A DNA stretch of 38,737 bases from an uncultured Verrucomicrobiota bacterium (lineage in GTDB: Bacteria; Verrucomicrobiota; Verrucomicrobiia; Palsa-1439). Below the pieces are notes generated by a model. It saw only the letters and a list, made by a program, of their open reading frames with translations. It made no database searches and was not told the DNA's origin. Location: contig CAINDI010000095.1 in NCBI GenBank assembly GCA_903847335.1, positions 1 to 38,737 on the forward strand. Reading direction: 5' to 3'. The position numbers and the translations under genes were made by a program. Shown here in pieces: positions 1 to 38,737 of the stretch. Positions within the stretch are counted from its first letter, which is position 1. The number at the start of each line of letters is the position of its first letter.

Positions 1-208
1 ACCGACCGGACAATGGCAAGGATCGCCGCTTGGAGCGGTTCAGAAAGTTTGCCCCATGCTACGACTACCTTTGCCAAATCCAGACTGGCTGGGACTGAAA
101 TCTGTGCGCACCGGTGTGTACACACCTTTTCTGTTGTTTCTATAGGCGTTTCAGTGTAAAAGAGTTGCGGAGAAGGCGGTAAGGGTTCAACTCCCTTCGT
201 CTCCACCA
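1..208 (+). ncRNA. ssrA: tmRNA, 3' portion (5' part lies before the window)
   Basis: The stretch ends in a tRNA-like 3' domain. Bases 181-197 form a T-arm (stem AAGGG/CCCTT around loop TTCAACT), followed by an acceptor 3' strand CGTCTCC, discriminator A and an encoded CCA at 206-208. No matching 5' acceptor strand (GGAGACG) lies 70-80 nt upstream, so it is not an ordinary tRNA. About 170 nt of hairpin-rich sequence precedes the T-arm, including CCGC/GCGG near 33-45 and the palindrome GGTGTGTACACACC near 112-125, as expected of the pseudoknot region. The tag reading frame should lie just outside the window. tmRNA rescues stalled ribosomes with SmpB. The identity rests on the 3' end only; another CCA-ended structured RNA is possible. 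Confidence 0.7.
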
Positions 209-233
209 TCTATAACATTGATGACTCGCAACT

Positions 234-297
234 CGACAACCGGTTTTGTTTGGGCGCGTCGGCGGAAACGCCGGCGGCGCTAACGACTGGGTTGTCG
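234..297 (+). promoter_or_regulatory. Strong nested hairpin between tmRNA and typA
   Basis: An outer perfect 8-bp inverted repeat, CGACAACC (234-241) with GGTTGTCG (290-297), encloses an inner hairpin at 254-280. The inner hairpin has an 11-bp stem, one bulge, one T-G pair and a GAAA tetraloop (265-268). No U-tract follows, so a classical intrinsic terminator for the tmRNA is not obvious. It could be a processing or termination signal for ssrA or a structured 5' leader of typA, whose ATG is 32 nt downstream. Function is inferred from position only. Confidence 0.45.
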
Positions 298-328
298 GCG
301 TTCGTCATTTCCTTCCCGGAGTTACACT

Positions 329-2161
329 ATGAACCAAAAAATTCGCAATATCGCTATTATCGCTCACGTTGACCACGGCAAAACGACGCTCGTGGACAAG
401 CTGCTTCGCGAGGGTGGCGTGTACCGCACCGGCCAAGCCGTGGAAGAACGCGCCATGGATTCGATGGACCTTGAAAAAGAAAAGGGCATCACCATCCGAG
501 CGAAGAATGCTTCCGTTCACTGGAAGGATTACCTCATCAACATCGTGGACACTCCCGGCCATGCGGACTTCGGTGGCGAAGTCGAACGAATTCTTGGAAT
601 GGTCGATGGCGTTTTGTTGCTGGTGGATGCGTTTGATGGTCCGCAAGCGCAGACTCGGTTTGTCCTTAAGAAAGCACTTGCTCACGGTCTCAAAGTAATC
701 GTCGTCATCAACAAGATTGACCGGGAACACGCCGATGCTCACGACGTTCACGATAAAGTTCTCGAACTTTTCCTCGAACTTCACGCCAACGAAGAACAGT
801 TCAATGCCGCGTTTATCTACGCCAGCGCCCGTGACGGGTACGCGCTTAAAAAGCTTGGCGATCCGAAGAACGGCATGACACCGCTTTTTGAAACCATCGT
901 CGAACGAATTTCGCCGCCGCAAGCTGACCGGAACGCACCGTTCCAAATGCTCGTCAGCAATCTTGACTGGAGTGATTACGTCGGACGAATCGCCATTGGT
1001 AAAGTCACCGGTGGCCATTGCAAGATTGGCGATCCGATTGTCTGCATTCACAAAAACGGCAAGCGTGACAAGGCGGTTGTCACCAAGATTTTTGAATTCA
1101 GCGGTCTGAAATCCGGTGAAGTGATTTCCGCCGAAGCCGGCAACATCGTCGGTATCTCCGGTGTCGAAGAACTTTCCATCGGCGAAACACTTTGCGATAG
1201 CGTTGACCGGGAGCCGATGCCGTTCACTGAGTTGGATCCGCCGACCATTCAAATGCAATTCGCTGTCAACGACGGGCCGCTCGCCGGTAAAGAAGGAAAA
1301 TACGTTACCGCCCGGCACATTGGCGAACGCCTTCACAAAGAGACGCGCACCAATATTTCTCTCACCGTCACCGATACTAATGCCGCGAATATCTTCCTCG
1401 TCAGCGCCCGTGGTGAAATGCAAATTGCGGTGCTCGTCGAGCAGATGCGCCGGGAAGGATACGAAGTTCTCGTCTCGCGTCCGGAAGTGATTTTGAAAAA
1501 CGAAAACGGCAAGACTCTCGAACCGTACGAATCACTTTGGTTGGAAACTCCGAACGAATGTCTCGGCGATATTCTCCAAAATCTCGCGGCTCGAAAAGGC
1601 CAGATCGTCAACATGGCGCACCATCCGCACGGCGTGGATCTCGAAGTCACGATTCCAACTCGTGGCCTCATCGGTCTCGAAACCGATGTTGTCAATCTCA
1701 CCAGCGGACGCGGCGTGATGAGTCATATGTTCAAAGAATACGGCGTGTGCGTCGGCGAAATCCTCACGCGGCTCACCGGTACGCTCGTCTCGATGGAGAC
1801 CGGTATCGCCAGTGCTTGGGCGCTCAATAACATCCAAGTTCGCGGTCGGCTCTTTGTCGGTCCGCAGGAAGAAGTTTATGAAGGGATGATTATCGGCGAA
1901 AATCCGCGCGCCGAAGATATGCCGGTGAATCCAACCAAGACCAAACATCTCACGAATATGCGCAGTCAAGGCGACGGCAAAGGCATTCAGCTCGAGCCGG
2001 CCTTGAAGATGAGTTTGGAACGCGCCATCGAATACATTGCCGGCGATGAATATGTTGAAGCCACGCCGAAGAATCTCCGGCTCCGCAAAAAATATCTCAA
2101 CGCCGTCCAACGCAAACGCGCCAGTCAAGCCCAGCAATCTATTTCGGAAGCGACTGCGTAA
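329..2161 (+). CDS. typA: Ribosome-associated translational GTPase TypA/BipA
   Basis: A 610-residue protein, the usual length for TypA/BipA. The N-terminal GTPase domain shows the P-loop AHVDHGKTT (about residues 12-20), the switch II motif DTPGHADF and the NKID specificity motif, followed by EF-G-like beta-barrel and alpha/beta domains and the typical C-terminal region ([17 protein letters not shown]). TypA binds the ribosome at the EF-G site and supports 50S assembly and growth under stress such as cold. The start at 329 is preceded by GGAG at good spacing and gives the canonical N-terminus. It follows the tmRNA, another translation-quality factor. CCGG density is lower here (about 20 in 1.83 kb) than in neighbouring genes. 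Confidence 0.97.
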
Positions 2162-2170
2162 TTTATTCGG

Positions 2171-2749
2171 CTACTGCTTGACGGCTTCGGCTTTGATTTC
2201 GATGGCGACTTCTTCGCCGACCATCACGCCGCCGGCTTCGAGCATTTTATTCCACGTCAAACCGTAATCTTTCCGGTTGATTGTGGTTTTGGCGACAAAG
2301 GCGATGCGGGTCTTGCCCCACGGATCGGTAATCGGTCCTTTGATAGTCACCGGTGCGGTAATATCTTTGGTCACGCCGTGCATCGTGAACTTACCAACGA
2401 AGACCGGCTTGCCGGTTTCTAGTGCCACGTTGCCGGTAAAGGTAATCGTCGGGAATTTTTCCACTTCAAAAAAATCAGCGCCGCGCAAATGGTCGTCGCG
2501 TTTTGCGATACCGGTATCAATGCTCTTGGCTTGGATGACACCTTTGCCTGCGGTCACGAGTGTTTTGCTGGTTAGGTCAACGGTTAGTTCGCCTTCAAAT
2601 TCATTGAAGCGCCCGGTCACTTCGCTGATGACCAAGTGGGCGACGGAAAAACCAACGGTCGTGTGCATGGGGTCGATTTTATAGGTGGCGGCCTTGGCGA
2701 TACCGGTGAGGCTTAGGATGGCGACAATAGCGATGCTGAGAGTTTTCAT
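2171..2749 (-). CDS. YceI family periplasmic lipid-binding protein
   Basis: A 192-residue protein. The N-terminus MKTLSIAIVAILSLTGIAKA is a clear signal peptide with an AKA-A cleavage site. The mature part has YceI hallmarks: YKIDPMHTTVGFSVAHL at the start, a GRF(N)EFEGEL strand, KFPTITFTG, and FTMHGVTKDITAPV. YceI proteins form a lipocalin-like barrel that binds polyisoprenoid or amide lipids in the periplasm. The start at 2749 is preferred over an in-frame ATG 39 nt upstream because it begins the signal peptide directly and has AAGGA just before it. It converges with typA, stops 9 nt apart. The natural ligand cannot be read from the sequence. Confidence 0.9.
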   Translation of the reverse strand: MKTLSIAIVAILSLTGIAKAATYKIDPMHTTVGFSVAHLVISEVTGRFNEFEGELTVDLTSKTLVTAGKGVIQAKSIDTGIAKRDDHLRGADFFEVEKFPTITFTGNVALETGKPVFVGKFTMHGVTKDITAPVTIKGPITDPWGKTRIAFVAKTTINRKDYGLTWNKMLEAGGVMVGEEVAIEIKAEAVKQ

Positions 2750-2853
2750 AGATTCCTTTTTGGTTAGTTGCCGGAGAATGTGCTTCAAAAACGCAGGATG
2801 TCAACGGTTCACTTTTTCTCGCAACCGGCCGCTGACTTCGCCATACTCCACCT

Positions 2854-3312
2854 ATGGATGCGGAACAATTGAGGCGTCAGAGTGCCGCCGAGTTAAGTAA
2901 GGCGCGTCGGGAATTGCGCCGAACGCGTCGCCGGCGTTCTGAGCGGATGCTCTTGTTGACGCTCGTCCTCGGTCCGGTGCTGATCTACGCCGCTTATGAA
3001 CTGGGGCGCAGTTTGTTTTATATGCAACGGGTTCTCGCGTTTATCAAAATCATCGAGACCATGCCGCCGTCAGATGTGAAGCAATCCGTGGCGCACTATG
3101 CGCACGATCTCCATAATTCCAATCCGCTGATGCGCAACGGTGCCATTATCGCCATGCGCATTGCTACCGGTTGGCATCTCGGTTCCGATGCCAGTGAATG
3201 GATTGAAATGTGGGCGAAGCAAGCACCGTATTGGGAGTACCACCGTCCCGCCACGAATACACCACCGGAGGCGGACTGGCGAAAATTAATTCCAGCCAAC
3301 GCGAAACCGTAA
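2854..3312 (+). CDS. Small single-pass membrane protein, unknown function
   Basis: A 152-residue protein not recognised as a named family. Residues 1-31 are strongly basic (RRELRRTRRRRSER) and probably a coiled helix. One hydrophobic helix follows (LLLTLVLGPVLIYAAYELG, about 33-51), and a soluble C-terminal part of about 100 residues is rich in Trp, His and Met. By the positive-inside rule the basic tail should be cytoplasmic and the C-terminus periplasmic. No Shine-Dalgarno is evident before the ATG. It sits between yceI (divergent) and the hydrolase gene (convergent, 6-nt gap). Coding status is supported by CCGG-rich host-like composition and a frame free of stops. Confidence 0.65.
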   Translation: MDAEQLRRQSAAELSKARRELRRTRRRRSERMLLLTLVLGPVLIYAAYELGRSLFYMQRVLAFIKIIETMPPSDVKQSVAHYAHDLHNSNPLMRNGAIIAMRIATGWHLGSDASEWIEMWAKQAPYWEYHRPATNTPPEADWRKLIPANAKP

Positions 3313-3318
3313 GCATGT

Positions 3319-4125
3319 TTAATGTGCTGGTGGATTGAAGAACTGTCGCAAGGCTTGCCGGTACACATCTTGGCTCTCCCAAAACGCGTCGTTGTGGCCG
3401 CCGTGTAATTCCACCAATTGCTTCGGCTCTGGTGCCGCCGCCAATAATCGCTCGGCATATTGGTATGGGAACATCTCATCTTGACGACTGTGAAAAATCA
3501 GCAGCGGCGCACTCAGTCGGCTTATTTTGTGAAGGGTATCGTACCGGTTGCGTACCAGCCACCGTACCGGTAAGATTTTTAATAACTTCTGTGCGACATC
3601 CGGTACTGACGTGAATGCTTCCTCAATAATCACGCCGCCCACCGGCGCTTGCGTTGCCAATTCCACCGCCACCGCCGAGCCGAGCGATTCGCCGTACACA
3701 ACAATGTTGTGCGTTGACCGGTGCAGAGTTTTGGTCAGGTAATCGTAAGCCGCTCGTGCGTCCCGGTACGTACCGGCTTCGTTCGGAGTTCCAGCACTGC
3801 GCCCATAACCCCGGTAATCAATAATGCAAACCTCCGCACCGACTGCGCGTAAGATTTGAATCTTTTCAAGCCGGTCTGAAATGTTACCGGCATTGCCGTG
3901 TAGTAACAATACCGTCACCCGTGCCGCCGGTGCTGGAATGAACCAGCCGTGAATCTGCACGCCATCGCTAGTTATTAGGTTGAGATTAGTGATACCGGCC
4001 GGTGTAATGAACGGCGTACGATCCGGATAATAGATCAAATGCGGTTCGCGCCACATTAGAAAAATGTAAAAAATTAATATGGCAACACCAGTCGCTCTAA
4101 ACAGGCGGAAGATTAATTTTCGCAT
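3319..4125 (-). CDS. Membrane-anchored alpha/beta hydrolase (Bem46/ABHD13-like)
   Basis: A 268-residue protein with an N-terminal membrane anchor (about residues 10-25, GVAILIFYIFLMW) and an alpha/beta hydrolase fold. The oxyanion region is LLHGNAGN, the nucleophile elbow is GESLGS, an acid-bearing segment is HSRQDEMFP, and the catalytic His lies in HGGHND. A single anchor, the YPDRTPF segment and this motif order match the Bem46/ABHD13-ABHD17 group, which are serine hydrolases of uncertain substrate, often acyl esters or thioesters. I place the start at 4125 (MRKLIFRLF); an ATG 57 nt upstream would add an unconvincing extension. It is divergent from nrdR. The substrate is unknown. Confidence 0.85.
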   Translation of the reverse strand: MRKLIFRLFRATGVAILIFYIFLMWREPHLIYYPDRTPFITPAGITNLNLITSDGVQIHGWFIPAPAARVTVLLLHGNAGNISDRLEKIQILRAVGAEVCIIDYRGYGRSAGTPNEAGTYRDARAAYDYLTKTLHRSTHNIVVYGESLGSAVAVELATQAPVGGVIIEEAFTSVPDVAQKLLKILPVRWLVRNRYDTLHKISRLSAPLLIFHSRQDEMFPYQYAERLLAAAPEPKQLVELHGGHNDAFWESQDVYRQALRQFFNPPAH

Positions 4126-4229
4126 GATTTGATTGACGGTAATATGCACAGGAGGCTGCGCCTCGCAAAGCATAATCCGCAAGCTTGACCGGCGCCGGTG
4201 CGCGTGATAGCAGAGAGGTGGAATTATTC

Positions 4230-4709
4230 ATGCGCTGTCCGAAATGTGGGGAACAAGACGATAAAGTGATTGATTCGCGCTCCAGCGGTGATGGCGCGCA
4301 GATTCGTCGTCGTCGCGAATGTCTCGGTTGCGGCACGCGGTTCACCACCTACGAAGCCGTTTTCCACGAAGCCATGCGCGTCAAAAAACGCAGCGGCGAT
4401 TATCAAGAATTTGACCAACGGAAACTTCGCAACGGCATCGAACGCGCCTGTGAAAAACGTCCAGTCAGCACTGAGTCTATCGAAGCCACCGTCGAACGCG
4501 TGATTACCGAACTCGAAAACGAATACGGTCGCGAAGTCACTTCGGAGCAAATCGGCGAACGCGTGATGCGCCACCTCCGGAAGCTCGACGAAATTGCTTA
4601 CGTCCGGTTCGCCTCCGTCTACCGGCAGTTTCACGATGCCGAACAATTTATCCACGAAATTCAGCGCATGGTCAAAACTGGTCGTGCTCGCAAAAAAGGC
4701 AAGCGATGA
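4230..4709 (+). CDS. nrdR: Transcriptional repressor NrdR
   Basis: A 159-residue protein of canonical length. The N-terminal zinc ribbon has two CxxC pairs, MRCPKCGEQDDKVIDSR and CLGCGTRFTTYE. The ATP-cone follows from about residue 49 (VKKRSGDYQEFDQRKLRNGI). NrdR senses ATP/dATP and represses ribonucleotide reductase genes at NrdR boxes. The start at 4230 has an AGAGAGGTGG Shine-Dalgarno and gives the standard MRCP N-terminus; the frame is open 45 nt further upstream but that extension is not conserved in the family. Its TGA overlaps the ATG of the next gene (ATGA), implying translational coupling. No ribonucleotide reductase gene lies in the window. Confidence 0.97.
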   Translation: MRCPKCGEQDDKVIDSRSSGDGAQIRRRRECLGCGTRFTTYEAVFHEAMRVKKRSGDYQEFDQRKLRNGIERACEKRPVSTESIEATVERVITELENEYGREVTSEQIGERVMRHLRKLDEIAYVRFASVYRQFHDAEQFIHEIQRMVKTGRARKKGKR

Positions 4710-5215
4710 TTCAGCTCCGCGAAGACATCGTTTGGGTTCGCGCCGCGGACGACACGCGAACGCCGTTCGACGGCAGCCGGCTCACGGCGTCCATTCAACG
4801 CGCCATCGGCGACCAGCTACTCGCTGAATCCATTTCCACCGCCATCTACCGGTACGCCTGCGACGCGGAAATGATTACCGCGACCGAAATTGCCGAACTC
4901 ACCTGCGCCGCGCTGATGTTATTTGGCTTGGCCGATTGCGCCGAAGCTTACCGGAAGCGTGACCGGTTCGCCGAAATCCGGTTGGATCAACTCGCCGGTA
5001 GCGAAACTTTTGAATTGGGTTTTTACCGGCAACTCGACCGCGAGTTGCGTTCGGTCGCAGAAGCGGCACAACTCAATCTCACCGGTCTCCGCGCTTGCGT
5101 GATGCGGTTGCGCGGCGCGCGCCGGTGGGGCGAAAGTTGCCGGGCCTTGGCGGATGAAATCATCAGCTTTGTTCGCGGTCGCGTTCAGAAAATTAGCGTC
5201 GCAGTCGCGGATTAA
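4706..5215 (+). CDS. Small ATP-cone-like protein coupled to nrdR
   Basis: A 169-residue protein translated from an ATGA overlap with nrdR. Residues 8-90 resemble a divergent ATP-cone: VWVRAADDTRTPFDGSRL then ASIQRAI, then a helical stretch ending in ADCAEAYRKRDRFAEIR, close to the RFASVYRQF end of NrdR's cone. The remaining 80 residues are helical and unrecognised. ATP-cones bind ATP or dATP and tune NrdR and ribonucleotide reductases. A free-standing cone beside nrdR suggests a partner or modulator of NrdR, but that is inference from neighbourhood and weak motif similarity. Conserved cone residues are partly missing, so nucleotide binding is not assured. Confidence 0.75.
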   Translation: MIQLREDIVWVRAADDTRTPFDGSRLTASIQRAIGDQLLAESISTAIYRYACDAEMITATEIAELTCAALMLFGLADCAEAYRKRDRFAEIRLDQLAGSETFELGFYRQLDRELRSVAEAAQLNLTGLRACVMRLRGARRWGESCRALADEIISFVRGRVQKISVAVAD

Positions 5216-5218
5216 ATC

Positions 5219-5557
5219 ATGGCGGATAACATTTTCTCCAAAATTATCGCCAAACAGATTCCGGCAAAAATCGTTTTTGAAGACGACCGGTCGCTGGCAT
5301 TTCGCGATGTCAATCCGCAAGCACCGGTGCACATTCTCGTCGTGCCGAAACAAGATATTGCCAATGTCGCTGCTACCGGTGACGAAACGTTACTTGGCCA
5401 TTTACTCACCGTTGCCGCCGCTATCGCCCGGCAAGAAGGAATTGACTCCACCGGTTACCGGCTCGTCATCAACAAAGGCCGCGATGCCGGCGAAAGCGTG
5501 CCACATCTGCACGTCCATTTGCTCGGCGGCCGCGCGTTGCAATGGCCGCCGGGTTGA
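5219..5557 (+). CDS. HIT family nucleotide-binding hydrolase
   Basis: A 112-residue histidine triad protein, typical of the HinT/PKCI-like branch. It begins MADNIFSKIIAKQIPAKIVF, contains AFRDVNPQAPVHILVVPK, and ends with the triad VPHLHVHLLGG, where the middle His of HLHVH is the nucleophile. HinT-type enzymes hydrolyse purine nucleoside phosphoramidates and aminoacyl-adenylates. The ATG lies 3 nt after the preceding stop, and its last 16 nt overlap the next gene in another frame, so it belongs to the nrdR-led operon. Its C-terminal tail (ALQWPPG) is usual for the family. Confidence 0.95.
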   Translation: MADNIFSKIIAKQIPAKIVFEDDRSLAFRDVNPQAPVHILVVPKQDIANVAATGDETLLGHLLTVAAAIARQEGIDSTGYRLVINKGRDAGESVPHLHVHLLGGRALQWPPG

Positions 5558-7008
5558 TTCTCTACGAAGACGCCGACTTGCTCGTCGTCCATAAACCTTC
5601 CGGCATTAATGTTCACAAGCCGGATCCGTTTGCGCCGGACGGTTTGCATGAATGGCTCGGCAAGCGCGGCTACAAAATTTCGATTCTCCACCGGCTCGAC
5701 AAAGAAACCTCCGGCGTTCTTGTCTTCGGTAAATCCACTCGCGCCAATCAATCGCTCGCGAAGCAATTTGAAAAACATAAAGTCAAAAAAGAATATCTGT
5801 TTCTCTCCGCGCAGCGACCGAAACGCCAACGCTTCTGCGAAGAATGGCCGAACGAAGCGACGTGGTTTGAGTATCTGGAACCGGTTGGCGAGAATCATCT
5901 GATTAAAGCCGAACCGGTCACCGGTAAGACGCACCAGATTCGCCGACACGCCAAGATTGTGAAATTTCCAGTGCTCGGCGACACCAAATACGGCAACGTT
6001 CCGGCAGCGCGGCTGATGTTGCACGCGCACCGGATTACGTTTGAGCATCCGGCCACCGGTCAGCCGGTGACGTTTGAGGCGAGTGTGCCGGCGGTGTTTG
6101 AAGATTTGAATCCGCTCACCGCGGCACGCGAATTCCGGGATTTGATTTTTGACGACGACACCAATGCCTACCGGCTCGTCAGCGCCGCCGGTGACAACTT
6201 ACCGGAGATTATTGTGGACTCGTATGCCGGCCGGCAATTCGTTCAGCGTCTTGCGCCGACGGCTGAGGTGCCGGCGCTGGATGGACTTTCCGTGTACGAA
6301 CAGCTGACCACCAAACAGCAGCGCACGGCCCCGCGTTTAGTGACCGGTGCCGCCATCACCGAACGATTTCCGGTACGCGAAAATGGTTTGAATTTTCTCA
6401 TCAATTTCGGCGAAGGACTTTCGACCGGTCTTTTCCTCGACCAACGCGAAAACCGCCGGCGCTTGCTGAAAATGCCGCTGGCCGGTAAACGCGTTTTGAA
6501 TTGTTTCGCCTACACCTGCGCGTTTTCCGTGGCTGCTGCGAAAGCCGGTGCGGTGACGACGAGCATTGACCTTTCCCGGAATTACCTCGACTGGGGACAG
6601 GAAAATTTCCGCGCCAACGATTTAGATCCGAGTCAACACGAATTCGTTTTTGGCGATGTCTTTGACTGGTTAAAACGATTTGCGAAGCGGAATCAGCAAT
6701 GGGATTTGGTGTTGCTCGACCCGCCGACGTTTTCGACGACGAAAGGCGGCCGGCGGTTTCAGGCGGAACGCGATTATTCAGCGCTGGCGGCGTTGGCAAT
6801 GCCGTTGGTCGCGCGCGGCGGAATGTTATTTTGTTCGACGAATCAGCGGACGCTGTCGCCGGAGCATTTTGAACTTGCGATTCGCGATGCGGTGCATGCA
6901 ACGGGTCGCGAAATCAAGGCGCAGGAGTTTGAGACGTTGCCGTTTGATTACCGGCTGGCGGACGGGGAGTGGGCTTACTTAAAAACGGTATGGTCAACTC
7001 TGGATTAG
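5542..7008 (+). CDS. RluA-type pseudouridine synthase fused to an RlmI-like RNA methyltransferase
   Basis: A 488-residue two-domain protein. Residues 1-190 are an RluA-family pseudouridine synthase: VHKPSG, catalytic motif HRLDKETSG at about 50-58 (Asp53 the presumed nucleophile), KEYLF, and TGKTHQIRRH. Residues 200-488 are a class I SAM-dependent methyltransferase like RlmI/YccW: GLFLDQREN (about 296-304), SAM motif VLNCFAYTCAFS (about 318-329), and DPPTFS (about 393-398). The normal N-terminal PUA domain of RlmI is absent or replaced by the synthase. The protein probably makes two modifications on one RNA, likely rRNA, but the target positions cannot be read. It starts inside the HIT gene (16-nt overlap) and converges with the next gene with a 95-nt overlap. 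Confidence 0.9.
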   Translation: MAAGLILYEDADLLVVHKPSGINVHKPDPFAPDGLHEWLGKRGYKISILHRLDKETSGVLVFGKSTRANQSLAKQFEKHKVKKEYLFLSAQRPKRQRFCEEWPNEATWFEYLEPVGENHLIKAEPVTGKTHQIRRHAKIVKFPVLGDTKYGNVPAARLMLHAHRITFEHPATGQPVTFEASVPAVFEDLNPLTAAREFRDLIFDDDTNAYRLVSAAGDNLPEIIVDSYAGRQFVQRLAPTAEVPALDGLSVYEQLTTKQQRTAPRLVTGAAITERFPVRENGLNFLINFGEGLSTGLFLDQRENRRRLLKMPLAGKRVLNCFAYTCAFSVAAAKAGAVTTSIDLSRNYLDWGQENFRANDLDPSQHEFVFGDVFDWLKRFAKRNQQWDLVLLDPPTFSTTKGGRRFQAERDYSALAALAMPLVARGGMLFCSTNQRTLSPEHFELAIRDAVHATGREIKAQEFETLPFDYRLADGEWAYLKTVWSTLD

Positions 7009-8623
7009 CGGCGAGCCACGGTTGCGCGGCGGCGTAACCACCGGCGAGCGCGATGAGGAAAGTCACCGGTTTACCGAGTGCAGACTGTGCTGTGGTTTTC
7101 GAAACGGTGGCGGTGTCAACCGTTTCGGCAAGATAGGTTCCGACGTGCCGGGCGATGGTTTCCGGTGCCGGTAATTTTCCGAGCGGTGGACAAGTGTTGG
7201 TGCCGGCGAGGCTGTAGAGACCGGCGAATGTTTGACGGAGGTTGCAATAGGTCGTCGCCGCCGCACTGCCGACGATTAAATGCGGTGCGCCGGTTTTGAT
7301 TTGCGTGAGGATTTCCCGAGCGTAATCGGCAGTTAACGCAAACACGAAATACTTTTCGGTCAACGCATAACTCGGCGAAGCGTAGCCGGAACCGGTATGA
7401 ATTACGTGCAGCGTTTCACCTTCGACGGGAATATCGTCAGTGGTTTTTAGGACTTTGCTCAGAATTTTGGTGAGCCGATTGAATTTTGCGGCAAGCGCTG
7501 GTTGATTGCGCACCTCGGCGACGAACGCAAGGTCGGGCACCGGTGCGCCGACGCGCCAATTGCTAATACCGGCGACTTCGGGACCGAGTTTGGCAAAAAT
7601 ATCTTCGGCCGGATTTATACCGGCGATGGCTAATCCGAATTCAAGACCGGTCAAGAGATTCGCAGTGGTGGAGTTGCCGGTGAACTTGACGAGTTCGAGC
7701 AAGGCGTTGTAACCGGCGGCCAAGTCCGGCGTACCGGCGAGGTAGAATGTGGAATCGGCCGGCGCAGCAGCGAGCGTGGTTTGCCAAATCGCCGGTGCTG
7801 ATTTGTGCGGCTTTCCGTAGGTGGTGACGCCGACATCAGTGACGCCGGTTTCTGCGAAGGTGATGCCGTCGCCCCACGTTTGGATGTCAGCGAGTTGCTG
7901 GACGAGCGGATTGTTTGGCGCGATGGCAAACAGCATCAGGCCGAAGCGATTCATAAGTTGTTCGACGTTGAGGTAGGCGTGGAGGTCGCGTTGGGCTGGT
8001 AGTTGGCGAAGTAAGTTTTGGTAGCTGGCGTTAGCGTCGAGCGCGGAGCCGTCAGGCTTGCTGGTGTAGCGGGCCAACATGTCCCGGAGTGAGTCTTCGT
8101 CGGTAGTGAAAACTAGCAGCGAACCAAGGAAGGTGTGACAGAGTTGGCGACCGTCGGTAAATTTCCAGCAAGTGTATTTTAGGTGGCGATATTTTTTAGT
8201 TTCGCTGGTGGCGTTGTTTTTCCGCAGTTCAAATTCTAAAAGTTTCAAGGTCGCTTGCGATTCGAGTTTGTGGCCGTGCAAATCAATGCCGGCGGCGAGG
8301 CTTAGTTGGACGTCCGGTAGGGTTGTGACTTGTGTGACGGCGAGAAAGGCTTCGCCGTCTGGTAGCGCAAAGCTCAACTCGGTTAAGAGCGCGGGAATGG
8401 TGAGGCAGGCTTGCACTTCGGGTTCTTGCCAGAATTTTCCGAGTGGACTGGCGGCGACTTTGGTCCGGCAGTGTTGAAAATTTGGGATGTCGACCAGCGC
8501 GATGGTCGTCGCCGGTAGAATTGCACCGGCGGTTGGTGTCGGTTGTGGCCGGTGGAGAATGAAAAACATCGTCGCGATGGTAAGTAGCAATCCAACGGCC
8601 ACCATTAATAAAACCTTTTTCAT
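6914..8623 (-). CDS. Large membrane-anchored exported protein, unknown function
   Basis: A 569-residue protein starting MKKVLLMVAVGLLLTIATMF, an uncleaved anchor or signal peptide, followed by a Pro/Thr-rich linker and a long extracytoplasmic region. The body alternates beta-strands and amphipathic helices (ALVDIPNFQHCRT, FLAVTQV, LPAQRDLHAYLNVEQLMNRFG, YLAGTPDLAAGYNALLELV), resembling the DUF3352-like proteins found in Verrucomicrobia and Planctomycetes; that assignment is by resemblance only. The C-terminus is a Pro/Thr-rich tail whose last 30 or so codons run antisense through the methyltransferase gene. The start at 8623 is chosen because it begins the signal sequence; another ATG lies 21 nt upstream. 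Confidence 0.75.
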   Translation of the reverse strand: MKKVLLMVAVGLLLTIATMFFILHRPQPTPTAGAILPATTIALVDIPNFQHCRTKVAASPLGKFWQEPEVQACLTIPALLTELSFALPDGEAFLAVTQVTTLPDVQLSLAAGIDLHGHKLESQATLKLLEFELRKNNATSETKKYRHLKYTCWKFTDGRQLCHTFLGSLLVFTTDEDSLRDMLARYTSKPDGSALDANASYQNLLRQLPAQRDLHAYLNVEQLMNRFGLMLFAIAPNNPLVQQLADIQTWGDGITFAETGVTDVGVTTYGKPHKSAPAIWQTTLAAAPADSTFYLAGTPDLAAGYNALLELVKFTGNSTTANLLTGLEFGLAIAGINPAEDIFAKLGPEVAGISNWRVGAPVPDLAFVAEVRNQPALAAKFNRLTKILSKVLKTTDDIPVEGETLHVIHTGSGYASPSYALTEKYFVFALTADYAREILTQIKTGAPHLIVGSAAATTYCNLRQTFAGLYSLAGTNTCPPLGKLPAPETIARHVGTYLAETVDTATVSKTTAQSALGKPVTFLIALAGGYAAAQPWLAANPELTIPFLSKPTPRPPAGNQTATSQTPAP

Positions 8624-8798
8624 GAGCGCGTCTTTATAATGCAAATACTATCATTCGTCACGTCAGGTGTTAATGCTACTTCTTTGAAGTTGACCGAAGA
8701 GCATTGGGCGTCTAGGTTCACTACTAGTGAATGGTTGTTGGGAACTAGCACAATCTGAAAAATGTCGCCACGACCGCTAGCTTAAAATTTCTAAGATT

Positions 8799-9467
8799 AT
8801 GTTAACTAATATTGAATTGATGACGCTCAAAGAAGTGGCGCAGTATTTGCAACTGGCCGAACCAGCGATTTCACGCATGGCGCGGGATGGCGAATTGGCG
8901 GCGCAGAAATTTGGTAATGCTTGGCGGTTTAGCCGGACAGCGGTGGAGGTTTGGAAGGCAGCGCAACCGGTTGTGGCGGCCGGATTGCCAGAGCCTTTAA
9001 CGGTGGCGGGCGCGATGAGCGCGGAGCATATGAATCTGGCGGTGAAAGGTGCCGACAAAGACGCCGTGCTGCACGAGTTGGTTGGAATGGTTATCGAACG
9101 TGGTAACAAACGGCACGCGGAATTATTTTTTCAAGCATTAAAGTCGCGGGAAGATTTGTGTTCGACGTGCGTCAACGACGGTATCGCAATTCCGCATGCA
9201 CGGAATGCATTGGTGGGCTTGGTGGACAAACCGTTGCTGGCGTACGGTCGGCATGTGGCCGGTATCGATTTCGGAGCGATGGATGGTCAACCGGTTCGGC
9301 ATTTCTTTTTGCTTTGCGCACCGAATGTTCGTGAGCATCTGCAATTGCTTTCCCGGTTGTCGCGCATTTTGCACAAAGCGAATTTTCGGAAACGGCTGGA
9401 GGCGGTGAGCGTGCCGGCGGATATTATCGCGTTTGTTCGTGATGCTGAAAAATCGCCTAGCACCTGA
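8799..9467 (+). CDS. Helix-turn-helix protein fused to a PTS EIIA (PtsN-like) domain
   Basis: A 222-residue protein. Residues 8-52 are an excisionase/MerR-type winged HTH ([38 protein letters not shown] in pieces). Residues 70-215 are a fructose/nitrogen-type EIIA domain with the phosphorylatable His in GIAIPHARN, and conserved [28 protein letters not shown]-Ntr domains are phosphorylated by the EINtr-NPr relay and regulate transporters and kinases. Joining one to a DNA-binding domain suggests direct, phosphorylation-controlled transcription. This fusion is known from the PVC group, including chlamydiae. No other PTS gene lies nearby. It is followed 4 nt later by hemB, so co-transcription is likely. 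Confidence 0.9.
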
Positions 9468-9471
9468 GACT

Positions 9472-10443
9472 ATGAACTTTCCTAATCTTCGTCCTCGTCG
9501 GCTCCGGCAGAGCGCGGCGCTCCGGGCGCTAGTGCGGGAGACGGAATTATCGGTTAGCCATCTCGTTCAACCATATTTTGTCCGTCCGGGTCGCAACATT
9601 CGCAAGCCGATTAAGTCGATGCCGGGGCAATTTCAGTTTTCGATTGATCAATTAGTCCGGGAAGCTGAACAAGCATACTGGCTCGGTGTGCCAGCGGTAA
9701 TTTTGTTTGGGCTACCAGAGCGAAAGGATGCGAAAGCCAGTGGCGCGTATGCGGCGAATGGCATTGTGCCGCAAGCCGTGCGGGCGTTAAAAAAGGCAGT
9801 GCCGGAGTTGCTGGTAATCACGGATGTTTGTCTCTGTGAATACACTAGTCATGGTCATTGCGGAGTGGTCCGGGATGGGAAAGTTCTCAATGATCCGACG
9901 CTGACGTTGTTGGCGAAGTCAGCGGTCGCACATGCGAATGCCGGTGCTGACATCATCGCGCCAAGCGATATGATGGACGGACGCGTGGCGGCGATTCGTG
10001 CTGCGCTCGACAAGGCCGGTCATACGGACACGCCGATTATGAGTTACGCCGCGAAATTCGCATCGGCATTTTACGGACCATTTCGGGAAGCCGCGGAAAG
10101 TCCGCCGCAGTTCGGTGACCGAAAAACATACCAGATGGATTTTGCTAATGCGAACGAAGCGCTCCGGGAAGTCGCGCTCGATATTGCCGAAGGCGCAGAT
10201 ATCGTGATGGTCAAACCGGGGTTGCCGTATCTGGATTTGGTTTGGCGGGTGAAAGAAAAATTCGGTTATCCGGTCGCCGTGTATAATGTCAGCGGTGAAT
10301 ACGCGATGCTCAAAGCCGCTGCCGGTAACGGTTGGCTTGACGAAAAACAAGCAGTACTGGAGATGTTAACCAGTTTTCGGCGGGCCGGAGCGGATATTAT
10401 TTTGACGTACTGGGCGACGACGACGGCGAAGTGGCTGAAATAA
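9472..10443 (+). CDS. hemB: Delta-aminolevulinic acid dehydratase (porphobilinogen synthase)
   Basis: A 323-residue enzyme that condenses two 5-aminolevulinates to porphobilinogen in tetrapyrrole synthesis. The zinc-site cysteines are visible in [14 protein letters not shown] (Cys120, Cys122, Cys130), so this is the Zn-dependent form. The two Schiff-base lysines lie in [15 protein letters not shown] (Lys195) and [12 protein letters not shown] (Lys248). The start at 9472 gives the standard N-terminus; the frame stays open 39 nt upstream but overlaps the preceding gene. It ends 9 nt before the convergent FHA gene. No other heme gene is in the window. Confidence 0.98.
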
Positions 10444-10452
10444 GAAGGTCGA

Positions 10453-10956
10453 TTAGAATCCGCTGAGCTTAACGGCGACAATCGCCAGCGCAACTAGCGC
10501 AAGTAGTCCTAACCCCAATACAACCCAGACGAGCGGATTCCGTTTCGTACTTTTCTTCCGAGCAAAAGGTGAGGCTGAACCAAATGTGGGTGGTGGAGCA
10601 TTACCGGAGCCGACTTGTGACAAATCAACGCCAGTTCGCACCGGTGGTAACGGTTGGCTGATTTTTTTGCTGTCAGACTCAAATCGCATTTCAACTGAGC
10701 CAAAACGGACTTGGTCACCGTTGTTAAGTTTGGATTCGACAATGCGCGCGCCGTTGACGCGGGTGCCGTTGGTCGAATTAAGATCGCGCAATTTGAACTC
10801 ACCGTTTTCAGTGAGGATCATCGCGTGGTGATGGGAAATGGTGCCGTCTTCAAGACGAATCACGTTGTCGAGTGCGCGTCCGAGAGTGACCCGCTCCTCA
10901 ATGATGTCGATGACTTTCCCCTCGAGAATTCCAGATAAAATATGAAGTTTTGGCAT
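10453..10956 (-). CDS. FHA-domain protein with C-terminal membrane anchor
   Basis: A 167-residue protein. Residues 1-90 are a forkhead-associated domain: VTLGRALDNVIRL (GR motif), SHHHAMI (SxxH motif) and LRDLNSTNGTRVNG (the phosphothreonine-binding NG turn). A linker of about 40 residues is followed by a terminal hydrophobic helix (WVVLGLGLLALVALAIVAV), so the FHA domain should be cytoplasmic and tail-anchored. FHA domains bind phosphothreonine peptides, which points to Ser/Thr kinase signalling, but no kinase or phosphatase is in the window. The gene converges with hemB. Confidence 0.93.
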   Translation of the reverse strand: MPKLHILSGILEGKVIDIIEERVTLGRALDNVIRLEDGTISHHHAMILTENGEFKLRDLNSTNGTRVNGARIVESKLNNGDQVRFGSVEMRFESDSKKISQPLPPVRTGVDLSQVGSGNAPPPTFGSASPFARKKSTKRNPLVWVVLGLGLLALVALAIVAVKLSGF

Positions 10957-11034
10957 CGGTCGTTATTTCCGGCATCTGCCTTGAATGTCGCGCATGATGC
11001 CAAAGCTAGCGGTCAAGTCAATGGCAATTTACAA

Positions 11035-13176
11035 TTACTTCGCGCGGAGCCGGTCGCACAAGCAACTATACCGGGCGGCCGTCTTGTTATTGCGAACCGC
11101 AATCGCCAGCGCTTTCTTCGAGCCGATGAGAATGACTAGCTTCTTGCCGCGCGTGATGGCGGTGTAGAGTAAATTCCGCTGGAGCAAAACATAATGCTGC
11201 GTCAGCAGTGGCACAATCACTGCCGGGTATTCGTTGCCTTGCGATTTGTGAACGCTAATCGCGTACGCCGGAACCAATTCATCGAGGTCGGTGAACTCAT
11301 AGCGAACTTCCCGGCCGTCAAACTCGACTGTGAATTCCTGTTCGACAAGATCGAGATTTTTTATTCGGCCCAGATCACCATTAAAAACATCCTTGTCGTA
11401 ATTATTCCGAATCTGCATCACTCGGTCGCCAACGCGGTAAGTTCGCCCGTAACGCTGCATCGTCGGGCCGGTCGGATTGAGCGCGGCTTGCAATTCCCGG
11501 TTCAAGTTTTCGGAGCCACAAACGCCTTTGTGCATTGGTGTCAACACTTGCGCTTCCAAGCCAAACTTGCGTGGCACCCGGTCACTGCAGAGCGTTTTGA
11601 TTGTCGCCAAAACTTTCTCCGGGTCGTCTTCGTGAATGAAAAAGAAATCGCTTTCTTCCGGTCCGTCCAACACCGGTAGCTCACCGGCGTTGACCCGGTG
11701 GGCGTTGGTAATAATGAAGCTCGTCTTGGCTTGTCGGAAGATTTCCGTCAGGCGCACCACCGGAATCACTACCGATTCAATTAAGTCCCGGAGAAAATTA
11801 CCGGGGCCGACTGACGGCAATTGATCCACATCGCCGACGAATACCACCGATGCACCGGCCGGAATTGCTTTCACCAAATGATAGGCGAGGGGAATATCCA
11901 GCATCGAAGTTTCGTCGATGACGAGTAAATCGCATTTCAATGGCCGACGTTCGTTGTGAGTGAATCCACCTTCGTGCGGTGTGTATTTCAGCAATCGGTG
12001 AATGGTCTGGGCCGATGCGCCGGTGGCTTCGCTCATTCGTTTTGCGGCGCGACCAGTGGGTGCGGCGAGCAATACTTCACATTTCTTCGCCTGCAAAATC
12101 CGGACGATGCTATTGATGATGGTCGTCTTACCGACGCCGGGACCACCGGTGATCACGCACACTTTGGAAGTGAGCGCAGTTTGCACAGCTTGCTTTTGCG
12201 CCTCCGCCAATTCGATGCCGGTCTGTTCTTCGACCCACGCAATTGCCTTCTCAAAATCCACCGCCGGTAACTCCAATTTCGCGCGGCGCAAATCCGCCAG
12301 TCGCGCCGCAATACCGCATTCCGAGTGGTGCAGACCGGTGAGATAGATGAACTCGCCGTCGCTCACCGCATCGCCGGTAACTAGCAGCAATTCCAGCGCA
12401 GTCTCGACCGGTTTGATTTCCGTCTCCAGCAATTCACTGGCGTTGTGAACTAATTCTTCGCGTGGCAAACAAGTGTGACCATCGCTCGCGGCACCTTCCA
12501 GCGTGTGAATGAGGCCGGCTTTTAAGCGGTGAATTGAATCGGCGGCGATTCCAAGTTTCGAGGCGATGCCGTCAGCGGTCCGGAAGCCGATACCGGTAAT
12601 ATCTTTCGCGAGTTGGTAAGGATTTTCACGGACGACGGTGATGGCGTTTTCGCCGTATTGCTTAAAAATTTTCGCGGCGTGCGCGCTGCTAATACCGTGG
12701 CCTTGTAGAAAAATCATGATGTCACGGATGTTTTTCTGTTCCGACCAAGCCGCCTTGATTCGTTTGGCGCGTTCCGGGCCGATGCCTTCCACTTCGCGGA
12801 GCTTACCGGAGAATTGATCAATGACTTCGAGCGTGCGCTCACCAAATTTTTCAACAATCCGGTCGGCAAACTTTGCGCCGATGCCTTTGATGAGTCCGCT
12901 GCCGAGATATTTCTGGATGCCGACGATGGTGCGCGGTAAAACCGATTCGAATTTTTCGACAGCAAATTGCCGTCCAAATTGTTTGTGATTCACCCACCGG
13001 CCCTGTGCGCGGACAGTTTCGCCGAGGTTCAACGCTGCCAGATTGCCGACGATGATGACCGGCTCCACGCGCCCGCGACCCTCCGGCAAAAGCTGGGCGA
13101 CGGTGTAGTGATTTTCCTCGTTGGTGTAGAGGATTTTTTCAACTGAGCCGGCGACTGTGTCGAGCGGTTGGGTCAT
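11035..13176 (-). CDS. recD2: RecD2-type ATP-dependent DNA helicase
   Basis: A 713-residue superfamily 1B helicase. The long N-terminal region with helix-hairpin-helix motifs (GLIKGIGAKFADRIVEKFG, VEGIGPERAKRI) marks the RecD2 class rather than RecD of RecBCD. Walker A is GGPGVGKTT (about 344-352), Walker B DETSMLD, followed by GDVDQLPSVGPG and the C-terminal AISVHKSQGNEYP and YTAITRGK motifs. RecD2 unwinds DNA 5'-3' and acts in repair and replication-fork maintenance independently of RecBC. It starts in an ATGA overlap with the upstream gene, so it is translationally coupled to the secreted protein and methyltransferase genes. Confidence 0.96.
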   Translation of the reverse strand: MTQPLDTVAGSVEKILYTNEENHYTVAQLLPEGRGRVEPVIIVGNLAALNLGETVRAQGRWVNHKQFGRQFAVEKFESVLPRTIVGIQKYLGSGLIKGIGAKFADRIVEKFGERTLEVIDQFSGKLREVEGIGPERAKRIKAAWSEQKNIRDIMIFLQGHGISSAHAAKIFKQYGENAITVVRENPYQLAKDITGIGFRTADGIASKLGIAADSIHRLKAGLIHTLEGAASDGHTCLPREELVHNASELLETEIKPVETALELLLVTGDAVSDGEFIYLTGLHHSECGIAARLADLRRAKLELPAVDFEKAIAWVEEQTGIELAEAQKQAVQTALTSKVCVITGGPGVGKTTIINSIVRILQAKKCEVLLAAPTGRAAKRMSEATGASAQTIHRLLKYTPHEGGFTHNERRPLKCDLLVIDETSMLDIPLAYHLVKAIPAGASVVFVGDVDQLPSVGPGNFLRDLIESVVIPVVRLTEIFRQAKTSFIITNAHRVNAGELPVLDGPEESDFFFIHEDDPEKVLATIKTLCSDRVPRKFGLEAQVLTPMHKGVCGSENLNRELQAALNPTGPTMQRYGRTYRVGDRVMQIRNNYDKDVFNGDLGRIKNLDLVEQEFTVEFDGREVRYEFTDLDELVPAYAISVHKSQGNEYPAVIVPLLTQHYVLLQRNLLYTAITRGKKLVILIGSKKALAIAVRNNKTAARYSCLCDRLRAK

Positions 13177-14831
13177 GGCGTCGGTGGCACCACGACTTCA
13201 AAATTGGAACCGCGGATGCGCCGGAGCTCTTCGCTCAAATCTGGAATGCGCGGGTCGGGCGTGACGGAGATGGCCCAGTCGATTCCATTGTCGGCGACAA
13301 ACATGCCATAGGTCTTTAGACCTTTGAGAATCGTTTGCACTTCCGGCGAAAAACCAGTGACGTCGAAATCGCGTCGCAGCCGGATGCGTTCGCCCATCCG
13401 TGGCAGACTTTCGTCGGTGAGCTTGCTGGCGAAATGTGTGGCCGGCGCGACATACGCCCGGCGCGTGCGACGGACGGTGACGCGCATCGCGTGTTCAATG
13501 ACGCCGCGTTTGAGTTCGTCGTACCGGGCGGTGGCTGGGAAAATCGGCAAGCCGGCGGCATCGGCGCTGGTCCAGCCATCGGGACGGAGTTTATTGATTT
13601 TTAAGTCGAATGTCGAAGCTTGAGACGCTTGCCAGCCGCGCGCGGTTTTCTTGAGCTGATAGAATTCGTAAAGCATCCGGTTGACCGGATCTACCACGAT
13701 GCCGTGCCGGTCACCACCGAGATTGAGTGTGTCGCGCTGCACATCGTCGAGTGTCAGATTGTTGTATTTGGGATTGCGATGATAGTTACTCGGCCAGCCT
13801 TCAATCGGTGTGTTGTCAGCGACTGGGAATGGGCCTTTATCGGATTCAGCAGGATTGGGAATGAGGACATTCACATTTTTTTGGTTCGGTGGCACAATTA
13901 CAAAGGCCATATCATCGTTGTATCGGAGCGACCGGTCAGCGCCGATGCTGGCGATGATGTTTCGGGAATTCGGATGAACCGGCCAGTCGGTGACGACAAG
14001 ATTCCACGGATTGTCCGGCGGATAAACTTCCAGTGCACTGAGAATCTCATCGGCTTCCGGGGTGTTGAACAGGACCGGCGTGTGAATCTCCGGCATCTTC
14101 GCAGCTCGAATACGAGCGAGGCGTGCTGGATCGCCGGTGGCAGGATGCGCTGGCGTAGTGGCGACAACTGCCGGAGTGGCCGGCATTTCGGGAGTCACAA
14201 TCAAGTCCACCAACTGATCGCCGATTTTGCCTTTCACACGATAGACACCGCCCGGAGTGAAGAGGTTACCGGTGGTTTGCGCCACCGGTGACGCGTCGGG
14301 ACCCGTGAGACTGATATCGCCGAAAAATAGCGTCACCGGTTTGTCAGTCGTGTTGGCAAGATACCAACGCACGATTTTTTCGAGCTCCGGTGCGGAGCCA
14401 TCAACATTTGCCATGCCGCCGATAGAAATTTTTAGATCATTGCGACCGGGGGCAACTCGCAGGGGAATATCCATTCGTGTTTGATAATTATTGGAGCGTT
14501 CATGTTTGACGTTGAAACCGAGGGTGACCGGCGTAAGCGACGGATTGTAGATGATAAATTCGACATACGTGAACGGCTTCCAATTAGTGACTTTGGCTGC
14601 GCGGTCGCCAAAACTGTCGCCGGCGGGGCAGTTGACCTTTAATGCTGAGCCGCCAAGTGGTTTGCATTCTTCGATGTTATAGAAGGTTTGATCACTGCCG
14701 GTATCCGATGGCTGTTGGCCGTGAGTGACATCGAATAACATTTCGCGTCGGGCCTGCGTGACTGGCGTCCACCACAGTAAACTCAGGAAACAACCGGTAA
14801 TAAGTATGCTTTGCAGGTTTGTCTTCATCAA
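13173..14831 (-). CDS. Secreted two-domain protein, unknown function
   Basis: A 552-residue protein with a signal peptide (about residues 1-28, ending TQA-R). The N-terminal part (about 30-190) looks like a beta-sandwich of carbohydrate-binding type (KPFTYVEFIIYNPS, KISIGGMANVDG, IVRWYLANTTDKPVTLFFGDI). The C-terminal part of about 290 residues matches a family of secreted proteins I recognise by its conserved run: PPDNPWN, NSRNIIASIGA, DRHGIVVD, LYEFYQ, GWTSADAAGLPI, IEHAMRVTVRRTRRAYVAPA, GMFVADNGIDW. That family has no established activity that I know of. It overlaps both neighbours by 4 nt, an odd operon position for an exported protein between RNA methyltransferase and DNA helicase genes. 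Confidence 0.85.
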   Translation of the reverse strand: MMKTNLQSILITGCFLSLLWWTPVTQARREMLFDVTHGQQPSDTGSDQTFYNIEECKPLGGSALKVNCPAGDSFGDRAAKVTNWKPFTYVEFIIYNPSLTPVTLGFNVKHERSNNYQTRMDIPLRVAPGRNDLKISIGGMANVDGSAPELEKIVRWYLANTTDKPVTLFFGDISLTGPDASPVAQTTGNLFTPGGVYRVKGKIGDQLVDLIVTPEMPATPAVVATTPAHPATGDPARLARIRAAKMPEIHTPVLFNTPEADEILSALEVYPPDNPWNLVVTDWPVHPNSRNIIASIGADRSLRYNDDMAFVIVPPNQKNVNVLIPNPAESDKGPFPVADNTPIEGWPSNYHRNPKYNNLTLDDVQRDTLNLGGDRHGIVVDPVNRMLYEFYQLKKTARGWQASQASTFDLKINKLRPDGWTSADAAGLPIFPATARYDELKRGVIEHAMRVTVRRTRRAYVAPATHFASKLTDESLPRMGERIRLRRDFDVTGFSPEVQTILKGLKTYGMFVADNGIDWAISVTPDPRIPDLSEELRRIRGSNFEVVVPPTP

Positions 14832-16000
14832 CTTCCTCTGTGGGTTAACTCCGCGATGGCTTCACAATGCTGCGTCTGCGGAAACATGTCAAACGGCGTC
14901 ACGCGTTCCAGTCGGTAACCAAATTTGCAGAGCGTCTTAATATCTCGCGCCAACATCGGCGGTGCGCACGAAACGTAAATTAACTTGCGCGGTTTCTGCT
15001 CCCGGAGGGTTTTCAGTACCACCGGTGCACAACCCGAACGCGGCGGGTCGAGAATGAGACACGTTTCCTCTAGCTTGCACTGCCGGAGCGTGTAGAATAA
15101 CAGCCGTTCCGTCTTGCCGGGATAGAAATCATACCGGCTTAAACCGAGGCTGGCGGCATTTGTGTTTGCGGTTTGAATGGCGCGAGCGTCATCTTCGATG
15201 CCGTAAACGTGTTCCGCAATGTCGCCCAGCATCAGCGCGAACAGACCGATACCGCAGTACGCGTCCACTAACACCCGACAACCACTCGCCGCGAAAGCTT
15301 GCCGAGTGTGTTGCAATGCCAGCTCAATCACGTCCCGGTTGATTTGAAAAAATGAACCGACCGGTGCACGCAATGTTTTGCCGAGAATGACTTCCTCAAT
15401 GATTTCGGTTGGAACCGAATCCGTAAACGTCCAAACCTTACCGGCGGAGTTGCAGCGAATCGTCAGATGTTTATCCACCTCCAACGGCCCGGTCAGCTTG
15501 GCGTTCACTTCATCACGAGCAATCGGGCAGTTATCTACCGGAATAATTGAGCGACCGCGTTGCGTCCAGAAACCGGGTTTGCCGGGACCGTGAACAACAA
15601 GTTTGTTCCGGTAGCCATATTCGCGCGGTGAACCGACGACCGGTGCGATAGGAGGCTCCGGTAGCTTCCCGATGCGTTGGAAAACGTCACGGATTTGGGC
15701 GCGTTTGAGTTCAAGTTGTTGCGGATAGGTGACGTGCTGATACTGGCAACCGGCGCAGTTGGCGTAAAGTTTGCAGCGCGGTTCAGTCCGGTACGGCGAT
15801 GGCGTGATGACGCGCACAAGATTGGCGGTGGCAAACCGTTTCCGGACGTCCACGATTTCAACTTCGACGTGTTCGCCGGCGATTACAAACGGAACGAAGA
15901 CGACAAAATTTTCAAAGCGCCCGATTCCGTCGCCACCGAACGCGACGGTGGTGATATCGAGTTCGAGGCGTTGACCGGGTTGAAGCGTTGGCAAAATCAC
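14828..16000 (-). CDS. TrmA/RlmD-type RNA m5U methyltransferase
   Basis: A 390-residue enzyme. It has an N-terminal TRAM RNA-binding domain (LELDITTVAFGGDGIGRF then FVPFVIAGEHVEVEI), an iron-sulfur cysteine set (CKLYANCAGCQYQH), SAM motifs (FFQINRDV, VDAYCGIGLFALML), and the catalytic cores DPPRSGC and YVSCAPPMLARDI, whose Cys attacks uracil C6. The TRAM domain and Fe-S cysteines fit the RlmD/RlmC type acting on 23S rRNA (U1939 or U747) rather than TrmA of tRNA, but the site cannot be decided from sequence. It overlaps both flanking genes by 4 nt. Confidence 0.92.
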   Translation of the reverse strand: MILPTLQPGQRLELDITTVAFGGDGIGRFENFVVFVPFVIAGEHVEVEIVDVRKRFATANLVRVITPSPYRTEPRCKLYANCAGCQYQHVTYPQQLELKRAQIRDVFQRIGKLPEPPIAPVVGSPREYGYRNKLVVHGPGKPGFWTQRGRSIIPVDNCPIARDEVNAKLTGPLEVDKHLTIRCNSAGKVWTFTDSVPTEIIEEVILGKTLRAPVGSFFQINRDVIELALQHTRQAFAASGCRVLVDAYCGIGLFALMLGDIAEHVYGIEDDARAIQTANTNAASLGLSRYDFYPGKTERLLFYTLRQCKLEETCLILDPPRSGCAPVVLKTLREQKPRKLIYVSCAPPMLARDIKTLCKFGYRLERVTPFDMFPQTQHCEAIAELTHRGS

Positions 16001-16332
16001 AGCTCGGTTTTACGCGCTGCACGCAAAATCTGCAAGCTGCTTACCAACGACCAGAGCCACGCCGCGAGCATCAGACCCAAACTAATTCCCAGTGCTCGGA
16101 GCGGAATCGCATCTAAGTCTGGAAATTCATCTGCCGTCAGACAGAAATTCGTGAGTTGGAGAACGCCGCGACCGCTGAGTAAAAAACCGGTTACCGCCAG
16201 CGCGATTTGCAGTACGCCGCTCATGCGCCGACCGGCTAGAAAGGTGCCTAGCCCTGGCGCGACTAGAAGATTTAATCCCGTCAAAACGTAAGCGCGAGAG
16301 CGGTTAAGTTGTCGAGGTGGCTTTGGTTCCAA
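15997..16332 (-). CDS. Small integral membrane protein, unknown
   Basis: A 111-residue protein with about three hydrophobic segments: VLTGLNLLVAPGLGTFLAG (about 16-34), VLQIALAVTGFLLSGRGVLQL (about 40-60) and ALGISLGLMLAAWLWSLVSS (about 80-99), ending in a basic tail. The first segment, with its Gly-rich P-G-x-G motif, recalls small TM2-like proteins, but I do not recognise a named family. It overlaps the methyltransferase start by 4 nt and the preceding GYF_2 gene by 29 nt, so it is part of the minus-strand operon. Confidence 0.7.
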   Translation of the reverse strand: MEPKPPRQLNRSRAYVLTGLNLLVAPGLGTFLAGRRMSGVLQIALAVTGFLLSGRGVLQLTNFCLTADEFPDLDAIPLRALGISLGLMLAAWLWSLVSSLQILRAARKTEL

Positions 16333-17149
16333 AGATATCCTCGTATGCGTACATCATGGACGCGAGCCCCACCGGTATGGCGATAAACACACCCACCAAA
16401 CAGCAGACAAGCCCCAAGATGGCGATTAGGCCGTTGACAATCAATAGTCCAAAAAATACCCACCAATGTCGGCTGACAACTTTTCGACTCAATTCCATCG
16501 CTGGCCAGAAATCTATTTTTTTGTCGATGACCAGCGCCAGTGTGAATTGCCAGGCAATTACGAGATAAATACCGGGAATAATCAGTAGTAGAAAACCAAT
16601 CATCGCTAATGATCCGGAAACAATATGCGCGAGCATTAGCGGAACGAATGCGATGCTAAATCCGACAAACGCATCGCCCAATGTAGCCGATTGACCGCGT
16701 ATTTTTTTCAGAATCAGCGCGTAAAAGCCGCCCATCATCGGGCCACCAATAATCAGACTAATGACCGGTCCGACGTACGGAATACCGCAGCCACCGGCAA
16801 GCAAGAGGCTGACAAACGATACGCCGACTAGCAGCCAAAAATTGGCTTTGACCAATGCCCAGCCGCGACTGATGCAGCTCCCGATTTGAATCGTGTAATC
16901 TCGCGCCAAAATCTGCGCGGCGAGCGCTTCGGCATTCACCGGTGCCGGAACTATCGGTGGTACGGTACCGGTGTTTCCGCTGGCTGGATTAGTGAACTCC
17001 GGTAGTTCACCTAAGAATTTCCAGTCCGTTGTGCCGGCAGGTTGGATTCGCGTCTGGGTATTGATGCGACCCTCGGCGAGCCACTGCCGTAACTGTTCTA
17101 GTGTGACTGGGCCGTATTCTTTGCCATCTGCACCAATGATTTTGTACAT
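16304..17149 (-). CDS. GYF_2-domain multi-spanning membrane protein
   Basis: A 281-residue protein. Residues 1-50 are a GYF_2 (DUF4339) domain: MYKIIGADGKEYGPVTLEQL then LAEGRINTQTRIQPAGTTDWKFLGELPEF. A Pro/Ala linker leads to five or six hydrophobic helices (LLVGVSFVSLLLAGG, VGPVISLIIGGPMMGG, MLAHIVSGSLAMIGFLLLI, GIYLVIAWQFTLALV, WWVFFGLLIVNGLIAILGLV, GVFIAIPVGLASMMYAYEDI). GYF_2 modules are common on membrane proteins of PVC bacteria and are thought to bind peptides. The start at 17149 has GAAAGGA just upstream; the frame is open 99 nt further but that would precede the GYF_2 domain with unrelated sequence. A paralogous N-terminus occurs at 17528-18013. Confidence 0.85.
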   Translation of the reverse strand: MYKIIGADGKEYGPVTLEQLRQWLAEGRINTQTRIQPAGTTDWKFLGELPEFTNPASGNTGTVPPIVPAPVNAEALAAQILARDYTIQIGSCISRGWALVKANFWLLVGVSFVSLLLAGGCGIPYVGPVISLIIGGPMMGGFYALILKKIRGQSATLGDAFVGFSIAFVPLMLAHIVSGSLAMIGFLLLIIPGIYLVIAWQFTLALVIDKKIDFWPAMELSRKVVSRHWWVFFGLLIVNGLIAILGLVCCLVGVFIAIPVGLASMMYAYEDIFGTKATSTT

Positions 17150-17169
17150 ACTTTCCTTTCGTGACCGGC

Positions 17170-17544
17170 TCAAGGAGCCAGATAGGTGAACGGTTGTACC
17201 GGAATGTTCCGGACGATTCCGAAAATAATGACCAACGCCAGCAAACACCAGCCGAATCGGGCTGCCGTTTTCGAATTTATTTTGCGCCAGATGCCGGCCA
17301 TTCCAAGTGCCGGGATCGCCAATACAAACAGCGCATTCAAATGCAAGGCCGCACGGAGATGGCCGTGAGCTAATTTATGCGCCGCACGAGTGGCACCACA
17401 GCCGGGACAATTCAGACCGGTTAAAGCATGCAGCGGACAAGGCGGACAATCCGCCGGATTCACAAAGTAGAAAAAGCCGATGCCGATTGCTGTGGCGATC
17501 AAAATGCCGATTGTCCAAACTAGGCGATTACCAAAAGTGCCCAT
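17170..17544 (-). CDS. DUF2752 family membrane protein
   Basis: A 124-residue protein with three hydrophobic helices. The diagnostic segment is CPLHALTGLNCPGCGATRA (about 36-54), with CPGCGATRA being the DUF2752 signature, followed by HLRAALHLNALF. Cysteines in this motif may bind metal or form disulfides. The family's function is unknown. It lies between two GYF_2 genes, overlapping the upstream one by 17 nt and separated from the downstream one by 20 nt. GYF_2, DUF4190 and DUF2752 genes often cluster, suggesting one membrane assembly; that is inference. Confidence 0.88.
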   Translation of the reverse strand: MGTFGNRLVWTIGILIATAIGIGFFYFVNPADCPPCPLHALTGLNCPGCGATRAAHKLAHGHLRAALHLNALFVLAIPALGMAGIWRKINSKTAARFGWCLLALVIIFGIVRNIPVQPFTYLAP

Positions 17545-18013
17545 CTTGGTTAAAGCGAGAGAAGCACCAAACCGGGTGCCAACAAGTGGCCATCCAGATT
17601 ACAGTTGCGAATAAGCCGGCGATGGAGAGCCACAAACCCGCGATGGCCATTCCTTTGCCGGTTTGCATTCCAGCGGAATGTTTGATTTGCGACAAAGCCA
17701 CCCCGGCGAAAATAATTCCGGCCACCCAGGTCACCGGTCCGCAACAGCAAGTTATCCAACCGATTGCGCCCAAGACTAAACTCGTGATTGCAAAACCATT
17801 CGTGCGTGTCGGTACGGAAACGCGGAGCGGAGGATTCTCAATGACCGGTGGAGCCAAAAGCTCCGGGAATTCTACAAGTGGTTTCCAGTCCGGGCTCCCG
17901 ACTGGCTGCACCAAGGTCTGCGCGGTGGCGCGGCCTTCAGCAATCCATTGGCGGAATTGCTCCAGCGTGACCGGGCCGTACATTCTTCCATCTGTGCCGA
18001 TAAGTTTGTACAT
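17528..18013 (-). CDS. GYF_2 plus DUF4190 membrane protein
   Basis: A 161-residue protein. Residues 1-50 are a GYF_2 domain (MYKLIGTDGRMYGPVTLEQF, then AEGRATAQTLVQPVGSPDWK). After a linker, residues 72-140 form the two-helix DUF4190 unit: GFAITSLVLGAIGWI, CCGPVTWVAGIIFAGVALSQIK, then GMAIAGLWLSIAGLFATVIW. The N-terminus is paralogous to that of 16304-17149. The last residues (CWHPVWCFSRFNQDGHFW) overlap the DUF2752 start. It lies 9 nt downstream of obg and is probably co-transcribed with it. Confidence 0.87.
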   Translation of the reverse strand: MYKLIGTDGRMYGPVTLEQFRQWIAEGRATAQTLVQPVGSPDWKPLVEFPELLAPPVIENPPLRVSVPTRTNGFAITSLVLGAIGWITCCCGPVTWVAGIIFAGVALSQIKHSAGMQTGKGMAIAGLWLSIAGLFATVIWMATCWHPVWCFSRFNQDGHFW

Positions 18014-18022
18014 GGCGAAAAT

Positions 18023-19198
18023 TTACGGCAACGCTTTGCGCAGCGCGAGTAATAATTTCGTCAAACCGGTCCCGTCACCGGCGGAGATATTGAACACCGG
18101 TACCTTTCGTTTCCGTTTGAACGCCGCCAGATTTTTCTTCGCCACCGGCAAGTCCATTTTGTTCGCGACTACGATTCGCGGTTTCTGGAGAAGTTCCTTG
18201 TTGTAGAGTTTCAACTCGTCGAGCAATTGCTTGTAATCGTCCCACGGCTTGCGGGCGTCCACGCCGGCCATGTCGATCAAGATGAGTAGTACCCGGCACC
18301 GTTCGATGTGCCGGAGGAAATCGTAGCCAAGGCCACGCCCGGTGTGCGCGCCGTCAATCAAGCCGGGAATATCCGCCATCGTCATCCGCGTGTAGTTCGG
18401 TAAATCAACCAGTCCGACGTTCGGCGTCAGCGTTGTGAATGGATATGCCGCAATTTTCGGATGCGCTCGCGTCAACTTCGAGAGCAACGTGGACTTGCCG
18501 GCGTTTGGAAAACCAACCAAGCCAATGTCGGCGAGAGTTTTCAATTCCATCTCGACGTGCAGTTCCTCGCCCGGTTCGCCGTACTCAAATTCGCGTGGCG
18601 TTTGGTGTGATGAGCTTTTGAATGCCGTGTTGCCGCGCCCGCCACCACCGCCGCTGGCCAACACATATTGCTGACCGTCTTCGACGAGATCGGCGACGAG
18701 TTCGCGTTCCGGTAAGTCCACCGGAGCTTCCGGTGCCGTTGCGATTGACTCGGCATCCGCCGCCGCTTCGGCAGCAGCGAGTGCTTGCTTCGCGCGGCCG
18801 GTCCGGTAGGGAATCCCGAGCATGGACGGATTTTTGAAATCTTCTTCTTCGGTTGCCGCCGCCGGTCGATACCGTTGGTAACCAAGTTGCCGAGTCGGCT
18901 TGCTCAGGCGATACACTTGTGTGCCAATCGGCACTTTGAAGAATTTATTTTTGCCGCTGCGCCCAGAGCAATCTTTACCTTGACCGTGACCGCCGCTATC
19001 CGCAACAAGGCGCGGGGAAAAATGGTAATCGGACAAGTCGGTGATATTTTTATCGGCAATCAGGATGATGTCGCCGCCGGCACCGCCGCTGCCACCGCTG
19101 GGGCCTCCGGAGTCTTCGAATTGTTCCCGGCGAAAAGCAACGCACCCATTACCACCATTCCCAGCCTTTGCGCGAATTCTAACTTTATCAACAAACAT
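18023..19198 (-). CDS. obg: Obg/CgtA GTPase with an unusual insertion in the Obg fold
   Basis: A 391-residue ribosome-assembly GTPase. The glycine-rich Obg domain begins MFVDKVRIRAKAGNGGNGCV. The G domain shows GFPNAGKST (about 229-237), DIPGLI (276-281) and NKMDL (346-350). Obg binds 50S precursors and links growth with stress signalling. Two oddities: residues about 98-166, between VPIGTQVYRL and ELVADLVEDG, hold about 68 extra residues, rich in Ala/Glu and absent from typical Obg; and there is no C-terminal OCT domain, which is common among Obg proteins. The frame and host-like CCGG content continue through the insertion, so it is not a frameshift. A tRNA remnant lies 55 nt upstream of the start. 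Confidence 0.96.
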   Translation of the reverse strand: MFVDKVRIRAKAGNGGNGCVAFRREQFEDSGGPSGGSGGAGGDIILIADKNITDLSDYHFSPRLVADSGGHGQGKDCSGRSGKNKFFKVPIGTQVYRLSKPTRQLGYQRYRPAAATEEEDFKNPSMLGIPYRTGRAKQALAAAEAAADAESIATAPEAPVDLPERELVADLVEDGQQYVLASGGGGGRGNTAFKSSSHQTPREFEYGEPGEELHVEMELKTLADIGLVGFPNAGKSTLLSKLTRAHPKIAAYPFTTLTPNVGLVDLPNYTRMTMADIPGLIDGAHTGRGLGYDFLRHIERCRVLLILIDMAGVDARKPWDDYKQLLDELKLYNKELLQKPRIVVANKMDLPVAKKNLAAFKRKRKVPVFNISAGDGTGLTKLLLALRKALP

Positions 19199-19253
19199 AC
19201 CAGTAAGATAGCTGAGAAAACACCCAGCGGAAAGCCAAAATTAAAAGACTTGT

Positions 19254-19292
19254 TGGACCCGGTCGGACTTGAACCGACAACCCGCTGATTAT
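19254..19292 (-). pseudogene. tRNA 3'-half remnant (probably tRNA-Met), integration-scar-like
   Basis: Read on the minus strand, the segment gives the 3' side of an anticodon arm (loop end ATAA, stem TCAGC), a 5-nt variable loop GGGTT, a perfect T-arm (GTCGG, TTCAAGT, CCGAC), acceptor 3' strand CGGGTCC and discriminator A, with no encoded CCA. The expected 5' half is missing: no GGACCCG acceptor strand, D-arm or GCTGA anticodon strand occurs upstream. The loop end ATAA would fit anticodon CAT (Met). Such 3' halves starting in the anticodon loop are what tyrosine integrases leave when elements insert into tRNA genes. No intact copy is in the window. Confidence 0.75.
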
Positions 19293-19881
19293 TGAGTATC
19301 GTATAATAGAGTGACAGTATGTGATTGGCGGGCTATCAGTAATGAATGGCAGCCAAACAAGACCACCAGCCTTAGGAGCGGCGACGCAAACGCTCCGCCA
19401 TTATGTTCAGGGATGCAACGCATCGGCGGTTGCACGAAGATTGGGAGTTGGCCGCCAGTCAGCTGGTCGATAGAAGCGGGCCTGGGAAGCCGGCGGAAGC
19501 GACGCACTCACGAGCAAGGGACGGTCACGACGCAAGCTCTTGCGAGCTTTCTTTTGTCTCAATGGGTTGGACCCGCTGTTAGCGACTCTGCACTACTCAT
19601 TTCAACTTCCAAACATACACGAATAATCAGAAACCACTTTTTCAGCATCGACTATCTAAAGCATTCTCAGTTCCTCGTCGGAAACGAGTTTCCTTACAGG
19701 AACCAAACGAATAAAAGATAGGCATTGAAGTGCGAAAGCTATTACACTAATGAAAACGGTTAACCACCACTTCATGCGCAGGAGTGCCAGTATAGCTTTC
19801 ATGTTCTAAGTCTAACAGAATTATGAACAACTCTTACTCGATGTAAATGGCAGATATATCTGTCGCTACCGGCGCGGCCAC
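19293..19881. other. Gene-poor stretch between obg and rho
   Basis: About 590 nt downstream of rho and upstream of obg. I see no convincing gene. Open frames of 72 codons (minus) and 136 codons (plus, 19311-19721) lack a recognisable domain. Visible structure: a 6-bp GGAGCG/CGCTCC hairpin (19375-19396), a possible plus-strand terminator (19534-19556), a 9-bp inverted repeat GAAAGCTAT (19734-19742) with ATAGCTTTC (19792-19800), and the word TTGGACCCG at 19565-19573 repeating the end of the tRNA remnant (19253-19261). CCGG is almost absent here, unlike the flanking genes. Confidence 0.6.
19534..19556 (+). terminator. Possible intrinsic terminator
   Basis: Stem AAGCTC (19534-19539), loop TTGC, GAGCTT (19544-19549), followed by TCTTTT. 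The geometry suits a weak rho-independent terminator on the plus strand, but no plus-strand gene is recognised upstream. Confidence 0.35.
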
Positions 19882-21138
19882 TTACCGGGAAGATTGCGGT
19901 GTATCGACGATAGCTTTTAGAAATTCTTTATTGGTCTTGAGCTTGCTCAGACCGTTGAGAAGTTTCTGAATGGCTTCCAGCGGCGGCGTGCCACTGAGCG
20001 CCCGGCGCAACCGGGTGACGCCTTCAAGTTCGGCAGCGCTCAAGAGTAATTCTTCACGCCGCGTGCCGGACATGTTGATGTCCACTGCCGGCCAGTAGCG
20101 TTGCTCAGCAATTTTACGGTCGAGCATCAGCTCGGAGTTACCGGTACCTTTGAACTCTTGAAAAATCAATTCATCCATCCGCGAGCCGGTGTCCACCAGC
20201 GCGGTCGCGATAATGGTCAACGAGCCGCCCTCTTCCGCTTTACGAGCCGAAGCGAAAATCCGACGCGGTTGTTCCATGGCACGAGCATCCAGACCGCCGG
20301 TCATGGTGCGACCGGTGGAACCCATATAATTGTTGAAAGCACGAGCCAGACGCGTGATCGAATCCAGCACAATGAAAACATCGCGACCAAATTCCACCAT
20401 CCGCTTGGCGCGTTCGATGGCCATCTTCGCAGTGCGAACGTGGTCTTCGATAGTCTGATCGTTAGTCGAAGCGATGACTTCGCCACCTTTGATGGAGCGA
20501 CGAAAATCAGTCGTTTCTTCCGGCCGTTCGTCCACGAGTAAAACGATCGTGTGCGCGTCCGGATGATTCGTGATTACGGCGTCAGCAATATGATGCAGCA
20601 AGGTGGTCTTGCCGGTGCGCGGCGAAGCTACAATCAAACCGCGAGTACCTTTGCCAATCGGTGCGACAATATCCATGACCCGCGTGGTGTACCGGTCCGG
20701 TACGGTTTCCAACACATACCGCTCGGTCGGATTGATACTGGTGAGATCATCAAATTTCTTGAGCGACGCATATTTGTCCAACGGCTGGCCGTTGATGTTT
20801 TTGATTTCGACAAGTTGCGGGCTGCCTTTACGCGGCGGCGCAGCACGACCTTCAATTTCCAGACCGGCCCGCAAGCGATGCCGGCGAATCATGTCCGGCG
20901 ACACATAAATGTCGTTCGGGCTGACTTGATAGCTCCGAGCAGGATTGCGGAGAAAGCCAAATCCCTTCTCGCCAACTTCCAAAACACCTTTGGCGACAAG
21001 CTCAGGCCGGGACTGCTGTTGCACCGGAGTGGGAGTTGGCGCCGGCGCGGGAGCTTGGACCGGGGATTGATTCTCGGTCTGTGGCGATGGCTGTACTGGT
21101 TTTGCTTCGGTCTCGTTCACGTTGCTACCTGATTGCAT
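19882..21138 (-). CDS. rho: Transcription termination factor Rho
   Basis: A 418-residue Rho. Residues 8-45 are a Pro/Gln/Ala-rich low-complexity N-terminal extension. The RNA-binding cold-shock-like domain follows (GVLEVGEKGFGFLRN, then NDIYVSPDMIRRHRLRAG). The ATPase core has Walker A ASPRTGKTTLLHH (about 171-183), the helical segment RRSIKGGEVIAST, DSITRLARAFN, and the Q/R-loop region. It ends FLKAIVDTPQSSR. Rho is an RNA-dependent hexameric helicase that ends untranslated transcripts. The intrinsically disordered N-terminus is a common lineage-specific addition. It lies 62 nt downstream of the start of the lpxA-side intergenic gap and reads away from it. Confidence 0.98.
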   Translation of the reverse strand: MQSGSNVNETEAKPVQPSPQTENQSPVQAPAPAPTPTPVQQQSRPELVAKGVLEVGEKGFGFLRNPARSYQVSPNDIYVSPDMIRRHRLRAGLEIEGRAAPPRKGSPQLVEIKNINGQPLDKYASLKKFDDLTSINPTERYVLETVPDRYTTRVMDIVAPIGKGTRGLIVASPRTGKTTLLHHIADAVITNHPDAHTIVLLVDERPEETTDFRRSIKGGEVIASTNDQTIEDHVRTAKMAIERAKRMVEFGRDVFIVLDSITRLARAFNNYMGSTGRTMTGGLDARAMEQPRRIFASARKAEEGGSLTIIATALVDTGSRMDELIFQEFKGTGNSELMLDRKIAEQRYWPAVDINMSGTRREELLLSAAELEGVTRLRRALSGTPPLEAIQKLLNGLSKLKTNKEFLKAIVDTPQSSR

Positions 21139-21200
21139 AGTTATGCTGTGATATTAAACTCCGCGTCACTCCCTTGATTAGATCAAGTGACAATCGCCGT

Positions 21201-21968
21201 CTATCGGGCGATTCCGCGTTCAGACTTGCGACAGAAGTCAACGAAGTGTGTGAGCTCGATGCTCGGCGGAAGTTCGAGTTGCAACTTATCCAAAGCGCCG
21301 GTTAATGTCAACTTCGATTTAAAAACTATTTTATAGGCTTCGTGAAGCGACCGAACCACCTCTGCCGAAATCCCATTCCGCTCCATGCCAACTTTGTTGA
21401 CGCCACGCGTCGCACCGGGATGACCGTCCACAATCATAAACGGCGGCACGTCCTGCACTACTTTCGCGCAACCACCGATGATTGACATTTTTCCGATTCG
21501 GCAAAACTGATGCACTGCCGCCAGCCCGCCAATGATCGCGTAATCCTCCACCATCACATGTCCGGCCAACGTCCCGTTGTTGCTGAAAATCACATGATCG
21601 CCCACAACGCAGTCATGCGCGATATGCGAGTACGCCAGAAAATTCCCGTGTGATCCGACTCGCGTGTGCAAGCCGTCACCGGTCGCCGTATGAACCGTCA
21701 CGTGTTCCCGAAACACATTGTCCGCGCCAATATTGAGGTAACACTTCCCACCGGTAAACTTCAGGTCTTGCGTCTTCAGACCAATGCAGGCAAACGGGAA
21801 AAATTCATTCCGCGGCCCGATAGTTGTCAAACCATCCAGCACCACGTGTGAATGCAGACGGCAACCGTCACCGAGCGTGACGTTCGCCCCGATGACAGAA
21901 TACGGCCCGATTTCGCAGTTCGCGCCAATCTGCGCCTGCGGATGAATAATGGCTGTTGGATGAATCAC
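21201..21968 (-). CDS. lpxA: UDP-N-acetylglucosamine acyltransferase LpxA
   Basis: A 255-residue left-handed beta-helix acyltransferase catalysing the first step of lipid A synthesis, 3-O-acylation of UDP-GlcNAc from acyl-ACP. Hexapeptide repeats run through the first 180 residues (IHPQAQIGANCEIGPYSVIG, and so on). The catalytic His lies in AYSHIAHDCVVGDHV, and HQFCRIGKMSIIGG is conserved. The C-terminal helical domain follows GVNKVGMERNGIS. In relatives lpxA normally follows the lpxC-fabZ gene directly; here gluQ sits between them on the other strand, so lpxA needs its own promoter or long read-through. Confidence 0.97.
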   Translation of the reverse strand: MIHPTAIIHPQAQIGANCEIGPYSVIGANVTLGDGCRLHSHVVLDGLTTIGPRNEFFPFACIGLKTQDLKFTGGKCYLNIGADNVFREHVTVHTATGDGLHTRVGSHGNFLAYSHIAHDCVVGDHVIFSNNGTLAGHVMVEDYAIIGGLAAVHQFCRIGKMSIIGGCAKVVQDVPPFMIVDGHPGATRGVNKVGMERNGISAEVVRSLHEAYKIVFKSKLTLTGALDKLQLELPPSIELTHFVDFCRKSERGIAR

Positions 21969-22052
21969 TTACCGGCAAGCTTTTACACGAATCCCGCATA
22001 CCGGTCAACCTTGCGACTCGCTAACTCACCGGAAATGTGGTTGTTATTTCCC

Positions 22053-22952
22053 ATGATTACCGGTCGACTCGCTCCGACGCCTAGCGGTGGTTTGCACCTC
22101 GGCAACGCGCGGACATTTCTCATCGCATGGCTGTCGGCACGAGCCACCGGTAGTCGCGTGGTGTTGCGGATTGACGACCTCGACCGGGCGCGCGTCAAAC
22201 CCGGTTACATCGAGCAAGCCATCGAAGATTTGCGTTGGCTCGGTCTCGATTGGGACGGCGAGCCGGTCTTTCAAAGTCAACGCGGCCCAGCATACGTAGC
22301 GGCGTTGCAGCAACTCCAAACCACCGATGCCGTTTATCCGTGCGTGTGTAGCCGGCGCGAAATCGAAATGGCATTGCACGCGCCGCACGCCGGTGAGGAG
22401 GATGTAATTTATCCCGGCACCTGTCGCCAGCAACCGCGCACGAACCACCGGCCACCGGCGTGGCGATTTGCTGTGACCAACGCGCCGGTGGAATTTGATG
22501 ATGCGCTTCACGGACATTGTCGGATGGATGTTGCGGCGCAATGTGGCGATTTCGTCATCTTCCGCAATGACGGCATCGCGGCGTATCAACTCGCCACGGT
22601 TGTGGACGATGATTTCCAAGGCGTGACCGAAGTGGTGCGCGGCGATGACTTACTCAGTTCCACGCCTCGACAAATTTTATTGTGTCGGGCGCTTGGTTTG
22701 ACGCCGCCCAGGTATCTACACGTGCCGTTGGTTCTCGACGCCGGTGGCGAGCGAATGGCGAAACGCCGGGACTCGACGCGATTGGCAGCGTTGCGCGAAA
22801 CCGGTGTTCCAGCGGCGCAAGTGGTGGGAATGTTGGCGGCGAGTTGTGGCTGGGCAAACGCCGGCGAAAAAATCTTACCGGCAGAATTGCTGCCGCGTTT
22901 TGATTTAGCGAAGCTCCCTCGGCAACCGGTTCAGTTACCGGTCCATGATTGA
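22053..22952 (+). CDS. gluQ: Glutamyl-Q tRNA(Asp) synthetase
   Basis: A 299-residue truncated glutamyl-tRNA synthetase paralogue without an anticodon-binding domain. It starts MITGRLAPTPSGGLHLGNAR, with HLGN as the HIGH motif. A zinc site is visible as CVCSRRE with YPGTC. The KMSKS-like loop is MAKRRDST. GluQ activates glutamate and attaches it to queuosine in tRNA-Asp. I start at 22053 because this gives the conserved N-terminus; the open frame continues to 21852, overlapping lpxA antisense, and an ATG at 22035 is also possible. Its last 18 nt overlap the 3' end of lpxC-fabZ. It lies opposite to and between two lipid A genes. Confidence 0.94.
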   Translation: MITGRLAPTPSGGLHLGNARTFLIAWLSARATGSRVVLRIDDLDRARVKPGYIEQAIEDLRWLGLDWDGEPVFQSQRGPAYVAALQQLQTTDAVYPCVCSRREIEMALHAPHAGEEDVIYPGTCRQQPRTNHRPPAWRFAVTNAPVEFDDALHGHCRMDVAAQCGDFVIFRNDGIAAYQLATVVDDDFQGVTEVVRGDDLLSSTPRQILLCRALGLTPPRYLHVPLVLDAGGERMAKRRDSTRLAALRETGVPAAQVVGMLAASCGWANAGEKILPAELLPRFDLAKLPRQPVQLPVHD

Positions 22953-24260
22953 AAACATCACTTCGGCTTCGCTCACCACTTCACCGGCCACTTTGCAAAC
23001 GCCGGTGGCTTTCGCAATCTTGCCGCGAGACCGGCCCATTTCGATTTCGATGATGAGTTGATCACCGGGACGAACGGGTTTGCGCCATTTGACATTGTTG
23101 GCGCTCATGAAATAGGCGACTTTGCCGGCGTTCTCACCGGAACGCAGCATTAAGATGCCGGCCACTTGCGCCATCGCTTCGAGTTGCAACACACCCGGCA
23201 TAATCGGATGACCGGGAAAATGACCTTGAAAATATGGCTCGTTGACGGAGACATTTTTCAGACCGATGATTTTTTGTTCGCCTTCGATTTTTAGAATCCG
23301 GTCAATCATCAAAAATGGGTACCGGTGCGGCATGACGTTGAGTAAAGTCATGATGTCCATGGCCGCACCGACCGGAGTTTCCAACGGCATCGGCGGTGTG
23401 AATGCGACCGGAGCGGGCTGACTGTGCTCCAGTAATTTGGCTAATGCTTTTGTGATTTCCGCGTTCAAGCCGTGACCGGGACGAACGACGACGATATGCG
23501 CCGCCAGCGGACAACCGAGCAAAGTGAGATCGCCGAGGATGTCGAGAATTTTATGCCGGACAAACTCGTCCCGGTAGCGTAACGGTTCGGTGGCGAGCAA
23601 AGTGTTACCACGAATGAGCACGGAGTTTTCGAGACTGCCGCCTTTGATTAAACCTTTGTCCATCAAGAATTGAATTTCTTCATAGAACGCAAAGGTTCGC
23701 GCGCCGGCAATCTGCGTCGCAAAAGTTTCTGGATCAATGGCGAGGCTCAGGTATTGCGCGTCGAGGCCGGGTTTGCCGAAATGAATCGTGCAACTGACGC
23801 GAAGTTGATCGCTAGGCAAAATGATGGCGAACGATTCGCCGACTTCGACGTGGATAATTTCCTGCGGCTGGAAAACTTCGCGCTTACCTTCTTGCGGTTG
23901 AATGCCGGCCGCTTTAATCATTTCCACAAACGGTTTCGCACTGCCGTCGCCGACCGGCGGTTCGTTGCCGTCGAGTTCAATGAGCAAATTATCGATACCG
24001 GAGCTGGTCAACGCGGCGAGAACGTGTTCGACGGTGTGAATTACGGCGTTGTTATTACTGATGGTGGTCCAACGCGTGGTGTCGCCAACATGACTGATGT
24101 GCGGCTCAATCACCGGGCGGCTGTCGAGGTCCACGCGCACAAATTTGATGCCGTGGTCAACCGGAGCCGGCTTCCAAGTCATGGTGACTTTGTTACCGGT
24201 GTGAATACCGGTACCGGCAAAAGTAATCGCCTGTTTAATAGTTTGTTGTTGCTTCAGCAT
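22935..24260 (-). CDS. lpxC/fabZ: Bifunctional LpxC/FabZ (deacetylase plus 3-hydroxyacyl-ACP dehydratase)
   Basis: A 441-residue natural fusion. Residues 1-295 are LpxC, the zinc deacetylase that commits UDP-acyl-GlcNAc to lipid A: zinc ligands His79 (HTVEHVLAAL), His236 and Asp240 (FVRHKILDILGD), and the general acid His263 (PGHGLN). Residues 301-441 are FabZ, which dehydrates 3-hydroxyacyl-ACP: HRYPFLMIDRI, catalytic His347 in GHFPGHPIMPGV and Glu361. Both active sites look intact. Placing the two enzymes that compete for 3-hydroxymyristoyl-ACP flux in one chain couples lipid A and phospholipid synthesis. The fusion is known in Bacteroidota and some PVC bacteria. Confidence 0.97.
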   Translation of the reverse strand: MLKQQQTIKQAITFAGTGIHTGNKVTMTWKPAPVDHGIKFVRVDLDSRPVIEPHISHVGDTTRWTTISNNNAVIHTVEHVLAALTSSGIDNLLIELDGNEPPVGDGSAKPFVEMIKAAGIQPQEGKREVFQPQEIIHVEVGESFAIILPSDQLRVSCTIHFGKPGLDAQYLSLAIDPETFATQIAGARTFAFYEEIQFLMDKGLIKGGSLENSVLIRGNTLLATEPLRYRDEFVRHKILDILGDLTLLGCPLAAHIVVVRPGHGLNAEITKALAKLLEHSQPAPVAFTPPMPLETPVGAAMDIMTLLNVMPHRYPFLMIDRILKIEGEQKIIGLKNVSVNEPYFQGHFPGHPIMPGVLQLEAMAQVAGILMLRSGENAGKVAYFMSANNVKWRKPVRPGDQLIIEIEMGRSRGKIAKATGVCKVAGEVVSEAEVMFSIMDR

Positions 24261-24309
24261 GGTCGCCTTGTATCACAATCCGCGCGGCAGTGGCAAGCCA
24301 ACGCCCGGC

Positions 24310-24750
24310 TTATTCGGTTACCGGTGCCCGAAAGAAATTATATTGCTTGTCAAACTTTTCCGTCTGAACGTAGTTACCGGAAGGCGTTCGAGCGGTCACA
24401 ACCAAATTCACATTTGCCACAACATTCGACCCGGTCACTTTCCGCACCACAACCCAACCGTCAAACAGATTGCCTTGTGAAGTCGGGCCAAACCGTTTTA
24501 CTTCGAGCCGCGCCACAACTTTCGCCGACGGCACCAGCAATCGTTCGCCAATCTGGTAATTGTGCAATTCCAAAACCAAAGTCTGGTCTTCTTCCAAATC
24601 CGGCGCGTGCATGAGCTCCTCCATGCGCCGGTCAATCTGCAACACTAACGACGTTTCCGTCCGCGTAAATGTGGCTTTTGTGAGTCCAATATGCGCACAC
24701 CCACTGGCACAAATCGCAATCAATACCATTAGCCCACGCAGAAATTTCAT
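24310..24750 (-). CDS. Small lipoprotein, unknown function
   Basis: A 146-residue protein starting MKFLRGLMVLIAICASGCAH, a signal peptide ending in a lipobox (ASGC) for lipidation of Cys18. The mature domain is mainly beta (TSLVLQIDRRMEELM, LVLELHNYQIGERLLV, VVARLEVKRFG, GWVVVRKVTG, VNLVVTARTPSG). It is not recognised as a named family. The start at 24750 is chosen over an ATG 9 nt upstream because it directly begins the signal peptide. It lies 49 nt upstream of lpxC-fabZ on the same strand. Confidence 0.75.
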   Translation of the reverse strand: MKFLRGLMVLIAICASGCAHIGLTKATFTRTETSLVLQIDRRMEELMHAPDLEEDQTLVLELHNYQIGERLLVPSAKVVARLEVKRFGPTSQGNLFDGWVVVRKVTGSNVVANVNLVVTARTPSGNYVQTEKFDKQYNFFRAPVTE

Positions 24751-24838
24751 AGTGGTCAAGTATCAGAACTATATTCTAGTGGCGAGTATAAACGGTAGCA
24801 ATTGCAATTCCACCGGTGAGTTGGCATCATGCGTGGTA

Positions 24839-25333
24839 ATGATTCCAGCTACAGTCGATGAAATTGATTGGGCGAAATGGCAGCCGACAGAGTTTGCCAA
24901 TCTTTGTTTTGTCATTCGTGACGGTCAGATTCTTTTGATTCGGAAAAAACGCGGACTCGGCGCCGGCAAAATTAACGGACCGGGTGGACGTTTGGAAAAA
25001 GGTGAGACCGCCGAGCAATCGGCAATCCGCGAAACGCAAGAGGAGGTCGGTGTCACTCCGACCGGGTTGGAACAGGCTGGCGAACTTTTCTTCGAGTTTT
25101 TGGACGGCTACAAATTGCATGTTGCTGTTTTTTCGGCGCGCGATTGCACCGGTACGCTGATTGAAACCGATGAAGCGAATCCAATGTGGGTGAAGATTAA
25201 AGATATCCCTTACCATGAAATGTGGCAAGACGACCCGCATTGGCTTCCTTTAGTTTTGCAGCGCAATAAGTTCCGTGGCTATTTTCTATTCGATGTCGAA
25301 CGCATGCTGAGCTACCGGGTGGACTGTTTTTGA
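24839..25333 (+). CDS. Nudix hydrolase, MTH1-like (8-oxo-dGTP/nucleotide sanitising)
   Basis: A 164-residue protein with a full Nudix box: GPGGRLEKGETAEQSAIRET continuing QEEVG (about 44-68). The flanking segments FVIRDGQILLIRKKRGLGAGKING and FFEFLDGYKLHVAVF resemble MTH1/NUDT1, which hydrolyses oxidised purine nucleoside triphosphates. The start at 24839 leaves a short N-terminus before the first strand; no strong ribosome site is visible and the frame stays open upstream through the divergent lipoprotein gene. It precedes a mazG operon, consistent with a nucleotide-pool cleaning neighbourhood. Substrate assignment is by resemblance. Confidence 0.87.
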   Translation: MIPATVDEIDWAKWQPTEFANLCFVIRDGQILLIRKKRGLGAGKINGPGGRLEKGETAEQSAIRETQEEVGVTPTGLEQAGELFFEFLDGYKLHVAVFSARDCTGTLIETDEANPMWVKIKDIPYHEMWQDDPHWLPLVLQRNKFRGYFLFDVERMLSYRVDCF

Positions 25334-25394
25334 TTAAAACCTTGTTTTTCTTTGAGCATCTGATACATAAGCGGGTCTAATTTCTCGCCTAAAC

Positions 25395-25730
25395 ATGAAA
25401 TCACGCTCTAAGAAGCTCAAAGTAAAGAAGATAAAACGCGTTTCGACTAGTCGCCGACTCGCCCGGTTCCAGGAAGAACCGAAAGAACTAACCCTTTTGG
25501 CAAAAATCGCCAAAGCCACGGACGAATTGCAAGTTCTCCGCAGTCGGCTCTCGAATGCTGGCGATGACTTACCGGCGGTGGGCATGCATCGCATCACCGC
25601 CTTGGAGCATGAATTGGAACGGCTCTGGGAATTGCGCCGGCACGAACAAGCCGCGCCCTTGCGCCAGACGGCCTTGTCGGACGAAGAAGAGAAAGTTCTC
25701 GGTTTTTCCGTCGGCAATCGCAGTAACTGA
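25395..25730 (+). CDS. Small basic coiled-coil protein, unknown
   Basis: A 111-residue protein. The first 25 residues are very basic (MKSRSKKLKVKKIKRVSTSR), and residues 30-90 are a charged helix likely to form a coiled coil (LAKIAKATDELQVLRSRL, ALEHELERLWELRRHEQAA). No family is recognised. The basic N-terminus suggests nucleic acid binding, which is only inference. The gene ends 28 nt before mazG and is probably co-transcribed with it. Confidence 0.6.
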   Translation: MKSRSKKLKVKKIKRVSTSRRLARFQEEPKELTLLAKIAKATDELQVLRSRLSNAGDDLPAVGMHRITALEHELERLWELRRHEQAAPLRQTALSDEEEKVLGFSVGNRSN

Positions 25731-25758
25731 TTTGCCTCCGGCGAGTCGCAAGTTCCGC

Positions 25759-26547
25759 ATGCCGGCGCAGACCAAAAACATCACCCGGTTGCTGCAAATC
25801 ATGGCTCGGCTGCGCAGTCCTACCGGCTGCCCGTGGGATCGCGAACAGACTCACCGGACCATTCGCCACAATCTCATCGAAGAAACCTACGAAGCACTCG
25901 ACGCTCTCGACTCCGGTAACATGCCGGAGTTTTGCGATGAACTCGGTGATTTGCTTTTGCAAGTTGTTTTCCATTCCCAAATCGCCAGCGAAGCCGGGCA
26001 ATTCGATTTTGACACCGTTGCCAAAACGATTGCCGAGAAACTGCTCCGCCGGCATCCGCACGTGTTTGGCAAAGTCAAAGCCGACACCAGCCGGGAAGTA
26101 CTCCGGCAGTGGGAGGACATTAAGAAAACCGAGAAAAAATCCGCCTCGATTTACGCCGAAGTTCCGCGCAGCCTACCGGCGCTGTTGAAAGCCGACAAGA
26201 TTCAACGCAAAGCTTCGCGCGTCGGTTTCGATTGGAAACACGCCAAGGATGTCGTGGCCAAAGTCGAAGAGGAACTCCGGGAAATGAAAGCCGCGCTTGC
26301 CTCCGGTAACCGCCGGCACTTCGAGGAAGAGCTGGGCGATTTACTTTTCGCCACCGTCAATCTTGCCCGGTTCGAAAAACTCGACCCGGAAGATTTGCTC
26401 AACCGGACGACCCACAAATTTGTCAAACGATTCCAGCAAGTCGAGCGCGCCGTTCACAAGCGAGGCAAACGTCTCGAAGATTGCCCGCTGGAAGAACTCG
26501 ACGCGCTCTGGAATGCCGCCAAGCACCAAACAAAACGCCGCCGATAG
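25759..26547 (+). CDS. mazG: Nucleoside triphosphate pyrophosphohydrolase MazG
   Basis: A 262-residue MazG with the usual two tandem MazG domains. The first starts RLLQIMARLRSPTGCPWDRE and carries the metal-binding EETYEALDALD and EFCDELGDLLLQV motifs; the second has KVEEELREMKAA and FEEELGDLLFATVNLAR. MazG hydrolyses all NTPs to NMP and pyrophosphate, lowers alarmone levels and cleans damaged nucleotides. The start at 25759 gives the canonical N-terminus (MPAQTKNITRLLQIM). The protein ends normally (LEELDALWNAAKHQ) just before the integron-derived sequence, so the insertion did not break it. Confidence 0.95.
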   Translation: MPAQTKNITRLLQIMARLRSPTGCPWDREQTHRTIRHNLIEETYEALDALDSGNMPEFCDELGDLLLQVVFHSQIASEAGQFDFDTVAKTIAEKLLRRHPHVFGKVKADTSREVLRQWEDIKKTEKKSASIYAEVPRSLPALLKADKIQRKASRVGFDWKHAKDVVAKVEEELREMKAALASGNRRHFEEELGDLLFATVNLARFEKLDPEDLLNRTTHKFVKRFQQVERAVHKRGKRLEDCPLEELDALWNAAKHQTKRRR

Positions 26548-26704
26548 CGTAGCGCGTTTTGCTCCAGCTACCAGTCATCAGGCGCTCATTCTGAACGAAG
26601 AGAAAAATCTTCAATTTCCTACTGGTCGGCATGGTTGGCAAGGCAACTCGCGACAACTGGTTATTCATGCTTTTTCGAAGCCCGGTCCTTTCCGGTTGGG
26701 CTGT

Positions 26705-26832
26705 GCTCAACGACTCAAGCTCAGCCACAGCCACAGGCGGCCAGGCCAGCAATGGAATAATGATAATCGAATTTTCATGTCCCGGTCAAAACTGAAAGGG
26801 CAGTGGCTGTTGGCTGCAGCGTTTTGTTAGGC
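26705..26832 (-). mobile_element. Integron attC recombination site
   Basis: Read on the minus strand it runs from R'' GCCTAAC (26832-26826) to R' GTTGAGC (26711-26705), both fitting the RYYYAAC and GTTRRRY consensus. Just inside, GCTGCAGCCAACAGCCAC on the left can pair with GTGGCTGTGGCTGAGC on the right, leaving single extrahelical bases, the layout by which integron integrases recognise folded attC. The 128-nt length is in the attC range. The stop codon TAA of the adjacent gene lies within R'', as is common in gene cassettes. No integrase gene is in the window. Confidence 0.85.
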
Positions 26833-27375
26833 ATCCGGCTTCGCATCAGGACTCAACGTGTCTGCTATGCACTTCATCACCGTCAGAATATGAACACCAA
26901 GCCGATAATCCAGAATCTTCTGAGGCAATGGATAACCAGCGGATGTAGCTGCCTGAATGATGAGCGGCAACGGATACACAGCTCCGGTCTGCGCTCCACC
27001 CTTGAGCGCGATGGGCATAAACTCTGCCGTGTATGGCCAAATCTTCTCGAAAACGACCGAGTCGTGACGACCAAAAAAAACGAAAGCATCTCGAACTCTC
27101 TTGGTGAGGTCTTGAATCTCGGCAGGCTGCAATCTCTCCTGCAAGACTCGAATCAACACCCACAAAATAAAACACTCGTAAGCCATTAGGAAAACGGGCT
27201 GCTCGTCTGCGGAAAACTCCCCCATCACCTGCGACACCCACGGGTCCTCCAACTCCATCATTGCCACGGCAACTGCGTTCCGATGCAAAGCCGGTCCGCT
27301 CGCGCTCTCGAAATGGGCGTGGAATCGTTTCTCTAACCGCTTGGTAGCGATGCGTTGAAAAAGTCCGGCTAACAT
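26827..27375 (-). CDS. Integron gene-cassette protein, unknown function
   Basis: A 182-residue protein without signal peptide or recognised domain, probably mostly helical. Notable segments are EDPWVSQVMGEFSADEQPVF, LMAYECFILWVLIRVLQERL and the helix AEIQDLTKRVRDAFVFFGRH. A core-type site GTTAGGC (minus strand, 27396-27390) lies 14 nt upstream of its ATG and the attC begins at its stop codon, so the unit TTAGGC to attC is one complete cassette of about 685 nt. Composition differs from the neighbours: few CCGG sites (about 3 in 550 nt). A sigma70-like promoter outside the cassette can drive it. Function cannot be guessed; cassette proteins often have adaptive or toxin/antitoxin roles. Confidence 0.8.
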   Translation of the reverse strand: MLAGLFQRIATKRLEKRFHAHFESASGPALHRNAVAVAMMELEDPWVSQVMGEFSADEQPVFLMAYECFILWVLIRVLQERLQPAEIQDLTKRVRDAFVFFGRHDSVVFEKIWPYTAEFMPIALKGGAQTGAVYPLPLIIQAATSAGYPLPQKILDYRLGVHILTVMKCIADTLSPDAKPDA

Positions 27376-27460
27376 GGTGTGTCGAGGATGCCTAACATAT
27401 GTATTCGGCCATACTCAGAAGGGTGTCTCCCGACGTTGCTGTGGCCGCATTCATGGCGGC

Positions 27461-27489
27461 AGAGTAGAATTGCGGTGCAGGTGTGTCAA
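27461..27489 (-). promoter_or_regulatory. Sigma70-like promoter driving the cassette gene
   Basis: On the minus strand: -35 TTGACA (27489-27484), 17-nt spacer, -10 TACTCT (27466-27461). It lies about 65 nt outside the cassette boundary at 27396 and would give a leader of roughly 80 nt. The arrangement, promoter then GTTRRRY junction then gene, mimics an integron Pc promoter, though no integrase or attI is recognisable. Confidence 0.6.
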
Positions 27490-27542
27490 GCGTGAGTTCA
27501 AGTAGTGTGGGAAAGGATGGGGACAGCTAACCAAACCTCGCT

Positions 27543-27572
27543 CGGAGGGTCGCGCTTCCGCGCGACCCTCCG
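27543..27572. repeat. Perfect long palindrome (13-bp stem, TTCC loop)
   Basis: CGGAGGGTCGCGC (27543-27555), loop TTCC, then its exact complement (27560-27572), followed by ATTTTCC. It resembles REP-type palindromes scattered in bacterial genomes and could also end transcription from either side. It stands alone between the cassette promoter and nadD; only one copy is present in the window, so dispersion is unproven. The rest of 27490-27658 holds nothing else I can name. Confidence 0.6.
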
Positions 27573-27658
27573 GATTTTCCGGTTTTGTGAGGCGCTCTCA
27601 AACACACGCCGGCCAGAAAACGCTAGTTTTCGTCATACCGGCGTGATAAGCAGGCCGC

Positions 27659-28264
27659 GTGGGATCGAAAGGAAAATTGCGGGTCGGAATTTTAGGCGGG
27701 ACGTTTAATCCGATTCATCTTGGCCACTTGCTCATCGCGCAAGATGCGCTGGAGCAAGCCGGGTTGGAGCAAGTGCTGTTCATTCCGACTGCCCAGCCGC
27801 CACATAAGCCGCTCGCCGGTAACGTCAGCGCGCAGCACCGGCTCCGGATGCTCAAGTTGGCGATTGCCGGTAATCCGCAGTTTGCGGTGGATGACTTGGA
27901 AATCCGGCGGGGTGGGAAATCGTATTCCGTCGAGACATTGGCGGAATTGCAGGAGCGGCTACCGGCGGCAGATTTTTATTTTATCATCGGCGCGGATTCG
28001 TTGGTGGAATTGCCGCAGTGGTATCAAGTGGAACGGTTGGTGAAGTTGTGCCGGTTTCTGGTTTTCGAGCGGCCCGGTTACACGGCGCAGCCGGGGCGGC
28101 GTTTGGCCGGGCTGCGGTACCGGAGGTTGGCCACGCATCCGTGTGAAATTTCGTCGCGCGAGATTCGGGAACGGCTTGCTAGTCGGCGCTCCATTCGGTA
28201 TCTTGTGCCCGAACCAGTTCGCCGGTATATCGAAAGGCATCAGCTTTACATTGAAAAAACTTGA
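27659..28264 (+). CDS. nadD: Nicotinate-nucleotide adenylyltransferase
   Basis: A 201-residue nucleotidyltransferase that converts nicotinate mononucleotide to deamido-NAD. The N-terminus has GILGGTFNPIHLGHL (the GGTFDPIHxGH motif), then LFIPTAQPPHKP, DLEIRRGGKSYSVETL, FIIGADSLVELPQW, and the C-terminal ISSREIRERLASRRSIRYLVP (the ISSTxIR motif). The start is taken as GTG at 27659; a TTG 18 nt downstream with AAAGGA before it is an alternative. It overlaps rsfS by 14 nt, the usual nadD-rsfS pairing. Confidence 0.95.
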   Translation: MGSKGKLRVGILGGTFNPIHLGHLLIAQDALEQAGLEQVLFIPTAQPPHKPLAGNVSAQHRLRMLKLAIAGNPQFAVDDLEIRRGGKSYSVETLAELQERLPAADFYFIIGADSLVELPQWYQVERLVKLCRFLVFERPGYTAQPGRRLAGLRYRRLATHPCEISSREIRERLASRRSIRYLVPEPVRRYIERHQLYIEKT

Positions 28265-28595
28265 TTCGCGGAATATCGCCAAACTCTGCCGCACCATTGC
28301 GGACGATAAGAAAGCCAAAGACTGCATTATTCTCGACGTGCGCAAAATCTCGTCGGTGGCGGATTATTTATTAATTTGCTCCGGTACCGCGGAGCCGCAT
28401 CTGAAAGCCATTGCCGATGACATCGAACGGCAGTTGCGAGACGTCGGCGTGCGCCCCCGGCATCATCAAGGGTTCCCGCAGAGCCGGTGGGTGGTGTTGG
28501 ATTTCGGCGATGTGATGGTACACATTTTTCATCCCGAACTGCGCGAGCACTACGATCTCGAACACCTTTGGGGCGACGCCAAGCGCGTGAAGTAA
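28251..28595 (+). CDS. rsfS: Ribosomal silencing factor RsfS (Iojap family)
   Basis: A 114-residue protein that binds L14 on the 50S subunit and blocks subunit joining under starvation. Family motifs: KAKDCIILDVRKISSVADYL, ICSGTAEPHLKAIADDI, GFPQSRWVVLDFGDVMVHIF, and REHYDLEHLWGDA. No ATG is suitable: the frame is open from 28143, inside nadD, but homology begins at KKLDSRNIAKLC, so translation most likely starts at TTG 28251, overlapping the end of nadD by 14 nt and preceded by AAAGG. Coupling to nadD translation is likely. Confidence 0.93.
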   Translation: MKKLDSRNIAKLCRTIADDKKAKDCIILDVRKISSVADYLLICSGTAEPHLKAIADDIERQLRDVGVRPRHHQGFPQSRWVVLDFGDVMVHIFHPELREHYDLEHLWGDAKRVK

Positions 28596-28599
28596 CCGG

Positions 28600-28929
28600 C
28601 TACCGGCCGTACCACAAACCGTAGCGTTGATGCCACTCGTCGTTTTCGATTTCAGACCGGCGCTTTTCCGATGCAGCAAAACGCTTCGCCGTTTCGCGTA
28701 GGTACGCAATCACGCCATCGCTCACGCCCGCTTGCCGGAGGTTCGCGACCTCACCGGTACTCAGGTAAAACACACTCCGGGAAGCTTCCACCCGGTGAAT
28801 GATTTCGGCATCCGACATCCCGGCGGTGGTCATGGAAATAATGTCGCCGTTGGTGAGTGCCGGTTGTCGCGTGGTTGCGCAACCGACTGTGAGAAGTGCG
28901 AGAAAACTGAGGAACCAGAGTGATTTCAT
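28600..28929 (-). CDS. Small lipoprotein with a repeated helical motif
   Basis: A 109-residue protein with a signal peptide ending in a lipobox (LLTVGC, Cys17). The mature part carries two related helix-turn segments, ISMTTAGMSDAEIIHRVEAS and VANLRQAGVSDGVIAYLRET, a pattern (xxAGxSDxxI) seen in many small PVC and proteobacterial lipoproteins. The C-terminus is charged and aromatic (EWHQRYGLWYGR). Function unknown. It overlaps the upstream heptose adenylyltransferase gene by 4 nt, so it may relate to the envelope. Confidence 0.78.
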   Translation of the reverse strand: MKSLWFLSFLALLTVGCATTRQPALTNGDIISMTTAGMSDAEIIHRVEASRSVFYLSTGEVANLRQAGVSDGVIAYLRETAKRFAASEKRRSEIENDEWHQRYGLWYGR

Positions 28930-29423
28930 AGTGTACCGGTGTTGCAGATTTTTTTCAGAAGCCCAGTCGTCGAAAATCCCGGCACGAATGGCACGATGCG
29001 AATTTTTGTACCGGCAGCGTCGAGTACGGCGCGTTCGGTGGGATCAAGCGTTTCAGGCCGGTAATCGCCGCCTTTGGCGTAAATGTCCGGCTGAACGGCT
29101 TGCAGAAATTTCGCGGCGCGTTTGTCGCGGAAGATAACGACGGCATCCACACATTCCAGCGCAGCGAGAACGGCGGCGCGTTGCTTTTCCGGCACGAGCG
29201 GCCGCGTGGGACCTTTGAGTTGGCGGACGGACGCATCGGAGTTGAGACCGATGATGAGTAAATCACCGAGACGTTTGGCACGTTGCAGATAGGTGACGTG
29301 GCCGAAATGGAGTAAATCAAAGCAGCCGTTGGTGGCGACGATGCGCTGACCGCGCTGGTGGGCGGCTTTGGCCCAACGCTGGACTTGCGCTAGATTTAGA
29401 AGTTTGGTTCGAGGAGTTGGCAT
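28926..29423 (-). CDS. hldE: D-glycero-beta-D-manno-heptose 1-phosphate adenylyltransferase
   Basis: A 165-residue nucleotidyltransferase matching the C-terminal half of HldE (also called RfaE2/HldC when separate). Motifs: TNGCFDLLHFGHVTYLQRAK, GLNSDASVRQLKGPTRPL, VIFRDKRAAKFLQAVQPDIY and AKGGDY. It makes ADP-heptose for the LPS inner core. The kinase half is absent here and must be encoded elsewhere. It follows the glycosyltransferase gene divergently and sits near the lipid A genes. Confidence 0.94.
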   Translation of the reverse strand: MPTPRTKLLNLAQVQRWAKAAHQRGQRIVATNGCFDLLHFGHVTYLQRAKRLGDLLIIGLNSDASVRQLKGPTRPLVPEKQRAAVLAALECVDAVVIFRDKRAAKFLQAVQPDIYAKGGDYRPETLDPTERAVLDAAGTKIRIVPFVPGFSTTGLLKKICNTGTL

Positions 29424-29528
29424 TTGGTTTTAGCTTGCTTCGCTTGTGGTCTCTGCGATGATTACCGCTAGTCAGAATGACTCCCACGGCACACGTGGTC
29501 AAGTTGTTTTGCGACGAGTCGAGTGGCG

Positions 29529-31040
29529 ATGAATCAGCTTCATTTAATCGGAATCATCCTTTATTTCACAGTACTGGCGGGGCTGTCGTGTTATGGCCTG
29601 CACCGGTATTTGATGATTTTCCTCTATTACAAGTACCGGAAGCAGAAAATCATTCCCGCCGGTCACTTCCAGATTTTGCCGCGCGTGACGGTGCAATTGC
29701 CGCTGTACAACGAAATGTACGTCGCCGAGCGATTGCTTAATGCCGTCGCCGCTCTCGATTATCCGTTGGACAAACTTGAAATCCAAGTGCTCGACGATTC
29801 GAACGACGAAACGACCGAGATTGTGGCACGAAAAGTTGTGGAATTGCGGCAGCGCGGTTTTGATGTGAAACATGTGCGCCGGCAAAATCGGACCGGCTTC
29901 AAGGCCGGTGCCTTGCAACACGGATTACCTCTAGCTACCGGCGAATTCATTGCGATTTTCGATGCGGATTTCGTGCCGCAACCGGATTTGCTTCGGCAAA
30001 CAATTCACTATTTCACCGATCCCGGTGTCGGAATGCTGCAAACCCGCTGGGGACACCTCAATGAACCGTTTTCACTGCTGACGCGCATCCAATCCATTTT
30101 GCTCGACGCGCATTTTCTCATCGAACAAACCGCTCGGTCGCGTTCCGGTCGGTTTTTCAATTTCAACGGCACCGGTGGCATTTGGCGTCGCACTTGCATC
30201 GACGCCGCCGGTGGTTGGGAAGGTGACACATTAGCCGAAGATCTCGACCTAAGTTACCGAGCGCAAATCAAAGGTTGGCGATTTTTGTTTTTGTCTGATG
30301 TCGTGACGCCGGCGGAATTACCGGTGGAGATGAATGCGTTCAAAACGCAGCAGCACCGTTGGGCAAAAGGTTCAGCGCAGGCGATGAAAAAGATGTTGCC
30401 GAAACTTTGGCGCGCGCCGCTGCCGCTCAAAATCAAAATCGAAGGCACGATGCATCTGACCAGCAATCTTGGTTATTTGATGCTGTTCACGCTCTGTCTG
30501 GTTTTCCGTTCCACCGCCTACGCCGGTGCGCACGAAGCCACCGGTGGTAACGAAACGACTAAACTTTTCCTCGTGGATATTCCGTTATTTCTCGCGTCGT
30601 CGGTTTCAGTGACCGCATTTTACGTCTGTGCGCAAATCGAATTGCACACGAACTGCTGGAAGCGCTTACTCTACATGCCGTTGATGATGGCGGTCGGAAT
30701 CGGGTTATCGCTGAATAATGCGCGCGCCGTATTCGAAGCGCTTTTGAATCACGAAAGTGAATTCATCCGCACGCCGAAAGCCGGTAGCCAACTCCGCACG
30801 GCGGTGCGTGCCGTCAGCAAGTACCGGTCGTTGCGCGGACTGATTCCGTTCTTCGAAATCGCGTTTGGATTGTACTTTAGCTACATCATGTTTGACGCGC
30901 TGCACCGGGAGCAATGGATGTCGGCGGTATTCGTTTTGGTTTTCCAAGTCGGCTTTCTCTACGTCGGTATCATGTCGCTCATCCACGACAGCGGCTGGTT
31001 TCGGCGCGCGACTCCGGTGCTTTCATCGGCGAATGCTTGA
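29529..31040 (+). CDS. Membrane GT2 family glycosyltransferase (CESA-like)
   Basis: A 503-residue processive-type glycosyltransferase. One N-terminal membrane helix (LIGIILYFTVLAGLSCYGL), then the GT2 catalytic domain: PRVTVQLPLYNE, LDDSNDETTE, FDADFVPQPDLL (the DxD), the acceptor-site EDLDLSYR, and QQHRWAKGSAQ (the QxxRW motif). Four to five C-terminal helices follow. This set is typical of cellulose/mannan/ceramide-glucosyltransferase relatives. The ATG at 29529 is favoured over GTG at 29523. No BcsB- or PelG-like partner is adjacent. The polymer or lipid it makes cannot be told. Confidence 0.9.
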   Translation: MNQLHLIGIILYFTVLAGLSCYGLHRYLMIFLYYKYRKQKIIPAGHFQILPRVTVQLPLYNEMYVAERLLNAVAALDYPLDKLEIQVLDDSNDETTEIVARKVVELRQRGFDVKHVRRQNRTGFKAGALQHGLPLATGEFIAIFDADFVPQPDLLRQTIHYFTDPGVGMLQTRWGHLNEPFSLLTRIQSILLDAHFLIEQTARSRSGRFFNFNGTGGIWRRTCIDAAGGWEGDTLAEDLDLSYRAQIKGWRFLFLSDVVTPAELPVEMNAFKTQQHRWAKGSAQAMKKMLPKLWRAPLPLKIKIEGTMHLTSNLGYLMLFTLCLVFRSTAYAGAHEATGGNETTKLFLVDIPLFLASSVSVTAFYVCAQIELHTNCWKRLLYMPLMMAVGIGLSLNNARAVFEALLNHESEFIRTPKAGSQLRTAVRAVSKYRSLRGLIPFFEIAFGLYFSYIMFDALHREQWMSAVFVLVFQVGFLYVGIMSLIHDSGWFRRATPVLSSANA

Positions 31041-31089
31041 CCGGAATTGCTTGCCAATCCCGGCGTGACCGGTAACAATCCGCACGCAC

Positions 31090-31905
31090 ATGGAACCGCT
31101 TGGTATCATCGCCGGTAACGGCGAATTTCCGTTAATTTTAGCGCGCGCCGCTCGGCAACAAGGTTGCCGGGTGATTGCCGCCGCCTTCACCGGCGAAACT
31201 CAACCCGCCATCGAACAAGCCGCCGACGAAATCGAATGGGTTCGGCTCGGCCAACTCAACAAACTTAGCGAAGTGTTCACCAGTCGCGGTATCAAACGCG
31301 CCGTCATGGCCGGTGGTATTACGCCGGCCAATCTTTTCAAAAATCTCAGCCTCGACCTCCGGATGATTGCTGTTGCCGCCAAACTCAAAGTCCGCAATGC
31401 CGAAACCATTTTCGGAGCTATTGCCGACGAACTCGGCAAAGACGGCGTGGCATTGCTCGATCCGCGTCCATTTCTTGGTGCCGCCGTGCCGGCGGCCGGT
31501 AATCTCACGCGCGGCAAACCCGACAAAGATCAACAAGCCGATATCGCATTCGGTTTGAAAATTGCCAAAGAAATTAGCCGGCTCGACATCGGGCAGACGG
31601 TTGTCGTCAAACAAGGCACGGTTTTGGCAGTCGAAGGATTTGAAGGCACCGATGCTTGCATTCGGCGCGGCGGCGAACTCGCCGGTGAAAAGGGTGGAGC
31701 AATCGTCGTCAAAGTCAGCAAGCCGAATCAAGATTTCCGGTTCGACATTCCGTGCATCGGTTTGAAGACCATCGAGTCCTGCGCTGCCGGTAAGATTGCG
31801 GTGCTTGCCATTGAAGCCGGTAGCAGTCTCTTGCTTGGTCGCGAAGAAATTCTCAAGACCGCTGACCGGCAAGACTTGCGCGTCGTCTGTGTGGAGGTCA
31901 AATGA
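31090..31905 (+). CDS. lpxI: UDP-2,3-diacylglucosamine pyrophosphatase LpxI
   Basis: A 271-residue LpxI (DUF1009) protein, which cleaves UDP-2,3-diacyl-GlcN to lipid X with water attack on the alpha phosphorus. Start LGIIAGNGEFPLILARAARQ is diagnostic. Further signatures: VMAGGITPANLFKN, PAAGNLTRGKPDKDQQADI, VVKQGTVLAVEGFEGTDA, KVSKPNQDFRFDIPCIGLKT. It replaces LpxH, absent here. It couples by ATGA overlap to the oxidoreductase gene and heads the lpxI-oxidoreductase-ORFan-lpxB operon. Confidence 0.95.
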   Translation: MEPLGIIAGNGEFPLILARAARQQGCRVIAAAFTGETQPAIEQAADEIEWVRLGQLNKLSEVFTSRGIKRAVMAGGITPANLFKNLSLDLRMIAVAAKLKVRNAETIFGAIADELGKDGVALLDPRPFLGAAVPAAGNLTRGKPDKDQQADIAFGLKIAKEISRLDIGQTVVVKQGTVLAVEGFEGTDACIRRGGELAGEKGGAIVVKVSKPNQDFRFDIPCIGLKTIESCAAGKIAVLAIEAGSSLLLGREEILKTADRQDLRVVCVEVK

Positions 31906-32906
31906 AGTTCGGTGTCGTCGGCGTCGGACATCTCGGCCAGCATCACGCGCGGATTTACCGGGAACTTACCGGTATCGAATTCGTCGGCGCATACGACAGC
32001 GATCCGAAGAAATCAAATTTCAAAACGCTTGAAGCACTTGCCGATGCCGTGGATGCCGTGAGCGTTTCCACGCCGACGGATTCGCATCTGGCCGTTGCTA
32101 AAATTTTTCTCGAACGCGGCAAACATTGTCTTGTCGAGAAACCCATCGCGAACAATGTCCGCGATGCCGAGACGCTCGTCGCATTGGCCCGGCAACACAA
32201 CTGTGTCCTGCAAGTCGGTCATGTCGAACGGTTCAACCCGGTCATGCGCTACCTCAACGAAGTGCTCACCGAAGCTCGATTCATCGAAGTTCACCGGCTC
32301 TCGCCGTACCCCGGTCGCTCGACCGACATCGGCGTCGTGCTCGACCTGATGATTCACGATCTTGACGTGGTGCTCTCGCTCGTCAAAGCGCCGCTCGTGA
32401 GCGTGGACGCGGTCGGCATCAATGTCTTGAGCGCGAGCGAAGACATCGCCAACGCCCGGTTGAAATTTGCCAACGGCTGTGTCGCCAACATCACCGCCAG
32501 CCGTGTCTCGCCAGAGAAAATGCGCAAGATTCGCATTTTTGGTAAGTCCACGCACGGCGCCGCCTACATCTCGCTCGATTACATGAAACAGGAAGGCCAG
32601 CTCTACCGGATGGCGTCCGACGATGCCACGGAATCCGGCCTGCTCAAGAAATTGCTCGCCGGTAAAGACTCGACCATCGTCAGCGAATTTGGCGGGAAGA
32701 AAATTCTACGCGAACCGGTTCCCATCGCGCGCGACGAGCCGCTCAAATTGGAGTTGCAGAATTTTGTCGAGTCCGTCCGTCACCGGCGCGACCCGCTCGT
32801 GACCGGCGAAGCCGGTAAGCAGGCGTTGGAAGTTGCGATGGAGATTACCGCGCTCTGTGGACAGGCCATGCCGGCGGCGAATATTTCAAGTTTTAAAACC
32901 GGATGA
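31902..32906 (+). CDS. Gfo/Idh/MocA family NAD(P)-dependent oxidoreductase in the lipid A operon
   Basis: A 334-residue dehydrogenase. The Rossmann start is FGVVGVGHLGQHHARIYREL, the catalytic EKP lies in CLVEKPIANN, and VGHVERFNPV and DLMIHDLDVVLSLV are typical of the family; the His of DLMIHDLD is the usual active-site His. Position between lpxI and lpxB is conserved in several PVC-type lipid A clusters and suggests a sugar-nucleotide role such as oxidation of a GlcNAc unit (compare GnnA), but no aminotransferase partner (GnnB) is here. ATGA overlaps link it to both neighbours. Confidence 0.93.
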   Translation: MKFGVVGVGHLGQHHARIYRELTGIEFVGAYDSDPKKSNFKTLEALADAVDAVSVSTPTDSHLAVAKIFLERGKHCLVEKPIANNVRDAETLVALARQHNCVLQVGHVERFNPVMRYLNEVLTEARFIEVHRLSPYPGRSTDIGVVLDLMIHDLDVVLSLVKAPLVSVDAVGINVLSASEDIANARLKFANGCVANITASRVSPEKMRKIRIFGKSTHGAAYISLDYMKQEGQLYRMASDDATESGLLKKLLAGKDSTIVSEFGGKKILREPVPIARDEPLKLELQNFVESVRHRRDPLVTGEAGKQALEVAMEITALCGQAMPAANISSFKTG

Positions 32907-33388
32907 AGACGCACCCGGTAATACGACAAGTTAAACGCATCATGGCAACATACCTACGTGAATACGGAATTGGATCGCCCCAGAATGAGCGAAAGACGCT
33001 CAAGAAAACAGTTAGGATTCGTGACATCATTCCATTTATCTCCAGCATACAAGTGCGAACCACACTGGAACGACATCTAAATACTGACCGAGTCAACTTA
33101 TGGGACCTTGGTGCAAATGCGTCGGAGTTTGTGGAGACAAATGATTCTCTCTATCTTCGTTGTGAGGAGAGACTTTATTCGTCAAGAATTCTTGAAAAGA
33201 TTTTTGATCAAAACGGTGAAATCGGGAAATCTGATGTCGTCAATTGGCATGAAATTCATCATGCGCCGTGGCAGCATCCGCTGTTGCTTGTTGAATTGCG
33301 CCCAGTATCTATTCCACCATTAAGTCTTATGAACAGGTTTAAGCAGAGGAAATTGCTCGCCGAAAATTTTTGGCTTATTCCTGACTGA
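32903..33388 (+). CDS. ORFan of atypical composition inside the lipid A operon
   Basis: A 161-residue protein not recognised. It has a basic N-terminal part (RQVKRIMATYLREYGIG, KKTVRIRDIIPF), an acidic middle and an aromatic C-terminus (VVNWHEIHHAPWQHPLLLVE). No signal peptide or clear membrane helix. The region is richer in A+T than its neighbours and holds only one CCGG in about 510 nt, near its 5' edge. It starts in an ATGA overlap with the oxidoreductase gene and ends 15 nt before lpxB. The segment LLLVELRPVSIPP recalls a His-Trp-rich C-terminal strand but I name no family. Confidence 0.6.
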   Translation: MKTHPVIRQVKRIMATYLREYGIGSPQNERKTLKKTVRIRDIIPFISSIQVRTTLERHLNTDRVNLWDLGANASEFVETNDSLYLRCEERLYSSRILEKIFDQNGEIGKSDVVNWHEIHHAPWQHPLLLVELRPVSIPPLSLMNRFKQRKLLAENFWLIPD

Positions 33389-33403
33389 TTATGATTCACA
33401 CCA

Positions 33404-34495
33404 ATGTTTAATGAGCAAATAATTTCCAAACCGGCAATTATGTTCATTGCCGGTGAGGCTTCCGGCGACAGTAATGCGGCGGAGACTATCAAGCGGCTGA
33501 ATGGGCGCGTACCGGTCTTCGGTGCGGGCGGGCCGAAGATGCAGGCGGCCGGGATGGAGTTGCTGCTTGACTTGACACAGCACGCGGTCGTCGGCTTGGT
33601 TGAGGTTTTGAAGAATTATGGGAAGTTCAAGCGCATCTTTGACGATTTGCTGGCGGAAGTAGGGCGCCGGCAACCGAGCGTGGTGGTGTTGGTGGATTTC
33701 CCGGGGTTCAATCTCCGGTTTGCCAAGGCCGTGAAGCGCCGGTATCCGCAGACGAAAATCATTTACTACATCTCGCCACAATTGTGGGCGTGGCATGCGA
33801 GCCGGGCGAAGCAGATTGAACGCGATGTGGATTTGCTGTTGACGATTTTTCCGTTTGAGAAGGCTTGGTATGCGGAGCGGGTGCCAAAGTTGCGGGTGGC
33901 GTTTGTCGGGCATCCGATGGCGGCGAGGAACCGGCAACGGGATATGCGGAGCCAGCGGACAGTCTTGTTGATGCCGGGAAGCCGGGAGCGCGAGGTGGCG
34001 AAAATTTGGCCGGTACTGGCTAGCGTGGTGGACAAGATGCCGGATGTGAAGTTTGTCGCGGCGGCGGTGGACGAGCGAACAGCGGCAATGATCCGGCATC
34101 CGCGGGTGAAAGTGGAAGTTGGCAAGGCGCGGGAAATGATGCGGCAGGCGACACTCGCAATCACGGCCAGCGGCACGGCGACGATGGAATGCGCGTTTGC
34201 GGGTTGTCCGATGATCGTGGTGTACAAGGTCAACTGGCTGACGTACCTCGTCGGGCGTGCGCTGGTGACCGTGAAGTGGTTGGCGATGCCGAATGTGATT
34301 GCGGGTAAATCTATTGTGCCGGAGTTTATCCAACACCGGGCGAGTTCAAGCCGAGTGGCGGTGGCAGCGCGGAATTTATTGCAAGAGACTGGCGAACGCC
34401 AAACGATGCAACGCGAGTTGGCGGCGGTGGTCGCCAGCCTCGGTGGCTCCGGTAGTAGTGAACGCGCAGCGCAGTTGATTTGCGGCGAGATTTAG
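33404..34495 (+). CDS. lpxB: Lipid-A-disaccharide synthase LpxB
   Basis: A 363-residue GT19 glycosyltransferase joining lipid X and UDP-2,3-diacyl-GlcN. Motifs: MFIAGEASGDSNAAETIKRL, FGAGGPKMQAAG, VVLVDFPGFNLRFAKAVK, YYISPQLWAWHASRAKQI, VGHPMA, LLMPGSREREV and TASGTATMECAF. All core residues look present. An internal ATG at about 33441 (MFIAGE) is a possible later start, as the 12 upstream residues are not conserved. Its stop overlaps the convergent prenyl synthase stop by 4 nt. Confidence 0.97.
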   Translation: MFNEQIISKPAIMFIAGEASGDSNAAETIKRLNGRVPVFGAGGPKMQAAGMELLLDLTQHAVVGLVEVLKNYGKFKRIFDDLLAEVGRRQPSVVVLVDFPGFNLRFAKAVKRRYPQTKIIYYISPQLWAWHASRAKQIERDVDLLLTIFPFEKAWYAERVPKLRVAFVGHPMAARNRQRDMRSQRTVLLMPGSREREVAKIWPVLASVVDKMPDVKFVAAAVDERTAAMIRHPRVKVEVGKAREMMRQATLAITASGTATMECAFAGCPMIVVYKVNWLTYLVGRALVTVKWLAMPNVIAGKSIVPEFIQHRASSSRVAVAARNLLQETGERQTMQRELAAVVASLGGSGSSERAAQLICGEI

Positions 34496-35352
34496 TGCTT
34501 CCGCGTTAGGAAGAAATCAGCGATGGCGCGGAGCGGTTCAGCTTTCTTACCAAAACTACGGAGCTGGTCGTGCGCGTCGGCGATTAGCTCGGCGGCATAA
34601 GTGCGTGATTTCTCGATGCCGAGCAATTTCGGGAAAGTAGATTTTTCATTTTTCTCGTCAGCGCGAACGCTTTTGCCCATGATTTCTTTGGTGCTGGTCG
34701 CATCGAGAATGTCGTCAATCACTTGAAACGCGAGGCCGAGGTCGTCGCCATATCGGGTGAGACGTTTGAGTTGCGCCGGCGTGGCGTGACCGGCCATTGC
34801 GCCGAGGCGAATAGAGGCGTTGATGAGTGCGCCAGTTTTGTTCCGGTGGGTGGTTTTGACTTCTGTGAGCGTCGCCGCTCGACTTTCATTTTCCAAATCT
34901 TGGACTTGTCCGGCGATGAGGCCGAGGCTACCGGAGGCACGAGCGAGTTCGGTGACGTATTCCGGTTTTTTAGCGGCCAGCAGAAAAGCTTGAGTCAATA
35001 GCGCGTCACCGGCAAGAACCGCGACGCCTTCGCCAAAAACTTTGTGATTAGTCGGACGGCCTCGGCGCAAATCATCATCGTCCATGCACGGCAAATCATC
35101 ATGGATGAGGGAGTAGGTGTGGATGCACTCGACAGCGCAAGCGAGCGGCATCGCGGCGGCAGTTTTACCACCGACGGCCTCGCAGGCGGCAAGTGTGAGA
35201 ACCGGGCGGATGCGTTTGCCGCCGGCAAAGATGGAGTAGCGCATCGCTTTGTGAATTGTTGGCGGTTGCGCGCTCTCCGGTGGCAAAAGTTTATTGAGCG
35301 CCGTGTTGATGCGCTTACCGGTGGTGTCGAGGTATTGGTCGAGGTTAAACAT
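34492..35352 (-). CDS. ispA: Short-chain polyprenyl diphosphate synthase (farnesyl/geranylgeranyl type)
   Basis: A 286-residue trans-isoprenyl synthase. The first aspartate-rich motif is DDLPCMDDDDLRRG, the IspA-type DDxxxxD with insertion; the second is DDILD. GGKRIRPVLTLAACE and HTYSLIHDDL are conserved. It makes C15 or C20 diphosphates for quinone, carotenoid and longer prenyl synthesis; the inserted CM in the first motif favours farnesyl diphosphate. Start taken at ATG 35352; a GTG at 35379 would add nine residues. It lies 40 nt downstream of glmS. Confidence 0.92.
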   Translation of the reverse strand: MFNLDQYLDTTGKRINTALNKLLPPESAQPPTIHKAMRYSIFAGGKRIRPVLTLAACEAVGGKTAAAMPLACAVECIHTYSLIHDDLPCMDDDDLRRGRPTNHKVFGEGVAVLAGDALLTQAFLLAAKKPEYVTELARASGSLGLIAGQVQDLENESRAATLTEVKTTHRNKTGALINASIRLGAMAGHATPAQLKRLTRYGDDLGLAFQVIDDILDATSTKEIMGKSVRADEKNEKSTFPKLLGIEKSRTYAAELIADAHDQLRSFGKKAEPLRAIADFFLTRKH

Positions 35353-35392
35353 TGTCGCGAGAATACCGGGCACGTCCACTTTTGCAAGCCGG

Positions 35393-37219
35393 TTATTCGA
35401 CGGTCACGCTTTTTGCGAGGTTCCGAGGTTTATCCACGTCGCAGCCGCGCATGACGGCGATGTGATAGGCGAGCAGTTGCAAGGGAATCACCGTCAGCAA
35501 CGGCTGCAAACATTCCAACGTGTCTGGTACATAAATCACATCGTCAGCTTTCTTGGCAATTTCGATATTGCCCTCAGTAGCGACGACGATGACCGGGCCT
35601 TTGCGGGCTTTGACTTCTTCGATGTTCGCCATTGTTTTATCGAAGACTGAATTTTTTGGCGCGATGAAAACCGACGGCGTGCGCGGTTCGATAAGCGCGA
35701 TTGGGCCGTGTTTCATTTCGGCGGCTGGATAGCCTTCGGCGTGGATATAGGAAATTTCCTTAAGCTTGAGCGCGCCTTCAAGGGCGATGGGGAAATTGTA
35801 TTGCCGGGCGAGGAAGAGAAAATTATTCGCCTCGCAATATTTTTTAGCGACGGCGGCAATGGCGTCGTTTTGCTTGAGGATGCGCTCGATTTTGCCGGGA
35901 ATGGTTTCGAGTTCCCGCAAAATTTCTTCGCCGCGCGTCGAAGCCAGATGCCGCATCCGTCCCATCAACACCGCCAGCAATGTCATGATCGTGACTTGGG
36001 AAACAAATGTTTTGGTTGCGGCGACGCCGATTTCAGGGCCGGCATGCATGTAGGTGCCGCCGTCCACTTCACGGGCAATGGTCGAACCGACGACGTTGGC
36101 GATGCCAAGCGTTTTGTGGCCTTTGCGCCGGCATTCCCGGATGGCGGCGAGCGTGTCAATCGTTTCGCCGGACTGGCTGATGGCGAACACAAGCGTGTTC
36201 TTGTCAATCGGTGAATTTCGGTACCGGAATTCGCTGGCGTAATCGGTCTCAGTCGGAATTCGCGCCAAATCTTCGACGAGATATTTGCCGATCATGCCGG
36301 CGTGGAGCGCGGTGCCGCAGGCGATGAAAATCAGCCGGTCCACGCTGCGCAATTCGGCCGGCGAGAGATTCAACCCGCCGAGCTTGCCGGTGGCTTCGTC
36401 GTGGCTAATCCGGCCCCGAATGGCATTTTCGACAACGCGCGGTTGCTCGAAAATTTCCTTGAGCATGAAGTGTGGATACTTGCCGCGTTCGACTTCTTCG
36501 GCGGCGAATTCAACTTCCCGGACTTGCGGTGTGACGGTGGCGGCTTCGATGGTTGAGACTTGGAAGTCGTCACCGGTCAGGGTAACGATTTCAAAATCGT
36601 TCAGATACACGACGCGCCGGGTGTGAGCGATGATGGCGCTGACGTCGCTGGCGAGGAAATTTTCATCCCGGCCGACGCCGAGGAGTAGCGGGCTGCCGCG
36701 GCGCGCACCCACGATGCTTTCCGGATGATCAACGTGGATGACAGCAATGCCATAGGTGCCGACGACATCTTTCAACGCGAGCCGGACCGCCTCGGTTAAA
36801 TCGCCCTTGTAGTATTCGCCGACGAGATGCGCGAGAACTTCGGTGTCGGTTTGCGACTGAAACGTGTGGCCTTTGGCGATGAGTTTGTCTTTCAGTGATT
36901 GGTGATTTTCAATGACGCCATTGTGGACGAGTGCAATTTTGCCGGATTGGTCGAGATGCGGATGGGCGTTGGCGTCGGTCGGTGGGCCATGCGTTGCCCA
37001 ACGAGTGTGGCCGATGCCGATGTTGCCGTGTGCCGGCTGTTTTTTGAGAACGGCGGCGAGATCGTTAATGCGGCCGGTTTTTTTCCGGAGTTCAAACTGG
37101 CCGGTGTGGATGGTCACGAGGCCGGCGGAGTCGTAACCGCGATATTCGAGCCGGCGCAAGCCTTCGAGGATGATGTTCGGAGCCGATTTTCTGCCAATAT
37201 AACCGATAATCCCGCACAT
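35393..37219 (-). CDS. glmS: Glutamine-fructose-6-phosphate aminotransferase (isomerizing)
   Basis: A 608-residue GlmS making glucosamine-6-phosphate, the entry to peptidoglycan and lipid A. The start must be 37219: it gives MCGIIGYIGR, whose Cys becomes the N-terminal nucleophile of the Ntn glutaminase; GAAAGG lies upstream. Glutaminase motifs include YRGYDSAG and GHTRWATHGPP. Two SIS isomerase domains follow (ACGTALHAGMIGKYL, FAISQSGETIDT, LKEISYIHAEGYPAAEMKHG), ending NLAKSVTVE. No glmS ribozyme was seen in the short upstream region. glgC is divergent. Confidence 0.98.
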   Translation of the reverse strand: MCGIIGYIGRKSAPNIILEGLRRLEYRGYDSAGLVTIHTGQFELRKKTGRINDLAAVLKKQPAHGNIGIGHTRWATHGPPTDANAHPHLDQSGKIALVHNGVIENHQSLKDKLIAKGHTFQSQTDTEVLAHLVGEYYKGDLTEAVRLALKDVVGTYGIAVIHVDHPESIVGARRGSPLLLGVGRDENFLASDVSAIIAHTRRVVYLNDFEIVTLTGDDFQVSTIEAATVTPQVREVEFAAEEVERGKYPHFMLKEIFEQPRVVENAIRGRISHDEATGKLGGLNLSPAELRSVDRLIFIACGTALHAGMIGKYLVEDLARIPTETDYASEFRYRNSPIDKNTLVFAISQSGETIDTLAAIRECRRKGHKTLGIANVVGSTIAREVDGGTYMHAGPEIGVAATKTFVSQVTIMTLLAVLMGRMRHLASTRGEEILRELETIPGKIERILKQNDAIAAVAKKYCEANNFLFLARQYNFPIALEGALKLKEISYIHAEGYPAAEMKHGPIALIEPRTPSVFIAPKNSVFDKTMANIEEVKARKGPVIVVATEGNIEIAKKADDVIYVPDTLECLQPLLTVIPLQLLAYHIAVMRGCDVDKPRNLAKSVTVE

Positions 37220-37378
37220 AATACACAACCTTTCGTGAAGTCGCGCCATGGCAGTTCAAGCGGCCCGACTGGCGGGCACCGGCGACGATGGCGAACAGCA
37301 ACGGCGTGGACTTCCAAGCGTTTTGTTTTTTATGCCGCCGGCAGTTGTCAACGTCACCTGAATTTTATGCTTTGTCAA

Positions 37379-37406
37379 TTGACGAAGCGTGACCGGCAAT
37401 TATAAG
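37379..37406 (+). promoter_or_regulatory. Predicted sigma70-like promoter of glgC
   Basis: -35 TTGACG (37379-37384), 16-nt spacer, -10 TATAAG (37401-37406). Transcription would begin near 37412-37414, while the glgC ATG is at 37415, so the mRNA would be leaderless or nearly so; indeed no Shine-Dalgarno precedes the ATG. The -35 overlaps the palindrome GTCAATTGAC (37374-37383), a candidate operator. Confidence 0.5.
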
Positions 37407-37414
37407 ATAAAAAC

Positions 37415-38722
37415 ATGAGCTCGATTACGCCAAAGAACCATGCTTCGAATCGTACACTTGCCGTAATCATGGGAGGCGGCGCCGGAACGCGTCTGTTTCC
37501 GCTGACGAAGGAACGCGCCAAGCCGGCGGTGCCGATTGGTGGGAAGTACCGGCTCGTGGATGTGCCGGTCAGCAATTGCATCAACTCGGATATTCGCCAA
37601 GTCTACGTGCTGACGCAGTTTAATTCGGTGTCATTGCACCGGCATATTTATTCGAGCTACACGTTTGACCGGTTCTCGCGCGGGTTTGTGGAAATTCTTG
37701 CGGCGCAGCAAACTGTCGGCGGTGCGCAATGGTATCAAGGCACGGCGGACGCAGTGCGGCAGAACCTCCGGTACTTTGCGTTGCCGGAGTATGATTATAT
37801 TTTAATTTTGTCTGGTGATCAGCTTTACCGAATGGATTTTCGCAAGGTGCTGGAACAGCATATTGCGAAGCAGGCAGACATTACCATCGCAACAATTCCA
37901 GTCAAACGTAGCGATGCGACTGGATTAGGAATTATGCAGGTCGATGCAGCACAACGCATCACCCGGTTTGTCGAGAAGCCGAAAGATCCGGAGGTGCTGA
38001 ATAGTCTGAAGTTGCAAGACCCCTTGCTCTCGACTTTGCGCGTTGCCGGTGGCGAAGATCATTTGCTGGCTTCGATGGGAATTTATGTATTCAACCGGGA
38101 CGTGCTGGTTCGTGCGCTCGATAACACAAAAACCGATTTCGGTAAGCACATTATTCCAGATGCCATCAGCCAGTCCAATGTCTCTGCGTATATTTTTCAA
38201 GGTTATTGGGAAGATGTCGGAACAATTAGCTCATTCTTCGATGCTAACATCGCCATGTGCGGTATCAAATCGGCCTTTAGCTTTTTTGACCGCTCCTCGC
38301 CGGTATACACTCGGGCCCGGTTTCTACCGCCGACGAAAGTGGTGGATTGCCAGATTAACCGGTCATTGGTTGCTGATGGTTGTGTCATTCTTAAATCTAA
38401 GCTTGAAAACTGTGTTATCGGTTTGCGTGCGTACATCGGCGAAAATTGCGATTTGCGGAACACCATCATCATGGGTTGCGATTATTACTCGCCATCCAAT
38501 GACGATACCACCGGTGGTTCTGTCACCATGCCGCATATGAGCATTGGGAATGGCGTAAAAATTGAACGTGCCATCATTGATAAGAATGTTCATATCGGCG
38601 CAGGTGTGACCATTACCAGTAAGCTCGGCGCACCGGACAGCGATGGCCCAAATTATTACATTCGCGATGGCATCGTCGTCATTCCGAAGAATGCCGTCAT
38701 CGCGCCCGGTACTACAATTTAA
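37415..38722 (+). CDS. glgC: Glucose-1-phosphate adenylyltransferase
   Basis: A 435-residue ADP-glucose pyrophosphorylase for glycogen synthesis. The nucleotidyltransferase domain has [20 protein letters not shown] and [31 protein letters not shown], and [11 protein letters not shown]. The sugar-site EKPKDP and YWEDVGTI are present, followed by a left-handed beta-helix C-terminal domain. The arginine/lysine allosteric residues near the N-terminus resemble the cyanobacterial/plant type more than the E. coli type ([18 protein letters not shown]), suggesting 3-phosphoglycerate-like control; that is inference. The gene is complete, with 15 nt left in the window. Confidence 0.97.
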
Positions 38723-38737
38723 GTAAAATTGCCGGTG

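Follow-up and report, generated by a model that had tools for sequence, protein, structure and literature searches.

The present locus raises the question of how a single integron gene cassette came to lie between mazG and nadD with no integrase gene beside it. The analysis covered the whole 38,737-nt contig CAINDI010000095.1, hereafter called the window. A sequence-only reading of this DNA had proposed that one cassette was inserted at a secondary site, or that the locus is the remnant of a lost array. As described below, the locus is very probably an integrase-less integron platform, consisting of an attI site, its leader, a probable promoter, and one cassette.

The Gene Cassette and Its attC Site

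The cassette (26711–27395, minus strand) is 685 nt long, beginning with the TTAGGC that follows the crossover G and ending with the G of R'. The crossover and cassette start, G^TTAGGC, can be read directly at 27396–27390 on the minus strand, and the ATG of a 182-codon ORF (27375–26827, minus strand) is located 14 nt past this GTTAGGC, exactly as had been noted before. The stop codon of the ORF falls inside R''. The cassette starts with the 7-mer GTTAGGC, which reverse-complements the cassette's own R'' (GCCTAAC) with 0 mismatches, as expected for a formerly circular cassette. The locus shows two further features of an integron cassette: a TTRRRY start complementary to R'' and an ORF between the two ends. 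On the far side, the half-site TTGAGC (26705–26710, minus strand) is contributed by the right flank and represents either the empty attI or a lost following cassette.

The attC site (128 nt, 26705–26832, minus strand) comprises R'' GCCTAAC (26826–26832), which includes the TAA stop codon, and R' GTTGAGC (26705–26711). Its L arms pair with two extrahelical bases, both of which are visible in the covariance-model alignment. A covariance model, R1, was built from 11 other sites of the host genome and its relatives, found by a short pattern, with the window site excluded. In this model, the window attC scored 54.1 bits, with an E-value of 1.6e-12 for the window and 9.9e-11 for the whole genome. 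Within the 11-site alignment, six pairs of the fold were changed on both sides, and sliding the pairing partners destroyed the fold. The L-arm pairing energy of the site is the strongest among all candidate attCs of the window; its free folding is only moderately better than that of shuffled sequences (z −1.5 to −1.95). To judge from its sequence, the attC is functional-looking. The covariance-model search of the window found this one attC only, and a DNA similarity search found no second copy of it in the host genome. The foldable attC with its stop codon and extrahelical bases, as well as the absence of a second attC from the window, had thus been recognized correctly. An Rfam search of the window gave no match. 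A loose R''/R' scan for listing attC sites was also tried and dropped as too permissive.

Under model R1, the host genome has no other strong attCs than a pair on contig C69, scoring 65.7 and 59 bits, which were both training sites. They belong to a second integrase-less array (L008, 8007–8105 and 8391–8451) of two cassettes, both of whose starts match their own R''. This array is placed between an aroE-like gene and an NADH dehydrogenase-like gene. Contigs C80 and C133 were considered as well, since they start near GTTAGGC, and turned out to carry an unrelated repeat rather than an attC; both begin with the same repeat of roughly 190 bp (C80:1–190 and C133:1–190).

Collectively, 26711–27395 is a real integron gene cassette with a genuine attC. 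Taken alone, such a cassette is ordinary.

The Cassette Protein and the Flanking Genes

No relative of the 182-aa protein was found in Pfam, NCBIfam, PADLOC, PHROGs, the PDB, plasmids, genome contigs, or viral contigs, nor in 92 related genomes and 388 genomes of the phylum; over this range, the suggestion that the protein is undescribed stands. By codon usage, its frame is the best of the six, yet weaker than those of host genes. The single-sequence AlphaFold model is helical and weak (pLDDT 59), and a fold search with this weak model returned nothing significant.

The best relatives of the mazG and nadD genes of the window belong to the same genus or family, with 68–73% identity. In the relatives tested, the two genes are not adjacent and the gene order around the locus is unconserved, so that no orthologous empty site was found. 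The MazG frame (25555–26547) shows a peculiarity of its own: in the same-genus genome G001 and the same-family genome G002, the match to its first 60 residues lies some 800 bp away from the body of mazG. The window ORF may therefore be a fusion of two genes or the product of a deletion.

Integron Integrases in Related Genomes

An IntI above the curated cut-off is present in 18 of 57 genomes (the host genome and its relatives); the IntI-bearing relatives include G001 and three genomes of the same family (G002, G003, and G008). The cassette, with its genuine attC, belongs to a lineage with chromosomal integrons, which bears out its earlier description as an integron gene cassette without an integrase. 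In the IntI tree, clade A, formed by the integrases of G008, G011, G031, and G047 and a broken copy on contig C23 of G001, stands apart from the rest. The clade-A intI of G001 (L078:9351–10602) is broken by in-frame stops, and this particular integron is therefore decaying in the genus.

Two further features of the integrases were observed. Many IntI frames of the class (L081, L119, L124, and others) have 460–540 codons; ahead of the usual domain they carry an N-terminal extension of some 150–200 codons that is poorly conserved. In G031, three separate places (L119, L120, and L183) each encode an integron integrase; the three are almost the same in sequence (about 97% or more), and the attI leaders are near-identical at the two places compared.

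attI Core, Leader, and Promoter-like Sequence

In the intI-bearing relatives, the first cassette was found through its start, which matches the R'' of its attC, and this match fixes the position of attI. Against these sites, the sequence immediately upstream of the window cassette, TCTGAGTATGGCCGAATACATATG (27396–27419, minus strand), aligns in register with the attI of G031 at 18 of 24 positions, of G008 at 16, and of G047 and G001-C23 at 14 each. It has one mismatch to the attI pattern and is of the clade-A type. A position weight matrix (PWM) was made from these four reference sites, which were chosen after the similarity had been seen. With this matrix, the window boundary scored 18.7 bits and ranked first among 5144 GTT sites in 155 kb of the host genome, the next site scoring 9.2 bits. 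In leave-one-out matrices, it ranked first of 5175 GTT sites in every run; the same-genus G001-C23 attI, when left out, scored only 6.1 bits.

The crossover is preceded, 93 nt upstream, by TTGACA (27489–27484), followed by 17 nt and TACTCT (27466–27461), which together form a putative cassette promoter, Pc (27461–27489, minus strand). A promoter-like hexamer occupies a like position in G001 (TTGACG, −93) and G008 (TTGACA, −94), and also in G005 and on contig C116 of the host genome. TTGAC[AG] at −92 to −94 occurs at 13 of the 5144 GTT sites, the window site included. The attI and the promoter-like region make up an integron leader of 113 bp (27394–27506, minus strand), which is duplicated on C116. 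Judged by its matrix rank and this leader copy, the window locus has an attI, as a complete integron would. The earlier statement that the window holds no attI is therefore incorrect.

ATATGTTRRGCAC, the pattern of two reconstituted target sites, was considered as a target consensus and dropped, there being no other copy in the genome. The upstream boundary of the C69 array is only faintly similar to the attI of the second IntI clade; as a candidate attI it was unsupported, ranking 37 (sum) and 113 (best score) of 5158 when gaps and all GTT sites were counted.

The Leader Copy on Contig C116 and the Missing Integrase

A search of 93 genomes with the attI-core pattern gave two matches in the host genome, where the reversed control pattern gave none. 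The second match is located at the extreme end of a contig (C116:1–25). C116:1–113 and window positions 27394–27506 are 87.6% identical without gaps and divergent beyond; outside the attI core, the match is 74 of 87 bases. These two sequences are most simply explained if the leader was copied by descent.

Contig C116 terminates exactly at the crossover GTT. So does a contig of a different assembly, G024 (C128:14339–14364). Such ends are to be expected when the population is variable in its first cassette or the array is unassemblable. In addition, a palindrome such as AAAGCCATACTGAGTATGGCTTT lies between intI and attI on C116 (L149, about 170–200), L081, and L119; its loop and arm repeat CTGAGTATGG of the attI core.

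Next to its attI, C116 retains a broken N-terminal remnant of intI (tblastn with the G008 IntI, E 1.4e-4, against 0.005 for the best of 100 shuffles), and intI has therefore probably decayed or been lost in the host genome. The remnant adjoins a pyrG-like sequence, named so from a reading of its translation. At the window locus, only about 150 bp separate the leader from nadD, including a perfect hairpin, GGAGGGTCGCGC-ttcc-GCGCGACCCTCC (27544–27571), where intI would be expected. No intI remnant was detected in the window, the hairpin region included, as tblastn with IntI gave noise only. The intI that lies beside attI in a complete integron is thus missing here, and the absence of an integrase from the window, noted earlier, is confirmed by both the IntI profile and the tblastn searches. 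No intact intI above the curated cut-off was found in the fragmented, 177-contig assembly of the host genome, in which the best IntI matches are partial and reach at most 88 bits against a cut-off of 265; an unassembled stretch may still harbor one. All 14 control genomes likewise give matches with this model, each below the cut-off.

Integrase-less attI Loci in Relatives

An attI core with no IntI nearby was also detected in G001 (two loci), G005, G047, G080 (two loci), G092, G040, and G028. The absence of IntI at such loci was judged by tblastn of the stretches around the attI core, those of G080 and G092 included. Eight of the intI-less loci carry cassettes with a first-cassette start that matches its attC. 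The 7-mer match to R'' is exact at seven of them (G047, G080 twice, G092, G040, G028, and G005), and the eighth, G001-C14, has one mismatch. At the G047 locus, the 32 kb examined contain at least 15 attCs, and intI lies on another contig; the G092 locus has at least 11 attCs. Both numbers are minimum values, since divergent attCs escape the model. G080 has its two loci in a one-contig genome, and the G005 locus keeps an intI remnant of 53 aa. With so many integrase-less attachment sites with cassettes in the relatives, it is suggested that the integrons of these related bacteria are scattered over the chromosome and not kept as one unit. At least some of the integrase-less clusters here keep a recognizable attI and leader, and several per genome are possible.

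Copies of the leader within one genome are alike over about 113 bp in the host genome, 126 bp in G001, and 160 bp in G080, and are then unrelated. The leader pairs of G047 and G024 share little beyond the core; for these two, descent and a preference of the recombinase are therefore not separated.

Origin of the Locus

The rank of the attI core, the TTGACA at −93, and the leader copy on C116 together argue for an integron platform, and therefore against a cassette at a random secondary site. The cassette would have been inserted at attI by a clade-A IntI in the manner known from other integrons, in which attC takes part as a folded bottom strand and attI as a duplex. The window leader would be a copy of the C116 leader, where the broken start of intI adjoins attI, whereas no intI at all is seen beside the window copy. 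The cassette would be transcribed from the putative upstream TTGACA-N17-TACTCT. Promoter activity, past recombination by a clade-A IntI, and whether duplication preceded or followed intI loss are matters of inference. Of the earlier proposals, "remnant" thus comes nearer to the truth, the remnant being the attI and promoter end of an integron and not of an array only.

Within this explanation, the intI-less copy may have another origin, which is the only point of difference. The attI-leader units may be dispersed satellites that never had an intI of their own and were served in trans, so that the window unit was stranded when the intI on C116 decayed. This origin is a possibility of some weight, though not the favored one. 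It is consistent with the recurrence of intI-less attI loci with cassettes, also in large contigs (G047, G080 with two, and G092), and with leader copies that stop after about 113, 126, and 160 bp. However, the boundaries of these copies vary and no copying mechanism was found, while the intI remnant at the G005 attI fits a loss of intI equally well. Extended to the class, the idea becomes a tentative proposal of distributed integrons: short attI-leader units, part of them carrying a promoter-like sequence at a set position, would spread as copies without intI to several chromosomal loci, where each gathers cassettes of its own, all served in trans by one integrase encoded elsewhere; the window unit would have outlived that integrase.

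Apart from the platform, insertion at a secondary site could have taken place, as the sequence-only reading had considered: an IntI encoded elsewhere would have put a free cassette at an attG, a chromosomal GTT site whose likeness to attI only reflects the preference of the enzyme for such sequences. Such off-target insertion is established (Loot et al. 2024, as cited in PMC12901181 and PMC12444791), and the G047 and G024 pairs show that similarity between copies can be confined to the core. However, a recombinase preference does not require an identity of 87.6% between the window and C116 across 113 bp, with 74 of 87 bases agreeing outside the core, and the promoter-like TTGACA is as far from the crossover as it is in integrons that have intI. 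The target, being a clade-A-type attI duplicated elsewhere in the genome, is not unrelated to attI as an attG would be, and insertion at a secondary site is thus unlikely.

A binning or assembly artefact that brought in the cassette region from another organism is highly improbable: the assembly has 177 contigs and an estimated contamination of 4.45%, but the cassette is flanked, within a 38.7-kb contig, by mazG and nadD genes with same-genus or same-family relatives (68–73%), a second contig of the host genome carries the leader again, and the C69 attC locus is of the same attC type.

Comparison with Known Systems

To date, integrase-less clusters, off-target insertion, intI loss, and integrons in Verrucomicrobiota and other phyla have all been described (PMC9024848, PMC8618304, PMC12444791). 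Genome surveys find integrase-less cassette clusters at about the frequency of complete integrons (PMC9024848), and these clusters have been attributed to off-target insertion, intI loss, or rearrangement. A cluster of attC sites lacking an integron integrase is termed a CALIN, for which IntegronFinder 2 by default takes at least two attCs (PMC9024848). The window locus resembles a CALIN in having an attC-bearing cassette and no intI nearby. Yet, it has a single attC instead of two, and it keeps an attI and a leader, which lie outside the CALIN definition.

A sedentary chromosomal integron with a decayed intI, such as that of Xanthomonas at ilvD (PMC12444791), shares with the window locus the retained attI end and the cassette. 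Its intI is likewise inactivated, as is the broken remnant beside the C116 attI. In contrast, the attI leader here occurs in at least two places of the genome, and intI-less attI loci recur in several relatives. Cassettes at attG or secondary sites (Loot et al. 2024 and Francia et al. 1993, as cited in the literature consulted) are alike in their housekeeping flanks, GTT crossover, and lack of a nearby intI; the target in the window differs in being an attI with a duplicated 113-bp leader and not a minimal GTT or GWT site.

In the openly accessible literature that was searched, repeated intI-less attI sites within one genome were unreported. Platforms of this kind, recurring with an attI but without intI, appear to constitute a CALIN variant not reported before. 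If the units are indeed copied and served in trans, the integron would be a dispersed system rather than a single locus, and the origin of many CALINs could be tested by a search for attI at their 5' end. With intI clades as a guide, attI searches from sequence alone are feasible in poorly known phyla.
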